Assembly: GCF_000472665.1 (NCBI RefSeq)
Contig: NZ_AXAC01000007.1
Span: 62,001 to 126,000, forward strand
Reading direction: 5' to 3'
DNA length: 64,000 nucleotides
Source: Acetobacterium malicum subsp. dehalogenans DSM 11527
GTDB taxonomy: Bacteria; Bacillota; Clostridia; Eubacteriales; Eubacteriaceae
In this document: piece after piece, positions 1-64,000 of the stretch
How the letters are laid out: each line of letters begins with the position of its first letter
Numbering within the stretch: position 1 is the first letter of the stretch
The notes under the pieces: generated by a model
The model's input: the letters and a program-made list of their open reading frames with translations, nothing else
The model's database searches: none
What the model was told of the DNA's origin: nothing
Translations under genes and position numbers: made by a program

Positions 1-582
1 GCACTCACTCATGCCATTGAAGCTTACATCGGTTGGTATGATACCCCTTTTGTTAGAGAAAAAGCCCTCTCTGCCACACAAACAATCATAAATGATCTGG
101 AGGCAGTTTGTAAAAACGGCAGTGATCTCGGGCTGCGCCGCAATATGCTAGTGGCCTCATATGAGGCAGGCGTCGCCTTTACCCGAGCCTACGTCGGCTA
201 TGTTCACGCCATTGCCCATAATTTGGGCGGCTTTTATGGCGTCCCTCATGGTTTTGCCAACGCCGTTACCCTTCCTCATGTTCTGGAATTCTCAAAGAAA
301 AACGCCGCAAAGAAGTTGGCCGATCTGGCAAGATTCGCCGGTGTTGGTGATCCGGCGGAAAGTGACAATATCTTAACAATGCATTTTATCCAGAAGATTA
401 AAGAAATGAACAAGAATATGGGCATTCCGAGTACCATCGACGCACTCCAGATAAAGGATATCCCCGAACTGTCCGCGCGTATCCTCAAAGAGGCCAATCC
501 GACCTATCCGGTTCCCCGCATTATGGATTACAACGATTGTGTGAATCTTCTGTCCAATTTGATAACACCCCAGCATTTATAG
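1..582 (+). CDS. Iron-containing alcohol dehydrogenase, C-terminal part (5' end outside window)
   Basis: The frame is open from base 1, so the gene starts upstream and about 193 C-terminal residues are visible. The family normally has about 380-390 residues. The first visible residues, ALTHAIEAYIG, are the conserved group III alcohol dehydrogenase helix. HAIAHNLGGFYGVPHGFANA is the iron-binding signature, carrying two of the His ligands. The enzyme would interconvert an alcohol and an aldehyde with NAD(P)H in the cytoplasm; the substrate cannot be read from the fragment. It lies 27 bp before the CooC-like gene on the same strand and may share its transcript. Family assignment is firm. Confidence 0.93.
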   Translation, partial: ALTHAIEAYIGWYDTPFVREKALSATQTIINDLEAVCKNGSDLGLRRNMLVASYEAGVAFTRAYVGYVHAIAHNLGGFYGVPHGFANAVTLPHVLEFSKKNAAKKLADLARFAGVGDPAESDNILTMHFIQKIKEMNKNMGIPSTIDALQIKDIPELSARILKEANPTYPVPRIMDYNDCVNLLSNLITPQHL

Positions 583-609
583 TCACCTAAACAAAGAGAG
601 GATAAAAAA

Positions 610-1371
610 ATGAAAGATACCAAAGTAATCGCCTTCTCAGGTAAAGGCGGGGTGGGAAAAACAAGTCTGGCGGCACTGACCGTTCGGCTGCTCATTGATG
701 CCTTCCCCGAGGCCAGAATTCTGGCCATTGATGCCGATCCGGCTGTAGGTCTGTCCACGGCCCTTGGTGTGGTCGTAACCCATACCGTCGACGATGTCAG
801 GAAGAAGTTTGTCGAAACGGTGGAAAAAGGAAAGAAACAAGAGGCCATCACGTTTTTGAATGAAGCACACTACGAAATTACTGACAGTATAGTCGAAACG
901 GAGAACTTTGCGTTTTTAGCCATTGGCAGACCAGAAAATGCCGGCTGTTACTGCTCGGTAAACAGCTTTTTGAAGGAAACCATCAGTGCTTTAACTGAGG
1001 ATTTTGATTATGTGGTCATTGACGGTGAAGCGGGAGTTGAACAGGTGAACCGGCGGGTTATGGAAAAAGTCACTCATCTGATTTTGGTGAGCGATGCCAG
1101 CAAAAAAGGGATTGGTGTGATCCACACCATCCGGGACGTAGCTAAACATCTGGGAATGTACAATCAAACGGGTGCCATCATCAACCGAATAAAAAACGAA
1201 ACCATTAAACAACTGGTTGATACCGGTGATATCGATGTCCTGAATTATATTCCAGAAGACGAAGCATTGAGCCTGATGGACGTACAGGGGCAATGCCTTC
1301 TGAAACTGAATGCTACCACACCTGCCATCCAAGGACTCCGGGAAGCATTGATTCAAATTAACGTTATTTAA
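610..1371 (+). CDS. CooC/AcsF-type nickel-insertion-like P-loop ATPase
   Basis: This 253-residue MinD/SIMIBI-class ATPase has a deviant Walker A, GKGGVGKT, at residues 11-18. DADPAVGLS follows at 41-49, and a CYC pair (Cys113, Cys115) sits where CooC carries its dimer-bridging metal-binding CxC. CooC and AcsF use ATP to help insert nickel into CO dehydrogenase or acetyl-CoA synthase. Here the neighbours are 2-hydroxyacyl-CoA dehydratase-like proteins and an ACS-like domain protein, so it may serve metallocluster assembly or activation in this system (inference). The start is supported by a GAGAGG ribosome site. The next gene follows 20 bp downstream. Confidence 0.82.
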   Translation: MKDTKVIAFSGKGGVGKTSLAALTVRLLIDAFPEARILAIDADPAVGLSTALGVVVTHTVDDVRKKFVETVEKGKKQEAITFLNEAHYEITDSIVETENFAFLAIGRPENAGCYCSVNSFLKETISALTEDFDYVVIDGEAGVEQVNRRVMEKVTHLILVSDASKKGIGVIHTIRDVAKHLGMYNQTGAIINRIKNETIKQLVDTGDIDVLNYIPEDEALSLMDVQGQCLLKLNATTPAIQGLREALIQINVI

Positions 1372-1391
1372 AAAATAAGAGGAGGACAGAT

Positions 1392-2603
1392 ATGAAAGAT
1401 CTCAAGCATATTCATTATTTTACAGCCCTGCTTGAAGATGCCAACAATGAGTTGGTTCGAGCAGCAAAAAAAGATGGTGGCATAGCCGTTGGCTATACCT
1501 GTTATTATATTCCGGAGGCATTACTTAATGTGGGCAATGCCTTCTCGGTCAGACTACGAGCCCCCAAAACAGGCAGTCTGGATATTTCCCAATATTATAT
1601 GGGCAGTATGAATTGCAGCTATGTCCGGGCCTTGCTCGAGCGAGCCTTTGAAGGCGGTTACCACTTTTTAGATGCATTCTTTTCAAGTGAAACCTGCCAG
1701 CAGATGAACCGGCTTGTGGAGAATATCTACGAATTAAAACTGATCGATAACGGAACCTTTTATCATAGCATCATCGATGCACCATTAAAGATATCCCCAC
1801 ATGGTATCAAACATTACACCAATCAAATCCGTACGCATTTTCTTGAGCCACTACGCGATCAGTTCGGAATTGATATCTCAGAAACAGCCCTTCGTAACGC
1901 AGTAGCTGAGCACAATCGGATGTGTGCGATTTTTGAAGAAATATCCGAGCTGCGAAAAGCAGATAACCCCGGCATTACTGCTACCGAGTTTCATATTCTC
2001 AATCTGGTCAGTTATTCCTGTCCTACCGGGTTGATTCTGCCATATCTGGAGGAAACCCTTGTTGAACTCAAAAAGCGAAAACTGGATCCTAAAATACCAT
2101 ATCGTGCCCGGGTGGTCGTAGTCGGTTCAGAAATGGATGATTATGGTTTTACTGAACTGATTGAGTACTGTGGTGCATATGTGGTAGCGGATCGGTATTG
2201 CTTTGGCTCAATGCCCGGGCGTCAGCAGATTCCAATTAATGACGATGAGGATATTGTCGAGGTGGTTTGCCGTTTTTATCTGGAAACCAACCAGTGTCCC
2301 CGCTTTATGTCGCAGGAGAAGGTTCAAGAACGCCGAGACGTGGTAAAAGCGCTGTATGATGAGTACAATGCGGACGGAATTATTTATGAACAGATGAAAT
2401 TTTGTGACTATTGGGGCTATGAGCGGGCTGTGGCTTCGTTTGTCCTCCATGAAGAAATGGGCATTCCCACCGTTGCCCTGGATCGTGAGTATACCGTGCA
2501 AGCCTCCGGGCAACTGCGAACCCGGGTTCAGGCCTTCGTTGAAAGTCTGGAAATCAAAAAAATTCAAAAAGCAAAAAATCAAAATGAAGGGGAAAAGAAA
2601 TGA
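1392..2603 (+). CDS. 2-hydroxyacyl-CoA dehydratase / double-cubane-cluster family protein, smaller component
   Basis: This 403-residue protein has the HgdB/FldC/BcrC-type layout: GYTCYYIPEALLNVGNAF near residues 35-52, then GSMNCSYVRALLERAF, then FFSSETCQQMNR. The Cys residues lie where the family binds its Fe-S cluster. Relatives are dehydratases, benzoyl-CoA reductases or double-cubane cluster proteins fed one electron at a time by an ATP-dependent activase. The gene has a GAGGAGG ribosome site and overlaps the next gene by ATGA, implying coupled synthesis of two components. The substrate is not recognisable. Confidence 0.82.
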   Translation: MKDLKHIHYFTALLEDANNELVRAAKKDGGIAVGYTCYYIPEALLNVGNAFSVRLRAPKTGSLDISQYYMGSMNCSYVRALLERAFEGGYHFLDAFFSSETCQQMNRLVENIYELKLIDNGTFYHSIIDAPLKISPHGIKHYTNQIRTHFLEPLRDQFGIDISETALRNAVAEHNRMCAIFEEISELRKADNPGITATEFHILNLVSYSCPTGLILPYLEETLVELKKRKLDPKIPYRARVVVVGSEMDDYGFTELIEYCGAYVVADRYCFGSMPGRQQIPINDDEDIVEVVCRFYLETNQCPRFMSQEKVQERRDVVKALYDEYNADGIIYEQMKFCDYWGYERAVASFVLHEEMGIPTVALDREYTVQASGQLRTRVQAFVESLEIKKIQKAKNQNEGEKK

Positions 2604-4327
2604 CCGTTACAAGTAATAATCTCAAAGACAATGCCAAGCTTTTCGGCGATATCTTCACTGAAGCCATCAAGCTGGAACTGGCTAACTATGACCATAAAAC
2701 AATTTTAATGGATCTAAAAAAGAAGTTTGAGCCCGGAAAGCTGACACCATTGCTGACGGGTCAAGTTTCAATCAAGGCTGCTGTAAACCAGTATCTGACC
2801 GGGAACGGGTTACAGGACACCATTGAAGATAAAACCGGTATCTATAAGCACCGCGAGTGGCGGGGACCAGTCGATACGCTCTATGATTATGTCAAATGGT
2901 TGGAGCTCTGGGGAATTCTGGGCAAATGGTTGTTAAAACACCCTGTCACCAATGTATCTGCCCTCCTGCGTTATCGTTGGATGGCCGCCTATCTGACGAC
3001 ACCGTCCTTTTTCGATCATAATGTTCCGGGTTTTCGGGGAACGATGCTGCGAGCTGGCCGGATGAATCTGAATACGATTGCCAAACTTTTGACGGCGAAT
3101 ATGGAGGACATTTTTTCCGCTGATCTGAATATTAATCCTGAAAATGAAAATGCGAAAAAATATATCTGCATTGATGCTTACATGCCAAAACTGATTACCG
3201 CCGGTTTTTCTGAACATCAAGGCATATTGGCTCATCTGGTTCCCCATTACCTGCCCTCGATCATTAATCATCATTTGCCCGAGCATTATCTCGATGTAAC
3301 CGAAAGCTACGGGGTTCCGGCAGATGTTTGCGGTCTGCCATCGATGGAATCCGGAGTCGCCATTGAGGATGACTTTCCCAAAATCGGCTGTTGCTATATC
3401 TCGACCAATATGCCTTGTGACGGCAGTATTATGTCAAGCAGTATTTTAGATCGCCGTTTCCAGTTACCAACCTATGTATTAAATACGCCCATGCGTCATA
3501 CCCGTGAAGATACTCAGGAATACGCCATTGAGGAATTAAAAGAATGTATTAAGTTTATGGAAAAACATACTGGTGAAACGTATGATTATAATCTCCTCCG
3601 CGAAGCCTGTGAACGCTGGAACGAACAAAACGCCTTAAGGCTTGAAAAATGGGAAATGAATGCAACTGATACCCCGCCACACTACGGAGCTTCTAATTGG
3701 ATGTATCGGATCTTTACCTACCAGGATGCATGCGGGAGTCAAGTGGCTATCAAAAATGACCGTAAGGTCAATAAAGTCATGCGCAAAAGCTTGGGCAAAT
3801 TGCGAAAATATCCACAACAAACCCGCCATCGCGCCGTTGTTTGGAATACCGTTGCCAATATGTACAGTGCTCTGGACGAATGGCTGCTGAACTGCTGGGG
3901 GATTGAAGCAGTGTTTGAGTTTATTGAGCATCAGGGTCACCGCCCCATTGATACCGCTACCGTGGATTCCATGCTGGCAGGTGTGGCTAAAGTCATTCAG
4001 GAAGCGACCATGCGGGTTCACAGCAAAGGTGGATATAATGCATATACGGATGATCTCTGGCTGCTAGTCGAGCAGTATGACTGTGACATGATTGTCATGT
4101 TTGATCAGATCTCTTGTAAAGGTCCGGCAGCTATCACAGGTTTACTGGAAGAAGAGGCTCGTCGAAGAGGGATAAAAATGGTCTGGTTAAAACAGGATCT
4201 GGTCGATGCCAGAACCATCAGCCGTCGGGATATGCGTGACCAGATCAACAAATACATGGAAGCGGTCATGAATGAAACGCCTCTGGATCCGACGCTGAGA
4301 GATTTCGATGATGGCGAAAGCTGGTAA
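2600..4327 (+). CDS. 2-hydroxyacyl-CoA dehydratase family protein, unusually long component
   Basis: This 575-residue protein is translationally coupled to the previous gene by an ATGA overlap. The C-terminal half has the family features: GCCYISTNMPCDGS, FTYQDACG and a late YDCDMIVMFDQISCKGP that resembles the C-terminal Cys-containing segment of HgdA-like subunits. Usual subunits have about 380-480 residues, so this one is roughly 100-200 longer, mostly in the N-terminal part, which I could not assign. It probably pairs with the 403-residue protein as the catalytic complex and takes electrons from the activase encoded next. Substrate unknown. Confidence 0.75.
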   Translation: MTVTSNNLKDNAKLFGDIFTEAIKLELANYDHKTILMDLKKKFEPGKLTPLLTGQVSIKAAVNQYLTGNGLQDTIEDKTGIYKHREWRGPVDTLYDYVKWLELWGILGKWLLKHPVTNVSALLRYRWMAAYLTTPSFFDHNVPGFRGTMLRAGRMNLNTIAKLLTANMEDIFSADLNINPENENAKKYICIDAYMPKLITAGFSEHQGILAHLVPHYLPSIINHHLPEHYLDVTESYGVPADVCGLPSMESGVAIEDDFPKIGCCYISTNMPCDGSIMSSSILDRRFQLPTYVLNTPMRHTREDTQEYAIEELKECIKFMEKHTGETYDYNLLREACERWNEQNALRLEKWEMNATDTPPHYGASNWMYRIFTYQDACGSQVAIKNDRKVNKVMRKSLGKLRKYPQQTRHRAVVWNTVANMYSALDEWLLNCWGIEAVFEFIEHQGHRPIDTATVDSMLAGVAKVIQEATMRVHSKGGYNAYTDDLWLLVEQYDCDMIVMFDQISCKGPAAITGLLEEEARRRGIKMVWLKQDLVDARTISRRDMRDQINKYMEAVMNETPLDPTLRDFDDGESW

Positions 4328-4360
4328 ACTACTAAATTTAAAAAGGACAGGTGAAGATAA

Positions 4361-5164
4361 ATGAGTAAATATTTTGGTGGATGTGATGTAGGTTCAACCT
4401 ACGGAAAGTGTGTTATTTTAAATCAAAACGGAGATATCTGCGGACACTCCATTGTGCGCAGTAAAATTAATCCGGTTGAGACAGCTAACTTTGCATTGGC
4501 AGAAGCGATGGCTGAAATAAAAGATCTCAAGAACGCTGAAGCATTAAGTTATCTGGTAGGTACCGGTTATGGTCGCAACAAGGTTCCTTTTGCTGACGAA
4601 AATATTTCAGAAATAAGCTGCCACGCCATGGGTGTTCATATAACCAATGCCGAAGTAACCGGAATTATTGATGTCGGCGGGCAGGATGTTAAAGGCATTG
4701 CCATTGATACCGACGGTACGGTTAAAAACTTTGCGATGAACGATAAATGTGCGGCTGGAACCGGCAAATTCTATGAAGCCATGGCACGCGCGTTTGAAAT
4801 GACGCTGGAAGACTTTTCCAAGCTGTCACTAACAGCTGAAAACGTCATTCCAATTACAGCCCAATGTACAGTTTTTGCAGAATCTGAAGTCATTTCTCTG
4901 GTCGGCGATGGCAAACCCCGGGATGAGATTGCGGCCGGACTGCAGATGTCGATTGCTAAGCGGTGCTTTGTTATGGCCAAGAAAGCCGGAACAGATGGAC
5001 TCATTACCATGACCGGCGGCTGTGCCAAGAACGATGGTCTCAAACAGGCCATCGAACATGTGCTCAAGCTCAAAATTGCCGAACTGAAAACCGATCCTCA
5101 GTTGATGGGGGCTTTAGGTGCAGCAGAATTTGCCCGCCAGAAGGGAATGGTTCAAGTAGGTTAA
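4361..5164 (+). CDS. 2-hydroxyacyl-CoA dehydratase activase (HgdC/FldI-type ASKHA ATPase)
   Basis: This 267-residue member of the acetate kinase/Hsp70 ATPase fold begins with the phosphate-1 motif FGGCDVGSTYGKCV. NDKCAAGTGKF (Cys130) and ITAQCTVFAESE (Cys169) are the conserved Cys positions that hold the [4Fe-4S] cluster bridging the homodimer. MTGGCAKN is the adenosine motif. The protein couples ATP hydrolysis to one-electron transfer from reduced ferredoxin or flavodoxin onto the dehydratase or double-cubane protein. Length is typical for the family. It follows the large component by 33 bp in the same operon. Confidence 0.9.
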   Translation: MSKYFGGCDVGSTYGKCVILNQNGDICGHSIVRSKINPVETANFALAEAMAEIKDLKNAEALSYLVGTGYGRNKVPFADENISEISCHAMGVHITNAEVTGIIDVGGQDVKGIAIDTDGTVKNFAMNDKCAAGTGKFYEAMARAFEMTLEDFSKLSLTAENVIPITAQCTVFAESEVISLVGDGKPRDEIAAGLQMSIAKRCFVMAKKAGTDGLITMTGGCAKNDGLKQAIEHVLKLKIAELKTDPQLMGALGAAEFARQKGMVQVG

Positions 5165-5168
5165 AAAC

Positions 5169-5336
5169 ATGAAAAATAAGATGAAAATTATAAAAATGAT
5201 CTTAAAAATATTCGGCTGTTTTTTTGGTGTCACATTTATCGTATACTGGTTTAATCTGGACAGTAAACTAATCCGTAAACTATTTCCAATTTTTACCGCC
5301 TATTACGACCGCCTGCCCAGAAATAGAAGGCTGTAA
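5169..5336 (+). CDS. Small single-pass membrane protein, 55 aa, unknown
   Basis: ATG at 5169 opens a 55-codon frame ending in TAA at 5334-5336. It lies 4 bp after the activase stop and 6 bp before the next gene, so it fits tightly into the operon. A basic N-terminus (MKNKMKIIKM) precedes one hydrophobic segment at about residues 11-29 (FGCFFGVTFIVYW). The C-terminus is basic and tyrosine-rich. A weak AGGT ribosome site precedes the ATG. I recognise no family. The position suggests a membrane anchor or small accessory factor for the dehydratase system; a chance frame is not excluded. Confidence 0.5.
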   Translation: MKNKMKIIKMILKIFGCFFGVTFIVYWFNLDSKLIRKLFPIFTAYYDRLPRNRRL

Positions 5337-5342
5337 TCGAAA

Positions 5343-6059
5343 ATGGATATTTTCGATCAATATGCCGAAACGATTGAACAACAGCTAAAATGTGAAACAA
5401 TACAACGTCTATTAAATGAGAAAAGTAGTTGGCCAGTCGCAGAAAAAAACCCTTTCCTCATGGAAAGGGATACCGCATTGGAGCTGGGTGGTTACCCCAA
5501 AGAGAGCCTTAATCTTACATTGAGTTCAACAAACTTTGATTTTGGGAACCAGAGCGGCGTCTATCTGATTGGCGATCCAGAGCTACGGAAGGGTAAGAAT
5601 AACCACCTATCTTTTGGAAAGATCGTCCTAATAAAAAATAAAGACGTTGAAAAAGATGATATCTATAACTATCTGAAGTCTGTGGAATTTGCAGATATCC
5701 GGCAGCACTTTTCTGATATCATGGTCCGGATGTCATCTCAGAAGCTGTTTACCAACCTACGCATCGGAAAAAAAGCCATGAAAAAGGGATTTACGATTGA
5801 AAAGCTTGGATGGGCGATGTATCGTTGTTTTTTGGCGCAACCGCAAATAGAACAGGTAAAGATTATTATGATTGTGGGAGACAGTCCTTTATATAAAAAG
5901 CTGCTCCCCGTTGCCGAAAAAATAAAAGATGCTACATCAGCCCTCAATACAATGTTCGACGGTATGGATCTCGATTGCCAAAGCTGTAAGCTCAGCGAAA
6001 TATGCGATGAGGTCGAGGGCTTAAAAAAAATGCATCAGCAGGCAAGAACAGCGGAATGA
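5343..6059 (+). CDS. Stand-alone protein resembling the middle (A2) domain of acetyl-CoA synthase
   Basis: This 238-residue protein, compared from memory with Moorella AcsB, aligns in order with its central domain. ELGGYPKESLNLTL matches EMGGNRTPAFELV, and GDPELRKGKNNHLSFGKIV matches the IGPDIDQIPEGSKLPLGIL region. RIGKKAMKKGFTIEKLG matches RVSKDAVAKGFRFKNYG, followed by a hydrophobic strand and a CxxC segment (DCQSCKLSEIC) near the place of SCVLCQ. The Ni-Fe-S A-cluster domain is absent. In ACS the A2 domain faces the methyl-donor protein. The function here is unknown; with the CooC-like ATPase it points to a metalloenzyme linked to C1 chemistry (inference). Confidence 0.6.
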   Translation: MDIFDQYAETIEQQLKCETIQRLLNEKSSWPVAEKNPFLMERDTALELGGYPKESLNLTLSSTNFDFGNQSGVYLIGDPELRKGKNNHLSFGKIVLIKNKDVEKDDIYNYLKSVEFADIRQHFSDIMVRMSSQKLFTNLRIGKKAMKKGFTIEKLGWAMYRCFLAQPQIEQVKIIMIVGDSPLYKKLLPVAEKIKDATSALNTMFDGMDLDCQSCKLSEICDEVEGLKKMHQQARTAE

Positions 6060-6146
6060 ACATCAAATATAAGTTCTTGTTAGAATACGCGCCTTAAGGT
6101 TTTGGTGATCCCTTAACAAAGAAGATTGTGTCAGATAAATTCACTT

Positions 6147-6183
6147 ATATCGCCGTAAAAGCCCCTCAGGATTACGGCGGTAT
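6147..6183. other. Hairpin in the 6060-6336 intergenic stretch
   Basis: CGCCGTAA (6151-6158) and TTACGGCG (6172-6179) form an 8-bp perfect stem, extended by imperfect AT pairs, with a 13-nt loop. No T-run follows on either strand, so it is not a standard intrinsic terminator. It may still end or protect the dehydratase operon transcript. Nothing else is recognisable between 6060 and 6266. Confidence 0.4.
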
Positions 6184-6266
6184 AGGTTATATCATTCCGT
6201 CACGATTCCATTCGTATGCATGAACGTAACAAGCTACAAAAAAAGCACCGTTAAATTGAGATCAAT

Positions 6267-6309
6267 AAAAAAAGCACTTTCATTCATTACGTTTGAAGAT
6301 GCTTTTTTG
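6267..6309 (-). terminator. Rho-independent terminator of the glutamine amidotransferase gene
   Basis: A-run plus AGCA (6267-6276) pairs with TGCTTTTTT (6300-6308). Read on the minus strand, a short stem is followed by a run of T. It lies 28 bp beyond the stop at 6337. The A- and T-rich flanks would also allow termination from the plus side. Confidence 0.6.
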
Positions 6310-6336
6310 TTATTCTTATTAATCATTATTGAATCG

Positions 6337-7047
6337 TTAACTATTTTTTATTTCATTCTCCGTTATTTTGCTTTCATTTAAACGTGTTACATCGGAATTA
6401 CTCATCGCTAATTCATAAAAACGCCTGAGTAAAGCCATGCCATATGTTTTATGTTCCACTGTATTACAAAATACATCTCCAACACATTCCGGATGGAACT
6501 GAACGCCCCATACATTATCCTTAAATCTCAAGGCATGGGTTGATTCAAAATCATTTTGAGCTAATATCACCGCATTTTGAGGTAATCTGGTAACGGTCTG
6601 AAAGTGAGATGCATAGGCACTGAAATGTTCCGGTAATACTCCCAGTAATGGGTCTTTCTTGCCTTCTTCGGTAAGACGAATCTCAACCTCTCCCTTTTCT
6701 TCTCCCAGTTCATGATAGTCAACCGAACCACCAAAGGTATGGGCAAGCAATTGATGTCCAAAACAGATACCTAAAACAGGGATATTCATTTTAACAACCT
6801 GCTTTAGCCATTGAGCAGTGGCAACTCCCCAAGGTTCCAAAGCAGTTACCATTGAAGGGGAACCGGTAATAATAATGCCGGCAATATCATCAGGCAGGAT
6901 CGGTACTGCATTTTCATAAACCGAAATTACACGGATATCATCATACGGTATCCCAACACATTGAGCAATACGCATGTCGCAATCTCCACATTTGTTGATC
7001 ACATGCTGATCCGATGATCCTGTTTTTATAATGAGTAGTTTTTTCAT
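6337..7047 (-). CDS. Class I glutamine amidotransferase-like hydrolase (COG0518 type)
   Basis: This 236-residue protein has a complete class I amidotransferase triad: Cys95 in GICFGHQLL, and His185 and Glu187 in VQFHPEC. The longer frame, whose ATG is at 7068, has its first codons overlapping the GGAGGAGG ribosome site, so the start at 7047 (MKKLLIIKTG) is chosen. There is no synthetase domain and no ammonia-accepting partner nearby. Such free-standing members include gamma-glutamyl peptidases acting on glutathione-type thiols. Its promoter carries the same downstream element as the sulfur genes in this window, so a role in gamma-glutamyl-thiol breakdown is plausible (inference). Confidence 0.8.
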   Translation of the reverse strand: MKKLLIIKTGSSDQHVINKCGDCDMRIAQCVGIPYDDIRVISVYENAVPILPDDIAGIIITGSPSMVTALEPWGVATAQWLKQVVKMNIPVLGICFGHQLLAHTFGGSVDYHELGEEKGEVEIRLTEEGKKDPLLGVLPEHFSAYASHFQTVTRLPQNAVILAQNDFESTHALRFKDNVWGVQFHPECVGDVFCNTVEHKTYGMALLRRFYELAMSNSDVTRLNESKITENEIKNS

Positions 7048-7087
7048 AATCGTTCCTCCTCCAATCAAGCGCTTTTTATTTCATACT

Positions 7088-7132
7088 TTTCATATATGTT
7101 TTTATTTTAAGTAAAAATCAGACAATTGTCAA
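7088..7132 (-). promoter_or_regulatory. Sigma-A promoter plus CATATA operator-like element for the amidotransferase
   Basis: On the minus strand: TTGACA (7132-7127), 17-bp spacer, TAAAAT (7109-7104), then AAAAACATATATGAA (7102-7088). The element immediately after the -10 matches those downstream of the cysK, O-acetylhomoserine sulfhydrylase, corrinoid-operon and metQ promoters. Confidence 0.7.
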
Positions 7133-7200
7133 TAGCAATATCTTTAAAAGTTATTTATTTTTATTCATATTATTTTTATATGTTTTGTGTGTTTTTTCTA

Positions 7201-7254
7201 TTGCAATCGCCATCGCATGCTGCTATAATAAAACACGTTAATCATATATTATTA
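7201..7254 (+). promoter_or_regulatory. metQ promoter with AATCATATA operator-like element
   Basis: TTGCAA (7201-7206), 17-bp spacer and a perfect TATAAT (7224-7229). TTAATCATATATTATTAC begins at 7238, just downstream of the -10, in the same place as the shared element at the other sulfur promoters. About 145 nt of leader separate the -10 from metQ. Confidence 0.75.
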
Positions 7255-7279
7255 CTATGTTTTAAAAGGAGGTAGCCCC

Positions 7280-7312
7280 ATGATGAAATCCAGATGTTGT
7301 CTTATTCGCTAA
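7280..7312 (+). CDS. Ten-residue Cys-Cys leader peptide upstream of metQ
   Basis: ATG at 7280, behind a strong AAAGGAGGT ribosome site, encodes MMKSRCCLIR and stops at 7312. It lies between the metQ promoter and the metQ start. Tandem Cys codons near the end of a very short, well-initiated frame are typical of leader peptides that sense cysteine through ribosome stalling. I see no terminator hairpin between 7312 and 7375, so the mechanism may be translational or act through RNA stability. The start could also be the second ATG (7283). Confidence 0.7.
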   Translation: MMKSRCCLIR

Positions 7313-7374
7313 TTTTATGTAGTAGATAAATCAAACGACTGTAAATTTTATGATTAGAAAAGAGAGGATAACAA

Positions 7375-8208
7375 ATGAAATCTAAACGAATTATCGGATT
7401 TATTACAATTATCAGCATTTTGCTTATGGCCCTCACTGGTTGTGCTTCATCAAGTGCTGCCACCACTGAACCAGAAAAGGTCTTGAAAGTGGGCGTGTGT
7501 GCCGGACCATATGGCGATATGTTAGCCGAAGCAATTCAGCCGTCCTTAGAAGAAAAAGGCTACACCGTTGAAATCGTCGAATTCTCGGACTACGTTCAGC
7601 CAAACAAAGCTTTAGCCGCTGGTGAAATTGATCTCAACCTGTTTCAGCATTCTACCTACTTAACCAATTTTGCTAAAGAAAATAGCTTAGACCTAACCTT
7701 TATCAAAGAAGTGCCAACCGCCGCAATGGGAATTTTCTCTGCAAAGTACAAAACCATTAATGATATCGAAAATGGTGCTACCGTTGCGATACCAAATGAT
7801 GCAACTAACTTATCCCGAGCTATTCGAGTCTTGGCGCAAACCAATATTATTACCATCGACCCTGCTGTTGATCCTAAAACAGCCACTCAAAACACCCTTT
7901 CCAGCAATCCTAAAAACCTTCAATTTGTCGAAATCGAAGCGCCCCAATTACCAAGAAGCCTAGACAGTGTCGGCATTGCCGTGATTAACGGTAATTATGC
8001 ACTCAGTTCTGGACTCAACCTTTCTGATGCCCTTTATAATGAAAAACTGTCTGAAGGCTACATTAATGGTGTCGCTGTCCGAACTGAAGATAAAGATTCA
8101 GATTTTGCGAAAGATGTCATTGCTGTGATTGAGTCCGATGCCTTTAAGCAAGTAATTGAAGACCCGAGCAAACAGTATGTTTCTTTCCAAAGACCATCTG
8201 ACTATTAA
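7375..8208 (+). CDS. metQ: MetQ-type substrate-binding lipoprotein (NlpA family)
   Basis: This 277-residue protein has a lipoprotein signal peptide: a basic start, a hydrophobic stretch at 6-20 and the lipobox LTGC, with Cys23 as the lipidated residue. The mature part shows NlpA family features such as LKVGVCAGPYGDML, DLNLFQHSTYL and SVGIAVINGNYAL. It would capture D- or L-methionine or a related amino acid outside the membrane and deliver it to MetNI. The ribosome site is GAGAGG. It is preceded by the sulfur-type promoter and the CC leader peptide, and is separated from metN by a terminator, which would give excess binding protein over the transporter. Confidence 0.92.
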   Translation: MKSKRIIGFITIISILLMALTGCASSSAATTEPEKVLKVGVCAGPYGDMLAEAIQPSLEEKGYTVEIVEFSDYVQPNKALAAGEIDLNLFQHSTYLTNFAKENSLDLTFIKEVPTAAMGIFSAKYKTINDIENGATVAIPNDATNLSRAIRVLAQTNIITIDPAVDPKTATQNTLSSNPKNLQFVEIEAPQLPRSLDSVGIAVINGNYALSSGLNLSDALYNEKLSEGYINGVAVRTEDKDSDFAKDVIAVIESDAFKQVIEDPSKQYVSFQRPSDY

Positions 8209-8217
8209 AATTTTGTC

Positions 8218-8254
8218 AAAAGCTCAGTTAATTTAAAGAACTGAGCTTTTGCCT
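8218..8254 (+). terminator. Intrinsic terminator between metQ and metN
   Basis: AAAAGCTCAGTT (8218-8229) and AACTGAGCTTTT (8239-8250) form a 12-bp perfect stem with a 9-nt loop ending in T. It lies 32 bp before metN, so it probably reduces read-through to the transporter genes. Confidence 0.85.
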
Positions 8255-8281
8255 TAAATCCTACAGAAAAAGGTAACTATT

Positions 8282-9295
8282 ATGATTGAATTCAAGCATG
8301 TCTCCGTCAACTTTAAACAGCATAAACAGATTTTTGAGGCTGTCAATGATGCACATTTTAAAATTGAAAAGGGTGAGATCTTTGGCATCGCCGGTTCTAG
8401 TGGTGCCGGCAAAAGTACCCTACTCCGTACCATTAATTTATTACAAACTGTTTCATCCGGAGAAATATTGGTGGATGGCGAAAATATCACCAATTATCGG
8501 AGAAACCAGTTGCGAATACTCCGCCGCAATATCGGGATGATTTTTCAGCACTTTAATCTGGCTCGAAATTTAACCGTCTATCAAAATATTGCCTTTGTTT
8601 TAAAGGCTGCAGGAAAATCTAAATCAGAAACTGAAACCCGGGTCAATGAATTACTGAAACTAGTCAATTTATCTGATAAGGCAAATTCCTATCCGGCCAA
8701 CCTTTCGGGCGGTGAAAAACAGCGGGTTGCGATTGCCCGGGCGCTAGCTAATGATGCCAAGATTCTGCTCTGTGATGAGCCGACATCCGCCCTTGATTTG
8801 GAAACAACCTCATCCATATTAAGTTTATTAAAAGACCTGAATAAGAAATTTGGTATTACTATTGTCATCATTACCCACGAACTGGATGTTATTAAAAGTA
8901 TTTGCAACCGATGTGCGGTGATGAATAAGGGATCGGTCATCGAGATTGGCGATGTTTATGATATTTTCACAAAACCCAGAGTAGACTTCACCAGACAGTT
9001 GTTAAGTCATACCAATCATTTCAGTTTGCCCGAGGAAATTATCAGTAAGATGCAAGGTCCAATCATCCGTCTCACTTTTAAGGGTGACAATGCCAACAAC
9101 CCGATTCTCTCTTACGCTGCCAATACGTTTCAAATTGGTTTTAATATTTTATTGGGAAAGATCGAATACATCAACGGTTTACCCCTCGGGATACTCTATG
9201 TTGAGCTAATTGGCGAAGTGGATACCATTAAACTGGCAATTGAATATCTTGCCGCAAATACAGCCGATTTGGAGGTAATTAATCATGGCCTTTGA
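8282..9295 (+). CDS. metN: MetN-type ABC transporter ATPase with C-terminal NIL domain
   Basis: This 337-residue ATPase shows Walker A GSSGAGKST (about 38-46), Q-loop MIFQHFN, signature LSGGEKQR, Walker B ILLCDEPTSALD and the H-loop His in ITHELD. The last 75 or so residues form the NIL regulatory domain of MetN, which binds methionine and inhibits transport when the cell is replete. It energises import through MetI. Its end overlaps metI by 11 bp. Family assignment is strong; methionine specificity is inferred from the NIL domain and the MetQ partner. Confidence 0.92.
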   Translation: MIEFKHVSVNFKQHKQIFEAVNDAHFKIEKGEIFGIAGSSGAGKSTLLRTINLLQTVSSGEILVDGENITNYRRNQLRILRRNIGMIFQHFNLARNLTVYQNIAFVLKAAGKSKSETETRVNELLKLVNLSDKANSYPANLSGGEKQRVAIARALANDAKILLCDEPTSALDLETTSSILSLLKDLNKKFGITIVIITHELDVIKSICNRCAVMNKGSVIEIGDVYDIFTKPRVDFTRQLLSHTNHFSLPEEIISKMQGPIIRLTFKGDNANNPILSYAANTFQIGFNILLGKIEYINGLPLGILYVELIGEVDTIKLAIEYLAANTADLEVINHGL

Positions 9296-9944
9296 TTTAA
9301 AAGCAGCACTGCTTCTGACCTTTGGTCAAACCATGCAGATGGTCATTTCATCCCTTTTGGCCGCAATCATCATCGGTGGCAGTATTGGGCTACTATTGTT
9401 TTTAACATCCAATACTCTTTTTCTCAAAAACCGGGCCATCAATCAAATTGTCGGCGTCATTATTAATATCACCCGTTCAATCCCCTTTCTGATCTTGCTT
9501 GTTTTGATGATTCCCGTTTCAAAGGCGATTGTCCATACGTCCATTGGTCCCAATGCCGTGGTGATTCCCCTGGCAGTAGCGGCCATCGCCTTTTTTGGCC
9601 GACTTTCGGAAGCGTCTTTTTCCGATGTTGACAATGGGGTGCTGGAAGCCGCAATTGCTTCTGGAGCCAGCAAATTGTCAATTGTGCTAAAGATTCTGCT
9701 GCCGGAAGCCTTGCCATCGCTGATTAAGAATATCACCGTGACCGCCGTGTCATTAATCGGGTTTTCGGCCATGGCCGGAACTGTAGGCGGTGGCGGAATT
9801 GGAGATCTGGCCATTCGCTACGGCTATCAGCGCTATGAACCCGAAGTGATGTTCATTTGTGTGATCGTTCTGGTGCTGCTAGTGCAGATCTTCCAGATCA
9901 TTGGCGATTCATCTGCAAAAAAACTGGATAAGACCAGTAAATAA
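9285..9944 (+). CDS. metI: MetI-type ABC transporter permease
   Basis: This 219-residue permease has about five hydrophobic segments and the EAA-type coupling loop (EAAIASGASKLSIVLKILLPEA) that docks on the ATPase. ITRSIPFLILLVLMIP and a glycine-rich AGTVGGGGIGDLAIRYGYQRY are typical of MetI. It overlaps metN, completing a MetQNI importer for methionine or similar amino acids. The next gene, for 2-oxoacid oxidation, starts only 24 bp later, suggesting uptake and catabolism are transcribed together. Confidence 0.92.
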   Translation: MAFDLKAALLLTFGQTMQMVISSLLAAIIIGGSIGLLLFLTSNTLFLKNRAINQIVGVIINITRSIPFLILLVLMIPVSKAIVHTSIGPNAVVIPLAVAAIAFFGRLSEASFSDVDNGVLEAAIASGASKLSIVLKILLPEALPSLIKNITVTAVSLIGFSAMAGTVGGGGIGDLAIRYGYQRYEPEVMFICVIVLVLLVQIFQIIGDSSAKKLDKTSK

Positions 9945-9968
9945 TAACATAAGAATCGAGGAAACATT

Positions 9969-10502
9969 ATGATTGAAATACGATGGCACGGACGCGGCGG
10001 ACAGGGGGCCTTCACCGCTGCTAAAATTTTGGGGGCTGCTTCATTAATCGACAATAAATTCTCATTGGCTTTTCCTTCCTTTGGTCCGGAACGCCGCGGC
10101 GCGCCCATTCAGGCCTTTAATAAAATTGATGGTAAAGCGATTATCGATCGAAGTGAAATCAAAAGTTGTGATTATTTGATTTTTCTGGATGATACGTTGT
10201 TCTCTGATGACTATTTAAAGGATCTTAAAGACGATGGCATCGCCCTGATTAATACCGCAACCCCAGATAAATTCAGCAATTTTTCACAGATCCAGACGAT
10301 TGATGCAAATCAGATTGCCCTCAAAATCATCAAAAAGCCCATCAGTAACACGGCAATGCTCGGTGCCCTGGCCTGTATCTCAGACGATATTTCGCTGTCA
10401 TCATTACAGCAAGCCAGCGATTTGTATTTATCAGCTTCCCAAGCAGCCAAAAATAAATTGATACTTAAAGAGTCCTTTGAGCATTTTAAGGAGGTTCACT
10501 GA
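9969..10502 (+). CDS. 2-oxoacid:ferredoxin oxidoreductase gamma subunit
   Basis: This 177-residue protein starts MIEIRWHGRGGQGAFTAAKIL, the signature of the gamma domain of pyruvate/2-ketoisovalerate-type ferredoxin oxidoreductases. FPSFGPERRGAP is also conserved. The four-subunit complex decarboxylates a 2-oxoacid to an acyl-CoA, reducing ferredoxin. The order gamma-delta-alpha-beta in this cluster is that of archaeal and Thermotoga-type enzymes. The substrate cannot be assigned from the gamma subunit. Confidence 0.9.
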   Translation: MIEIRWHGRGGQGAFTAAKILGAASLIDNKFSLAFPSFGPERRGAPIQAFNKIDGKAIIDRSEIKSCDYLIFLDDTLFSDDYLKDLKDDGIALINTATPDKFSNFSQIQTIDANQIALKIIKKPISNTAMLGALACISDDISLSSLQQASDLYLSASQAAKNKLILKESFEHFKEVH

Positions 10503-10503
10503 C

Positions 10504-10794
10504 ATGAGCAAACCCTATTTACGACCCTATCAAAAACCCCAAAAATTGTCGGATTATCCCTTAGGTACCGCCAGTGAAGCCGGATATCTGGTCACCAAAA
10601 ATAGTGGCTGGCGAAACGAACGGCCGATTATAACGGATGAATGTATAAACTGCCTGCAATGTTATCTGTACTGTCCTGATGGCGTTATTTTTAAGACCGA
10701 AGACGGTTTGGACATTGACTATGACTTTTGCAAAGGCTGCGGAATCTGTGAAAAAATCTGCCCTAAACAAGCCATTAAAATGGAGGTGGAATAG
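10504..10794 (+). CDS. 2-oxoacid:ferredoxin oxidoreductase delta subunit (2x[4Fe-4S] ferredoxin)
   Basis: This 96-residue protein contains CINCLQCYLYCP and CKGCGICEKICP, two classical [4Fe-4S] binding motifs that carry electrons from the TPP site to soluble ferredoxin. A longer frame starts at 10477, but the AAGGAGG site at the end of the gamma gene points to ATG 10504 (MSKPYLRPYQKP), 1 bp after the gamma stop. Confidence 0.92.
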   Translation: MSKPYLRPYQKPQKLSDYPLGTASEAGYLVTKNSGWRNERPIITDECINCLQCYLYCPDGVIFKTEDGLDIDYDFCKGCGICEKICPKQAIKMEVE

Positions 10795-10795
10795 C

Positions 10796-11965
10796 ATGGC
10801 TAAAGCATTTTTATCGGGTAATGATGCCTTTGCCGAAGGGGTTAGGCTGGCGCGCCCTCAAGTTATTTCGATTTACCCCATCACCCCCCAGACAACGGTA
10901 GTCGAAAGAATTTCGGAAATGGTCGAAGACAGCAGTCTAAAAAGTGAACTGATCCACGTTGAGTCGGAACACTCGGCTTTGTCCTGTGCCATTGGTGCCA
11001 GTGCCATGGGTGCCCGGACCTTTACGGCCACCTCCTCCCAGGGACTATTATATATGGCAGAATGTCTGCAGTATGCCAGCGGCGGCCGATTTCCGATCGT
11101 GATGATGAATGCCAACCGCTCCACCGCCTTACCCTGGAATATTTATGGTGACCAGCGGGATTCGCTTTCGCAGCTTGACTGTGGCTGGATCCAGGTATAT
11201 GTAGAGGATGCCCAGGAAAGCCTGGACATGGCACTGCAAGGCTACCATATTGCCGAAAACCCGCTGGTTTCAACCCCCGTTATGGTCAATCTGGATGGGT
11301 TTGTCCTTACCCATACCTACGAAACCGTAGAAATTCCAAGTCAGACGGACGCTGACCGCTTTTTGCCACCATTTCAAACCGAAAATAAAATGAGTTTGGA
11401 CAACCCGAAAAACCTGGCATTCAGCGTTGGTCCGGACAATAATATGGAATTTAAATATATCCAACACAAAGCGATGCTGGACAGCAGACGAGTTATCGAA
11501 GAAACCGATGCAAAATTTGCCGAAATTTTTGGCCGCAGTTATGGCGGACTGACCCAGGGTTACCGTATTGACGATGCCGATTATATCCTGATTACCCTGG
11601 GCAGCATCACCGGCCTGTGCCGGGAGGTGGTTGATGAACTGCGAGAACGCGGCGAAAAGGTCGGCCTGCTGAAGCTTCGCTTTATACGGCCCTTTCCCAG
11701 TGATGATCTGGTTGCGGCACTGGAATCAGCCAAAGCCATTGGGGTGTTGGAAAAAGATATTTCCTTTGGTTATGAAGGCACCGTTTATACCAATGTCAAC
11801 TCGGTTATTGCAAAGAATGGCCTCTGTTTGGAAACTTATAATTTCATTGCCGGTCTCGGCGGCCGTGATATCAGCCGGGAAAACATCACAGCAATCTTTC
11901 GCCATCTTCAAACCGGTGGCCAACATGTTAATTTTATCGGACTGGGGGTGACCATCGATGAGTAA
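10796..11965 (+). CDS. 2-oxoacid:ferredoxin oxidoreductase alpha subunit
   Basis: This 389-residue protein starts at ATG 10796, behind a GGAGGTGG site, although the frame is open further upstream. It shows the transketolase pyrimidine-type domain motif YPITPQTTVVERI, ESEHSALSCAIGASAMGARTF and SSQGLLYMAE, all typical of PorA/VorA. A C-terminal transketolase-like domain (LRERGEKVGLLKLRFIRPFP) follows. Together with beta it forms the active site for oxidative decarboxylation to acyl-CoA. It overlaps the beta gene by 8 bp. Confidence 0.92.
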   Translation: MAKAFLSGNDAFAEGVRLARPQVISIYPITPQTTVVERISEMVEDSSLKSELIHVESEHSALSCAIGASAMGARTFTATSSQGLLYMAECLQYASGGRFPIVMMNANRSTALPWNIYGDQRDSLSQLDCGWIQVYVEDAQESLDMALQGYHIAENPLVSTPVMVNLDGFVLTHTYETVEIPSQTDADRFLPPFQTENKMSLDNPKNLAFSVGPDNNMEFKYIQHKAMLDSRRVIEETDAKFAEIFGRSYGGLTQGYRIDDADYILITLGSITGLCREVVDELRERGEKVGLLKLRFIRPFPSDDLVAALESAKAIGVLEKDISFGYEGTVYTNVNSVIAKNGLCLETYNFIAGLGGRDISRENITAIFRHLQTGGQHVNFIGLGVTIDE

Positions 11966-12869
11966 TAAAATAACTGCAAAAACGATCACCGACAGTGAAT
12001 TTTTTTATGGCCATAAGGCCTGCGCCGGTTGCGGCGGCAGTCTAGCCGTGCGAATCGCCCTTAAAGTTCTGGGCGAGGGGGCTATCTCGGTGCTCCCGGC
12101 CGGCTGTATGTCGGCGGTTGGATTTAATTATCCGCATTTGTGTTTTAGCAATAATTCGATCATTTCCACCTTTGCCGGAACCGCTTCGATGCTAACTGGA
12201 GTTGAGGCCGGCGCCCGGGCGGTTGGGATTAAGAATTTCAAAGCTGTTGGGTTGGCCGGGGATGGTGGCACTGCCGATATCGGCATTCAGGCCTTATCCG
12301 GCGCCATTGATCGCAACGATGATATTCTTTATATCTGCTACGATAATGAAGCGTATATGAATACCGGCATCCAAAAGAGCGGTTTAACTCCTTTTGGTGC
12401 CAAGACAACCACGACCCCCAGCGGTGAAAACATTCACGGTAATCTCCGACCCAAGAAAAATCTCTTTGAGATTGTGGCTGCCCATGATATACCCTACGCT
12501 GCCACCGCCAGTATCGGGAATCTTCCCGATTTTATAAATAAGATTGAAAAAGCTTCGAAAATAAAGGGCACAGCCTATATCCATGTTGTCGCCCCCTGCC
12601 CCATTGGTTGGGGCATACCCGTCAATGAAACCATTGAGATCGCCAGAAAAATGATGGATTGCGGTTTGTGGTACCTGGCCGAATATGAAAATGGAAAGTT
12701 TAAATTAAACAAAAATCCCAGCGACTTTTCATCAATTGAAGATTACCTACTTGCTCAGGGACGCTTTAAACATTTAGAAGCTGCAGATATTGAAATACTG
12801 GCCTTACAACGGGATACCAAGTGGGCAACGATCCGAAAAAATTGGAATAACATACAGGAGGAATTATGA
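11958..12869 (+). CDS. 2-oxoacid:ferredoxin oxidoreductase beta subunit (TPP-binding)
   Basis: This 303-residue PorB-type subunit has HKACAGCGGSLAVRIALK with the Cys pair near the N-terminus. It also has the TPP/Mg motif GDGGTADIGIQALSGAIDRNDD and CYDNEAYMNTGIQKSG, the usual beta-subunit sequence. Conserved Cys residues bind the proximal [4Fe-4S] cluster. It ends in an ATGA overlap with the CoA ligase gene, tying oxidation of the 2-oxoacid to downstream acyl-CoA handling. Confidence 0.92.
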   Translation: MSNKITAKTITDSEFFYGHKACAGCGGSLAVRIALKVLGEGAISVLPAGCMSAVGFNYPHLCFSNNSIISTFAGTASMLTGVEAGARAVGIKNFKAVGLAGDGGTADIGIQALSGAIDRNDDILYICYDNEAYMNTGIQKSGLTPFGAKTTTTPSGENIHGNLRPKKNLFEIVAAHDIPYAATASIGNLPDFINKIEKASKIKGTAYIHVVAPCPIGWGIPVNETIEIARKMMDCGLWYLAEYENGKFKLNKNPSDFSSIEDYLLAQGRFKHLEAADIEILALQRDTKWATIRKNWNNIQEEL

Positions 12870-14194
12870 GCGAGAAAAAATATTGGGACGAAAAAATCGA
12901 GACCCTGCCACGAGCAGAACTGGAAGAATTGCAGCGTCGCGAATTAAAGGAAATGCTGGAATTTGCCTACAATAATTCGACTTATTATAAAGAATCCTTT
13001 GACCAGGCCGGACTGACCCCAGCGGATTTTAATCAGCTCGATGATCTTCAGAAATTCCCGTTTACCAATAAGGCCACCCAACGGGAACGGCAGGCCAAGG
13101 GCGGTCTTTTAGGCGATATGATTGCCGTTAGTGAAGATGATGTGGTTTTTGTGTCGGCTTCCAGCGGGTCAACCGGGGTGCCGACCCTCAGCCCCTTTAC
13201 CAAACAAGATTTTGACGAATGGCAGGATGTCGAGAGCCGCCTGTTTTATAGTGCCGGGATGCGCAAACATGATCGTTATGTTCATGCCCTGAACTTTTCA
13301 CTATTTGTCGGCGGACCTGATGTTATTGGGGCCCAAAATTTGGGAGCTCTTTGTATCTGGGCCGGAACTGTACCATCAGAACGGCTGCTTTTTATTTTAA
13401 AAGAATTCCAACCGACGATCATCTGGACAACTCCATCTTATGCTTTGTATCTTGGCGAAACAGCCCTTAAAATGGGCATTGATCCAGCTAAAGATCTGGC
13501 CATTCGCACCATTATCGTAGCTGGCGAACCCGGTGGCTCGATCGGAACCACCCGGGAAACCATTGAAAAAGTCTGGAACGCGGAATTATATGATTTCTTT
13601 GGATTATCAGACATCTTCGGGGCCTGCGCCGGGATGTGCGAAGCCAAAGATGGCCTTCACATCGTCGAAGATCATATCCTGGTTGAAGTTCTTGATGTTG
13701 AAACCGGTAGGCCAGTGGCCGACGGTGAACGGGGAGAACTTGTCTACACTACCCTGCGTAAAAAAGCCCGACCACTAATCCGTTTCAGAACCGGGGATAT
13801 TGGTTCAGTTAATCGCGAACCCTGCAGTTGCGGCCGAACCCACGCCCGGATTAAAATTCATGGCCGGCTGGATGATATGTTTATCATTTCGGGGGTTAAT
13901 GTTTTCCCCAGTGATATTGAGTTTGTCATCCGCGGAACTGAAGGGATTACCGGCGAATACCTGATCCGTTTATACGAGCAGAACCACGCGGTTAAATATC
14001 GGATTGAAATTGAAAAATCGGATGACAGCAATGAACCGGACGAAGTTTTAAGAGAACGGGTTGCTGCTGCTCTTAAAACACGGCTAGGAGTAAAACCCGG
14101 TGACGTCACGATCTTAAAAGATGGTGATTTGGAGCGTGCTACTCATAAAGCCAAACGCTTAATTGATGAGCGAACCTTAATCTATGAAATTTAA
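12866..14194 (+). CDS. Phenylacetate-CoA ligase family (AMP-forming) enzyme
   Basis: This 442-residue adenylate-forming enzyme is of the PaaK type. SASSGSTGVPTLSPFTKQD is the phosphate-binding loop, DFFGLSDIFGACAGMCEAKDG the aromatic/acyl pocket region, and RFRTGDIG the conserved core motif. GRLDDMFIISGVNVFP is the hinge to the C-terminal domain, and THKAKRL lies near the catalytic Lys. In amino-acid-degrading anaerobes such ligases can run backwards, recovering ATP from the acyl-CoA made by the preceding oxidoreductase (inference). It is coupled to the beta subunit by a 4-bp overlap. Confidence 0.88.
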   Translation: MSEKKYWDEKIETLPRAELEELQRRELKEMLEFAYNNSTYYKESFDQAGLTPADFNQLDDLQKFPFTNKATQRERQAKGGLLGDMIAVSEDDVVFVSASSGSTGVPTLSPFTKQDFDEWQDVESRLFYSAGMRKHDRYVHALNFSLFVGGPDVIGAQNLGALCIWAGTVPSERLLFILKEFQPTIIWTTPSYALYLGETALKMGIDPAKDLAIRTIIVAGEPGGSIGTTRETIEKVWNAELYDFFGLSDIFGACAGMCEAKDGLHIVEDHILVEVLDVETGRPVADGERGELVYTTLRKKARPLIRFRTGDIGSVNREPCSCGRTHARIKIHGRLDDMFIISGVNVFPSDIEFVIRGTEGITGEYLIRLYEQNHAVKYRIEIEKSDDSNEPDEVLRERVAAALKTRLGVKPGDVTILKDGDLERATHKAKRLIDERTLIYEI

Positions 14195-14206
14195 AGAAGG
14201 TGCACG

Positions 14207-15379
14207 ATGAAACCACTTAGTAACCGAACTGCTGACTTTACTGATTCGGTGATCCGACGGATGACCCGAATTTCCAATCAATATAATGCGGTCAACCTGT
14301 CCCAGGGATTCCCTGACTTTGATCCACCAAAACCAATTCTTGAAGCCCTGGAAAAAGCTTCCCATCAGGGGCCTCATCAATATTCGATTACCTGCGGAGC
14401 GCAAAATTTCCGGGAGGCCCTGGCGCAAAAACAATCCCGGTTAATGGGCCGATCAATAAATCCGGAAACCGAAATTGTGGTGACCTGTGGAAGCACCGAG
14501 GCGATGATGGCCGCGATGATGACCGTCGCCAATCCCGGTGATAAGGTCATCGTTTTCTCGCCTTTTTATGAGAACTATGGCGCTGATACCATTTTATCCG
14601 GTGCTGTTCCGATCTATGTACCCCTTCATCCGCCGGCGTTTAACTTCAATGCCGATGAATTGGAAGCCGCCTTTAAAAAAGACCCCAAAGCGCTGATTCT
14701 TTGTAACCCGTCTAACCCCACCGGCAAGGTCTTTAACCGGGAAGAACTGACAATCATTGCTGATTTGGCTAAAAAATATGATACCTATGTGATCACCGAT
14801 GAAGTCTATGAACATATTGTTTACCAGCCCCATGAACATATTTATCTGGCCTCTTTGCCTAGTATGTTTGAACGCACCATTTCCTGCAGCTCTTTATCGA
14901 AGACCTATTCCATTACTGGCTGGCGGTTAGGCTATATCATCGCCCCGGAACCAATTATTGATGTGGCTAAAAAGGTTCATGACTTCTTAACCGTCGGTGC
15001 CGCGGCGCCGCTCCAGGAAGCCGCCACCGTTGGACTGCAATTTGGTGATGATTACTACACTGATCTGCAAAAAAAATACACCGAAAAAAGAGCGCTGTTT
15101 TTAGCTGGTCTTGACGACATTGGGCTTACCTACAGTACTCCCCAGGGTGCTTATTATGTGATGATTGATATTTCAAAATACAAATCCGATAACGATCTGG
15201 CCTTTTGTACCTGGCTGGCTGAGCATGTCGGGGTTGGTGCCGTTCCTGGATCAACTTTTTTCAGAGAAAACGTCAACCACTTAATCCGTCTACATTTTGC
15301 TAAAAAAGAAGATACCCTTTATGAAGCATTAAATCGGTTATCTGAAATAGACAAAAAATGGCAAAGTACTTCTTTTTAA
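14207..15379 (+). CDS. Class I/II PLP aminotransferase (amino acid to 2-oxoacid)
   Basis: This 390-residue fold type I aminotransferase shows NLSQGFPDF near the N-terminus, NPSNPTGKVF and SSLSKTYSITGWRLGY with the PLP-binding Lys, and a final RLHFAKKEDTL containing the carboxylate-binding Arg. It belongs to the AspC/YbdL-like group, some members of which prefer methionine or aromatic amino acids. It would feed the 2-oxoacid:ferredoxin oxidoreductase upstream. The gene closes the run metNI-oxidoreductase-ligase-aminotransferase. Exact substrate unresolved. Confidence 0.88.
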   Translation: MKPLSNRTADFTDSVIRRMTRISNQYNAVNLSQGFPDFDPPKPILEALEKASHQGPHQYSITCGAQNFREALAQKQSRLMGRSINPETEIVVTCGSTEAMMAAMMTVANPGDKVIVFSPFYENYGADTILSGAVPIYVPLHPPAFNFNADELEAAFKKDPKALILCNPSNPTGKVFNREELTIIADLAKKYDTYVITDEVYEHIVYQPHEHIYLASLPSMFERTISCSSLSKTYSITGWRLGYIIAPEPIIDVAKKVHDFLTVGAAAPLQEAATVGLQFGDDYYTDLQKKYTEKRALFLAGLDDIGLTYSTPQGAYYVMIDISKYKSDNDLAFCTWLAEHVGVGAVPGSTFFRENVNHLIRLHFAKKEDTLYEALNRLSEIDKKWQSTSF

Positions 15380-15396
15380 GAAGTGCTTTGCCTTAT
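15360..15396. terminator. Bidirectional terminator between convergent aminotransferase and C-S lyase genes
   Basis: GGCAAAG-T-ACTTCTT (from 15360) pairs with AAGAAGT-G-CTTTGCC (to 15392), with a TTTT-type loop. The aminotransferase stop codon lies inside the hairpin. A-rich sequence precedes it and TTATT follows, so it can serve both convergent transcripts. Confidence 0.75.
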
Positions 15397-15408
15397 TGCA
15401 TTAATGAT

Positions 15409-16584
15409 TTATTTTTCATTGATGGCCCGCTCCAGCTGGGTCAACGCCTGCTCCAGTATCAATCTTGGCGCGGCAATATTAATCCGCTGAAAACCATCGC
15501 CACCAGCGCCAAACATGGTGCCGGCATCCAGCCAGAGCCCAGCTTGATTAATAATTAAATCTTCTAATTGTTCCTCACTTAATCTCAGTTCGCTAAAATC
15601 CAGCCAGATCAGGTAGGTTCCTTCCGGTTCGATGAGCTTAACCTGGGGGAGCTGTTCGTTTAAAAAGGCTCGGATGAAATCCAGATTTTCGCCAAGATAG
15701 GTTTTTAATTCCTCCAACCACTTTCGCCCTTTTGAATAGGCAGCCATACAGGCGACAATGCCCATAATATTAATCTCATTATAGCCGCCTTTTTTCATTT
15801 CTATTTTGAACTTTCTTTTTATTTCTTTATTTTCAATGAAAATATTAGAAACCTGAAGTCCAGCCAGGTTAAAGGTTTTACTGGGCGCTGTGCAGGTAAT
15901 GGTGATCCCTAAAAACTCTGGCTTCAAATCTGCAAACACCAGATGTTTATGTCCCGGATAAATAAAATCCTGATGGATCTCATCAGCTATCACCGTTACC
16001 CCATGTTTGAGGCAAATATCACCAAGGCGAACCAGTTCTTCGCGAGTCCAAACCCGGCCAACCGGGTTGTGAGGATTGCAGAGAATAAAAATTTTGACCC
16101 CGTTATCAATGATTTTATTTTCAAAATCAGCAAAATCGATCGAATACCGACCATTATCATAGACCAGTTGATTCACAACCAGCTTGCGCTCGTTAATGGT
16201 GATGGTATCAGCAAAGGGATAATATACCGGTTGTTGTATAATAATACTATCACCGACCTGTGTTAGACCGCGGATTGCCGTGGCAATGGCATAAACCACC
16301 CCCGGGGTGGTAACCAGCCATTCCGGCTGGATATTCCAGTCAAAACGGGTTTTAAACCAATCCTTTAGCGTAAAAAAATAATCCTGTCCACCTTCAGAAT
16401 AGCCAAAGATGCCATGTTTACTTTTTTCCACTAGGGCCTCCACCACCGGCGCCGGGGTTTTAAAATCCATATCCGCCACCCATAGCGGCAGTAACCCCTC
16501 CGGTTTTCCCCGTCGGTTGGCAAAATCGTATTTGATGGAATTGGTGTTATCCCGCTGTACAATTTCATTAAAATTATATTTCAA
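15409..16584 (-). CDS. MalY/PatB-type cysteine-S-conjugate beta-lyase (cystathionine beta-lyase)
   Basis: This 391-residue PLP enzyme has WVADMDFKTPAPVVEAL, the hallmark of the MalY/PatB family, together with CNPHNPVGRVWTREEL and SKTFNLAGLQVSN, which contains the Schiff-base Lys. It cleaves C-S bonds of cystathionine or other cysteine conjugates to thiol, pyruvate and ammonia. It lies 3 bp after the cystathionine-type enzyme encoded upstream on the same strand, so the pair can convert an activated homoserine to cystathionine and then to homocysteine. Substrate preference is not provable from sequence. Confidence 0.9.
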   Translation of the reverse strand: MKYNFNEIVQRDNTNSIKYDFANRRGKPEGLLPLWVADMDFKTPAPVVEALVEKSKHGIFGYSEGGQDYFFTLKDWFKTRFDWNIQPEWLVTTPGVVYAIATAIRGLTQVGDSIIIQQPVYYPFADTITINERKLVVNQLVYDNGRYSIDFADFENKIIDNGVKIFILCNPHNPVGRVWTREELVRLGDICLKHGVTVIADEIHQDFIYPGHKHLVFADLKPEFLGITITCTAPSKTFNLAGLQVSNIFIENKEIKRKFKIEMKKGGYNEINIMGIVACMAAYSKGRKWLEELKTYLGENLDFIRAFLNEQLPQVKLIEPEGTYLIWLDFSELRLSEEQLEDLIINQAGLWLDAGTMFGAGGDGFQRINIAAPRLILEQALTQLERAINEK

Positions 16585-16587
16585 GTC

Positions 16588-17727
16588 TTATTCCCCCTTT
16601 ATTACCCTAGCTAATTCAGCAATTAAATCCTGCGCGCTTTCAATTCCGACCGATAATCTCAGCAAACGGTTGTTGATCCCCTTTGCTTCCCGTTCTTCTT
16701 CAGGGATATCCCCATGGGTCTGCAACATCGGATAGGTTATCAGCGTTTCCACCCCACCAAGGCTTTCAGCATATTGGATAATTGAAACCCCTTCTAAAAT
16801 ATGTTTAGCCGTTTCTTCACTGTCCACCTCAAAAGAAATCATCCCGCCAGAACCGGTGGCCTGGCGTTTAGAGATTTCATAACCTTCATGAGTCGGAAGT
16901 CCGACATAGTGGACTGCGGTGATTTTCTCCTGCTCACATAGCCAATTGGCAATTTTTTCGGCATTTTCCTGTTGTTTGTCCATCCGGATCGGCAAGGTTT
17001 TTATTCCTCGGATTAACAGCCAACTGTCAAAAGGCGATAGACAAGCCCCGGTAGTCTTATATATAAATCGTAGCCGTTCAGCGATTTCCTCATCGTTCAC
17101 AACTGTAAAGCCTGCCAGGGTATCATTATGGCCCCCCAAATACTTGGTGCCGCTATGGATCACAATGTCTGCCCCCAATTTAAGCGGTTGCTGATAGTAG
17201 GGGGTTAGGAAGGTGTTATCGACAATTAATAAAAGCTGATGTTTTTTTGCAATTTCCGCCACAGCGGCGATATCAGTTACTTGCATCATCGGGTTGGTTG
17301 GCGTTTCAACAAAGAGCGCTTTGGTATTGGGCCGGATGAGACCTTCAAGCAAAGAAAGCTCCGATGTATTGACCAGATCAAAACCGATTCCGTTTTTCAT
17401 CGAAATATGATGAAATAAACGGTGTGAGCCCCCATAAAGATCGTCAGAGGCAATGATATGATCACCTGGTGAAAACAGCTCCATGACAGCACTGATAGCC
17501 GCCATACCGGTGGCAAAGGCAATCGCATCGACACCACCCTCAAGTTTTTTGATAACGTTCTCCAGGTGCTCCCGGGTCGGGTTTTGCTGTCGGGTATAAT
17601 CAAAACCGGTACTTTCGCCCACCCCCGGGTGAGCAAAGGTTGCTGACTGAAAAATCGGCACGCTGACAGCTCCGGTATTATCGTATTTTTCTATATTTCC
17701 ATGTATGCAAAGGGTACTAAAATCCAT
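16588..17727 (-). CDS. Cystathionine gamma-synthase/lyase family PLP enzyme
   Basis: This 379-residue Cys/Met metabolism PLP enzyme has YTRQQNPTREHLE, ATGMAAISAVMELF, ETPTNPMMQVTDI, VDNTFLTPYY and SGTKYLGGHND with the PLP Lys. The frame is open to an ATG at 17757, but a GGAATGGAG ribosome site just upstream of MDFSTLCIHG favours the start at 17727. Neighbour context with a MalY-type lyase suggests gamma-synthase activity, but lyase activity is equally possible in this family. It has its own promoter at 17780-17808. Confidence 0.88.
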   Translation of the reverse strand: MDFSTLCIHGNIEKYDNTGAVSVPIFQSATFAHPGVGESTGFDYTRQQNPTREHLENVIKKLEGGVDAIAFATGMAAISAVMELFSPGDHIIASDDLYGGSHRLFHHISMKNGIGFDLVNTSELSLLEGLIRPNTKALFVETPTNPMMQVTDIAAVAEIAKKHQLLLIVDNTFLTPYYQQPLKLGADIVIHSGTKYLGGHNDTLAGFTVVNDEEIAERLRFIYKTTGACLSPFDSWLLIRGIKTLPIRMDKQQENAEKIANWLCEQEKITAVHYVGLPTHEGYEISKRQATGSGGMISFEVDSEETAKHILEGVSIIQYAESLGGVETLITYPMLQTHGDIPEEEREAKGINNRLLRLSVGIESAQDLIAELARVIKGE

Positions 17728-17779
17728 AATCTTTCTCCATTCCTGTGTTATATTCATAGTCGTTTAGTATGTTTAATAA

Positions 17780-17808
17780 ATACTACCTGAACGCAGTTTT
17801 TTTGTCAA
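17780..17808 (-). promoter_or_regulatory. Promoter of the cystathionine gamma-synthase/MalY pair
   Basis: Minus strand TTGACA (17808-17803), 17-bp spacer, TAGTAT (17785-17780). Downstream, ATTTATTAAACATACTAAACG (17779-17761 region) loosely resembles the AAA(T/A)CATATA element of the other sulfur promoters. Confidence 0.6.
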
Positions 17809-17904
17809 GTTTCAGATTATTTATCAGTCTATTATAACATATCTATTGTCATTAATTCCGCCTGCCATACCAGTTAATATAAATCTTAAAATTTCTAATC
17901 CTGG

Positions 17905-17938
17905 TTGTATTTCATATTAATTCCATAGTATAATTATG
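17905..17938 (+). promoter_or_regulatory. Promoter and box shared with the cysteine desulfurase operon
   Basis: TTGTAT (17905-17910), 18-bp spacer, TATAAT (17929-17934). The -10 is embedded in TAATTCCATAGTATAATTA (17918-17936), which recurs with one change upstream of the desulfurase gene (34215-34233). TAATT and AATTA form palindromic arms. AATTCCATAG also resembles the CymR consensus half AATTCCTAT. Confidence 0.6.
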
Positions 17939-17960
17939 TTATCTTATATGGAGGTACCCT

Positions 17961-19850
17961 ATGTACAATGATACAGTACTCGACCATTTTGCCAACCCCC
18001 GAAATGTTGGCAGTATCCCTGATGCTGACGGCCTCGGGATATCCGGGAATCCAGTTGATGGCGATAAAATAACGATTTATATAAAAGTTCAGCAAAATGT
18101 TTTAACCGCTGTTAAATTTAAAACCTTTGGCTGTGGTGCCGCCATCGCAGCCAGCAGTATGCTGACAGTCCTTGCCACTGGCAAAACGTTGAGCGAAGCT
18201 CTAAAAATTACCAATGCTGATGTAGCTGAAGCATTAGGTGGTCTCCCCGAGCAGAAACTGCTTTGTTCAAATATCGCCGCTGATGCCTTGCATGCTGCTA
18301 TTAATGATTATACCAATAAAAATACAAATCTAACTGATTCTAAAGCTACTGCCGCGATTTTATTTGAAACTGAAAATGCTGAGCCTGCTCTTTCAGAAAA
18401 AATTGAAGGTCTAACCGATGCCAATCAAATTAAACGCTATTTGCGTCATATCATCATGCCGGATATTGGCGGCCGGGGACAAAAGAAGCTTCTTGATACC
18501 CGAATGCTTGTCTGTGCCGCCGATGTTGAAAGCTGTGATCTGTTGCTCCGTTATCTTACCGCCATTGGCATTGGTCATATCCACTGCCATTTTGAAAGTA
18601 ATAATGGCTGGGATGAGGCCCTTAAAACGTTGAATGATCTCAATCCTGATGTGACCTTTCAGTTCGCAGATGACTTTGTTACTGATGCAGACTTGACGAT
18701 TATAATCGGGAATTCCGACTATGCGACTCGCACGACAGGGCTGTTTCTTAATTCATCAAGGCCACAAATTTCGCCCACCTTTATTTCAGTAAACGAAGCT
18801 TGGCAGGGTTGTTTCGGCCTGTGTCAGAACCGCAATGAATTAACTGTATTTCTCAATGATATCGAGAAGAAAGGCTTCTCTGCGCAAAACGACTGCAACG
18901 ATAAACATTTTTCTGATCAACTGGGTTTGCTTCTGAGTTCTTGTTTTGTGGGGACATTATTGGCAATTGAAGCCGTCAAATCCCGTATTAATATCGGTGT
19001 TCCACTGACCGATATTTTCTATTTCGATTTAGTAAACCACTCGTTTGACAATCATTTTTCAACAAGTGATCAGGTTTTTGTCGAATTTGACTTATCGTCT
19101 TATGAAAGCGAAATTAATAATAAATTAACGGACGCAAACATCTTAACCATCGGCGCTGGTGGTCTTGGTTGTCCGGCCAATTTAGTATTGGCTAAAGCGG
19201 GTGTCAATAAACTGAGTCTGATCGACTTTGATCATGTCGAAATCAGCAATTTGAACCGTCAGATTCTCCATTCTACCGCTACCATCGGGCTATTGAAAGT
19301 TGAGTCTGCTAAACAGGCTCTGGAAGCCATGAATCCGGATCTTGAGGTAACCACCTACTCCGGCGCTTTTTCAAAAGAAAATGCCCGGGAAATCATCAAA
19401 AAACATGATCTTGTCATTGACGGTCTGGACAATTTACCGACCCGATACCTGTTAAATGACGCCTGCTATTTTGAAAAAAAGCCGCTGGTAGAAGCTGGTG
19501 CTTTAACTTACTATGGGCAAGTGACTACCCTTGTCCCTGATGAAGGACCATGTTTTCGATGCCTGTTTCCTGAAACCAATAATCAGACTGCCGGTAGTTG
19601 TTCTGAAACCGGTGTTTTAGGACCTGTCCCGGGCGTAATGGGCGTGCTGGAAGCCATCGAAGCAATTAAACTGATTATCGGAATCCCGGCAACTTTAAAG
19701 GGTAGTCTCTTGATGATTGATGCCCTGGAGACATCTTTTGACCGCTTCACCTTTAGAAAAGATGAGGACTGCCCGCTTTGCGGCAAACACCCTACCATCC
19801 ATGAACTTGGCGATTTCACTTTTGTATGCGAGACGGCCAAAAATGAATGA
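17961..19850 (+). CDS. IscU-like scaffold fused to tandem E1/ThiF domains (degenerate plus intact)
   Basis: This is a 629-residue three-part protein. Residues 1-120 are an IscU/NifU N-domain with Cys58 (FKTFGCGAAIA) and Cys102 (LLCSN), but the first scaffold Cys is Asp33 (GNPVDGD). Residues 157-370 resemble a MoeB/ThiF domain (RYLRHIIMPDIGGRGQKKLL) whose nucleotide loop has decayed to CAADVESC. Residues 375-629 form an intact domain: GAGGLG (398-403), IDFDHVEISNLNRQ, Zn-type CFRC and CPLC pairs, and GSCSETGVLGPVPGV with the MoeB Cys. It would adenylate a sulfur-carrier protein C-terminus and may receive persulfide sulfur. No carrier gene is visible nearby. Confidence 0.85.
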   Translation: MYNDTVLDHFANPRNVGSIPDADGLGISGNPVDGDKITIYIKVQQNVLTAVKFKTFGCGAAIAASSMLTVLATGKTLSEALKITNADVAEALGGLPEQKLLCSNIAADALHAAINDYTNKNTNLTDSKATAAILFETENAEPALSEKIEGLTDANQIKRYLRHIIMPDIGGRGQKKLLDTRMLVCAADVESCDLLLRYLTAIGIGHIHCHFESNNGWDEALKTLNDLNPDVTFQFADDFVTDADLTIIIGNSDYATRTTGLFLNSSRPQISPTFISVNEAWQGCFGLCQNRNELTVFLNDIEKKGFSAQNDCNDKHFSDQLGLLLSSCFVGTLLAIEAVKSRINIGVPLTDIFYFDLVNHSFDNHFSTSDQVFVEFDLSSYESEINNKLTDANILTIGAGGLGCPANLVLAKAGVNKLSLIDFDHVEISNLNRQILHSTATIGLLKVESAKQALEAMNPDLEVTTYSGAFSKENAREIIKKHDLVIDGLDNLPTRYLLNDACYFEKKPLVEAGALTYYGQVTTLVPDEGPCFRCLFPETNNQTAGSCSETGVLGPVPGVMGVLEAIEAIKLIIGIPATLKGSLLMIDALETSFDRFTFRKDEDCPLCGKHPTIHELGDFTFVCETAKNE

Positions 19851-19975
19851 TAAAATAAACGATGCCGGAATCAGGCGCGTCTTCAGCGATTCTTTTGAAT
19901 ATCTCCCTACTGCGTTACTTTAGCTCTTTTTTTATCCATGTATTAATTTATTTAATTTAAACTATATTTAACTTA

Positions 19976-20020
19976 AATAAGACGCCTCAGTTAAACTTTT
20001 ATCTGAGACGTCTTATTTTT
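19976..20020 (+). terminator. Intrinsic terminator after the IscU-E1 fusion gene
   Basis: AATAAGACG-C-CTCAG pairs with CTGAG-A-CGTCTTATT and is followed by TTTTT. It lies between convergent genes and could also stop transcripts of the minus-strand mccA-like gene ending at 20066. Confidence 0.8.
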
Positions 20021-20065
20021 TATGATCAGGTTATTATCAAAATCCGTTTGGTTTAATAGTCACTT

Positions 20066-20977
20066 CTAATCATAAATATTTTTGCTGAAATAGCGATCGC
20101 CCCGATCAGAGAAAATGGTAACAATATTTCCCCGGTCAATTTTTTCAGCCAGTTTAAGTGCTCCATATAGGGCAGCACCCGAGGAAGTTCCGGCGATGAT
20201 TCCTTCTTTTTTCGCCAGTAACCGTACCAGATCAAATGCCGTTTTATCGTCAACCTTTATAACTTCATCAACTAGTGACATATCCATTGTTTTGGCAATA
20301 AAGTCGTTGCCGATCCCTTCAATATCATAGCAACCCGCCGTACCACCACCCATAATAGATCCATATGGATCGGTCAGAACCCCTTTGATATTAGGGTTTT
20401 TCTCTTTTAAATAACGAACAACTCCAGAATAGGTTCCCCCGCTGCCAGCTCCGGCTACCAGGTAGTCAATGTTTCCACCGAGATCGGCATAAATTTCCGG
20501 ACCAGTTGTTTGATAATGAACAGTTGGGTTTGAGGGATTATCAAACTGCTGCAGTGAGATGGCATTCGGAATGGTTTTTAGTAACTCCTGCGCTTTTGCC
20601 GTTGCCCCCAGCATCCCCAATTCTCTAGGGGTATTGACAATTTCTCCGCCATAGGCCCGCATCAGGGTTTGTTTTTCAATGGAGAATTTTGTCGGCACCA
20701 CAAAGATAACCCGGTATCCCCGGTTAATAGCGGCCAGCGCCACACCTAGCCCAGTATTTCCGGCCGTCCCTTCGATAATCGTCCCGCCAGGTTTTAATAA
20801 ACCTGATTTTTCAGCATCTTCTATCATTGAAATGCCAATGCGATCTTTGACACTACCGCCGGGATTCCAGAGTTCCAGCTTGGCAAAAATATTCACCTGA
20901 TCTTTGACCTGAAACTGATTGAGCTTAATCATCGGTGTATTGCCAATCAATTCTCTGATATCATTATAATAAGCCAT
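20066..20977 (-). CDS. Cysteine synthase/cystathionine beta-synthase family enzyme (MccA-like)
   Basis: This 303-residue fold type II PLP enzyme has GNTPMIKLN, the PLP-binding Lys in GGSVKDRIG, and EGTAGNTGLG as the asparagine/substrate loop. GAGSGGTYSG is the phosphate loop and AGTSSGAALYG follows. The TAGNTG variant and the tight linkage to a cystathionine gamma-lyase homologue resemble Bacillus mccAB, where MccA makes cystathionine from activated serine and homocysteine. It starts 1 bp after the upstream gene stop on the minus strand. Plain O-acetylserine sulfhydrylase activity is the alternative. Confidence 0.85.
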   Translation of the reverse strand: MAYYNDIRELIGNTPMIKLNQFQVKDQVNIFAKLELWNPGGSVKDRIGISMIEDAEKSGLLKPGGTIIEGTAGNTGLGVALAAINRGYRVIFVVPTKFSIEKQTLMRAYGGEIVNTPRELGMLGATAKAQELLKTIPNAISLQQFDNPSNPTVHYQTTGPEIYADLGGNIDYLVAGAGSGGTYSGVVRYLKEKNPNIKGVLTDPYGSIMGGGTAGCYDIEGIGNDFIAKTMDMSLVDEVIKVDDKTAFDLVRLLAKKEGIIAGTSSGAALYGALKLAEKIDRGNIVTIFSDRGDRYFSKNIYD

Positions 20978-20978
20978 C

Positions 20979-22139
20979 TTATACCTCTAAACTCTTTTTA
21001 AATGCCTGTTCTAAATCCGCTAAGAGATCATTTTTATCTTCAATCCCCACCGAAATGCGGATCAGATTTTCAACGATTCCGACCTTTTGTCGTATTTCAT
21101 AGGGGATCGACGCATGAGTCATACTGGATGGATGACAAATCAGTGACTCGACCCCACCCAAACTTTCTGCCAGAGTAATCAGCTCCAGGGATTCCACAAA
21201 TTTATGGAGATCGTATTTTTCGTCCAGTTCAAATGAGAACATCCCCCCGGGACCGTCTGCCTGACGTCTATTGATCTCGTAGCCCTGACTGTCCGGCAAA
21301 CCAGGATAATAAATCGCTTTGACGCCAGGATTGCTTTTTAGCGCCTCAGCAATAAATGTTGCATTTTCAATGTGGCGGTCCATCCGAACACCCAGGGTTT
21401 TAATCCCCCGGATTAACAGGAATGAGTCGAAGGGTTGCAATACGCCACCGGTGGCATTCTGAATAAACCAGAGTCGTTCTGCCAGTTCTTTGCTGTTGAC
21501 AACCGCCAAACCGGCAATCAGATCACTGTGTCCGCCCAAGTATTTGGTGGCACTGTGAACGACAATATCAACTCCCAGTGAAATGGGCCGTTGAAGATAT
21601 GGTGTCATAAAGGTATTATCGACGATACTTAAAACGCCGTGTTTTCTGGCTATATCTGCCACCGCCTTAATATCGGTAATGGTCAGAATCGGATTGGCCG
21701 GGCTTTCGATGAAAATAGCCTTGACATCATCGGTCAGACTGTCCTCCAGAAGCTTGAGATCTGACGTTTCAACAATTTCATAGGTCAGACCAAAGTTATT
21801 GAAGACCTTGTCGAGCACCCGAAAGGTACCACCATAAACATTGCTGGAAATGATTACCTTGTCTCCCGTTTTAAAAAGACTCAGAACCGCAGTGGTTGCT
21901 GCCATACCAGAAGCAAAGGCAAACCCGGCGATTCCGCCTTCCAATTCGGCAATTAATGCTTCCAAGGCTTCCCGAGTCGGATTGCCGGATCGGGAATACT
22001 CATAGCCCCGGTCTTTACCCAGACCATCCTGTTTATAAGTGGAGGTCTGAAAAATGGGAACATTGACTGCTCCGGTTTTTTCATCCCCATCAATACCACC
22101 GTGAATCAATTGCGAATTTAAATTGCTGTACTTACTCAT
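20979..22139 (-). CDS. Cystathionine gamma-lyase/synthase family PLP enzyme (MccB-like)
   Basis: This 386-residue Cys/Met metabolism PLP enzyme has YSRSGNPTREALE, FASGMAATTAVL, VDNTFMTPYLQRP and SATKYLGGHSD with the PLP Lys. The AAGGAG site lies 6 nt before MSKYSNL, so the start at 22139 is preferred to 22154. With the MccA-like gene it would complete reverse transsulfuration, homocysteine to cysteine. A methionine gamma-lyase role releasing methanethiol cannot be excluded. Its operon also contains metA and a UroD-type methyltransferase. Confidence 0.88.
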   Translation of the reverse strand: MSKYSNLNSQLIHGGIDGDEKTGAVNVPIFQTSTYKQDGLGKDRGYEYSRSGNPTREALEALIAELEGGIAGFAFASGMAATTAVLSLFKTGDKVIISSNVYGGTFRVLDKVFNNFGLTYEIVETSDLKLLEDSLTDDVKAIFIESPANPILTITDIKAVADIARKHGVLSIVDNTFMTPYLQRPISLGVDIVVHSATKYLGGHSDLIAGLAVVNSKELAERLWFIQNATGGVLQPFDSFLLIRGIKTLGVRMDRHIENATFIAEALKSNPGVKAIYYPGLPDSQGYEINRRQADGPGGMFSFELDEKYDLHKFVESLELITLAESLGGVESLICHPSSMTHASIPYEIRQKVGIVENLIRISVGIEDKNDLLADLEQAFKKSLEV

Positions 22140-22157
22140 GCTATACTCCTTCAAAAT

Positions 22158-23198
22158 CTATATTATTTCATTAACATCAAAATGATGTGCCGTGTGAATC
22201 ATCGTTTGGACATTCTCCAATTTTGTTTTCGGGGCAATATCACAACCGGGTATTAAAACGAAACCCGGTGTTCCGCCCGCTCTGATGCAGGCCAGCGATT
22301 CGGCCTCAATTTCAGCGGTCGTCCCTTCCAGCAAAACACTGATCGGATCTAATTGTCCACCATAAGCAACCTTGCCAGAAAGTGTTTCTCTGGCAATATT
22401 CAAATCAACCTTGTAGTCCATTGAAAAAAGATTTGTCTCCGATTCCGCAATTAAATCCAGGATCTTGGTGGTATTTCCGCAAATGTGTAACGATTTAGTT
22501 TTAATCCGCCTGGCTATTACCTGGTTGGCCGACTTAATTCGTGGAAAGGACATCTCTTTAAACAGCTTAGCTGAAATGACATCCCCTGATGAAAGGGGCT
22601 CTGCCTGATTGACCATTTCGACTCCGGCATCTATGAACAAATTCCAATATTTTAAAAGGAGTCTCTCCGTAAATTCCATGATATGATTTAGTCCCGGTTT
22701 GTCCTTAATGGCGATCTTCATCATATTATCCATTCCCAATAGCTGCCCTGCCATGGTGAATGCCCCCCACTGACTGACAGCCACAAGATACTCTGCGCCG
22801 ATCCGTTTTGTCACGAGACTTGCCGTTTGTAAAAGATTGGCAATCTCTTTTGAATTTTCCAAATCTTCAACCTTTAGCCGATCGACATCCTCCGGTCGTG
22901 TGATCAGCGTTTCATCGACGGTTGATGCCTCTCCCGGCAGATTAAAGGTGCATTTTCCACCAATGGCTTTAACAATAATATTGCTGCAATCCGCTCCGAC
23001 CCAGACAACATCCGACTCCACTTTTTGATTATCACTAATAATGATTTCGGCTATCTTCTCCGGGGCATCCTCCAGGACGTTCTGAAGGGTTAATCCATTG
23101 CGATAATCTGTCCAAACCCCGCTTGAAAGAATCATAACTGGGACTCTGGGGGTTTTCTTCAGTGCAATTCCCGAAAGTATTATTTCTTTATTTGTCAA
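22158..23198 (-). CDS. UroD/MtaA-superfamily methyltransferase in the metA operon
   Basis: This 346-residue member of the uroporphyrinogen decarboxylase/MtaA/MetE-like superfamily has SLHICGNTTKILD and a late LIPGCDIAPKTKLENVQTM, giving the His-x-Cys...Cys zinc set that activates a thiol acceptor. The frame is open to 23255, but an AAAGGAG site and the TTGA overlap with the metA stop (23195-23198) mark a TTG start at 23198. Its place between metA and a cystathionine enzyme suggests methyl transfer to homocysteine from a methyl-corrinoid, a folate-independent methionine synthase (inference). A catabolic thiol methyltransferase is the alternative. Confidence 0.82.
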   Translation of the reverse strand: MTNKEIILSGIALKKTPRVPVMILSSGVWTDYRNGLTLQNVLEDAPEKIAEIIISDNQKVESDVVWVGADCSNIIVKAIGGKCTFNLPGEASTVDETLITRPEDVDRLKVEDLENSKEIANLLQTASLVTKRIGAEYLVAVSQWGAFTMAGQLLGMDNMMKIAIKDKPGLNHIMEFTERLLLKYWNLFIDAGVEMVNQAEPLSSGDVISAKLFKEMSFPRIKSANQVIARRIKTKSLHICGNTTKILDLIAESETNLFSMDYKVDLNIARETLSGKVAYGGQLDPISVLLEGTTAEIEAESLACIRAGGTPGFVLIPGCDIAPKTKLENVQTMIHTAHHFDVNEII

Positions 23199-24115
23199 GA
23201 ACTCAACTCCTTTAAGTAATAGGGTGTTTGTTGATAAACGTAATAATTCAGCCAATTTGCAAACAACAGCGATGCATGGCTACTCCAACTGGTTTGATCT
23301 GACAAACTGATTTCACCCTTAAGTTTATAATTGTGGGGGAGTTCTGGCTTTAATCCCAGCAAATAGTCACGAACGTATTCGTTCTTCAAGGTTATCCGAT
23401 CAAATTCACAATGCCCGGTAACAAATAATTGTCGCTTGTTGGTATCTGAAACCAGATAGACTCCCGCTTCAGGGGATTCAGCCAGCAACTCCAGTTCTGG
23501 CACCGTTAACACATCATCACGAGAGATCGCTGTATAGCGCGAGTGCGGTGCAAAAAAGATATCATCGAAACCTCTGACGATGGGATGTTGCCGATTATTG
23601 ACGAGGTGCGAATATACCCCGGACACCTTGGACTGTAGGGCCGCTTTTTGCACGCCATAGTAATAATATAGTGCTGCCTGAGCACCCCAGCAGATGTATA
23701 AGGATGAAAACACGTGGGACTTGGTCCACTCCATTATTCGGCATAAATCCTGCCAGTAATTCACATCTTCAAATTCATTTTGTTCAACCGGTGCTCCGGT
23801 AATTATAACGCCATCATAGTATTTATCTTTGATCGCATCAAAGGTTTGATAAAATTGCTTAAAGTGATTTGTTGTATTCTCCTGGTTTGTATGATTGGAA
23901 ATATTTAAAAATTCGACATTTAACTGCAACGCAGTGTTACTAAGCAGTCGTAATAATTGGGTTTCAGTTGCAATCACTGTTGGCATCAGGTTGACAATCA
24001 GTATTTGCAGCGTTCGCATATCCTGATGTTTTGCCCGATTTTCAGTCATTATAAATATATTTTCATTGGCAAGGGTCTCAATCGCTGGCAAACCTTCTTT
24101 TACACAGATTGGCAT
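23195..24115 (-). CDS. metA: Homoserine O-acyltransferase (MetA family, predicted acetyl-CoA specific)
   Basis: This 306-residue protein matches MetA over its full length. Cys142 (YICWGAQA) is the acyl-carrying nucleophile; His235 and Glu237 (TGHCEFD) complete the active site. Residue 111 is Glu (GAPVE), which in characterised homologues selects acetyl-CoA, while Gly111 gives succinyl-CoA. The product O-acetylhomoserine fits the sulfhydrylase encoded at 24271. The ribosome site is GAGGTG. The stop overlaps the UroD-type gene by 4 bp. Confidence 0.92.
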   Translation of the reverse strand: MPICVKEGLPAIETLANENIFIMTENRAKHQDMRTLQILIVNLMPTVIATETQLLRLLSNTALQLNVEFLNISNHTNQENTTNHFKQFYQTFDAIKDKYYDGVIITGAPVEQNEFEDVNYWQDLCRIMEWTKSHVFSSLYICWGAQAALYYYYGVQKAALQSKVSGVYSHLVNNRQHPIVRGFDDIFFAPHSRYTAISRDDVLTVPELELLAESPEAGVYLVSDTNKRQLFVTGHCEFDRITLKNEYVRDYLLGLKPELPHNYKLKGEISLSDQTSWSSHASLLFANWLNYYVYQQTPYYLKELSS

Positions 24116-24197
24116 AGTGACACCTCTAATTCATAAAAGTTAAAATCAATTTTTGACTGAGTTTAGAATGATTCTTCGTCATCTTGTCAGCCCGAAA

Positions 24198-24237
24198 AGA
24201 AAACATCTGCTGCTTTGTCACGAACAGCAGATGTCTT
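24198..24237 (-). terminator. Intrinsic terminator after the O-acetylhomoserine sulfhydrylase gene
   Basis: ACATCTGCTG (24203-24212) and CAGCAGATGT (24225-24234) form a 10-bp stem. On the minus strand it is followed by TTTCTTTTC. It separates the sulfhydrylase gene from metA. Confidence 0.8.
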
Positions 24238-24270
24238 TCTAAGTATCCATACAATATTAGGGGGCTGGTA

Positions 24271-25560
24271 TTAAAGTGCTTTTTCCAGGGCTTGTTCGAT
24301 ATCGTAAATCAAATCATTAGCATCCTCAACCCCAATTGATAAACGAATCACATCCGGAGCAAATCCAACCGCCGCCTGTTCTTCAGGACTTAACTGCTGG
24401 TGAGTAGTGGATGCCGGATGAATAACAAGGGATTTCGCATCGGCAACATTCGCCAATAGCGAGAAGATTTCCAGGCTGTCAATGAACTTTTTGGCTTGAT
24501 CAATTGTACCATCAATGGAAAATGTAAAGATGGAACCGGCTCCCAATGGCAGATATTTTTGACCCAGCTCATAATACTTATTGGACTTGAGTCCAGGATA
24601 ATTTACTTTTTTGACCTTGGGATGATTTTCAAGGAATTCCACGATTTTTTTGGTATTATCAACGTGCTTTTGCACTCTTAAGGATAAAGACTCCAGCCCC
24701 TGCAAAAACAGGAAGGAATTAAATGGCGATAATGAGGCTCCGGTATCTCTTAATAATTGGGCACGAATCTTTACCGCATAGGCAATCGGTCCTAAATCAG
24801 AAAATTTTATACCATTGTAGCTTTTGTCCGGTGTGGTGAAATCCGGGAATTTTCCGCTGGTCCAGTCAAAGTTACCACCATCAACAATAATTCCACCGAT
24901 GGATGTTCCGTGACCGCCGATGAACTTGGTCGCAGAATGCACAACCACGTTAGCACCATGTTCCAGTGGTTTGAATAAATATGGGGTTGCAAAAGTATTA
25001 TCAACTATTAAAGGAATCTTATTTTCTGCTGCGATTTTACCGACTGCATCAAAATCAATGACGTTAATGCCGGGATTTCCGAGGGTTTCAATAAACAATG
25101 CTTTGGTTTTATCGGTGATGGCTTTTCTGAAATTTTCTGGATCATCAGGATCGACAAAGATTGTATTGATACCAAACTTAGGCAGGGTTTCGGCAAAAAG
25201 ATGATAGGTTCCGCCATAAAGGGTACTGGCCGAGACAATTTCATCTCCTGCCCGGGCTACGTTTTGAATGGCGTAAGTAATGGCTGCTGCACCGGATGCT
25301 GTGGCCAGACCCGCTGATCCACCTTCTAAAGCAGCTACCCGCTGCTCAAATGCATCAGTAGTCGGGTTAGTCAAACGACTGTAGATATTACCAGCGTCCG
25401 TTAATGCAAAACGACCTTCTGCTTGAGCAGTGTCTTTAAATACATATGAAGTTGTCTGATAAATAGGAACAGCTCTTGCTCCGGTTACTGGGTCTGGGGT
25501 CTGTCCTGCATGGACCTGTAAAGTATCGAATCCTAATTTTCTTTCGCTCACGTTTGTCAA
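24271..25560 (-). CDS. metY: O-acetylhomoserine sulfhydrylase (MetY type)
   Basis: This 429-residue enzyme starts [13 protein letters not shown] and contains [52 protein letters not shown] and [12 protein letters not shown] with the PLP Lys. The insertion after that motif ([22 protein letters not shown]) is typical of MetY and absent from gamma-synthases. It makes homocysteine from O-acetylhomoserine and sulfide. A long leader of about 310 nt and a promoter with the shared sulfur element precede it. Confidence 0.93.
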
Positions 25561-25745
25561 CCTCTCTTTTCTTTCTAAATTATCTTTATTTTGATCTACT
25601 GATTTTTTTGTTGGTCATTTTTTTCATTATTTTTGAATATTCTTTTGAAAATACTCTTTTTTGATCTACTCAATGATGATCTCCTTTCTTAAGAAATATC
25701 CTTTTGCCATTAGTTTCGAATGACAAATGCAATATCTCATCATGC

Positions 25746-25784
25746 CTAACAATAGTCCCGAAATTCCGTTCTACTGCAACACAT
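25746..25784 (-). CDS. Possible Cys-rich leader peptide in the metY leader
   Basis: ATG at 25784 opens MCCSRTEFRDYC, stopping with TAG at 25746-25748, about 90 nt after the predicted transcription start. Three of 12 codons are Cys, including a tandem pair, recalling the metQ leader peptide. Only a weak GAGAG ribosome site precedes it, and a longer overlapping frame also exists in this leader, so it is tentative. Confidence 0.35.
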   Translation of the reverse strand: MCCSRTEFRDYC

Positions 25785-25861
25785 GCAAAAGTGTCTCTCA
25801 TCTAAAGTGCATAATTCATTGTTCAACATATTGCTTTGCCTCTTAAAAAATGTTATCATAT

Positions 25862-25908
25862 ATATCCTATATGATTTGTATGATAACTGATCGCTATTTG
25901 TTTGTCAA
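25862..25908 (-). promoter_or_regulatory. metY promoter with AAATCATATAGGATAT element
   Basis: Minus strand TTGACA (25908-25903), 17-bp spacer, TATCAT (25885-25880), then ACAAATCATATAGGATAT (25879-25862). ATAGGA matches the core of the known CymR consensus, and the element sits exactly where it does at the cysK and corrinoid-operon promoters. Confidence 0.75.
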
Positions 25909-26097
25909 TAACTTTTTATGCATTTTTTGTTCTTATATAAAGCACGAAACAAGCAGTTCTCTGCTTTGAATTCAGGCCAATACAGCAACCATCACTCTAA
26001 TCGGTCTGCAAAGTAGATCTCCAGCTGTGAGTGAATCTTGCCCCGTCCCTACGACTCTGGGACCATTTCAAAATTATCGTTATACCGTCCGATTTCA

Positions 26098-27789
26098 CTA
26101 TGCCGTTTTCTTATGCTTGTCGAAAGACAGACAGTCAACAAAAATCCGATCAAAGTTTTCACCATTGGACAATTCAATGACATCAATCTCATTGACCAGG
26201 CTTTCCATCTCATCGCGATATTTCTGATTGAGTAAAAAAGCCAGTCCGCCGGATTTTGAAGTATTGCCGACAAAGTCAATTTTGCCTTCAAATTCTTTTG
26301 GTAGCAGCCCGATATTTATTAGGCTCTTGGCCCGCAGATGAAAGCCGAAAGAACCAGCAATTTGAATCTCGTCAACATCCTCAGGCCGCAGTTCTTTGGC
26401 ATCCATTAAAAACTCAATGCCTGCCCGTACCGCTCCCTTTGCCAACTGCACCTGCCGGATATCTTTTTGCGAGAGGTATACCCCACTGGCAACTTCAAAG
26501 GCTATCTTCCCATCGATTTTCACCAGTCTGTTTCTCAGGTTCTGTTTCAAGTCGGCGTTATCCGGAGCTGCCAGTCGGCCCCGTTTGTCGATAACCTTAT
26601 GGACCACCAGTTCCCCCACAATGTCCAACAGACCGCTACCACAGATCCCAATGGCTTCGCCATCTTCAATGGTCCGGATGTCAATCTCACCGTGATCGTC
26701 AATTTCGAAATACTCGATCGCGCCTTTTTCGGCCCGCATTCCATAAGAAATATTCATCCCCTCAAATGCCGGTCCGGCGGCGGTTGAGGTCGCCGTTAAT
26801 GCGCCATGATCAGACAAAACCATCTCACCGTTGGTGCCGATATCGACAAATAAAGTAACCTGTTCTTTATCCTGAAGCCGGGTCGCTAAAACACCGGAGG
26901 TGATATCTGGCCCCACAAAGGAAGAAATAATCGGCGGCAGATAAATTGATCCCAGTGTGGAAATATCAAGGAGATGTTCTTCGTAACTTAAGCTACTTCC
27001 CCCTGTAATGGCTGGAGTATAGGGGTATTTACCCAGTGAATAAGGATTCACGTTAGCAGCCAGATGAATCATGCAGGTATTTCCGCTGAAAATTACTTCA
27101 TAGATATGCTTTTGTAAAACACCGGTATGGCTGGCCGCTTTTTCAATCAGTATATTCAGTTCTTTAATAATCATTGAGTACATCGTGTCCAGCCCTTTTT
27201 CATCAGAGGCAAATTTAATCCGTGATAAAACATCCTGGGCATGCTGGCTTTGGGGGTTTAGTGCTGAGACGGAGTGCAGTTCTTCACCGGTGTTAATATT
27301 GACCAGTGTTGCCACCAGCGTGGTGGTTCCGATGTCAACAACGACGCCATAATTCTGGGCTGCAGTATCCCCTTCTTCCTCACCTAAAATCTGGCCGCCG
27401 GCAGTTACAATAGTCTTGCCATTGCCGGTATATTCTTTTTTAATAAAGCTATTTATGTCAATATCAAAACTCTGGCCATGGTTTAATATTTGTAGTGTTT
27501 TGTTACGGTTTTTAGCAACGGCCTTAACATCCACATGACCAGTCACCCTGGTCTGACATGAAAGCACAAATCCCTGTTCTTTTTCCTCTTCTGGTAGTTG
27601 GTGTTTTCCGTATTCTTCCACATTTTTCAGGCTCGCTGCGGAAATCTTAACCTTGCATTTACCGCAAACCCCTTCAGAATTACAGGGTGATTCAATAATA
27701 ATCCCCAACTCTTGGGCGGCTGCTAAAATCGTCGTGCCTTTTTCCACCAGAATGGCTTTGTTTTCGCCGATAAAATTTACTTTTACCAT
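26098..27789 (-). CDS. Corrinoid-protein reductive activator (RACo-like: [2Fe-2S] plus ASKHA ATPase)
   Basis: This 563-residue protein has an N-terminal plant-type [2Fe-2S] domain with Cys36, Cys42, Cys45 and Cys78 (SPCNSEGVCGKC...SCQT), a linker, and a large actin-like ATPase domain (VVDIGTTTLVATLVN, FVDIGTNGEMVL, GSGLLDIVGEL, IAGSFGFHL). RACo proteins use ATP to reduce accidentally oxidised Co(II) corrinoid proteins back to Co(I). It is the last gene of the corrinoid operon and presumably reactivates the corrinoid protein encoded at 31783. Length and domain order are typical. Confidence 0.92.
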   Translation of the reverse strand: MVKVNFIGENKAILVEKGTTILAAAQELGIIIESPCNSEGVCGKCKVKISAASLKNVEEYGKHQLPEEEKEQGFVLSCQTRVTGHVDVKAVAKNRNKTLQILNHGQSFDIDINSFIKKEYTGNGKTIVTAGGQILGEEEGDTAAQNYGVVVDIGTTTLVATLVNINTGEELHSVSALNPQSQHAQDVLSRIKFASDEKGLDTMYSMIIKELNILIEKAASHTGVLQKHIYEVIFSGNTCMIHLAANVNPYSLGKYPYTPAITGGSSLSYEEHLLDISTLGSIYLPPIISSFVGPDITSGVLATRLQDKEQVTLFVDIGTNGEMVLSDHGALTATSTAAGPAFEGMNISYGMRAEKGAIEYFEIDDHGEIDIRTIEDGEAIGICGSGLLDIVGELVVHKVIDKRGRLAAPDNADLKQNLRNRLVKIDGKIAFEVASGVYLSQKDIRQVQLAKGAVRAGIEFLMDAKELRPEDVDEIQIAGSFGFHLRAKSLINIGLLPKEFEGKIDFVGNTSKSGGLAFLLNQKYRDEMESLVNEIDVIELSNGENFDRIFVDCLSFDKHKKTA

Positions 27790-27795
27790 AATTCG

Positions 27796-28818
27796 TTACG
27801 CCCCCTTTACCCGATTCGTCATTGCTGTTATATTTGCCAGTGGTGTGGAGGTACTGAGTCCACAAGCTGGCGCAATAATATCAATGCCATCCAATTTAAG
27901 CTTTTCGGTTTGCTTAGCAACCTTTTCGGCTTCACCAAATTCCAGCAGATAGGTACTTAGGTTCCCCATGGTGGTTAATTCAGGATAGTCTTCTTTCAAT
28001 TTTCGCAAGCTAATCGAAGAATCAGTACTGATCGCATCGGACTTAATTGCTGGCACAAATTTTCTAACCGCATTCATTTTTCCGCAAATGTGAACAATAA
28101 CCGGGGTATTGGTTTCATGAATCGCATCGATGATTTTGTTGAGATAACGCACCGCATATTCATCAAACATCGCCGGTCCCAAGATTTCTCCGGTGGCAGT
28201 GGGATCAGCAATGGTAATCACACTGGCGCCGCCTTCCACCATCAGCTTAGCCAATTCAATGATATGATTGGTGGCATAATCAACCACCCGATGGGCTTCG
28301 GCAGGATTCTTCCGGAGTTCTTTTAAAAATGGAATCGGGTCAACCAGTGATGCGGCGGTACTAAGCGGCCCGGTGATACTACCAAATACCGGTATGTCTG
28401 AATATTCTTTTGATAACTGATAGGTTGCTTCAATAATCGCATTAACCCGCTTATTTTTTGCCATCGCGCCTAAGTCCTGATAAAGGACTTCTTTAACCGA
28501 TGGAAACACTTCTTTTTGTATTTTTGGTTCACAGGCCAGGGTTCCATAATTAATTTCACTACCCAGTACCTCTGCTTCTACGGTCATGCAAAAGGGAATA
28601 CCGAAGTTCTCAAAACCGGTGTTTTCCTGAACATCATTGGCAATCTCTGCCATTAATTGACTATCGTGATGGCCATCCGGTAAGGTGTGGCCAGTTTTAT
28701 TCATTACATCAACGATGGCTGAATTCATCATCCCACCGGGACAGATAACCGGTGCCCGATCAACAGATTCTTTATTTAAGGAACGGATGATCCGTTCCTT
28801 TGGGGTTAAATCATTCAT
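27796..28818 (-). CDS. MtaA/UroD-family methylcobamide methyltransferase
   Basis: This 340-residue protein begins DLTPKERIIRSLNKESVDRAPVICPGG, typical of MtaA-like proteins, and carries the zinc set HICGK and IIAPACGLSTSTP. MtaA enzymes move a methyl group between a corrinoid protein and a thiol or other acceptor. Together with the second UroD-type gene at 30652 it provides the two half-reactions around the corrinoid protein. The acceptor in acetogens would more likely be tetrahydrofolate or homocysteine than coenzyme M. It ends 6 bp before the RACo-like gene. Confidence 0.88.
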   Translation of the reverse strand: MNDLTPKERIIRSLNKESVDRAPVICPGGMMNSAIVDVMNKTGHTLPDGHHDSQLMAEIANDVQENTGFENFGIPFCMTVEAEVLGSEINYGTLACEPKIQKEVFPSVKEVLYQDLGAMAKNKRVNAIIEATYQLSKEYSDIPVFGSITGPLSTAASLVDPIPFLKELRKNPAEAHRVVDYATNHIIELAKLMVEGGASVITIADPTATGEILGPAMFDEYAVRYLNKIIDAIHETNTPVIVHICGKMNAVRKFVPAIKSDAISTDSSISLRKLKEDYPELTTMGNLSTYLLEFGEAEKVAKQTEKLKLDGIDIIAPACGLSTSTPLANITAMTNRVKGA

Positions 28819-28870
28819 CTAAAATTCCTCATTTCTTTTTATTTTCAGGCTTCTATAGTCTTTTGAAATT

Positions 28871-29542
28871 TCACGTTCTTCCAGCATTTTTTGAAAAATA
28901 CGCTTCTCTAATTTCCTGCCTTGGGAGCAGCGTTATGAAATTGGCTTCATCCCAGGGACCGGTTATAATTTTTTCAATAAAGCCGATTTCACCTTTAACT
29001 GTCTGATATTCGGCTTCAAACAGCTTTGCAATTTCTCGGGATTGCTCAATTACCTCTTCCTTGGGTTCTGCCGATGTTTCAATAAACAAAACTTTTTTAT
29101 AGCCATCATACATTTTTTCCAGCATCCGCTTGGCTTTTTTTTCGCCCAAACGATCATAAATTCGGCGATAGTCTGCGAGAATGCTCTTTTCGGTAATCAT
29201 CCAGCCATTGCTGAGATAAAAGGTTCCAATTTCACTCTGAAAATCGCAGGCTCTACAGGTATCTGAGCACATAAAGATCGAAATACAATCATGTACTCTG
29301 GGAATAATCAGTTGACTGGCTTTAGAAATCAAACCATTAGCTGCCCCACCACACAAACCAAAAGCCAGGATGATTTTTTGATAATTCTGGGAAGCATCAA
29401 TAAGCCGTTGGAGCTCGACCTTTAGTTTCTGGGGGTATAAATGAAAGTCCATCGAGACAAATTCAAAATCCCGCTCCGGAATGGGCATCAATTTCTCTAT
29501 TTCCGCCTGCATGACCTCACAGGCAATCACTTTGACGTTCAT
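28871..29542 (-). CDS. DUF1638 family protein
   Basis: This 223-residue protein starts MNVKVIACEVMQAEI and contains YQKIILAFGLCGGAANGL and PRVHDCISIFM, the Cys- and His-containing core of DUF1638. Members are repeatedly found beside corrinoid methyltransferases, with unknown biochemical role. The Cys/His residues suggest metal or corrinoid binding. It starts 1 bp after the CobW-like gene stop and precedes the MtaA-like gene. Confidence 0.8.
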   Translation of the reverse strand: MNVKVIACEVMQAEIEKLMPIPERDFEFVSMDFHLYPQKLKVELQRLIDASQNYQKIILAFGLCGGAANGLISKASQLIIPRVHDCISIFMCSDTCRACDFQSEIGTFYLSNGWMITEKSILADYRRIYDRLGEKKAKRMLEKMYDGYKKVLFIETSAEPKEEVIEQSREIAKLFEAEYQTVKGEIGFIEKIITGPWDEANFITLLPRQEIREAYFSKNAGRT

Positions 29543-29543
29543 A

Positions 29544-30500
29544 TCAGAAAACGGTGTCCAGAATGGCCTGATTCAGATCATGGCCAATTACGGTAATACG
29601 CCCGATTTCATCAGGTTCAGATGCCCTTATTTCCAGGGCATTGGGGACAAAATCAAACTCCACCCAATTGACCCCATCAATCTGAACCTTGCCCTTTGAC
29701 CGGACTACTTTTCCAAAAATCGCCTCATCCTTCAAACTTTCAAAGATACTTTCTAATTGAGTTACCGGAAATATCTTTGGCGTTTCGATGCCCCAGCTTG
29801 TAAAAATATCATGATTATGATCGTCATCATCGTGATCGTGGTCATCATCGTCAAACTCCAGATCAAACGCACTTAAATCCTCGTCCCGGGAAATTTGTTG
29901 CCCATCCGCTTCAGAAAGCCCAATCAGTTCAATGCCACTCAAATCATCCCAGGGCGTGGTCACAATCGATGCCGTATCATTGATTTCCCGTATTTTCGAA
30001 ACCACCTTGCCTAACTCCTCATCATCGACGTTCTGGGTACGACTTAAGAGAATGGTACTGGCGTGAATGATCTGATCCCCATAAAATTCACTGAACAGCT
30101 CGGTGAATTCCTCATACATGGTCACATCGACGGCGGCAATCACCAGATTGAGATGAATGTCATTATCTTCCTCAAGTATCTTGACAATTTTGACGATTTC
30201 CGACAGTTTACCGACCCCCGATGGTTCAATGATGATTCTTTCTGTTTCTTTCGATTTAATGATTTCTCGCAAAGTATTGGTAAAATCAATCACGGTAGAA
30301 CAGCAGATACACCCGGCCTTGATTTCCTTTATTTCAATGTTGTATTTTTTTAGAAATGCCCCATCGATTGGAATTTCGCCAAACTCATTTTCAATCAGCG
30401 TTATTTTTTTTGAATACACATTTTCATCGATCAGCTTCTTTATTAATGTGGTTTTACCGGCACCAAAAAAACCAGAAAAAATATCAATTTGTATTGTCAT
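29544..30500 (-). CDS. CobW/G3E GTPase with Asp/His-rich metal-binding loop
   Basis: This 318-residue G3E GTPase shows Walker A GFFGAGKTTLIKKL, the metal motif KAGCICCS (CxCC) and EPSGVGKLSE. A low-complexity Asp/His stretch (DDDDHDHDDDDHNHD) spans about residues 222-236, followed by a CobW C-domain. G3E proteins deliver Zn, Co or Ni to client enzymes. Inside a corrinoid methyltransferase operon it probably metallates the zinc-dependent UroD-type methyltransferases or assists cobalt handling (inference). Confidence 0.9.
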   Translation of the reverse strand: MTIQIDIFSGFFGAGKTTLIKKLIDENVYSKKITLIENEFGEIPIDGAFLKKYNIEIKEIKAGCICCSTVIDFTNTLREIIKSKETERIIIEPSGVGKLSEIVKIVKILEEDNDIHLNLVIAAVDVTMYEEFTELFSEFYGDQIIHASTILLSRTQNVDDEELGKVVSKIREINDTASIVTTPWDDLSGIELIGLSEADGQQISRDEDLSAFDLEFDDDDHDHDDDDHNHDIFTSWGIETPKIFPVTQLESIFESLKDEAIFGKVVRSKGKVQIDGVNWVEFDFVPNALEIRASEPDEIGRITVIGHDLNQAILDTVF

Positions 30501-30549
30501 ACGATCACTTTCCTATCTGTTAATCATTGAACTAGTCATTTATAAACTC

Positions 30550-30582
30550 AATGACAACAATCTTGGTTAAATTGTTGTCATT
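30550..30582. other. Intercistronic 12-bp hairpin in the corrinoid operon
   Basis: AATGACAACAAT (30550-30561) and ATTGTTGTCATT (30571-30582) pair perfectly with a 9-nt loop, between the UroD-type gene and the CobW-like gene. No T-run follows on the minus strand, so it looks more like an RNA processing or stability element than a terminator. Confidence 0.55.
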
Positions 30583-30651
30583 GATCACTTGGATTTAATT
30601 CATTTTTATTGTTCTGTTGAATTTATTTTACTTCGACCTATTGTTTGGAAA

Positions 30652-31731
30652 TTACTTTATCGACCAACGCCCGTATCGTCTGGAAGCTTCCACCATTGCT
30701 GCTGCATTTAGTAAATTACCATTGGGCGGGAACTCACAGCCAGAAGAAAGGATAAAGCCGGCATTGTGTTTTTTAAATAAATCCAGTTGCCTTTTGACAT
30801 CTTCCAATACCTCATCGGCAGTAAATACGAGACCGGTTTCGGCGGGATCGGAATATCCGATGGTGATAATCTTATCACCCCAGGTTTTGGCATGTTCTTC
30901 CCAATCTTTGGCACCATGGGCCGGGTGAGCAACCGAGATCGCCACCGGATCAGACCACTTGATCACTTCTTCAAAATAAACACCACCACCGCAATTGTGG
31001 ATGGCCACTGCTGAACCGGCCGCTCGAATCGCATCGGCAAGGCGTTTTAGATATGGGCCTTCGAATTTTTCCCAGGTTGTGTTTCTCAAAACAGTTCCTG
31101 ATGAATACAGGGGATCTATAACAATGGAATGGGCCCCCGCTTCAATCTGAGCAACAGCATACTCAATAAGAACATCGGTGATAACATCAACTGCCCCCAG
31201 AACTTCTTCTGGGTGTTTGATCAGATCCACAAACAGCTCCTTATGACCTCTAATTTGCGACAAAACCCCCAGCGGGCCATAGACAAATCCGAAGATGGCA
31301 ACTTCATTGCCTTTTGCTTCTGATAAACCTCTGACCGTATCGACAACCTGCTTCATCCGTGTGGTCTCTCTCGGGTTAATTTTTTTGATCTTGTCGTATT
31401 CCCCAGCTGTTTTTATATACTGGTTGTTAAAATCAGGATAGGCGGTACTGAATTTAGGAAAAATTAGTTCCTGGCCGAAGTCAGCCGCTTCAACAGAAAG
31501 GTCGACCAGCAGCAAAAAGGCATCCTGACCGATTAGTTCCTGGGCTGCCAGGAGACTTTGGGTCGCAATTTCGGCATCCTGAGACCATTTATCATAACGT
31601 GATCCGATCACCCGATAGGAAGCGCCGCAGACCAGGGGAATCGCCGGAATCCGGTCAACTTCTTTTCGTTGCAGAGTCAGAACAACGCGTTCCAGTGATG
31701 TTATTTCTTCATTTCTTTGTATCAATGACAT
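30652..31731 (-). CDS. UroD-family corrinoid methyltransferase (next to the corrinoid protein)
   Basis: This 359-residue protein has AIHNCGGGVYFEEVIKW and FILSSGCEFPPNGNLLNAAAM, supplying His-x-Cys and a late Cys for zinc, and VDRIPAIPLVCGASYRV near the start. It is encoded directly after the corrinoid protein. This pairing resembles MtsA/MtsB-type and related systems that demethylate methylthio compounds. Ribosome site GGAGGAAAT. The substrate is inferred from the sulfur-type promoter of the operon, not from the protein. Confidence 0.85.
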   Translation of the reverse strand: MSLIQRNEEITSLERVVLTLQRKEVDRIPAIPLVCGASYRVIGSRYDKWSQDAEIATQSLLAAQELIGQDAFLLLVDLSVEAADFGQELIFPKFSTAYPDFNNQYIKTAGEYDKIKKINPRETTRMKQVVDTVRGLSEAKGNEVAIFGFVYGPLGVLSQIRGHKELFVDLIKHPEEVLGAVDVITDVLIEYAVAQIEAGAHSIVIDPLYSSGTVLRNTTWEKFEGPYLKRLADAIRAAGSAVAIHNCGGGVYFEEVIKWSDPVAISVAHPAHGAKDWEEHAKTWGDKIITIGYSDPAETGLVFTADEVLEDVKRQLDLFKKHNAGFILSSGCEFPPNGNLLNAAAMVEASRRYGRWSIK

Positions 31732-31782
31732 CGATGATTTCCTCCAATTTAATCGTCTTTGCGTATTTTTGTGAATTTTTTC

Positions 31783-32448
31783 TTAGAGCTCATTTCCATA
31801 TGCGGCAACAATGTTGTTCGCCAATTTTACCGCTTCGGCAGCATTCTCTGCATAGCCATCGGCACCAATCTTGTCAGCATAGGATTGGGAAACCGGACCA
31901 CCACCGATTAAGACCTTATAGTCTTCTCTTATTTTTTCTTCGACTAAAATTTCGACGACCTCGTTCATACCTTCCATGGTCGTTGTCATTAATGTTGAAA
32001 TGAAAATGAATTCAGCTTGTTCTTCTTTAGCTCGTTCCACAAAAGTAGTTGGAGAAACATCACGTCCCAGATCCACAATATCATAGCCGCCGGTTTCCAG
32101 CATAATCTTTACCAGATTCTTTCCGATATCGTGGGTATCCCCTTCAATTACGCCAATGACGGCTTTTCGTTTGGTTTCGTGTGAGTTAATCTTAATATGG
32201 GGTTTTAGGATATTTAGACCCGAATACATGGCGTCCGAGCACATTAATAATTCGGGTACAAAGTATTCTTCTTCATCAAATAATTTTCCTGCCTGATTCA
32301 TCCCAACGGTCAGTCCATTGACGATAGCTTCATAGGCATCAATTCCTTCAGCGATCACCTGATTACTGAGTTCAATGGTTAAATCCTCATCCATGTCTAC
32401 AATTGACGCTGCCAGTTTGTCGAATAATTCCTGTTTGTTTAAAGACAT
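31783..32448 (-). CDS. Methyl-accepting corrinoid protein (MtaC/MtbC/MtsB-like)
   Basis: This 221-residue protein has a helical cap domain (about 1-90) followed by a B12-binding Rossmann domain. GDTHDIGKNL contains the Asp104-x-His106-x-x-Gly109 motif, whose His replaces dimethylbenzimidazole as lower cobalt ligand. VDLGRDVSP and IGGGPVSQSYADKIGADGYAENA complete the fold. It carries the methyl group between the two UroD-type methyltransferases and is reactivated by the RACo-like protein. It is the first gene of a six-gene operon under the sulfur-type promoter. Confidence 0.94.
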   Translation of the reverse strand: MSLNKQELFDKLAASIVDMDEDLTIELSNQVIAEGIDAYEAIVNGLTVGMNQAGKLFDEEEYFVPELLMCSDAMYSGLNILKPHIKINSHETKRKAVIGVIEGDTHDIGKNLVKIMLETGGYDIVDLGRDVSPTTFVERAKEEQAEFIFISTLMTTTMEGMNEVVEILVEEKIREDYKVLIGGGPVSQSYADKIGADGYAENAAEAVKLANNIVAAYGNEL

Positions 32449-32477
32449 TTAATAACTTCCTCCTTGATTAACATACA

Positions 32478-32529
32478 TCTCCTATATGTTTGGTAGGATT
32501 ATTATATTAGATGCTTTTTCATTTGTCAA
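32478..32529 (-). promoter_or_regulatory. Corrinoid-operon promoter with CATATAGGA element
   Basis: Minus strand consensus TTGACA (32529-32524), 17-bp spacer, perfect TATAAT (32506-32501), then CCTACCAAACATATAGGAG (32497-32479). The element overlaps the expected start site as at cysK and metY, predicting repression when sulfur is ample. Confidence 0.78.
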
Positions 32530-32569
32530 TATTTTTTTACACTAAACTGATATGATTAATTCCATACAT

Positions 32570-32616
32570 AAAAAGGCATGATTTGAAGCAGCTGCTTCAA
32601 ATCATGCCTTTTTTAA
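32570..32616 (-). terminator. Perfect-palindrome terminator of the cysK-cymR operon
   Basis: GGCATGATTTGAAGCAG is followed at once by its exact reverse complement, giving a 34-bp palindrome without spacer, flanked by A5 and T6. It lies about 75 bp after the cymR-like stop and before the corrinoid-operon promoter. Confidence 0.85.
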
Positions 32617-32688
32617 TAATATCTATACATCAGTTCGACTGCCTGAATCCTTTCAAATTACCCCGAAATAAACCAAAAGCAAGCTGAA

Positions 32689-33123
32689 TCAGATGTAATA
32701 CTCGCAATTACCTTTTTCGTGATAGCGTCTCACTAGCTCAGCCAGGGTAATATTATCCACCACCTGATCAATGGCATCTTTGATTTCCTGCCAGACATCT
32801 GCGGTGACGTGGCGATCTGCTTGCTCGTAAACTCCTGCTTCATCACTCAAAATAACTGGTGACAACTCACCTTCCAGTAACCGCACAATCATCCCGACGG
32901 TATAATCTTCCGGGGGACTGGCCAACTGATAACCGCCCTGAGAACCACGAACGCTGCGAACAAAGCCAGCTCGTGAAATCTGGGTAATGATCTGTTCCAA
33001 ATATTTTTCTGAAATCTCCTGGCGCTCAGCAATCCGCTTAATGGGAATGTATTCCCCGGTGTTATTAATCGCCAGGTCCAGCATTAAACGCAAGGCATAC
33101 CTGCCCTTAGTGGAAATTTTCAT
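32689..33123 (-). CDS. cymR: Rrf2-family regulator, CymR-like
   Basis: This 144-residue protein begins [18 protein letters not shown] and has the winged helix KYLEQIITQISRAGFVRSVRG and GGYQLASPPEDYTVG, close to Bacillus CymR. The three Cys residues that bind an Fe-S cluster in IscR are missing; the only Cys is at the C-terminus (GNCEYYI). CymR represses cysteine and methionine uptake and synthesis genes together with cysteine synthase. Here it overlaps cysK by 1 bp, matching that partnership. It is the likely reader of the shared element at five promoters in this window (inference). Confidence 0.87.
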   Translation of the reverse strand: MKISTKGRYALRLMLDLAINNTGEYIPIKRIAERQEISEKYLEQIITQISRAGFVRSVRGSQGGYQLASPPEDYTVGMIVRLLEGELSPVILSDEAGVYEQADRHVTADVWQEIKDAIDQVVDNITLAELVRRYHEKGNCEYYI

Positions 33124-34052
33124 TACTGAAATAAGCCCGTTGACAGATAACGTTCACCGGTGTCTGGCAATAGAACCACAATCGTTTTGCCTTTATTTTC
33201 TGGTCGTTTTGCCAATTCGGTAGCTGCGTAGATGGCTGCCCCGGAAGAAATTCCCACTAACAGTCCTTCGCGCCGGCCCACTTCCTTGGATGTCAGGAAA
33301 GCATTTTCATTGCTGACCTTAATGATTTCATCATATATCGCGGTATTAAGGACTCCAGGAACAAACCCGGCACCAATTCCCTGGATTTTATGTGGGCCAG
33401 GATTTCCGCCTGATAACACGGGAGAAGCCTCCGGCTCAACAGCAACGATTTTTACCCCGGGCTTCTTTTCTTTTAAAACTTCACCGACCCCGGTAATGGT
33501 TCCGCCGGTTCCGATTCCGGAGACAAAGATGTCCACTTCACCATCGGTGTCATTCCAGATTTCCACAGCCGTGGTTTTCCGATGAATTTCGGGATTAGCC
33601 GGATTCTCGAACTGTTGCGGTACAAACGCATTAGGGGTGCTTTCAGCCAACTCCTGAGCCTTGGCAATGGCGCCCTTCATTCCCAGTGAACCGGGAGTTA
33701 AAACCAGTTTCGCCCCTAAAGCAGAAACCAGGTTACGGCGTTCAATACTCATTGTTTCGGGCATCGTTAAGATTAAGCGGTACCCTTTTGCAGCGGCTAC
33801 AAACGCCAGACCAACACCGGTATTACCACTGGTCGGCTCAATAATCACCGAATCTTGATTGATCAGACCAGCTTTTTCGGCCGCATCAATCATGGCAAAA
33901 CCGATTCGATCTTTAACAGAGGATAAAGGGTTAAAATACTCAAGTTTTGCAATTACTTTTGCTTCCAGGTTCAGATTTTTTTCATAGTTTACCAGTTCCA
34001 GAAGGGGGGTGTTTCCAATTAAGTCGGTCAGATTTTTTGCTATTTTTGACAT
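33123..34052 (-). CDS. cysK: Cysteine synthase A (O-acetylserine sulfhydrylase)
   Basis: This 309-residue fold type II PLP enzyme has [18 protein letters not shown] with the PLP Lys, [33 protein letters not shown] and [10 protein letters not shown], all as in CysK. It makes cysteine from O-acetylserine and sulfide and in Firmicutes also forms a regulatory complex with CymR. It is the first gene of a two-gene operon with the cymR-like regulator and has a strong promoter with the shared sulfur element, so autoregulation is expected. Confidence 0.93.
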
Positions 34053-34086
34053 CGTGATACCTCATTTCTTATATCATTTCATATTA

Positions 34087-34129
34087 TTTCTATATGATTT
34101 ATTATATTATCCATTCTTTTGCTTGTCAA
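34087..34129 (-). promoter_or_regulatory. cysK-cymR promoter with AAATCATATAGAAATA element
   Basis: Minus strand TTGACA (34129-34124), 17-bp spacer, perfect TATAAT (34106-34101), then AAATCATATAGAAATA (34100-34085). This is the same element in the same position as at the metY and corrinoid-operon promoters. Confidence 0.78.
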
Positions 34130-34214
34130 CTCTTTTTTCTTTTTTAACGCATTAGCTACTTTACTTAATACCCAAAGCAATCCTTAAAATTTGAAATCTT
34201 CATTTTATTACAAG

Positions 34215-34233
34215 TAATTCTATAGTATAATTA
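34215..34233 (+). promoter_or_regulatory. -10 region and box upstream of the cysteine desulfurase operon
   Basis: TAATTCTATAGTATAATTA contains TATAAT (34226-34231) and matches the box at 17918-17936 in 18 of 19 positions. No good -35 is visible, which would fit a regulated promoter. About 97 bp separate it from the GTG start. Confidence 0.5.
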
Positions 34234-34329
34234 GGATATCAGCCTGGCGATTTCGCAATGATCTCCTGGGTATTTTTTATGAACCGCTACGTCATTATCA
34301 CATGATTCGGTTTAGAACGGAGATAACAC

Positions 34330-35454
34330 GTGATATATTTGGATTACGCCGCCGATACCCCAGTGGATGCCCAGGTCCTGGATCTGTTTTGTCGTATCAG
34401 CCAGGACGCTTTCGGCAACGCCAACGGCGCACATCTTTTGGGCAAAAATGGGAAACAGCTCATTGAAAAAGCGACCATCAAAATAAAGAATCAATTAAAC
34501 TGCTTAAATATGGCAGTCATCTATACCTCTGGCGCTACCGAAGCTAATAACCTGGCTATTAAGGGTGTGGCCAGGAATTATCGTGAGAATGGTCGCCACC
34601 TCATCTCAACCTGTCTGGAGCATGCTTCGGTTAGCGGCAGCCTCAAGCAGCTTCAATCGATCGGCTATGAAATTGATCTGGTAGCCATCAAAAAAGACGG
34701 CACCGTCGACCTTGATCATCTCAAAGAATTAATCCGGGCGGATACAATTCTGGTTTCGATCAACTATGTGGACAGTGAATTGGGGGTCTGTCAGCCAATT
34801 GAATCAATTTCGGCGATTGTTGCTGCTTATCCCAATTGTTTTTTTCATGTGGATGCCACTCAGGCTGTCGGGAAAATACCCGTTCATTTAGACCAGATCG
34901 ATCTGGTTACCTTTTCACCCCACAAATTTTTCGGTCTGAATGGCATGGGCGTACTCCTAAAAAGCGACAGCCTGATCCTTGAACCACAGATCCATGGCGG
35001 CACCAGCACCAGTTATTATCGCAGCGGCACGCCTTTTACGGCAGGGGCCGGGGCAACAGCGCTGGCCCTTGAACTGTGCCTGGCTGAACTGGAAGAACGG
35101 CTAGCCCAAGTTGCCTTAAAAAACGCCTGGTTAAAAAAGCAGTTATCTGCTTACCCGCTGGTTTCTTTCAACAGTACTGGGCATTCCATTCCCCACATTC
35201 TTAATCTCAGTGTTAAAGGCGTCAAGGCGCAAGCCTTTCAGGCTGCACTGAGTGATCAGGAAGTCTGCGTATCGACCAAATCAGCCTGTTCTACCGATAA
35301 CACCCCCTCCCGCTCAGTTCTCGCGGTCACCGGAAGCCGGGATCTGGCCAGAACTTCCTGGCGGATCAGCCTCTGTCATTTAACCACTGACAGCGAATTG
35401 CAGGAGTTTATGGAAATATTTGATTGTTGTTATAAAAGTTTAACTAAAAAGTAG
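34330..35454 (+). CDS. Cysteine desulfurase (NifS/IscS type)
   Basis: This 374-residue PLP enzyme starts at GTG 34330 behind a GGAG site. YLDYAADTPVD opens the fold, HVDATQAVGKIPV is conserved, TFSPHKFFGLNGMG holds the PLP Lys, and VSTKSACSTDN carries the mobile catalytic Cys that forms the persulfide. It supplies sulfur from cysteine. It is followed within 8 bp by a TtcA-like gene and then TcdA, so tRNA thiolation is a likely client. The IscU-E1 fusion at 17961 is another candidate. Confidence 0.9.
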   Translation: MIYLDYAADTPVDAQVLDLFCRISQDAFGNANGAHLLGKNGKQLIEKATIKIKNQLNCLNMAVIYTSGATEANNLAIKGVARNYRENGRHLISTCLEHASVSGSLKQLQSIGYEIDLVAIKKDGTVDLDHLKELIRADTILVSINYVDSELGVCQPIESISAIVAAYPNCFFHVDATQAVGKIPVHLDQIDLVTFSPHKFFGLNGMGVLLKSDSLILEPQIHGGTSTSYYRSGTPFTAGAGATALALELCLAELEERLAQVALKNAWLKKQLSAYPLVSFNSTGHSIPHILNLSVKGVKAQAFQAALSDQEVCVSTKSACSTDNTPSRSVLAVTGSRDLARTSWRISLCHLTTDSELQEFMEIFDCCYKSLTKK

Positions 35455-35462
35455 GAGTTATC

Positions 35463-36320
35463 ATGGAACGTTATGAAGAAATAGAAAAAAGTTTAAAAAA
35501 TAAGTATCGCAGCAGTATCTGGTGCCGTTTTACCAGTGGCATCAATGAATATCAGCTGGTCAAGGAAGGGGATAAAATTGCGGTGTGCATCTCTGGAGGA
35601 AAAGACTCCATGCTGATGGCAAAGCTGTTTCAGGAACTGAAGAAACATAATAAATTCGAATTTGAATTGGTTTTTCTGGTAATGGATCCGGGCTATAACC
35701 CGATCAACCGGGAAATGATCAAAAAAAATCTGAAGCTGTTGAATATTGAAGCCACTATTTTCGAGTCGCAGATTTTTGATTCAGTGGCCGATATTGAAAA
35801 ATCTCCCTGCTATCTCTGTGCCCGGATGCGTCGGGGCCATCTGTATCATCACGCCAAAGAATTGGGATGCAATAAAATCGCCCTGGGGCATCATTATGAC
35901 GATGTCATCGAAACCATCCTGATGGGGATGCTTTACGGCGGCCAGATACAAACCATGATGCCCAAGCTAAAAAGCAGCAATTTTGAGAATATGGAATTAA
36001 TCCGGCCGATGTATCTGATCCGCGAAGAAGCTATCATCAGCTGGAAATTACATAACGACCTGCAATTTATTCAGTGTGCCTGCCGATTTACCGAAAATTG
36101 TATGATTTCAGACAATGAAGGCGGAGCCTCCAAGCGCCAGGAAATGAAAACCCTGCTGAAAAAATTTCGCCAAACCAGCCCTTATATCGAAAGTAATATT
36201 TTCAAAAGCGTGGAAAACATCAATCTCAATACCATTATTTCATATAAGCAAGACGGAATTAAACATCATTTTTTAGATGCTTATGATAAAGACTCTCTAA
36301 ATAAAACTAAAAAAATCTGA
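35463..36320 (+). CDS. TtcA-family PP-loop ATPase (tRNA thiolation)
   Basis: This 285-residue protein has the PP-loop ISGGKDSMLMAKLF, a CYLCARMRRGHLY CxxC pair and a later QCACRFTENC segment, the Cys set used by TtcA-type enzymes to hold an Fe-S cluster. GHHYDDVIETILMGMLYGG is conserved. TtcA adenylates a tRNA base and replaces oxygen by sulfur, as in 2-thiocytidine-32. The adjacent cysteine desulfurase gives the sulfur source. The exact base modified is not provable here. Confidence 0.85.
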   Translation: MERYEEIEKSLKNKYRSSIWCRFTSGINEYQLVKEGDKIAVCISGGKDSMLMAKLFQELKKHNKFEFELVFLVMDPGYNPINREMIKKNLKLLNIEATIFESQIFDSVADIEKSPCYLCARMRRGHLYHHAKELGCNKIALGHHYDDVIETILMGMLYGGQIQTMMPKLKSSNFENMELIRPMYLIREEAIISWKLHNDLQFIQCACRFTENCMISDNEGGASKRQEMKTLLKKFRQTSPYIESNIFKSVENINLNTIISYKQDGIKHHFLDAYDKDSLNKTKKI

Positions 36321-36334
36321 ACGGAGAATTTTTA

Positions 36335-37120
36335 ATGTTGAACCAATTTTCACGAACTGAATTATTACTTGGTAGGGATGCCATGGAAAAAATGGCGCAG
36401 GCAAGCGTTGCCATCTTTGGCATTGGCGGCGTCGGTAGTTATACTGCCGAAGCCCTTGCCCGCAGCGGCATTGGCTCATTTGATCTCATTGATGACGATA
36501 AGGTCTGTTTGACAAATATCAACCGCCAGCTGATCGCCACCCGAAAAACCGTGGGCCAAAACAAGGTCGAGGTGATGAAACAACGGATTCTGGATATCAA
36601 TCCCAATGCTCAGGTCAATACACATCAATGCTTCTTTTTACCTGAAAACGCTGATAAATTTGACTTCTCTTCCTACTCATATGTGGTTGATGCCATCGAT
36701 ACCATTTCGGCCAAAATTGAGTTGGTGCTCCAAACTGAAAACACAAAAACACCCATCATCAGCTGTATGGGTGCTGGAAACAAATTAGATCCGACGCTTT
36801 TTAAGGTTGCCGATATCTACAAAACCAGTATGTGTCCGGTCGCCAAAATCATGCGAAAAGAACTCAAAAAACGAAGGATTAAGCATTTAAAAGTTGTGTT
36901 TTCAACGGAAGAACCGATTAAACAAATTGAAAACTTAGCCAATAGCTGTCAATCCAATTGTATTTGTCCACCGGGAACTGAACGAAAATGTACCGATCGA
37001 CGATCCATTCCCGGCAGCATTTCCTTTGTTCCGTCGGTAGCGGGTCTGATTTTAGCAGGCGAAGTGATCAAGGATCTCGCTTTCCAAATTAATCACAGTG
37101 GCGAGGGGAAACTTCGTTAA
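36335..37120 (+). CDS. tcdA: TcdA-like tRNA threonylcarbamoyladenosine dehydratase (E1-like)
   Basis: This 261-residue E1-like protein opens FSRTELLLGRDAMEKM and has GIGGVGSYTAEALARSGIG, LIDDDKVCLTNINRQ and VVDAIDTISAKIEL, the TcdA/CsdL pattern. GSISFVPSVAGLILAGEVIKDL near the end is also typical. It cyclises t6A in tRNA using ATP. In Escherichia it works with a cysteine desulfurase system (CsdA-CsdE), matching the operon here with IscS and TtcA-type genes. Confidence 0.92.
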   Translation: MLNQFSRTELLLGRDAMEKMAQASVAIFGIGGVGSYTAEALARSGIGSFDLIDDDKVCLTNINRQLIATRKTVGQNKVEVMKQRILDINPNAQVNTHQCFFLPENADKFDFSSYSYVVDAIDTISAKIELVLQTENTKTPIISCMGAGNKLDPTLFKVADIYKTSMCPVAKIMRKELKKRRIKHLKVVFSTEEPIKQIENLANSCQSNCICPPGTERKCTDRRSIPGSISFVPSVAGLILAGEVIKDLAFQINHSGEGKLR

Positions 37121-37124
37121 TAGC

Positions 37125-37838
37125 CTATGTTTCGGGGGTTTCACCCCCGAATTTATAACCAATCCCGTAAATAGTCATCACATACAACGGATTTTTGGGA
37201 TCCTTTTCTATTTTTTGACGCAGGTTCTTAATATGGCTATCCACGGCCCGATCATACCCTTCAAATTCATCACCCAATGCTATTCTGATTAGATCCTCCC
37301 GAGTAAAAACCTTACTGGGATATTTTATTAACGCCGCCAGTAATTTATACTCATTTGGAGTAAGATTAATTTCCACCTGATTCTTTTTGATCATATGGCT
37401 TTCGAAATCAACTTCCAAATCACCGCCATTGAAAGAGGCTTTATTATAAAGTGGCACCAGATCATCGCTTGATCTGCGCAGAACTGCTTCAATTCTGGCA
37501 TATAGGGCTTTCAAGCTGAATGGTTTCGTAATATAGTCATCGGCTCCAATATTTAGCCCTTTAAGCATATCCGACTCCTCAATTTTTGCGGTAAGCATAA
37601 TAATCGGTACCCGGGATTTTTTTCTGATCTGGATACAAATTTCTTCACCTGTCATGTCAGGAAGCATCAGGTCTAAGACGATGAGCGCAATGTTTTCCTG
37701 TTCAAATAAATCGAGGGCTTGTTTGCCATTTTCCGCCGTAAAGACGGCGAAGCCTTTACTTTCCAGAAAAGACTTTACCACCTCAATTATTTTAGGTTCA
37801 TCATCAATAACAAGTACTTTTTTAAATTGATTGTTCAT
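37125..37838 (-). CDS. OmpR/PhoB-family response regulator
   Basis: This 237-residue protein has a receiver domain with VIDDEPK, phospho-Asp in LIVLDLMLPDMTGEE, and conserved Thr/Ala (MLTAKIEESD) and Lys (YITKPFSLKAL). A winged-helix DNA-binding domain follows (TPNEYKLLAALIKYPSKVFTREDLI...YDRAVDSHIKNLRQKIEKDPKNPLYV). ATG 37838 is preferred to the upstream TTG at 37847. It is the partner of the histidine kinase at 38285 and probably controls the adjacent copper genes. Confidence 0.92.
   Translation of the reverse strand: MNNQFKKVLVIDDEPKIIEVVKSFLESKGFAVFTAENGKQALDLFEQENIALIVLDLMLPDMTGEEICIQIRKKSRVPIIMLTAKIEESDMLKGLNIGADDYITKPFSLKALYARIEAVLRRSSDDLVPLYNKASFNGGDLEVDFESHMIKKNQVEINLTPNEYKLLAALIKYPSKVFTREDLIRIALGDEFEGYDRAVDSHIKNLRQKIEKDPKNPLYVMTIYGIGYKFGGETPET
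37131..37151. terminator. Hairpin between convergent tcdA and response-regulator genes
   Basis: TTCGGGGG (37131-37138) and CCCCCGAA (37144-37151) enclose a 5-nt loop. It lies 10 bp after the tcdA stop and inside the last codons of the convergent regulator gene. T-richness is modest on the plus side (TTTATA), so this is a plausible terminator for tcdA. Confidence 0.55.
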
Positions 37839-37961
37839 TATTACCAACCTCTATCCTTCCCAGGTGCTCAATTAAACGTCAACGACTTCTATAATCACTA
37901 GTCCGAAATCTTCTTGTGACACTTTTCTCATTATACTACCAGGTAACTAATATGGATAGCA

Positions 37962-38276
37962 TTAATCCCGCTTTTTTAGACTTAAACCTTCGACTTGGAT
38001 CGTTGCCCCAATCAGATTTTTTTTAAGCATAAAATGCAGTGTCGTCGCTATCACCCTTGCATTCTTGCTGATATATAGGGTAACATCATTCTGTTGGAAT
38101 ATATCAAATGCGTCCAATCGATCTGGCTTTACAAGTGAAACTTCAGAAACTTCAAAAGTTGGACAACAACCACCGCCTGTAGAACTGATCGTAAGTGTTA
38201 AATTACTCTTTCTTTTTTTTCGCATGTAGTCTAAAACCGTATTATCTATTTTAACTTTAAATGATCTGTCCATCAT
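37962..38276 (-). CDS. CC-motif small protein (HesB/IscA-like fold, unknown role)
   Basis: This protein of about 104 residues has ISSTGGGCCPTFEVSEVSLV followed by DVTLYISKNAR and a hydrophobic end. The GGGCC motif is as in a family I remember as 'CC/Se motif (seleno)protein', where one Cys can be selenocysteine; here both are Cys. A GTG at 38282 overlaps the AGGAG ribosome site, so ATG 38276 (or 38273) is the likelier start. It sits between the kinase and regulator genes, which is unusual, and may bind copper or sulfur (inference). Confidence 0.65.
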   Translation of the reverse strand: MMDRSFKVKIDNTVLDYMRKKRKSNLTLTISSTGGGCCPTFEVSEVSLVKPDRLDAFDIFQQNDVTLYISKNARVIATTLHFMLKKNLIGATIQVEGLSLKKRD

Positions 38277-38284
38277 TTTCACTC

Positions 38285-39685
38285 CTATTCCATTTTATTT
38301 TTCGGTAACTTGACAACAAAACGACTGCCTTCGTTTAAGTGACTATCGGCCTCAACCATTCCCCCATGGGCTGTTACAATTGACTTAACAATGGCCAGAC
38401 CAATTCCGGAACCACCGGTCATACGGTTTCTGGATTTGTCGGCGCGATAAAAGCGCTCAAAAACATAGGGGAGTTCATCTTCAGGGATCCCAATCCCATT
38501 ATCACTGACACTTAATCGAACAAACTGCTTATCCTCAGAAATAAAAATCTTTATGATTCCATGCTCCGGCGTATATTTTACCGCATTAGAAACTAGATTA
38601 ATGATAACCTGGCTGACTCTATTTTGGTCAGCATATGTGTCTGAACTTTCCCCATAAATCGATACGTTTAACTTCTTTTTATCGATTTCTGCGGCAAAAT
38701 TCCCCACTGCTTTTTCTGATAACTCATTCAGATTGATCTGTGTTTTATCAAGCTTTAAATTATCACTTTCAACTTTTGCCAAGTTCTCTAAATCCTGTAT
38801 GATTTTACCAATGCGCAATATTTCATCATGGCAACTTTTCAAGCGTTCGCCTGTAGGTTCCCATACCCCTTCAATCATGGCCTCAATATGGGTTCCAATC
38901 GATGTAAGAGGGGTTCGTAATTCATGAGCTACGTCAGCCGTCAACTGTTTTCTTAATGACTCCTGTTTTCCCAATGAATCAGCTAAATGATTGACTGCAA
39001 CAATAAGTTCATTTAATTCCCTGGTATTTGAAACTTCTGTGATTCGCACATCATAGTCTCCATCAGAAATTTGTTTTGTGACAGTGACCGTATTTAAGAT
39101 CGGACTACTTAATCGTTTAGCCAGGATTGACCCGACGATAACTGAAAAAATAAGTGAGAAAATTCCAATTCCGATTAAAACTGTATTGAGTGCATTCAAA
39201 AACTGAAAATCATCTGCGCTTAAAAAGTATGGTCCAAAATAGCTGACCTGTGCGGTTCCAATGACCTTGCCATCTTTAGTAATTGAGATGGTCTTTGACA
39301 TAAATTCACCATTCATTTGCGGGTATTTTGTGTTCATTCGATGTGAAATATCATCCATCACTGCTGTGCATAAGGACATATCACAGGTCTCCGCATCCCA
39401 GATCGTCTGATTCTGCAAATCATAAACCTTGACAATATACCCGTCATAAAGGGCATACATCCCGATGGTATGGACGAAATCTGCGTCCCAGGTTTTGGTT
39501 TCCATATCATATTGCTGACTCAGACTGTCTGTTATTTCCTGAGTTCTTTTCTCTTGTTGAATGGTAAGATAATTAGTAAATTCTTTTTCAATTAAAATGT
39601 TCGATAAAAAGCTGATCGAGGCCACAGTAAGTAACATAATCAGGGCAATGGTCAGCGATAATTTTGTTCTTAAGCTATGTTTCAT
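38285..39685 (-). CDS. Membrane sensor histidine kinase with Cys/Met-rich sensor domain
   Basis: This 466-residue kinase has a first transmembrane segment (about 10-30), an extracytoplasmic region (about 31-165), a second segment (about 168-190), HAMP, HisKA with DVAHELRTPLTSI, and the ATPase boxes NAVKYTP, DNGIGIP and GGSGIGLAI. The sensor region contains Cys101, Met103 and Cys106 (TCDMSLC) and several Met residues (HRMNTKYPQMNGEFM), consistent with Cu(I) sensing. It precedes the CC-motif and regulator genes and follows the copZ gene. Copper as signal is inferred from these ligands and neighbours. Confidence 0.9.
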   Translation of the reverse strand: MKHSLRTKLSLTIALIMLLTVASISFLSNILIEKEFTNYLTIQQEKRTQEITDSLSQQYDMETKTWDADFVHTIGMYALYDGYIVKVYDLQNQTIWDAETCDMSLCTAVMDDISHRMNTKYPQMNGEFMSKTISITKDGKVIGTAQVSYFGPYFLSADDFQFLNALNTVLIGIGIFSLIFSVIVGSILAKRLSSPILNTVTVTKQISDGDYDVRITEVSNTRELNELIVAVNHLADSLGKQESLRKQLTADVAHELRTPLTSIGTHIEAMIEGVWEPTGERLKSCHDEILRIGKIIQDLENLAKVESDNLKLDKTQINLNELSEKAVGNFAAEIDKKKLNVSIYGESSDTYADQNRVSQVIINLVSNAVKYTPEHGIIKIFISEDKQFVRLSVSDNGIGIPEDELPYVFERFYRADKSRNRMTGGSGIGLAIVKSIVTAHGGMVEADSHLNEGSRFVVKLPKNKME

Positions 39686-39720
39686 AGCAATCTCCTAGTT
39701 CATAACTAATTACGAATTAT

Positions 39721-39936
39721 TTATACTTTTCCTGACACATGGTATCCTTCTTCTTCAATTACAGTTTTAAAGCTCTCAAAGGTTAACATGCCAGGTTCAT
39801 ATTCGATTGCCACAGTTTTTCCAGGAAGATCGACAATGACACTCTCAACGCCGTCGAGTTCGCCAACTGCATTTTTTATAGCTCTTTCACAGTGAGCACA
39901 CGACATACCTTCAACATTTAAAATCATTCTTTCCAT
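39721..39936 (-). CDS. copZ: CopZ-like copper chaperone (single HMA domain)
   Basis: This 71-residue heavy-metal-associated domain has GMSCAHCERAI (CxxC) and the beta-alpha-beta pattern of Atx1/CopZ. It carries Cu(I) to CopA. It lies between the kinase gene and a lipoprotein gene, downstream of copA on the same strand, with a strong AAGGAGG ribosome site. Confidence 0.9.
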   Translation of the reverse strand: MERMILNVEGMSCAHCERAIKNAVGELDGVESVIVDLPGKTVAIEYEPGMLTFESFKTVIEEEGYHVSGKV

Positions 39937-39978
39937 TTCTTACGCCTCCTTGAATTATAGTTTATTTTTTTAAACTAC

Positions 39979-40653
39979 TCATTTAATACTAAACGGTTTT
40001 AAAAATTTATCCACTTCAATTGGTTTTTTATCTTCATCTTCGGTGCTGACCTTGGCAAAAACCCAGCCTTCAACTTTTTCTGGATCAACGCCGGCATCAA
40101 TAAAGATTTGCGGATTTAAAACAAAGACAATGTCTTTGTCATTGGTATTCAGGTCTTTCGCCCATTCAAACATATTCCCATCACCAAGGTCAACACCATA
40201 ATGATCAAGGGCGGTGTGGTATTTAATATGATCACGTTTCAGATTGACAATCTGTTGAAAGGACGCCAGCGGCGTCACTTCGCCATCATAGATTAATTTT
40301 TCATCCCCTAACATTGTTCCGACCATAATTTTATCATTAATAACCATCCCTGTGGGAAGTTTTGTGACATCAAGTCCGGCTTCAATGAATGGTTTGGCAG
40401 TCACTTCCAGCATTACATCGTGCGGTGTTCCGCTACTGTAATCTTTACTCCAGATAAAGCGAGCGGTTCCATCGGGTGCCGACAGGGCCCAGCCACCATT
40501 TATCTCATCTTCGACAATTTGGTTGGGGATTGCCTGAAGCACTGCATCAAAGGATGTGATTGAGGTCTTTCCGACGACATCTGTTTGCTGACAACCAGCT
40601 AGGACAACTAAAAACAATAGGGCTGTCCCGGCTATAATAATTTTCTTTTTCAT
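39979..40653 (-). CDS. Lipoprotein of unknown function in the copper locus
   Basis: This 224-residue protein has a lipoprotein signal (MKKKIIIAGTALLFLVVLAGC). The mature part contains FIWSKDYSSGTPHDVMLEV and repeated phrases KPFIEAGLDVTKLPTG and QIFIDAGVDPEKVEGW, suggesting two similar halves. No Cys beyond the lipobox and no obvious enzyme motif. It lies between copA and copZ, so a role in extracytoplasmic metal handling or stress is possible. I do not recognise the family. Confidence 0.72.
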   Translation of the reverse strand: MKKKIIIAGTALLFLVVLAGCQQTDVVGKTSITSFDAVLQAIPNQIVEDEINGGWALSAPDGTARFIWSKDYSSGTPHDVMLEVTAKPFIEAGLDVTKLPTGMVINDKIMVGTMLGDEKLIYDGEVTPLASFQQIVNLKRDHIKYHTALDHYGVDLGDGNMFEWAKDLNTNDKDIVFVLNPQIFIDAGVDPEKVEGWVFAKVSTEDEDKKPIEVDKFLKPFSIK

Positions 40654-40681
40654 AATCTCTACTCCTTTTTCAACTTAATTT

Positions 40682-43141
40682 TTATGGCTTAAAACCTTTT
40701 AATCTGAGTGCGTTGGTGAGCACCGAAACCGAGCTCAGTGACATGGCCGCGGCGGCAAAAATAGGATTCAGCAGTGGCCCGCCAAACAGATAGAGCAGTC
40801 CGGCGGCGATGGGAATTCCGGCGACATTATAACCAAATGCCCAGATCAAATTTTGTTTAATGTTACGAATCGTGCTTTTGCTGAGTTTAATGGCAGTGGG
40901 AACGTCCATCAGATCACTTCGCATCAGCACAATATCGGCGGATTCCATCGCGACATCGGTACCGGAGCCAATCGCAATACCAATATCGGCCTGAACCAAT
41001 GCCGGCGCGTCGTTGATGCCATCCCCAACCATCGCCACTTTTCGGCCTTCTGACTGGAGCTTTTTAACCTCATTTGATTTATCCTGAGGCAATACTTCGG
41101 CCAGAACCCGATCAATGCCAACCAGTCTGGCAATGGCTGCCGCGGTTTTTTTATTGTCACCAGTGATCATCGCCACTTCGATCCCCATTTCATGGAGTTT
41201 GGCAATAGCGGCTTTACTGCTGGCTTTAACAACATCTGCCACGGCAATAATCCCGGACAATTGGCCATTCATGGCAATGTACATGGGGGTTTTGCCTTCT
41301 TCTGCCAGTCGATCTGATTCTGCTTCCAGAGTGTTCAAGGAAATACTGTTCTGATCCATCATTTTCCGGTTGCCCAGCAACAAACGGGAACCGTCAACTT
41401 CTACTTCGATCCCATATCCAGGAATTGCGTTGAACGTATCGATTGTAAGTATTTCCAGGCTTTCTTTTTCAGCGCCTCGGATAATCGCTTCACCCAGGGG
41501 GTGTTCTGATCCTTTTTCCGCGGATGCGGCAATTTGAAGCAGCCAATTCCGGTCAACCCCGGCCGTTGTGACAATGTCAGTTACTTCAGGCTTCCCTTCG
41601 GTGATGGTGCCGGTTTTATCAAAAACAATGGTGTTAATGAGATGGGTGGTTTCCAGGGCTTCCCCGCCTTTAATTAAAATGCCATACTCGGCACCCTTGC
41701 CGGTCCCAACCATAATCGCGGTTGGGGTTGCCAGGCCAAGTGCGCAGGGGCAGGCGATGACCAGAACCGAAATAAATATGGTCATCGCAAAGACAAAGGT
41801 ATGGCCGGTGAAATACCAACCCGCGAAGGCCAGAACCGCGATGACAAACACGATCGGAACAAAATAGCTGGATACTATATCGGCCAGCTGAGCAATCGGT
41901 GCCTTTGAGCCCTGGGCATCTTCCACCAGTTTGATGATTTGAGCGAGGGCTGTGTCGCCGCCAATTTTTGTCGCTCTGAATTGGACCACACCATTTTTAT
42001 TGATGCTGGCTGCATACACCATATCCCCTGATTTCTTATCGATGGGCATACTTTCTCCGGTGAGCATTGATTCATCGATGGCGGTATTTCCTTCAATGAC
42101 GATCCCATCAACCGGAATTTTACCCCCGGGTTTGACCAGGATCACATCATCAATTTCGACCTCATCAATGGGTGTTTCAATTTCGGCGCCATCCCGGATG
42201 ACAATGGCCGTTTTAGGCGCAAGGCCCATGAGTTTTTTAATCGCTTCGGAAGTTTTTCCTTTGGATACCGCTTCCAGATATTTCCCTAACAGAATCAAGG
42301 TAATGATAACCCCGGCGGTTTCAAAATACAGATCTTCAACTGCCCCGAAATTGCCTGAACCGATCTGATAAACAGAATAGAGGCTATAGAGAATCGCTGC
42401 CGAAGTTCCCATTGCGATCAATGAATCCATATTGGGACTGCGCTGGATAATGGCTTTGAAACCGACACTGTAAAAACGGTGGCCGGCGATGATAATCGGG
42501 ATTACCAGAATAATTTGCGCGATGGCGTAGGTCAGCGGATATTGCATCGGTTCCAGAAAGCTGGGAATCGGCAGCCGCAACCACCAGATCATCGCCCCCA
42601 TGGCCAGATATAACAGCGGAATCCCGAAGCTGGCCGATACGATTAACTTGGTCTTAAGCGTCCGGATTTCCTTTTCCTTCCGCAGTTTATCTTCATCAAC
42701 GGCCGTTTTTTTCTCTATTTCCAGCGCCTGATATCCAGCTTTTTCAATTGCCTGCCTAATCGTCGCGAGTTTTACTTGCTGAGGATCATAGTGAACCGTG
42801 GCTTTTTCAGTGGCCAGATTAACAGTTGCAGTGGTGACCCCTTCAAGTTTATTCAGCACCTTTTCAACCCGAGCCGAACAGGCGGCACAGGTCATCCCGC
42901 CAATGGGGATGGTCACTTCATTTATTGTGGTAATCTCTACCGTTCCGTATCCGGCTTTTTCAATCGCTTCATCGATTTTTTGCCGCGATGTCTCCGCTTC
43001 GTCGTATTCAACCGACAGATTTTCGGTGGCAAAATTCACCGAAGCATCAGATATTCCGGCCATCTTACTGACAACTTTTTCAACTCTGGCCGCACAGGCC
43101 GCACAGGTCATTCCTGTTATTTTAATGGTTTCTTTTTTCAT
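40682..43141 (-). CDS. copA: Copper-translocating P1B-type ATPase with two HMA domains
   Basis: This 819-residue ATPase has two N-terminal GMTCAAC metal domains (Cys13/16 and Cys85/88), eight predicted membrane segments and the ion-site CPC (ACPCALGLATPT). Also present are DKTGTITEGKPEV with the phosphorylated Asp, SEHPLGEA, GDGINDAPAL and the late membrane residues NAVxxS-like YNVAGIP and MSLSSVSVLTNALRL. It exports Cu(I). With copZ, cupredoxin-like proteins and the two-component system it forms a copper homeostasis locus. Confidence 0.95.
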   Translation of the reverse strand: MKKETIKITGMTCAACAARVEKVVSKMAGISDASVNFATENLSVEYDEAETSRQKIDEAIEKAGYGTVEITTINEVTIPIGGMTCAACSARVEKVLNKLEGVTTATVNLATEKATVHYDPQQVKLATIRQAIEKAGYQALEIEKKTAVDEDKLRKEKEIRTLKTKLIVSASFGIPLLYLAMGAMIWWLRLPIPSFLEPMQYPLTYAIAQIILVIPIIIAGHRFYSVGFKAIIQRSPNMDSLIAMGTSAAILYSLYSVYQIGSGNFGAVEDLYFETAGVIITLILLGKYLEAVSKGKTSEAIKKLMGLAPKTAIVIRDGAEIETPIDEVEIDDVILVKPGGKIPVDGIVIEGNTAIDESMLTGESMPIDKKSGDMVYAASINKNGVVQFRATKIGGDTALAQIIKLVEDAQGSKAPIAQLADIVSSYFVPIVFVIAVLAFAGWYFTGHTFVFAMTIFISVLVIACPCALGLATPTAIMVGTGKGAEYGILIKGGEALETTHLINTIVFDKTGTITEGKPEVTDIVTTAGVDRNWLLQIAASAEKGSEHPLGEAIIRGAEKESLEILTIDTFNAIPGYGIEVEVDGSRLLLGNRKMMDQNSISLNTLEAESDRLAEEGKTPMYIAMNGQLSGIIAVADVVKASSKAAIAKLHEMGIEVAMITGDNKKTAAAIARLVGIDRVLAEVLPQDKSNEVKKLQSEGRKVAMVGDGINDAPALVQADIGIAIGSGTDVAMESADIVLMRSDLMDVPTAIKLSKSTIRNIKQNLIWAFGYNVAGIPIAAGLLYLFGGPLLNPIFAAAAMSLSSVSVLTNALRLKGFKP

Positions 43142-43193
43142 TAATTTTCCCTCCTCTTACTCATTCAAATGTTTAATCTTTTATTATTGATTT

Positions 43194-43682
43194 TTACTGG
43201 TTGATATCATCAACGACGGTAATGGTACTTCCCACCATCCCCATCCAGCAGGAATAATTGATGGTTCCGGCCTTGGTCGGTGTAAATTCGACAACATTTT
43301 CTCCGACAAGCAGTTTTTGTTCCACCCCATAGCTTCTGATCAACATTTTATTGTTACAACTATTCAAATCGCCGTCATTGGCTGTGATGGTCCATTTAAC
43401 TGGTATTCCGGTTTGCACAATAACGGGATCATAAATCCCCCGATCCAGGGTTGTCGACACGATTTGGATACCATCGTTGACGATTGCTTTGGCTGCTGAA
43501 CTGCTGGTGCTCGGTTGCGCTGTTACGGTTTGATCGGTACTGCTCGATTGGCTCTGTGACAAATTTGAATTAATTGCACTTCCCCCGGTTGATCCAGAAC
43601 TTCTGGTACAGCCTGAAAATAAGACAGTCGCCAGCAAGACAACCGCCAGCACGGTTCCCAGTAAATAATATGTTTTTTTCAT
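43194..43682 (-). CDS. Cupredoxin-like lipoprotein
   Basis: This 162-residue lipoprotein (lipobox LFSGC) has a Ser/Thr/Gln-rich linker and a cupredoxin-like domain, VNDGIQIVSTTLDRGIYDPVIVQ...VKWTITANDGDLNSCNNKMLI. The final copper-loop-like segment is GTINYSCWMGMVGSTI. The domain is repeated almost exactly at the C-terminus of the next protein (43723). Cys and Met in SCWMGM are likely Cu ligands. Probably binds or delivers copper outside the membrane (inference). Confidence 0.82.
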   Translation of the reverse strand: MKKTYYLLGTVLAVVLLATVLFSGCTRSSGSTGGSAINSNLSQSQSSSTDQTVTAQPSTSSSAAKAIVNDGIQIVSTTLDRGIYDPVIVQTGIPVKWTITANDGDLNSCNNKMLIRSYGVEQKLLVGENVVEFTPTKAGTINYSCWMGMVGSTITVVDDINQ

Positions 43683-43722
43683 TTTTTTAAAGCCTCCTTT
43701 TAATATTACCCGTTATTATCTT

Positions 43723-45096
43723 TTAATCAACAATTGTTATACTGCTCTTAATCATCCCCATCCAACAGCTATAGGGCACCGTTCCTGTTTCCGTGGGGGT
43801 AAATTCAATGATATTGTCACCGGCCACCAATTTCTTTTCAATATTATATTCGGGGATCAGTACTTGATTGTTGCATCCATTTATGTCACTGGTATCGGCC
43901 TGGATGGTCCATTTGACGGGCACCCTCACTTGGACGGTGATGGGTTCATAACTATTCGGTGAAAGCTTCGTTGTGATTGTTTGAACACCTTGATGAACTG
44001 TCGCCGAATTACTTTGCTGAGCTTCGTTAGCCGCTGTAACACCGCCTGATCGCGTAGGCAGAGCGATTCCGGATAAACTGATGCCGTTACTGAACATAAA
44101 TACACCCAAGATCAGAACGAGTATGGCACTGGCAGTTATCATTTTACTGGTAAATTTTTTACTGAGAAATGAACTGATTGCTCCCAGTCCAAACATCAGT
44201 GGCACCGTTCCTAAACTAAATGCCAGCATCGACATCGCCCCCTGTACCGGATCACCGGTGGAAAGGGCATAAAGCTGCATCGCCTGGAGTGGACCGCAGG
44301 GCATTAAGCCATTTAAAAGTCCGATATAGAGGGGGCTGTTGCTTTTTTTCTGTTCATTGATCTTTCTGGCAAAAATTTTAGGCATTCTGGGATTAAGCTG
44401 ACGCAGCCAGGGAAAAAGATTTAACATATTCAATCCCATGATTACCATGAAAATCCCGGCTACAACAGCAACAATTCCTTTGGCGGTACCAGAAAAGCTG
44501 ATGACCGATCCCAGTGCACCGACGATCCCGCCAACGATGGTGTAAGAAATCACCCGTCCGGCGTTATATAAAATGCCAGGTCTGAGACTTGTCGTTTTCT
44601 TTTCATTTATTATCCTTGCATTCGGAACACACTGGGATAAATTAATTCCGCCGCACATGGCAACACAATGGATGGAGGTGAGTAAGCCGATTAAAAATAA
44701 TGCCCCATAACCCACTCCCAGTTTTGCCTCCGGAAATGAGTTGAAGATGTTAAAACCGCCCAAATAATTAATAATTATAAAAGCAACTATTATGATAATG
44801 GCAATTCCTAGAACTTCTGTGATTCTGTTTTTCTTTTCGTTTTTTTCAGTTATCCGCTTATTTTTATTTTCTCCACTTCGCTTCACGTGATAATCCATCG
44901 TCTCAATGGTACCCAATATCGTTGCCAGTTTCACCTGATCCGGATCATAGGTAAAACTGACCTGTGACCGCCTATAGCTGGCTATGACGCTGAATACACC
45001 GGTCAGCTCACTAAGTTTGTTCTCAATCTGATTTTCACAGTTAACGCAGGTCATCCCGGCAACCGGGAATGTTTTTGTTATCCGCTTTTCTTCCAT
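43723..45096 (-). CDS. HMA - TauE/SafE-type membrane - cupredoxin-like fusion protein
   Basis: This 457-residue protein starts with an HMA domain (GMTCVNCENQ, Cys17/20). A membrane segment and a six-helix UreH/SafE-like region follow (IGLLTSIHCVAMCGGINLSQC, SPLYIGLLNGLMPCGPLQAMQLYAL). A secreted-side cupredoxin-like domain ends in VPYSCWMGMIKSSITIVD. The HCxAMCGG and MPCGPLQA motifs are typical of this copper-linked transporter family. The fusion places copper-binding domains on both membrane faces, suggesting transfer or sequestration across the membrane (inference). It is the first gene of the copper operon. Confidence 0.87.
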   Translation of the reverse strand: MEEKRITKTFPVAGMTCVNCENQIENKLSELTGVFSVIASYRRSQVSFTYDPDQVKLATILGTIETMDYHVKRSGENKNKRITEKNEKKNRITEVLGIAIIIIVAFIIINYLGGFNIFNSFPEAKLGVGYGALFLIGLLTSIHCVAMCGGINLSQCVPNARIINEKKTTSLRPGILYNAGRVISYTIVGGIVGALGSVISFSGTAKGIVAVVAGIFMVIMGLNMLNLFPWLRQLNPRMPKIFARKINEQKKSNSPLYIGLLNGLMPCGPLQAMQLYALSTGDPVQGAMSMLAFSLGTVPLMFGLGAISSFLSKKFTSKMITASAILVLILGVFMFSNGISLSGIALPTRSGGVTAANEAQQSNSATVHQGVQTITTKLSPNSYEPITVQVRVPVKWTIQADTSDINGCNNQVLIPEYNIEKKLVAGDNIIEFTPTETGTVPYSCWMGMIKSSITIVD

Positions 45097-45202
45097 TAGT
45101 CACTCTCCTTGTCACTTCTTCTCTGACCCTATCTTAACAGTAACTTTTGTAGAACTTATGGAGAAGCATCGTTTCAGCTAATGATCTTAAACCAAAAGCA
45201 AT

Positions 45203-45241
45203 AAAAAAAAGCTCTCGATGCTACTCATCGAGAACCTTTTT
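45203..45241 (-). terminator. Intrinsic terminator after the XdhC-type gene at 45272
   Basis: TCTCGATG (45213-45220) and CATCGAGA (45226-45233) form the stem. On the minus strand it is preceded by AAAAAGG and followed by a run of eight T. It separates the molybdenum cluster from the copper operon. Confidence 0.8.
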
Positions 45242-45271
45242 GACAAAAATATTTTTTAGCTTATCATTTCG

Positions 45272-46348
45272 TTATTTCATGGACGGGTACACTTCAATCA
45301 GCACATCCATAATCCCGCCACAAACCATGCCTTCGTCTTCAGCAACGGAACCCGTCATATCGACTTTCATCGTGAGATATCCACTTCCAGCCTGGAGCAG
45401 ATCCCGGGCCGCTAAACTGACCTCTGCTTCACTACAGCCACCGCCAATGCTTCCCAGACTGCGTCCATCGGACCATATGATCATTTTGGCACCGGGACCC
45501 CTGGGCACTGATCCTTTTTTTGATACCACCGTAATAATTGCCCGTTTTTCAGTGTTATCCTTGGCCAGATTTTCCAGCACCTCATAGTCAAAATCGGATT
45601 GGTTGGTTTGCCTTCTTTTCGGGCCTTCCGAAGCCGATTGACTCAGTCTTTTTTTACTGATGATTTCAGCCATGATAGATATGGCAATTTCTTCTGGTGT
45701 AACGGCACCTATTTTTAAACCAATGGGAGAATAAACCTGGTTAAGTTTTCCTTCATCAAATCCCTCACCAACCAGCAATTCCATCAAATTTTTAACCCGA
45801 CGCTTTGAGCCAATCATACCCAAATACTCGGGATCAGAATCCAATACCTGTCGCAGGCATACCGCATCATGACGATGACCCCGGGTGACGATCACGACAT
45901 AATCGGAAGCGTTAACCTGGAGATGATCAAAACAGCTTTCAAAACTTTCGCAGAGCACCTGGCTCGCTTCCGGAAATCTGCCTTCATTGGCAAAAGCAGG
46001 GCGATCATCCACAACGGTTACCTTAAAACCAATATCCGCACCATATTTTGCCAAAGGTTTGGCAATATGTCCCCCACCAAGAATAATCAGCCGACCTTCT
46101 GCGTAAAAAGGCTCGCAGAGCACTGTTTCATTATCGGCAGTGATGATCAACTCCGGCAAACCTTTGATCAGGATATTTTCGATGGTTTTTTGCAACTTTT
46201 TATCAACAGTCTCCAGCTCATCCTTACTGATAAGACTCTTTTCAATGATTGTTTTATCTGCTGCGGTGACGGTTTTAAATCGCGTCAGCATCACAACCTG
46301 ATTTTTTTGCTGGAGATCTTCGATTAATTTGGCATATTGATTATCCAT
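45272..46348 (-). CDS. XdhC/CoxI-family protein with inverted domain order
   Basis: This 358-residue protein has a Rossmann part at about residues 85-230 (LIILGGGHIAKPLAKYGAD, VTVVDDRPAFANEGRFP, VIVTRGHRHD, YLGMIGSKRR). The XdhC/CoxI domain follows at about 255-355 (VVSKKGSVPRGPGAKMII, LGSIGGGCSEAEV, GMVCGGIMDVLIE). The usual order, as in the paralogue at 50104, is XdhC/CoxI first. XdhC proteins bind molybdenum cofactor, help sulfurate it and insert it into hydroxylases. It is last in the long maturation operon. Confidence 0.88.
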   Translation of the reverse strand: MDNQYAKLIEDLQQKNQVVMLTRFKTVTAADKTIIEKSLISKDELETVDKKLQKTIENILIKGLPELIITADNETVLCEPFYAEGRLIILGGGHIAKPLAKYGADIGFKVTVVDDRPAFANEGRFPEASQVLCESFESCFDHLQVNASDYVVIVTRGHRHDAVCLRQVLDSDPEYLGMIGSKRRVKNLMELLVGEGFDEGKLNQVYSPIGLKIGAVTPEEIAISIMAEIISKKRLSQSASEGPKRRQTNQSDFDYEVLENLAKDNTEKRAIITVVSKKGSVPRGPGAKMIIWSDGRSLGSIGGGCSEAEVSLAARDLLQAGSGYLTMKVDMTGSVAEDEGMVCGGIMDVLIEVYPSMK

Positions 46349-46407
46349 TTTTATGTCCCTTTCTGTTTCTTTCCCACAACTGGTAAGTTTTTAATTGATT
46401 GCGGAAT

Positions 46408-48330
46408 TCACACCTGAATTTCATACTTATTTATTTTACTGTACAGGGTATTTCGCTGAATTCCCAGGGCACAGGCAGCTTGACTGATATTGCCTTTGTA
46501 TAGTTTTAAAACCCGTTTGATGTGCTCTTTTTCGACATAGGTCATATCCAACACCGCCGGATCCAACTCTTCCAGTCTTTCTTCTGTCACTATCAGTGGT
46601 CTTTTTTCGATAAAATTAATGTCATAAGGCTGGCTTTCCTCAGAATTCTTAATGAAATACTTTGTCGGGAAAGATTCAGTATTGATGATCAGCTCCACCA
46701 CATTTTCAAGTTCCCGGACATTTCCCGGCCAGCTATAATCTTCTAAAATCCTCATTGATTCATCAAAAATCTGAAATTCTTTTTTCTCATATTTGGCTGA
46801 CAGATTTTTCATAAAATATCGATATAAAACGGGAATATCACTTTTTCTTTCTCTCAGCGGCGGCAGATATAAAGGTAAAACATTCAGGCGATAAAACAAA
46901 TCCTTTCTGAACCGTCCCAGTTCCACTTCTTTCTTTAAATCTTTATTGGTCGCGGCAATAATCCGCACATCAATGGGAATCGACCGCTGACTGCCGATTT
47001 TTGTGATGACGTTCTCCTGCAAAACTCTCAGCAACCGCGTCTGCATATCGAGGGGCATCTCGCCAATTTCATCCAGCATAATGGTACCATTGTTGGCTTG
47101 TTCAAATTTTCCGATGTTGCCACCTTTTTTGGCACCAGTATAAGCACCTTCCTCATAACCAAACAGCTCGGATTCAATTAACTGGTTGGGGATGGCGCCG
47201 CAATTAAGGGCCACAAAAGGTTCATCCATCCGTTTGCTATGGTTGTGGATCGCCTGAGCAAAGACTTCCTTGCCGCAGCCACTTTCCCCCAGAATCAAAA
47301 TCGTTGAACGATTGTTGGAAATCTTTTTGGCGTACTCAATGGTACTGACAAAATGCTTGTCCGCCCCCATTATTTTATCAAAGGTGTAATAGGGTTGCTC
47401 CGATTTGACGATTTTTTTCGACTGATCTTCCTTGAGAACAAAGACAATCTCAATACTGTCGTCCTGGGGATTATAAATCGGGCTGGCGGTCATTTGGCAA
47501 TGAAAATGATTTCGAAGTGCTTTAATGTTGATGATCCGATTGACGTGTTTTTCCGAATGGATCGCTTCCTTAATATTATCCCATTCTTCAATAATCTCTG
47601 AGACATTGGTAGCCGATAATTGTTTATATTTATTACCGAATAAATCCATCGCTCGCTGATTATATATCTTTATCCGACCATCCAGATCCGAGGTGAGGAT
47701 GGCTACCGGCATTGAATTAAAAATAGTCTTAATATGTTTATTGGTCATATTCTGGAGCCGATTATATTCTTTTACCCGGAGCATTTCTTCAATAGCGTTG
47801 GAAGCCGCAATCACCATTCCCAGGGTATGGGGGTGAACAGAGTCGGAATAGCCGGTCAGATCCAGAGCGCCAATCAGGTTTCCATTGGGATCTTTAATCG
47901 GTGCTCCTGAGCAGGTCCAGCGATGATAAGCCTTGATAAAATGATCTTTCCCTGACAATTGCACCGGTTCTCCCGATTTTATGACCAGTGACATGGCATT
48001 GGTCCCGATACACTCTTCATTCATATAGGCGCCGGCGACCATTTTAAGTTCAAACGCTTCTGTCAATATTTTTTCATCGCCGATTGCGTTAAGGATACAG
48101 CCATCTTTATCAGTCAACAGCACAAAAAAATTATTTCCCCGGACAATACTCATCAGATGTTCCATATATGGTGAAGCCGTTAGAATCAGATCTCTGTTTT
48201 CCGAAAATTTAGTCTGGAGTTTTGAATGGTCGATCATTTTTTTACTGAAAACCTGATCCTCGGTGATACCATATCCGGCACAACGATCCTTTGATTGTTT
48301 GATAAGGTTTTGATAAATATTTTCATTCAT
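46408..48330 (-). CDS. Sigma-54-dependent transcriptional activator (AcoR-like: GAF-PAS-AAA+-Fis)
   Basis: This 640-residue protein has an N-terminal GAF-like domain (IGALDLTGYSDSVHPHTLGMV), a PAS domain (about 205-310), and an AAA+ domain with Walker A GESGCGKEVFAQ, the sigma-54 contact loop GAYTGA and Walker B NNGTIMLDEIGE. A Fis-type helix-turn-helix sits at the end (NISQAACALGIQRNTLYSKINKYEI). It should activate sigma-54 promoters in response to a small molecule bound by GAF/PAS. A consensus sigma-54 promoter lies at 61725-61741 before the hydroxylase genes, the likely target. Confidence 0.93.
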   Translation of the reverse strand: MNENIYQNLIKQSKDRCAGYGITEDQVFSKKMIDHSKLQTKFSENRDLILTASPYMEHLMSIVRGNNFFVLLTDKDGCILNAIGDEKILTEAFELKMVAGAYMNEECIGTNAMSLVIKSGEPVQLSGKDHFIKAYHRWTCSGAPIKDPNGNLIGALDLTGYSDSVHPHTLGMVIAASNAIEEMLRVKEYNRLQNMTNKHIKTIFNSMPVAILTSDLDGRIKIYNQRAMDLFGNKYKQLSATNVSEIIEEWDNIKEAIHSEKHVNRIINIKALRNHFHCQMTASPIYNPQDDSIEIVFVLKEDQSKKIVKSEQPYYTFDKIMGADKHFVSTIEYAKKISNNRSTILILGESGCGKEVFAQAIHNHSKRMDEPFVALNCGAIPNQLIESELFGYEEGAYTGAKKGGNIGKFEQANNGTIMLDEIGEMPLDMQTRLLRVLQENVITKIGSQRSIPIDVRIIAATNKDLKKEVELGRFRKDLFYRLNVLPLYLPPLRERKSDIPVLYRYFMKNLSAKYEKKEFQIFDESMRILEDYSWPGNVRELENVVELIINTESFPTKYFIKNSEESQPYDINFIEKRPLIVTEERLEELDPAVLDMTYVEKEHIKRVLKLYKGNISQAACALGIQRNTLYSKINKYEIQV

Positions 48331-48345
48331 GGTTAAAGTCTCTTT

Positions 48346-48939
48346 TCATTGATTTTTACAAATCCACTTTTCTTTTTCCTGATTATAACATAAGTCAAAG
48401 ATGCCGGCATAAGGGATCTTCCAATTAAATACTTCTTTGATTGACAATCCAAACAGATCAGCCAAAATAACCCGGATGACGCCAGCATGGGCAAGGATCA
48501 AAATTGACTTTGATGATTTTTCTTTGACAATTTCTGCAAACGCCGGTAGAACCCGCTGCCGTAAGTCAATAAAACTTTCACCAGCCGGTGGTGCAAAGAT
48601 GTCGAGCTCCCGGCCTCTCTGCTCATAGATCTCCGGGCAACTATTTTTAATTTCGGAAAAGGTCTTCCCGTCCCACTCACCCATATCAATTTCTTTTAAA
48701 GCATCAATCTTTAACCTTGGTACGGGCCGCTCTGCCAGTAAAATGTCCAGGGTATTGACACAGCGGCTAAGGGGACTGGTATAGGCTTGATCCAAAGGGA
48801 TTGTTTCAAAATGTGCCCTGAGTTTTTCTGACTGCTGAATCCCTTCTGGTGATAAGGGAACATCCAATTGGCCGATATAAGCTTTTTCATTTTTCCATGC
48901 TATTTTACCATGCCGGACTAAGTATATCTGTATTCCCAT
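48346..48939 (-). CDS. Histidine phosphatase (phosphoglycerate mutase-like, CobC-type)
   Basis: This 197-residue protein has LVRHGKIAWKNEKAYIGQLDVPLSPEG with the phospho-His, YTSPLSRCVNTL, and LAHAGVIRVILADLFGL with the second catalytic His. This pattern resembles CobC-like alpha-ribazole phosphatases and related nucleotide or sugar phosphatases. Inside a molybdenum-hydroxylase maturation operon it may act on a cofactor intermediate, but the substrate is unknown. Confidence 0.85.
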   Translation of the reverse strand: MGIQIYLVRHGKIAWKNEKAYIGQLDVPLSPEGIQQSEKLRAHFETIPLDQAYTSPLSRCVNTLDILLAERPVPRLKIDALKEIDMGEWDGKTFSEIKNSCPEIYEQRGRELDIFAPPAGESFIDLRQRVLPAFAEIVKEKSSKSILILAHAGVIRVILADLFGLSIKEVFNWKIPYAGIFDLCYNQEKEKWICKNQ

Positions 48940-49018
48940 TACGGTACCTTTCTTAATCTGATAAGATTATGTTAATCTGCTTTAAGTAACGCTTTTGTGT
49001 CGGCTGACTCTGTTTATT

Positions 49019-50107
49019 TTATGCGATCATTCTGTTTATTTTATGCAAAATGAGTTCAGCATTCTGATATCGTTTTGTTATTTTTGCATTTACAATCGGG
49101 TTATCTTTATAGAAGTTCAGGGTCTGAATTTTTCTCGTTTCCAGGTCCATCATCTGATCGTTTTTAACAAGCTTATCGGCCAGATAGAGGATTTCACTTT
49201 CAGTAATGGCTTGATCCGGTCCCACGACAATATCCATGTGGTTAGCAATAATATCGCCCACTGTTGGGTAACCCATTTCCCTTAAAAGTTCCCCGCCGTG
49301 ATGAGCATGGTTTTTTTTTGTTTTGGCAAGATCATGGAGCAGGGCTGCCGCCCGAAGAACCGCCAGGTCAAGACTTACGCCTTTTTCTATTAATTGTGAT
49401 GCCAGCCTCATAGCCGTCTGTTTGACTTTGGCGCAGTGCCTGCGAATATTTTCCGGTAGCTTAAATTTATCCCAAATGGCGTAACATTCGCATAAATTAG
49501 GTGCTCTCAGATCATCATAGGTTAACAGCGCTTCGTAATCGGACCGGGTGTCCATATCCATCAGAATGGCTTCGTCAGTCAGTGGGAGATCAACAGCATC
49601 CGCTTCATATAAGGCCAGTAAGCGTTTCAGGCCGCCGTCCATCTTATTTTTCTGAATCAGATTCTGATATTTTTTTTGGATTAGCGGTGGGTGTCCCCGT
49701 TCACCTAAAAAGCAGGGATAGATAATGCCTCTATTTGTTTTTTCTGAGGCCTCCATCAGATATTTAACGGTTTCCGGTTTCACCAGAGGAATATCCACCG
49801 GGTGAATAAAAAAAGCATCGACCGCTTCGTCTAATTGGGTGATGCCTTTTACAATCGAGGTATACATCCCTTCAGCAAACTTCTCATTGATCACCAAATC
49901 CAGTGGTTTATTCTTAATATAAGGACTTATTTCATCCGCCCGATGTCCCAGTACCAGGATGATCTGATCCACGCCGGCCAGTTGATGAGTCGCAATCACC
50001 CGCTCGATAGCCGTTTGATTTCCCAATTTCAGCAGCGGCTTAAACCCATCCATCCGTGAAGAATAGCCAGCGGCAATAATAATAACGCCAATCTTATTCT
50101 TTTTCAA
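49019..50107 (-). CDS. MobA/MocA-like nucleotidyltransferase fused to an HD domain
   Basis: This 362-residue protein has an N-terminal NTP-transferase (VIIIAAGYSSRMDGFKPLL, FFIHPVDIPLVKPET, LMDMDTRSDYEALL) and a C-terminal HD hydrolase domain from about residue 210 (AALLHDLAKTKKNHAHHGGELL, IIANHMD). MocA makes molybdopterin cytosine dinucleotide, the cofactor form used by Desulfovibrio-type aldehyde oxidoreductase, matching the hydroxylase at 57856. The HD domain could hydrolyse a nucleotide or phosphate. It corresponds, as I recall, to NCBI's 'DVU_1551 family NTP transferase'. It overlaps xdhC by 4 bp. Confidence 0.87.
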   Translation of the reverse strand: MKKNKIGVIIIAAGYSSRMDGFKPLLKLGNQTAIERVIATHQLAGVDQIILVLGHRADEISPYIKNKPLDLVINEKFAEGMYTSIVKGITQLDEAVDAFFIHPVDIPLVKPETVKYLMEASEKTNRGIIYPCFLGERGHPPLIQKKYQNLIQKNKMDGGLKRLLALYEADAVDLPLTDEAILMDMDTRSDYEALLTYDDLRAPNLCECYAIWDKFKLPENIRRHCAKVKQTAMRLASQLIEKGVSLDLAVLRAAALLHDLAKTKKNHAHHGGELLREMGYPTVGDIIANHMDIVVGPDQAITESEILYLADKLVKNDQMMDLETRKIQTLNFYKDNPIVNAKITKRYQNAELILHKINRMIA

Positions 50108-51150
50108 TTTGGTTGCCGCCTGACTTGAATCATTTCCGCCACAATACTCACCGCAATTTCCTCCGGGGTATCGGCAAAAATATTAAGACCGATGGGACTA
50201 TGCACCCGTTCCAGATCACTAAAAGAAAAACCATCTTCTAAAAGGGCCTGATAAACATGATTGCGTTTGTTTTTACTGCCAATCATCCCGATGTATTTAG
50301 CCTCCGTTTGCAGTATTTGAGCGAGAACGTCCTTGTCATCAGAATGACCTCTGGTTACGATGACCACAAAGGAATATTGGTCGATTTTAACGTAGTCTTC
50401 AATGTTTTCAAAGGCCGGGATCACAACCACTTCTTCCACCCCATTAAAACGCTGAGCATTTGCAAATTCCTCCCGGTCATCTACTACAGTGACATAGAAT
50501 CCAACAAGCTTGCACAATTCTGCCAAAACTTTACCAATATGCCCGCCGCCGATAATACAGACATTTTCTTTATTAAAAAATGTTTCCACATAAAACCCTT
50601 CTCTTTCCAGAAAAGCTTCTTTATATTTTAAATGATAGAAATTCTCTCTGATCTCTTTAACCAGGCTGAAAACTTCATCACTTTCGGATCCAAAAAAACC
50701 AGTTTCAGTACAGACCCATTTTTCCAGACTACCATTTTCATTGCTTATTTGAGGTATTTTTGTAATGGTTACAAAGTCGGTTTTATTTTCAATCAATTGG
50801 ACGGCTTCACTATAAAAAACCTGAGTCTGAGGATTCCACCAATCAATATACTCTAATAAAACTTTCAAGTCGCCACCACATACCATTCGCTGAGAAACTT
50901 CATCTTTGCTGTTAAGGATAAATTCCTCAATCTGAAAATACTTGTCCTTATGAACCTTAGCCGCTGCTCGTATCACCATCGCTTCAACCAGACCGCCGCC
51001 GATGGTTCCTTCAACCGTCAGATCCGGTTTGATGATCATCTTGGCACCTTCGCTACGGGGAGCTGATCCTGATTTTTTCAGAATGGTTGCCATAACAAAA
51101 TTCTCGCTTTGCTCTTGGGCGTCTTTTATTATTTTTAACAAATCATTCAT
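50104..51150 (-). CDS. xdhC: XdhC-family molybdenum cofactor maturation protein (canonical domain order)
   Basis: This 348-residue protein has the XdhC/CoxI domain first (ATILKKSGSAPRSEGAKMII, GTIGGGLVEA, RMVCGGDLKVLLEY) and the Rossmann domain second (VCIIGGGHIGKVLAELCK, VTVVDDREEFANAQRF, VIVTRGHSDD, YIGMIGSKNK). XdhC binds Moco, promotes its sulfuration and hands it to the apo-hydroxylase. It overlaps both neighbours by a few bases. Compare the inverted order in the paralogue at 45272. Confidence 0.9.
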   Translation of the reverse strand: MNDLLKIIKDAQEQSENFVMATILKKSGSAPRSEGAKMIIKPDLTVEGTIGGGLVEAMVIRAAAKVHKDKYFQIEEFILNSKDEVSQRMVCGGDLKVLLEYIDWWNPQTQVFYSEAVQLIENKTDFVTITKIPQISNENGSLEKWVCTETGFFGSESDEVFSLVKEIRENFYHLKYKEAFLEREGFYVETFFNKENVCIIGGGHIGKVLAELCKLVGFYVTVVDDREEFANAQRFNGVEEVVVIPAFENIEDYVKIDQYSFVVIVTRGHSDDKDVLAQILQTEAKYIGMIGSKNKRNHVYQALLEDGFSFSDLERVHSPIGLNIFADTPEEIAVSIVAEMIQVRRQPN

Positions 51151-52459
51151 TGCTCTTCTCCCTTCGCAGGTCCACTATTTTTCGTTTGACCATGCTGTTA
51201 ACCAATTGATCCGGTTTTTGCAGCTGATTTTTCACAGCTTCCACTTGAATAGGCAACTCACAGTTTTTGTCAAAATATTCCTGAACCATCATTTTAACGC
51301 GATTTTCTTTTTCAGCTGACTGCTCTTCATTATAGAAGGAAACGTCAATTCTCAATGAGTGTTTATCACTAACGATTAATTGATAATCTACCAGATCTTC
51401 AATGGCCAGCAGTATTTCTTCCAACGCTTTCAGATCAAAGTAAATACCGTCTTCAAAGTAAACACGGTTATTAATCCGACCTTCCACTTTTTTCATTGTT
51501 CGCAAAAAAGTTCCACATTGACAGGTTGCCTGAGAGAATGCCCCGATATCTCCGGTTCGGTAGCGAATCAGCGGCATCGCCTCCCGATCAAAACTGGTAA
51601 AGACGACCTCACCATAAACTCCGTCGGCCACTGGTTTTCCGGAAACAGGGTCAATTATTTCAACATATAAGTCGCCTTCCCTGAGATGATAGCCGTTTAG
51701 GGCCTGACAATCCACCCCACCACCGTATCCCATTTCGGTCATCCCGTAATGATTGAACACCTGACAACCAAACTTCCTTTTGAACTCTGCTACCATGGCC
51801 TGTGGAACATAGTCCGTACTAAGCAAAACTTTTTCCATGCTCTTGAATCCTTCTTGTTTCATGCGGCTGAGATATAAAACCTGAATCGGAATGCCGACAA
51901 TACAGTTAATCTTATTTTCTATCATGATCTTTTCGACCGCATCCAGGTCGGTAAGGAGCCCGTAAACAACACAGGCCGTTTTGGTTCGCTCAAGAGCTTT
52001 TTTTAACAGGTTTCCAATTGTACCATAGGCTTGTCCCGGCAGCAAGACCATCACCCGGTCGGTGCTGTCAACTAACGAACGCATCCCATAATCAAAAAAA
52101 TCCACTGTTTTTTGGAGATCTGCATCAGTAAAAAAAATCCGTTTTTTCTTGCCGCTGGTACCGGATGTATTCAAGGTAACAATCCGGTCAATCTGGGATT
52201 GCGGCACACATAAAAACGCAAAAGGATCGTTTTTGATGTCTTTGGCACTGGTAAAGGAGAGCTGATAAAAATCTTCCCATGATTTGATCTGTTCCGGGTC
52301 GATGCCCTCCAATTGTTTTTGATAAAACGCACTGTTTTTTTTTGCATAGTTCAGGGTTTCAACGATTTTTTTGAGCTGATAGGTCTCTAGCTCTTTTGGG
52401 TTTGCCGGAGAGATCCCGGTTCTTTTGATGATCCATTCTTCCATTGGTGTCTTTTTCAT
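51143..52459 (-). CDS. AMP-dependent (phenylacetate-CoA ligase-like) enzyme of the Mo-hydroxylase cluster
   Basis: This 438-residue adenylate-forming protein has TLNTSGTSGKKKRIFFTDAD as phosphate loop, NHYGMTEMGYGGGVDCQALNGYHLREGDL, LIRYRTGDIG and a CxCG pair typical of PaaK-like enzymes (QATCQCGTFL). The GAGGA site before MKKTPMEEW favours the start at 52459 over 52495. From memory it matches 'DVU_1553 family AMP-dependent CoA ligase'. Its acyl substrate is unknown; it might activate the product of the hydroxylase or a cofactor precursor. Confidence 0.85.
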   Translation of the reverse strand: MKKTPMEEWIIKRTGISPANPKELETYQLKKIVETLNYAKKNSAFYQKQLEGIDPEQIKSWEDFYQLSFTSAKDIKNDPFAFLCVPQSQIDRIVTLNTSGTSGKKKRIFFTDADLQKTVDFFDYGMRSLVDSTDRVMVLLPGQAYGTIGNLLKKALERTKTACVVYGLLTDLDAVEKIMIENKINCIVGIPIQVLYLSRMKQEGFKSMEKVLLSTDYVPQAMVAEFKRKFGCQVFNHYGMTEMGYGGGVDCQALNGYHLREGDLYVEIIDPVSGKPVADGVYGEVVFTSFDREAMPLIRYRTGDIGAFSQATCQCGTFLRTMKKVEGRINNRVYFEDGIYFDLKALEEILLAIEDLVDYQLIVSDKHSLRIDVSFYNEEQSAEKENRVKMMVQEYFDKNCELPIQVEAVKNQLQKPDQLVNSMVKRKIVDLRREKSNE

Positions 52460-52469
52460 AAAATCCTCA

Positions 52470-53819
52470 CTACTTGCGATAAAGTGAATAACCATTCTGA
52501 TCGGTCAGGTTATACATACAAAACGGAATCAACTGACCCTTGGGATTGACAACATGGATACAGCAATCTTTAACCCGGTTCAGATCAAGATTCCAGACAT
52601 CCTGAAAGGCCATCGCCGACAAACTGAAAGAGTAGCGGTTGATCCGCTCCAAAATCTTATCCCATTGACATTTTTCCTGATCTCCCTGACTGAAGTCAGT
52701 TTTTTTTTCTACAGTCATGTCTTTTCCACTCCATTTGCGGGAGACATGGGCTTTGGTTTTGTTTGCCCCAGCTTCGGCCTTTTCAGTTCCACAGCAATTG
52801 GCGGGATTATTGACCGCTAACAGCTCATTATTTTCCTGAAGCATATAATTGCCATGAAAGGAACATCGGGCATTTTCACATCCCGGCGGCGCTAAGCTTT
52901 GTTTTTTGATTCGCCCTGCAGTCTGATCTTCAATCCTGTCCATGATATCCCCCAGTGTCAGCCGCTTTGCTTCCACCGGCAAATTGGGGATCCGGCCAAA
53001 ATAGCTGGCCGGCTGCATATGAACCCCTTTGACAGTAGGAACCCAATCCAAACCAAAATTGATGATGTTCCCCAGGTCGTCATCATTGACTTCGCTGACC
53101 AGGGTTGGCACCAGGACGACTCCAATATTATAGCGCTGACAGTTTTCAATTGCCTTTATCTTGGTTGCCAGTAATGGCTTACCTCTGAGTTTTTTATAAA
53201 TCTCGTCATTGGTGCCATCAAATTGCAGAAAAACAGAGTTGAGTCCCGACGCTTTTAGTTGTTTGACAAAAGCTTCATCCTCGCCCAAACGAATCCCATT
53301 GGTGTTAATTTGGATAAAGGAAAAACCCAGCTGATGTCCCAATTCAATAATTTGCGGCAGATCATCCCGTAAGGTTGGTTCACCCCCGGATAACTGAATA
53401 TTACAATTACCAGAGGTTGCCATAACACTGGCATACATCGACCGGATGGTATCGAGGGTCAGATCGGTCTGGTTATTTCCATTGGCATCCGCAAAGCAAA
53501 AGGCACAAATGAGATTACAACGCTGGGTGACCTCAATCAAAGCCGTACAGGTATGCTGACGATGATCGACGCAAAGCCCGCAATCATAGGGGCAGCCCTG
53601 GTCGACCTCGGTATTGGGTTTATTGATAGTTGCCGGAACCTTATCACGGACCCATTCTTCCATGGGTATACTGCCCCGCCACAGCAGGGCTCTAAAACGG
53701 CCATGCTCGGGACAGGATTTTTCCATATAGGTCTCGTTGTTCTCAGACCAAATGATCGCATTTATTTTTTTTAGACAGGCCGGGCAAAGGCTTTCAGTTG
53801 TTGAGATGATTCGCTTCAT
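52470..53819 (-). CDS. Radical SAM protein of the TrsS / tetraether-synthase-like (Tes, MJ0619) type
   Basis: This 449-residue protein has the radical SAM triad Cys101-Cys105-Cys108 (CNLICAFC). Cys-rich N-terminal elements precede it (LCPACLKK, SCPEHGRF, GCPYDCGLCVDHRQHTC), a pattern shared with Tes and MJ0619-like enzymes that alkylate or methylate unactivated carbons using extra Fe-S clusters. GGEPTLRDDLP and NTNGIRLG are SAM-domain motifs. The C-terminal part has further Cys motifs, including PANCCGTE. From memory NCBI calls neighbours of this kind 'radical SAM (seleno)protein TrsS'; here no in-frame TGA is used. Reaction unknown. Confidence 0.87.
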   Translation of the reverse strand: MKRIISTTESLCPACLKKINAIIWSENNETYMEKSCPEHGRFRALLWRGSIPMEEWVRDKVPATINKPNTEVDQGCPYDCGLCVDHRQHTCTALIEVTQRCNLICAFCFADANGNNQTDLTLDTIRSMYASVMATSGNCNIQLSGGEPTLRDDLPQIIELGHQLGFSFIQINTNGIRLGEDEAFVKQLKASGLNSVFLQFDGTNDEIYKKLRGKPLLATKIKAIENCQRYNIGVVLVPTLVSEVNDDDLGNIINFGLDWVPTVKGVHMQPASYFGRIPNLPVEAKRLTLGDIMDRIEDQTAGRIKKQSLAPPGCENARCSFHGNYMLQENNELLAVNNPANCCGTEKAEAGANKTKAHVSRKWSGKDMTVEKKTDFSQGDQEKCQWDKILERINRYSFSLSAMAFQDVWNLDLNRVKDCCIHVVNPKGQLIPFCMYNLTDQNGYSLYRK

Positions 53820-53827
53820 TTTTCTTC

Positions 53828-54280
53828 CTATTGCTCTCTATTTCCAAAAGTATAACCGTTTTCCTGAAGTATTTCGACCACCTTTTCAAAGCTTTCCAGC
53901 AGCGTATCACCGCATTTCACCGGATAGGCCTGATTATTTTCGTCAGTAAATCGGTAAACGCCAATCAGATCCACACATTCGGTGCTTTCAAAGCGCTCTT
54001 CAAACCAATCCATATAGTCTTTAACCATCCTGCCAAAATTATCGCGGGTGTATTCCCGGGCTTTGCCCTTTCCGGCATACAGACCAATTACGCCAATACC
54101 ACCCGTTAAAACGCCACAGGTTTTCTGATTGCCGCCAATGCCGTTACATAAGCCATTCATCACCCGGATCAGGTCTTCGTTTTCGATTTCTTCCATATCC
54201 AGTGCCAGCTTCAGCATAATTTGACTGCAGCAATAGCCTTCTGTCCCCAGTCGATAAAGTTCAAATTTTAATTCATCCAT
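53828..54280 (-). CDS. C-GCAxxG-C-C family protein
   Basis: This 150-residue protein has the spaced Cys pattern of the family: GYCCSQIML near residue 17, then GLCNGIGGNQKTCGVLTGG, then STECVDLIG and a late Cys. The related NCBI name I recall is 'DVU_1555 family C-GCAxxG-C-C protein'. Family members are thought to bind a redox cofactor or metal, with no established reaction. It lies 8 bp upstream of the radical SAM gene in the same operon. Confidence 0.82.
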   Translation of the reverse strand: MDELKFELYRLGTEGYCCSQIMLKLALDMEEIENEDLIRVMNGLCNGIGGNQKTCGVLTGGIGVIGLYAGKGKAREYTRDNFGRMVKDYMDWFEERFESTECVDLIGVYRFTDENNQAYPVKCGDTLLESFEKVVEILQENGYTFGNREQ

Positions 54281-54283
54281 GTC

Positions 54284-55000
54284 TTATTCCACCTTTCTTG
54301 CGATCATCATGTAATAGCCCGGTTTACACATTTTCAGTGCTTCCTGAAATCCGGCTGCACAAGCACCACCGGTTTTTTGCCAGAATGCATTCATCGAGCC
54401 GAATTCAAAGATCGTTTTGACCAGCAGCTGTTTGAGCAATTCACTATGGTCTTCAAGTAATACAATCTCAAAACCTGCACGTTCGACATCGGCTTGCAAC
54501 TGTTTTAAATCATACAAGCCTCGCATACAGCTCTCAAACTGATGGGTCTTGATAACTTCAAGGGATTCCGGATTTCTGGCATACACATCAGTGATAAAGA
54601 ACATCCCATTCGTTTTCATCACCCGGCAAACCTCCTGCAGCGCTGCATGCATGTCGCCCATCAATGAAAGGGTACACTCGGACAATACCCCTTGAAATAT
54701 ATCATCCGGCAAGGGAATCGCTTCGCCACTGCCGATTAAAAAGGTTTTTTCAGGATTGTCTTTCCGAGCAATGGCCAGCAGTTTTTGGGAGGGATCAATC
54801 CCCACTGCTTTCAGCCCATGGGTCTGGTCCAGGTAGCGGACCGTGGCTCCCTGACCACAGCCGAGATCCAGCAATAAATCGGCGGATGTCCAATGACAGC
54901 ATGCAACCCCCTTCGCGGTTAAATCGAATCCCCCCGGCCGCAACGTTCCTCCCAAAAGTGCTGACATTTCTGGGCTTTCATAGGCACAGTTACCAGACAA
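54284..55000 (-). CDS. SAM-dependent methyltransferase (TrsM / DVU_1556-like)
   Basis: This 238-residue class I methyltransferase has LLLDLGCGQGATVRYL (motif I), GIDPSQKLLAIA, and PLPDDIFQGVLSECTLSLMGD in the UbiE-like arrangement. A TTG start at 55000 is supported by GGAGG 8 nt upstream; the first in-frame ATG is 12 codons later and would lose MSGNCAYESPE. Conserved Cys residues (AKGVACCHW, GGACAAGF) are unusual for a UbiE-like enzyme and may bind As, Se or metal (inference). Substrate unknown. Confidence 0.82.
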   Translation of the reverse strand: MSGNCAYESPEMSALLGGTLRPGGFDLTAKGVACCHWTSADLLLDLGCGQGATVRYLDQTHGLKAVGIDPSQKLLAIARKDNPEKTFLIGSGEAIPLPDDIFQGVLSECTLSLMGDMHAALQEVCRVMKTNGMFFITDVYARNPESLEVIKTHQFESCMRGLYDLKQLQADVERAGFEIVLLEDHSELLKQLLVKTIFEFGSMNAFWQKTGGACAAGFQEALKMCKPGYYMMIARKVE

Positions 55001-55207
55001 TTATTTGTCCTCCAGTCCTTCTTCGACTTCCTTCATCTTCCCTAGAGCCAGCACTTCGTCAATAAATACCTGGTTACAGGTCGGACATTTCATCAGATCC
55101 ACTTCAAAATTCCCTTCCATATAGCGAACCTTGACCTTGGCTAATTCCAGTTCGCGCTGGCATTTATCACAGAGCCACTTTGTTTGGTCATTACTTTCGT
55201 GTTTCAT
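55001..55207 (-). CDS. Small zinc-ribbon/redox protein (DVU_1557-like)
   Basis: This 68-residue protein has two CxxC knuckles, WLCDKCQREL and MKCPTCNQVF, likely binding zinc or iron like a rubredoxin-type or zinc-ribbon fold. It overlaps the stop of the large oxidoreductase gene by ATGA and directly precedes the methyltransferase, so it is part of the same translationally coupled set. Electron carrier or scaffold is a guess from position. Confidence 0.8.
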   Translation of the reverse strand: MKHESNDQTKWLCDKCQRELELAKVKVRYMEGNFEVDLMKCPTCNQVFIDEVLALGKMKEVEEGLEDK

Positions 55208-57576
55208 TTTGTTCCTCCACTATTTCCATCCTCTTCCAGTATTTCCATGCGGTGGCTATAGACGCTTTTAATCAGGAAGGATCCCGCTTCTTTTTCATAT
55301 TTCACCCAAAAGGTAACATTATCCCGTCGCAGTCTGGCCAGATATTCTTCGGTTTCGGGATTACAGAAACGTTCGTTATTTTCTTCGGCATTTTTCAGTA
55401 CTGCCTGGATATCTTCGATTAAGATATAGCGGTCTTCTATTTTCCGTTGGACATCTTCGGGGATGATCAGGGTAAAATTATCTTCCAGCACAATCTCCAT
55501 GGGTTCCTCTCTCCAGATTTCTTTTAAAAGAATTCGTTTAACACGACTTCGGTTCTGATGGCGTTCTGACAGGGTTGGCATCTTACGGGTAGCCGCTTCG
55601 CCATCATCTTTGGGATAAATCAGATCCAGCAAATGGTAGGTTCGTTTGCCGCCGGAGACAAACAGATCCTTGCACATGGCACAGTAAACCAGCAGATCAT
55701 GCTCACTTTCGTCGATGCGTTCAGAAACAAAAGCATCACACTGTTCCCGGTTGGCGTAATAAACCAGGCCGCCGTAACCACAGCATTTTGTTTTTTCTTT
55801 GCTGTATTCCAGTTCTTCAATCCCATAACCCAGCTTGGCGACAATTTTTCGAACACTCTCGTGAAGATCACTATTCTCCCGGGTACCGCAGGCATCGTGA
55901 ATGCTTAAGGTCTGCGGAATTTTAATGTGATCTTTGTTCGGCAAGCCCTCACGGACATAAATATCCCAGAGTGACTCCACTTTTATTTCTGGGAGATATT
56001 TCTCGAAAATCCGGATACAGCTGGAACATGCCAGTATAAAGGTGGGGTGATCCATTTCGGCCCAGACTTTTTTGATCGCTTCGATATTTTCGTTCATCAA
56101 ACCCCGCTGTCCAGCCCAATCAGCCGGTGCTCCGCAGCAACCCAGATAAATCCCGACATCACCTTTGACATGGCCGACCAGGTACTCGTAGATGCTTTTG
56201 ATATCATCTGGATAAGATGCCGGCAACTGACAACCGGGATAGAAAAGATATTCCGTTTTGCCGGTACCCTTGTATAGTCCTTTGACATAATCAGAAAAGG
56301 AAATCAGCGGATAGTAAAACAAATCTTTGGATTCCTCTTTGCTCGGTTGTTTCCGCACCAATGAAAAACGGGAGCTGTTAGAAAAGGCCATATCTTTCAA
56401 AGCAAAGTCATGGGCCGAAACCGGCATCTTGCCCCGCGCCACCATACTTTCCCGGGTTTCATGAATGACATCGTTCATGCTGATATCCAGAAAACACTCT
56501 TCCTTGCAGAGACCACATTCAGCGCAGGAATTAATCATTTTATTGGCATAATGCGTTCCTAAAATAATCCGCTCGTTGTGGTTAATCTGGCGAATGTAAG
56601 CATCTGGGGACATTTCAAATTTACGGAGATGGACACAGCCTTCAATGCATTTGCGGCACTGACATTTGACACAGCGCTTGGCCTCATCGATGGCTTCTAC
56701 CTGGCTGTAAATACCGGTTGATTTCTCGATCGGTGGCAGCGACTCTTTACTGCTGATATCAAATTGAAGCGGTGTTTCAAAGATACCTTCTCGGTCTCGG
56801 GAATCGGTCAGCGATACCTTTGACAGAAACCGCTCTATGGAAATAGCCGCCCGTCGCCCGGAGCTGGCTGACAAAATCACCGAATCCGTTTTGTTAAGTA
56901 GCTGCCCACCGACAAACAGCGCCAAATTGCCCACTTGAAAGGTAACCGGATTCACTTCGATTGGCACTGCCCAGTTAGCTGTCCCCAGATAAACTGCGTC
57001 ATATTCAGTTAGCAGTTCAGTCAGTTTACTTTTATCTACCGTTTCTTCAAAATGAATGGTCATTTTTTTGTCGACAACCGCCTTTAATTCCTGCTGCAGT
57101 ATTGCTTCAGTTAGGGAGTCGCCCACAAAATCCCACAGTCGGCCGCCCAATTGATTGGTTTTTTCAAAAATTGTGACAATATAACCCTTCTTATCCAGAT
57201 CAACAGCCGTGGTTAAACCACTTAGTCCACCGCCGATAATCGCAACCTTGCCTTTATTTTTAGGCAGCGGCCAGACTTTTTTAGGTTTATAAGTGCCATA
57301 TTCCAGCACCGCTTTCTCCAGATCAGATATCCGGATTGATCCGCCGGCCTTGCTTCTTTCACAGGGTGCTTCGCAGGGATGATCACAGATTCGCCCGATA
57401 ATGTTATGAAAAGGCATTTTCTTTTCCATCAGCTTATAAGCATTCTGAAAATTTCCTTTTTCTATTTCTGCTAAAAAATCGATAATTTCCAGATGAACCG
57501 GACACTGGGCTGTACAGGTTGGGGGTTCCTTATGAATACAGCGATCCCCGGTTTCCAATAATTTATCTAAATTCAT
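55204..57576 (-). CDS. Large FAD/NAD oxidoreductase with multiple Fe-S and CCG (HdrB/D-like) domains
   Basis: This 790-residue protein starts at MNLDKLLETGDR, behind AGGAG, although the frame is open to 57633. It has an N-terminal GltD-like Fe-S domain (CTAQCPVHLE, RICDHPCEAPCERSKAGG), FAD loop AIIGGGLSGLTTAVDL, and ferredoxin-like Cys sets (CVKCQCRKCIEGCVH, CAECGLCKEECFL). Two CCG domains follow (YPGCQLPASYP, LGCCGAPADW, ACSSCIRIF, KCCGYGGLVYY). A C-terminal extension of about 120 residues follows. It likely moves electrons between NAD(P)H, ferredoxin-like partners and the cluster's redox proteins. From memory: 'pyridine nucleotide-disulfide oxidoreductase/dicluster-binding protein'. Confidence 0.87.
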   Translation of the reverse strand: MNLDKLLETGDRCIHKEPPTCTAQCPVHLEIIDFLAEIEKGNFQNAYKLMEKKMPFHNIIGRICDHPCEAPCERSKAGGSIRISDLEKAVLEYGTYKPKKVWPLPKNKGKVAIIGGGLSGLTTAVDLDKKGYIVTIFEKTNQLGGRLWDFVGDSLTEAILQQELKAVVDKKMTIHFEETVDKSKLTELLTEYDAVYLGTANWAVPIEVNPVTFQVGNLALFVGGQLLNKTDSVILSASSGRRAAISIERFLSKVSLTDSRDREGIFETPLQFDISSKESLPPIEKSTGIYSQVEAIDEAKRCVKCQCRKCIEGCVHLRKFEMSPDAYIRQINHNERIILGTHYANKMINSCAECGLCKEECFLDISMNDVIHETRESMVARGKMPVSAHDFALKDMAFSNSSRFSLVRKQPSKEESKDLFYYPLISFSDYVKGLYKGTGKTEYLFYPGCQLPASYPDDIKSIYEYLVGHVKGDVGIYLGCCGAPADWAGQRGLMNENIEAIKKVWAEMDHPTFILACSSCIRIFEKYLPEIKVESLWDIYVREGLPNKDHIKIPQTLSIHDACGTRENSDLHESVRKIVAKLGYGIEELEYSKEKTKCCGYGGLVYYANREQCDAFVSERIDESEHDLLVYCAMCKDLFVSGGKRTYHLLDLIYPKDDGEAATRKMPTLSERHQNRSRVKRILLKEIWREEPMEIVLEDNFTLIIPEDVQRKIEDRYILIEDIQAVLKNAEENNERFCNPETEEYLARLRRDNVTFWVKYEKEAGSFLIKSVYSHRMEILEEDGNSGGTK

Positions 57577-57642
57577 AGTTGGTCTCCTAACTCTTTTATT
57601 ATTTAGGCCAAAGCGGCAACTAAACACCATCACTTGTCCTGA

Positions 57643-57759
57643 TGTTTGTTTCTATAAACAATTATTATAAATGATTGCGAAATTTACTGTAATACACCCT
57701 ACTAACGTTATAAATAAGCAAGTAAATAATCTCTCCCAATTGTACCATAGAAACAAACA
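57643..57759. repeat. Separated inverted repeat upstream of the large oxidoreductase operon
   Basis: TGTTTGTTTCTATAAACAATT (from 57644, first 20 bases considered) is mirrored by AATTGTACCATAGAAACAAA and onward to 57759. The outer 13 bp, TGTTTGTTTCTAT, match perfectly. The arms are about 74 nt apart and lie in the 279-bp gap before the start at 57576. They could be paired operator or activator sites. I found no clear sigma-54 motif here. Confidence 0.6.
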
Positions 57760-57802
57760 CCGAAGTCCAGTGTACGCTAACCCTACCGGTTAATTTAAAA
57801 TA

Positions 57803-57832
57803 GGAATTGAAAGCTTAGAAGCTTTCAATTCC
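57803..57832 (-). terminator. Terminator hairpin after the molybdenum hydroxylase gene
   Basis: GGAATTGAAAGCTT (57803-57816) and AAGCTTTCAATTCC (57819-57832) form a 14-bp perfect stem with a 2-nt centre. On the minus strand TATTTTAAATT follows, a weak T-tract. Confidence 0.7.
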
Positions 57833-57855
57833 TTTGGTAATGAGACGTGGTGTGT

Positions 57856-60582
57856 TTATTTCAAGGCTTCTAAACCTTCAAGTACTTTTTCGGGATAAGC
57901 TGGCAAATGCTTGATGCGAACGCCACAGGCATTGAAAATCGCATTTGCGATCGAAGCATGTGGTGCTGATAATGGCATTTCACCAGAGCCAGCAGCGCCG
58001 TATGGCCCCAATGGACGCGGTGTTTCCTGATGAATCAGGACGATTTCGTCAGGAACATCTTTCACTTGCGGAATCCCGCATGCAGTTAAGGTTGTGTGTT
58101 TTTGAATATCTTCAAAGTCTTCACTTAAGGCTAAACCAATCCCCTGGGTTAAGCCACCCCATAACTGGCCTTCAAGAACAGTTTTATTGGTAATGGTTCC
58201 GCAGTCTGATACAAGGGTCAATTTATCGACATTGGTTTTACCGGTGGTGGTATCAACCGAAACTTCTGACAATAACACCCCGTACATATAAACTGGGAAT
58301 GGATTTCCCTGGCTGGTTTCAACCGATGGCGCTGTACAAGGAGCTGTCCAAACGCCTTCATAGCGTAATGGCAAACCTTCAGCGACCATTTCATCGTAGG
58401 TTCTAAAGCTACCATCATCTTTTTTCATAGCTGCCAGTAAGTTTTCACAACCCACTTTAATAGCGTTTCCAGTCATTACATTTGAACGACTTCCGCCTGC
58501 TGGTCCACTGTTTGGTGTCAATTTCATGTTATTCATGACCAGTTTGATCTGTTCGGGTTTAATTCCTAACGGTCGCAGTGTTTCATGAGCAAATGTCAAT
58601 GTTCCCATATCAGCGCCCTGGCCATGGTCTTCCCATGAATCCCCGACGGTAACGCCATCTTTAGTTAATTCGATCCACATTTCAGAGGAGTCTGGGCCAT
58701 CAAGACCACAACCATAGATATTCAGCGAGATCCCAACGCCGTGTTTGATATCTCCGCCCTCTGCGTTCAGAGCTTCAGCTTTAGCTTTAGCGGCCTGATA
58801 AATCGGTCGGATCGTATCAATGGCCTGTGGTAATGCAATAACATCTGGTTCGCAACCTTGTGGTGTGGTGTCGCCTTCGCGATATACATTTTTATAACGA
58901 AGTTCCAAGGGGTCTTCACCCATTTGATATGCCAGCATATCAATTAAGGTTTCAGATGCAAATAAACTCTGTGGTGAGCCATAACCTCTAAATGCCGAGC
59001 CCCAGGCATGGTTGGTGGCAACCGTTCGGCCTTCACCGCGGATATTGGGAATATTATAACCAGCACCGATAAATTGCGAGCCACGAGTAGTTACCAGATC
59101 ACCGAATTCGCAATATGGACCATGATCCACTGACCAGTCCGTTTCCATCGCTTTCAGGATACCATTTTCGTCGGCTCCCATTTTTACATTCATAAAGAAT
59201 GGCGAACGTTTTCCGGTGTAGGTGATTTGTTGGTACATGCTGAATTCCAGGAATACCGGTCTTTTGGTAACCAATGCGGCCACACCCAGCAAACCTTCGA
59301 TGGTTGGGCTAAATTTATAGCCGAATGTTCCCCCAGTTGGGTTTTGAACGATAAAATATTTAGTCGGATCAACACCAATGGCTTCAGCTGTCATTAGCTG
59401 ATGGAAATGAAGAGCAATACTCTTGGAATGTACCATCAGGTTATCTTCTTCGTCAAAGTATGCAAATCCAACATCTGGTTCTAATGGTAAATGTGGTTGA
59501 CGGCCAACATAGAAGTCATCTTCAATGATATTTGGCAGTTTTTCCATTAATGGCGCGGGATCATCGCCCTTCACGATATTGGTTTTGAAATAAACATTTG
59601 GTGTGCCAGGATGAATTTCGATAGCATCATCGGCCATAGCCGCCGGCGCGCTCATATATGGTAATAGTTCTTCAACTTCAACAACAACTTTTGCAGCGGC
59701 TGCTTCTGCCTGTTCCGGGGTATCGGCCAATACCATGGCGATGGCATCCCCAAACTGGAAGATTTTTTTATCATTTAAAATCGGACGTTCCAGACCATCC
59801 CCTAAATTCGTAGGGAATGCTAAACCGTTAATGCGGTTGGTTCCGGGAACATCTTTAGCAGTGATAACTTTGAATACACCTTCCATTTTTTCTGCTTCAG
59901 AGGTATCAACAGAAATAAGATTGGCATGAGAAACCTGAGCCTGAACCAATTTGATGTGCAAAGTGTTTTCAGGCAGTTTTAATCCTAAATCTGCGCCAAA
60001 GTCCCAGGTACCGGTAACTTTTGCCAGGGCTGAAGGACGGGCCATATTTGAACCCATGATGGATGCGCCATCTTTTAACTGGAACCACAGGTCTTCTTTT
60101 GCAATTTCGCCGCGCATTAGTTTTGCTGCGTCCATAACCGCATCGACAATGGGGATATAACCAGTACAACGACAAACATTTCGATGTTTCTGGAACCACG
60201 CCCGAACTTCTTCACGGGTTGGACTGGCATTTTCTTCTAGTAATGCTTTTGCCGAAACAATAAAACCAGGTGAGCAGAAACCGCACTGAGCAGCCCCATT
60301 GACCATCCATGCCAATTGCAATGGGTGTAAATTTTCATGCGTTCCAACGCCTTCAATGGTGATGATTTCAGACTCGTCGTCAACCCGTTTCATTTTCATA
60401 ACACAGGATCGCACTACCTTGCCATTTAAAATAACTGAACAGGCTCCACATTCTGCTTTGCCGCAACCAATCTTTGTTCCGGTTAACCCCTGCTGTTTTC
60501 TGATTAAATTTGCCAGGGTAGTTTCCGGATCAACAATTACCGTCCTTTGAATCCCGTTAATGAACAATGTCTTTTTTTCCAC
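57856..60582 (-). CDS. Molybdenum hydroxylase, single-chain aldehyde oxidoreductase type (Mop-like)
   Basis: This 908-residue protein has nearly the size and cysteine numbering of Desulfovibrio gigas Mop. Cys40/45/48/60 bind the plant-type [2Fe-2S] cluster; Cys100/103/137/139 bind the second cluster; two Moco domains follow. Glu868 in GSGEMPLSAPH is the catalytic base; NPTGGTFGYKFSPTIEG and AFRGYGSPQSLFASE are Moco-pocket segments. No FAD domain is present, so electrons leave through the Fe-S clusters to an external acceptor. GTG start at 60582 behind AAGGAGG. The substrate may be an aldehyde or an N-heterocycle. Confidence 0.92.
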   Translation of the reverse strand: MEKKTLFINGIQRTVIVDPETTLANLIRKQQGLTGTKIGCGKAECGACSVILNGKVVRSCVMKMKRVDDESEIITIEGVGTHENLHPLQLAWMVNGAAQCGFCSPGFIVSAKALLEENASPTREEVRAWFQKHRNVCRCTGYIPIVDAVMDAAKLMRGEIAKEDLWFQLKDGASIMGSNMARPSALAKVTGTWDFGADLGLKLPENTLHIKLVQAQVSHANLISVDTSEAEKMEGVFKVITAKDVPGTNRINGLAFPTNLGDGLERPILNDKKIFQFGDAIAMVLADTPEQAEAAAAKVVVEVEELLPYMSAPAAMADDAIEIHPGTPNVYFKTNIVKGDDPAPLMEKLPNIIEDDFYVGRQPHLPLEPDVGFAYFDEEDNLMVHSKSIALHFHQLMTAEAIGVDPTKYFIVQNPTGGTFGYKFSPTIEGLLGVAALVTKRPVFLEFSMYQQITYTGKRSPFFMNVKMGADENGILKAMETDWSVDHGPYCEFGDLVTTRGSQFIGAGYNIPNIRGEGRTVATNHAWGSAFRGYGSPQSLFASETLIDMLAYQMGEDPLELRYKNVYREGDTTPQGCEPDVIALPQAIDTIRPIYQAAKAKAEALNAEGGDIKHGVGISLNIYGCGLDGPDSSEMWIELTKDGVTVGDSWEDHGQGADMGTLTFAHETLRPLGIKPEQIKLVMNNMKLTPNSGPAGGSRSNVMTGNAIKVGCENLLAAMKKDDGSFRTYDEMVAEGLPLRYEGVWTAPCTAPSVETSQGNPFPVYMYGVLLSEVSVDTTTGKTNVDKLTLVSDCGTITNKTVLEGQLWGGLTQGIGLALSEDFEDIQKHTTLTACGIPQVKDVPDEIVLIHQETPRPLGPYGAAGSGEMPLSAPHASIANAIFNACGVRIKHLPAYPEKVLEGLEALK

Positions 60583-60635
60583 GTGAAATCCTCCTTAAAA
60601 TATTAAAAACTATTTACTCTATATGGATGCAAAAA

Positions 60636-61658
60636 TCAACCTTTTCCAAATCCGCAATTGGGATAGTGACATACCGGACAGGTGGAACAGAGTCCCCCAT
60701 GCCCCAGTTTGGATATGTCTTTGGGGGTTAATCTTTCGCCTACCATCAACTTAGGTACCACCAAATCAAAAACGGTTCGGTGGCTGTACATAATGCAACC
60801 GGGTAATCCCAGCACTGGAATATCACCCAGATATGAAAGCAAAAACATCGCACCAGGCAACGTGGGTGCACCATAAGAGACAAACTTCGCCCCGGTTTTC
60901 CCGATTCCTTCCGGCGTGACATCGTCAGGATCGACCGACATTCCGCCAGTTACGGTGATAATATCAGCCCCTTCTGCTATTAAACCCAGGATACACTCAG
61001 CAATCATGTCCGAGTCATCCCGGGAAAAAACCTGTTTAAATACCTCCGAGTCAAGTTCGGCAAATTTTTCTCTGATCACATCTCCGAACTTGTCTTCGAT
61101 CCGGCCATAAAAAATCTCATTGCCGGTGGTAACGACTCCTACTTTGAATTTTTTCAGTGGTAGCACTTCAACGATCGGCTTACTTCTTGCACATAATTCT
61201 TCCATCTTGATCAGTTTTTCATTTTCGATGGAAAGTGGGATGATCCGGGTTGAGCCAACCAGAGTTCCTTTGGTTACCATGGTATCGGTATGAAGGGTGG
61301 CCATCATCATCTCGCCCAGTTCGTTGATCTCCTGAAGAACCGGCACGTTTATTTTAAGTAGTCCCGATTGAGTTGCGGTCATCGTCACTTTTCCTTCGGA
61401 TGCGCCGACGTATTCAACTCCAATTCCTGAGGCCGCTTGTCCCAATCTTAGAGCTGCATCGTCTTCATGGATTGTCCCATCATTGAACTCAATAATGGCA
61501 ATGTGTTCTTTTCCCATGTTCAATAATCGGGGAATGTCTTCTTCCTGCACAATATGCCCCTTCTTAAATGCTGCTCCTTTAAACTCCCCAGGGATAATCT
61601 GGGTCATATCATGTGCCAGGAACATACCCACTGATTCGCGAACAGGTACTACCTTCAT
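60636..61658 (-). CDS. MoeA/MoaB-like molybdopterin-binding protein with Cys-rich tail
   Basis: This 340-residue protein contains the MPT-binding fold: VGVVTTGNEIFYGRIEDKFGDVI, DIITVTGGMSVDPDDVTPEGI, and GAPTLPGAMFLLSYLGDIPVLGLPGC. The N-terminal part (REVGM-like RESVGMFLAHDMTQIIPGEFKG) resembles MoeA domains. The C-terminus adds LCSTCPVCHYPNCGFGKG, a four-Cys cluster not found in ordinary MoeA. It probably handles molybdopterin or molybdenum insertion for the hydroxylase encoded 53 bp downstream. Ribosome site GGAGGAA. Confidence 0.85.
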   Translation of the reverse strand: MKVVPVRESVGMFLAHDMTQIIPGEFKGAAFKKGHIVQEEDIPRLLNMGKEHIAIIEFNDGTIHEDDAALRLGQAASGIGVEYVGASEGKVTMTATQSGLLKINVPVLQEINELGEMMMATLHTDTMVTKGTLVGSTRIIPLSIENEKLIKMEELCARSKPIVEVLPLKKFKVGVVTTGNEIFYGRIEDKFGDVIREKFAELDSEVFKQVFSRDDSDMIAECILGLIAEGADIITVTGGMSVDPDDVTPEGIGKTGAKFVSYGAPTLPGAMFLLSYLGDIPVLGLPGCIMYSHRTVFDLVVPKLMVGERLTPKDISKLGHGGLCSTCPVCHYPNCGFGKG

Positions 61659-61724
61659 ATTGTTTCCTCCATTAGCTTGATCTGTATCATTTTCACTGTG
61701 TTACTGATGATGGTTGTAATATAC

Positions 61725-61741
61725 AGCAATAAACGTGCCAA
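61725..61741 (-). promoter_or_regulatory. Consensus sigma-54 (-24/-12) promoter
   Basis: Minus strand TTGGCAC (61741-61735), 5 bp, TTGCT (61729-61725): the textbook RpoN arrangement with exact GG and GC spacing. It lies about 67 bp before the MoeA-like gene and immediately after the upstream terminator's T-run. The activator encoded at 46408 is the obvious candidate. Confidence 0.88.
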
Positions 61742-61743
61742 AT

Positions 61744-61769
61744 AAAAAAAAGCCTGTTTGAAGGCTTTC
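61744..61769 (-). terminator. Intrinsic terminator abutting the sigma-54 promoter
   Basis: AAGCCT (61750-61755) and AGGCTT (61762-61767) with a 6-nt loop, followed on the minus strand by a run of T. It would end transcripts from the lipoprotein operon and insulate the hydroxylase genes. Confidence 0.75.
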
Positions 61770-61947
61770 TTCTTTATCTTCCACTCTTGTTTGTGTATAT
61801 TTTGATCAGTGATCGGAAATAAATTGTTCGTTAATTGATCATTTGATCTTTTTTCGAACATAATTATCAATTCATTTTGAACAGTCAAAGGTATTTATTT
61901 GCCTTTTCCCAGTAAATGCTCAATTATTAATATGTCTTCTTGTCTTT

Positions 61948-63408
61948 TTATACCTGCTCATTTTTTATAATCATATAGGGAACGATCATATCTTCGTAAC
62001 AGATCCTGCCATGGGTCCCCCCTGAACCACTTGGATGGAGCCCATGGTCAGCGGTAATGATGATTGTTCCCCTAAAATCGCGGGTCAGTTCCTGGACCAT
62101 TTTGTCCACTTCGTAAATTTGCTCCATTGCCTCCCGGGAATAAGGGCCATAGGTGGTCGCATCATCATCAATGCTATGAAAATGGGTGAAGATCAGTTGG
62201 TTTTTTGTGCTAATTGCTTTTTTGGTGTTCTCAAAAACATTCCTATCCTGGTCACCCTCATTGACAGAAAGGACCGGTTCGATGGAGGTGTTGAGCATTT
62301 TGACATCGCCTTCGATATAAACGGCCGTTTTGTTGAGTACCCGGGCTTTATCAAAAATATCTGTACCGTTAAAATCCATCACTTCCCGGTTGTTAATCCC
62401 ATTGCTGTTGGGAAGTGTTCCGGTGATCATGGCCGCCAGTCCCGCCGGAGAAATCGGCGGGTAAACTGATAAAGCCGGCTGAGCGGGCAAACTGGATAAA
62501 TAAGGAGCTTTACCCTGTTCCCCTGCCATTTTCAGCATTGTCCAACCCAGACCATCCAACTCAATGACCATCACATCACTGCCTTTTTCCAGTTGATGGA
62601 TGGCATCCGGGGCCACGTCGGTAATCGAAAACCGCGGTGGATCGCCGAGAACTCCAGCGACATCGGTGATCGTTGTCAGATCCGAGGCCGTGTAGTTGAT
62701 CCCGGTCGCACTGATTTCAAAATAGTTTTTATCGCTCACCTTATCGAATTTGATGCTTCCATCCCGTCCAAATACCGCGATTTCAGCCTGAAAATCGAGC
62801 AGATCTTCGGGTAAAACCTGCTTGTGGGTGGTGTAAACAGTCACTGTTTTTCCATTAATTTCAGACTGACCTTCAAAAATTCGCTTTTCGGTGAAGCCAT
62901 TCAGGTACAAATTGCCGGCCGTGGTGCTCCGGTAGCCACTTTTGTCATCAATTCCGATAGCCTTTTTGTCTTCATCCAGATCAGTCGAAATCACGATGAT
63001 GCCACTCAGATTTTTGATCTGACTGGAGATGGGATGGCGGGTATTGATCAATTCCCAGTCATAACGATTTGAATAGCTCAGATGACAGTCACTGAGATCA
63101 TTTCCGTTTATTTTGGAAGACAACCCATCTGCCCCGATTAACAACAGATCATAACTGGTTGATCGGGGTTGGGCTGAAGCGATCACCTTTTCCAGGGCAA
63201 TTGTGGTATAATTTTTTTCATCTTTGGTAACCCGCTTGATCGGATAACCCATCATGGTATTGATGGTCAATGGCGTTTCGACATCCCCACCGATTGTAAA
63301 GCTTTCGGGATACTCGCCGCCCAAGCCCTGATAATCACATCCGGAAAGAATGAAAATGAGCAATATCAAGGGTATCATAATCCGGATTTTTTTTAAATAA
63401 CCGGTCAT
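61948..63408 (-). CDS. Alkaline phosphatase/phosphodiesterase-superfamily lipoprotein
   Basis: This 486-residue protein has a lipoprotein signal (LIFILSGC). The C-terminal half shows a phosphodiesterase core: VMVIELDGLGWTML near the metal/nucleophile site, YPPISPAGLAAMITGTLPNSNGINNRE, IFTHFHSIDDDATTYGPYS and IITADHGLHPSGSGGTHG with metal-binding Asp and His residues. The N-terminal half (about 40-270) is unassigned. It likely cleaves a phosphoester or sulfoester outside the cell. It starts 8 bp after the next gene's stop, in one operon. Confidence 0.8.
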   Translation of the reverse strand: MTGYLKKIRIMIPLILLIFILSGCDYQGLGGEYPESFTIGGDVETPLTINTMMGYPIKRVTKDEKNYTTIALEKVIASAQPRSTSYDLLLIGADGLSSKINGNDLSDCHLSYSNRYDWELINTRHPISSQIKNLSGIIVISTDLDEDKKAIGIDDKSGYRSTTAGNLYLNGFTEKRIFEGQSEINGKTVTVYTTHKQVLPEDLLDFQAEIAVFGRDGSIKFDKVSDKNYFEISATGINYTASDLTTITDVAGVLGDPPRFSITDVAPDAIHQLEKGSDVMVIELDGLGWTMLKMAGEQGKAPYLSSLPAQPALSVYPPISPAGLAAMITGTLPNSNGINNREVMDFNGTDIFDKARVLNKTAVYIEGDVKMLNTSIEPVLSVNEGDQDRNVFENTKKAISTKNQLIFTHFHSIDDDATTYGPYSREAMEQIYEVDKMVQELTRDFRGTIIITADHGLHPSGSGGTHGRICYEDMIVPYMIIKNEQV

Positions 63409-63416
63409 TTTTTCAC

Positions 63417-64000
63417 CTACACAACCGCTTTAATGAAGAGCAATCCTTTCACCGAAACAGCATCTGGCCCTTCAAACACACCATCAACACCACCGTCAGA
63501 AAGCGTTAAAAGCCCCTTCTTTAGCTCTTCCAGGGAAATTTCCGTTTCGTTCCCATCGGAACCCGTCAGCTTGTATCTGGCTGCTTCCCTGATTTTCAGC
63601 TCCTGGAATATTTTGTCGATGGCTACTCCGGATTTTCCATTCATGGTGGTGGTGCCATATTTTTCCTGTGCTTTTGAAACACTCAAAATCAGATCTTTTC
63701 CCAGCTTATTATAAAGCATATCCTTCATCCGCATCCCTTCTGGAAGATCGGGACCAATAAACATTGGCGCATTCTCGCCGGTAATTTTAATATACTGGTT
63801 TTTATAAAGATCATAATTTTCGGTTCGCGCCCAGCCATCCATTCCGGCCACATCCACTGTCTCAGTTTTTGTAGCGCCGGTTTTTTCTAATAGCTGACTG
63901 GTTGGAACAGCCTGATCAATGGCATCATAATACTTGTAGGTTTCCGGTGTACACATCAAAACTGCCGTTTCCAGCATGGCTAGATTTTCAGTTTCGACCT
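63417..64000 (-). CDS. Unknown protein, C-terminal part (5' end outside window)
   Basis: The frame stays open to the window edge, so an ATG at 63977 is probably internal. About 194 residues are visible. They include GMDGWARTENYDLYKNQYIKI, FIGPDLPEGMRMKDMLYNKLG and DKIFQELKIREAARYKLTGSDG, with EISLEELKKGLL resembling substrate-binding loops of oxidoreductase-like extracellular domains (for example the molybdopterin-binding-like fold), but I cannot name the family. It is immediately upstream of the phosphodiesterase-like lipoprotein gene, suggesting joint export-side function. Confidence 0.6.
   Translation of the reverse strand, partial: VETENLAMLETAVLMCTPETYKYYDAIDQAVPTSQLLEKTGATKTETVDVAGMDGWARTENYDLYKNQYIKITGENAPMFIGPDLPEGMRMKDMLYNKLGKDLILSVSKAQEKYGTTTMNGKSGVAIDKIFQELKIREAARYKLTGSDGNETEISLEELKKGLLTLSDGGVDGVFEGPDAVSVKGLLFIKAVV

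Follow-up and report, generated by a model that had tools for sequence, protein, structure and literature searches.

A short reading frame with tandem cysteine codons, probably translated, upstream of the metQNI operon in Acetobacterium

The analyzed sequence, referred to here as the window, is a 64 kb stretch of a 4.05 Mb Acetobacterium genome whose nearest named orthologs come from A. wieringae. Its plus strand carries an operon that opens with the genes of a MetQNI transporter and continues with a four-subunit oxidoreductase, a ligase-like gene, and an aminotransferase (Table 1). The order of the last two genes is maintained in Acetobacterium orthologs, and a Clostridiales MAG shows the arrangement metB-cysK-metQ-metN-metI-ligase-aminotransferase. 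Behind the operon are genes for a PatB C-S lyase, two cystathionine gamma-lyase-type proteins, and a NifU-ThiF fusion, together with cysK, metA, and an O-acetylhomoserine sulfhydrylase gene. Gene content of this kind fits the import and oxidative degradation of a sulfur amino acid, presumably methionine or a relative of it; our literature search found no paper on the regulation of this metQNI operon. The fusion protein (17961–19850; 629 aa) combines a NifU N-terminal domain with a ThiF/MoeB domain, separated by ∼250 unassigned residues, and adjoins the C-S lyase and cysK genes. At 5343–6059, next to 2-hydroxyacyl-CoA-dehydratase-type genes, the window also encodes a 238-aa protein with only weak similarity (E 2e-4) to CdhC, the beta subunit of CO dehydrogenase/acetyl-CoA synthase.

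Table 1. The metQ leader and operon in window coordinates
Feature	Position	Strand	Basis and remarks
Promoter, sigma-A-type, TTGCAA-17-TATAAT	7201–7229	+	Consensus scan 10/12; TG before the -10 hexamer
uORF Shine-Dalgarno AAAAGGAGGT	7264–7273	+	Near-perfect; ends 6 nt before ATG
uORF MMKSRCCLIR, then stop	7280–7312	+	Sequence; ATG at 7280, stop TAA at 7310–7312; position, start, and 9–10-codon length kept in six genomes
Spacer from uORF stop to metQ, 62 nt	7313–7374	+	Without terminator or conserved hairpin
metQ Shine-Dalgarno GAGAGGAT	7362–7369	+	Inside the 62-nt spacer
metQ, NlpA/MetQ-type substrate-binding lipoprotein, operon gene 1	7375–8208	+	PF03180 3.8e-76; MetQ models
metN, ABC ATPase with NIL domain	8282–9295	+	PF00005, PF09383; MetN model 8.5e-110
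metI, permease	9285–9944	+	PF00528
2-oxoacid:ferredoxin oxidoreductase, four subunits (gamma, ferredoxin-like, alpha, beta)	9969–12869	+	Profile matches
Phenylacetate-CoA-ligase-like gene and aminotransferase	12866–15379	+	Methionine-aminotransferase-like models among the best

A sequence-only reading of this DNA had described a near-perfect ribosome site driving a 10-codon frame with two adjacent cysteine codons, set between a consensus promoter and a sulfur amino acid transporter. Each of these elements was confirmed. The frame (ATGATGAAATCCAGATGTTGTCTTATTCGCTAA), hereafter the uORF, carries its tandem cysteine codons TGT TGT (UGU UGU in the transcript) at 7295–7300. Both promoter hexamers are kept across the six aligned genomes described below, and the promoter position would place the transcription start at ∼7236, with the uORF Shine-Dalgarno then ∼29 nt into the predicted transcript. 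On both strands of the window, the uORF is the sole intergenic AAGGNGG-led frame of 5–20 codons, the other match, at position 4038, lying inside a gene; a Cys-Cys pair arises in 0.9% of draws of nine random sense codons of the same composition. Between promoter and ribosome site, no orthologous leader departs from TTACTATG (7250–7258), a stretch that might form a weak pairing, largely of G-U pairs and with no covariation, with the uORF Shine-Dalgarno.

We aligned the leaders of six genomes, including that of the window, whose metQ genes are 90%–95% identical to the window metQ. All six have a 9–10-codon frame at the same place before metQ, encoding MMKSRCCLIR, MTKFIYSIMP, MRKSLSCLMC, MTRTMCCLMS, and, in two genomes, MTKSMCCLM, the peptide of the A. 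wieringae leader. Both cysteine codons are present in four of the six and a cysteine at codon 7 in five; one ortholog reads Ser-Cys rather than Cys-Cys, and MTKFIYSIMP has no cysteine. The tandem pair is probably ancestral, with full loss in STD2_190 and partial loss in E21. Conservation of the peptide, which the sequence-only reading had made a point of comparison, holds for the start, the frame, the length, and the Shine-Dalgarno, but not for the amino acids: the sequence is not strictly conserved, most changes in the uORF alter an amino acid, and the cysteine pair survives in 4/6. Some positions are conservative (K/R at 3, L/I at 8, and Met at 9 in five of six), as might be expected if the peptide itself were the active element, either in trans or as a nascent chain that arrests in response to another signal. 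At 9–10 residues only and otherwise poorly conserved, it makes a poor candidate for such a role, and this is the explanation to which we give least credence.

Rates of change, counted as parsimony changes per site on the metQ tree for the six leaders, differ sharply along the leader. The uORF Shine-Dalgarno, which is GAAAGGTGGT in the five relatives (GGTGG against the perfect GGAGG of the window), is invariant in 8 of 10 columns and changes at 0.2 per site, compared with 1.07 at four-fold sites (P about 0.001), and the start codon does not change at all (0 per site). Codons 2–5 change at 1.17 per site, the neutral rate. The two cysteine codons, at 0.5 per site, evolve at roughly half the four-fold rate, a slowdown that by itself falls short of significance (P = 0.09 with six leaders), and codons 8–9 also stand at 0.5. 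The spacer averages 0.9, its 3′ half strongly conserved and its 5′ half variable with indels, and the metQ Shine-Dalgarno region 0.15. Several indels fall in the spacer and none in the 33-nt uORF. Judged by the rates for the Shine-Dalgarno and start codon relative to four-fold sites, ribosome loading at the uORF is clearly under selection, and its reading frame is probably kept by selection as well.

This pattern is also what a close rival to cysteine sensing would predict, namely that the leader is a constitutive 5′ stabilizer or ribosome-loading site, in which a strong Shine-Dalgarno with any short frame protects the mRNA from RNase J/Y and the cysteine codons are irrelevant. Strong Shine-Dalgarno sequences in leaders do stabilize mRNAs in Bacilli (STAB-SD, PMC3997798), the clear conservation here is that of the ribosome site and start, with codons 2–5 evolving neutrally, and one ortholog lacks cysteine. 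However, STAB-SD needs no reading frame, although an open frame with its stop at codon 10–11 is kept free of indels in six genomes; the five relatives have GGTGG rather than the perfect GGAGG; and the tandem cysteines before a sulfur operon would be a coincidence. We regard a constitutive stabilizer as a real possibility, short of even odds.

Chance offers another account, in which the frame is unselected and happens to lie behind a purine-rich stretch that is conserved, like the leader around it. Divergence in the uORF body (0.275) is on a par with that of the spacer (0.269), and the carriers are only six closely related genomes. Against this stand the constraint on the Shine-Dalgarno (P about 0.001) and the outcome of a neutral simulation, a post hoc test that starts from a cysteine-bearing ancestor and includes no indels: the start was kept in 2%–9% of runs, the frame in 4%–15%, and start, frame, and the observed cysteine retention jointly in 0%–0.25%. 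We therefore consider chance retention distinctly unlikely. A seventh genome (G001, contig C35) has metQ nearly deleted, and its printed sequence shows the uORF frameshifted with one TGT changed to TAT. Loss of the frame alongside metQ deletion would be in the expected direction, as a single event. This locus appears to be a decayed copy, with the operon end rearranged and the promoter and Shine-Dalgarno still recognizable.

Beyond these ∼seven Acetobacterium genomes, comparison of metQ leaders across relatives, as the sequence-only reading had proposed, gave no further instance: no comparable CC frame precedes other metQ genes of the order or the metQ homologs fetched from other Firmicutes. 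Enterococcus metQ homologs have a T-box in its place. Across 67 genomes of the order, frames outside genes with AAGGAGG, an in-frame TGYTGY, and an early stop comprised only the metQ uORF, a frame before a permease gene in G013, and one Eubacterium frame. The permease frame occurs in two other Acetobacterium genomes, as MKRCCSII (G013, C22:84173 onward; L161 nt 574–620) and MKRCCISV (G004, L184 nt 1540–1570), each followed by a stop. An APC-type amino acid permease gene lies ∼55 nt downstream, and a glutamine-synthetase-like gene, as read from its translation, comes after it. The two frames share 16 identical nucleotides spanning the start and cysteine codons, while their flanks diverge; no terminator was noticed in either permease leader. 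They have a common layout with the metQ uORF: a ribosome site, 8–10 codons including UGU UGU, and a stop ∼55–60 nt before a transporter. When 391 genomes of the class were scanned for MKRCC/MKSCC leaders, matches fell only inside genes or at gene starts; the further CC candidates in the genus, among the matches listed, lay inside genes, at gene starts, or upstream of no convincing gene, and were set aside. Overall, the metQ uORF is real, probably translated, and restricted to this lineage.

Four genomes of genus g5, probably Eubacterium, share a highly conserved, transcript-like unit of ∼240 nt (L189 1480–1790, L190 on the minus strand, L191, and L192). The unit has a TATAAT promoter, a strong Shine-Dalgarno, and a Cys-rich peptide, (V/M)(TA)RHCC(K/E)PTFLHLSCC followed by a stop; a conserved stretch containing GCACTCCCCAAA comes next, along with a strong terminator that faces a convergent gene. 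The unit has no Rfam match at threshold, and its make-up suggests a small RNA containing a cysteine-codon frame, not a leader.

The sequence-only reading had found no terminator/anti-terminator pair and had doubted classic attenuation, and both points are borne out. No terminator-like site lies on the plus strand between promoter and metQ, and the terminator/antiterminator pair of a classical attenuator is absent after the uORF. The single-sequence fold of the leader has a z-score of +0.9, with no supported structure. In classical attenuation, stalling at the cysteine codons would switch either a terminator/antiterminator pair or a hairpin covering the metQ Shine-Dalgarno, and RNAalifold does suggest weak pairing between the codon 6–8 region and that site. 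However, the consensus reaches -4.4 kcal/mol without a compensatory pair, and the cost of opening the metQ Shine-Dalgarno is within the shuffle range in all six leaders. A modeled footprint of a stalled ribosome shifts this cost by at most about 0.4 kcal/mol. Since there is no terminator, Rfam match, or consensus fold, and the modeled stalling effect is so small, attenuation by terminator or hairpin is disfavored, and we consider it highly improbable. The leaders of erm genes also carry sequestering hairpins; an erm-type hairpin hiding the metQ ribosome site is absent from the folds. Rho-dependent termination was rejected by inspection of the spacer, which is short and C-poor. Reinitiation or translational coupling is unlikely, given a uORF-metQ gap of 62 nt compared with a leader-gene peak of 10–16 bp (PMC4833913).

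Known riboswitch classes were likewise not detected: an Rfam search of window and leader found no riboswitch or T-box, the leader has no match to the T-box RF00230 at gathering or at E up to 10, and the SAM riboswitch RF00162 has no match in it. The motif AAAGGTGGTGACC, considered as a T-box core, was rejected because there is no T-box match and only ∼30 nt of predicted transcript upstream of it. The host genome has two SAM riboswitches, before metK and a methionine synthase gene, and 13 T-boxes. None of the 12 T-boxes inspected precedes a cysteine gene (genes named from translations), although clostridia often use cysteine-specific T-boxes (PMC2940859), which makes another kind of cysteine sensor plausible. 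Such T-boxes, placed before sulfur uptake or conversion genes, would also read Cys-tRNA charging, but as an RNA structure without a frame. In the same genome, T-boxes precede two PaaK/coenzyme-A-ligase-type genes (L254 and L256), unlike the ligase-containing operon of the window.

Several known leaders share parts of this arrangement. A 2005 analysis of actinobacteria (PMC1262725) predicted leaders with Cys codons and, as here, found no terminator. Mycobacterial polycysteine leader ORFs of cys operons respond to cysteine (Canestrari et al., 2020, as described in PMC9094748 and PMC13236596) and, like the Acetobacterium uORF, are short frames with consecutive cysteine codons and sulfur genes downstream. 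As those accounts describe them, they are leaderless, have cysteine runs near the stop, and were shown by experiment to be cysteine responsive, whereas the predicted uORF of this Firmicute is Shine-Dalgarno-led and has two mid-frame cysteines. In Rhodobacterales, the uORFC-8-2 motif upstream of cysS (PMC8632094) also has tandem cysteine codons in a leader frame, but with an intrinsic terminator and conserved stems, both missing from the Acetobacterium leader. The S. aureus rbfL, an 8-codon Shine-Dalgarno-led uORF, senses arginine shortage and acts on translation rather than termination (PMC13009471). It is likewise a short frame in a Firmicute but overlaps the rbf ribosome site, whereas 62 nt separate the uORF stop from the metQ start, so direct occlusion as in rbfL is unlikely. 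In Bacilli, mRNA is stabilized by a ribosome stalled near the 5′ end (ermC/ermA leaders) or by a strong Shine-Dalgarno there (PMC3997798); these leaders share the strong 5′-proximal Shine-Dalgarno and short frame and need no terminator, although ermC/ermA respond to macrolides, unlike the cysteine signal proposed here. The resemblance of the uORF to a cysteine leader is one of layout only.

With attenuation, direct occlusion, and reinitiation disfavored, an effect at the 5′ end remains. The explanation we favor, at a probability of roughly 0.4, is a translated uORF on the metQNI-oxidoreductase-ligase-aminotransferase mRNA that responds to a shortage of cysteine-tRNA without a terminator. Loading would take place close to where the transcript begins, and ribosomes short of Cys-tRNA would halt at UGU UGU; a ribosome held there would raise expression of the sulfur amino acid uptake and catabolism operon with no terminator needed. 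By the simplest route, it would shield the AU-rich 5′ end from 5′-to-3′ decay, much like the ribosomes stalled on ermC/ermA leaders, such that the transcript lives longer under Cys-tRNA scarcity; alternatively, it could expose the mRNA locally. Most orthologs hold both cysteine and internal methionine codons, so the response might extend to sulfur amino acids generally.

The sequence-only reading had called this arrangement the signature of a cysteine-sensing frame. Conservation of the translated frame agrees with that description, but the absence of cysteine in one of six orthologs, the Ser-Cys of another, and the P = 0.09 of the cysteine slowdown weaken it. In favor of cysteine sensing we counted frame conservation, the neutral simulation, the G001 frameshift, rarity, the sulfur context, and the independent permease CC frames; against it, the Cys-less and Ser-Cys orthologs, the P value, the amino-acid-altering changes, the lack of a structure linking stalling to metQ, and the MKRCC permease, which has no evident sulfur link. 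Considered together, these data make cysteine sensing by the uORF plausible rather than established, by a mechanism that is apparently not classical attenuation. A more speculative, and on balance unlikely, extension is that terminator-less cysteine-codon leaders before transporters (metQNI and the MKRCC permease) form a class peculiar to Acetobacterium, acting through 5′-end ribosome stalling and replacing the cysteine T-boxes of other clostridia.

Leader frames that sense cysteine are known in actinobacteria and have been proposed in alphaproteobacteria, whereas Firmicutes usually use T-boxes or repressors. If the proposal is correct, a Shine-Dalgarno-led, terminator-less cysteine uORF in an acetogen would add a simple, stalling-based form of control, one that would be easily tested and is easily missed in annotation.
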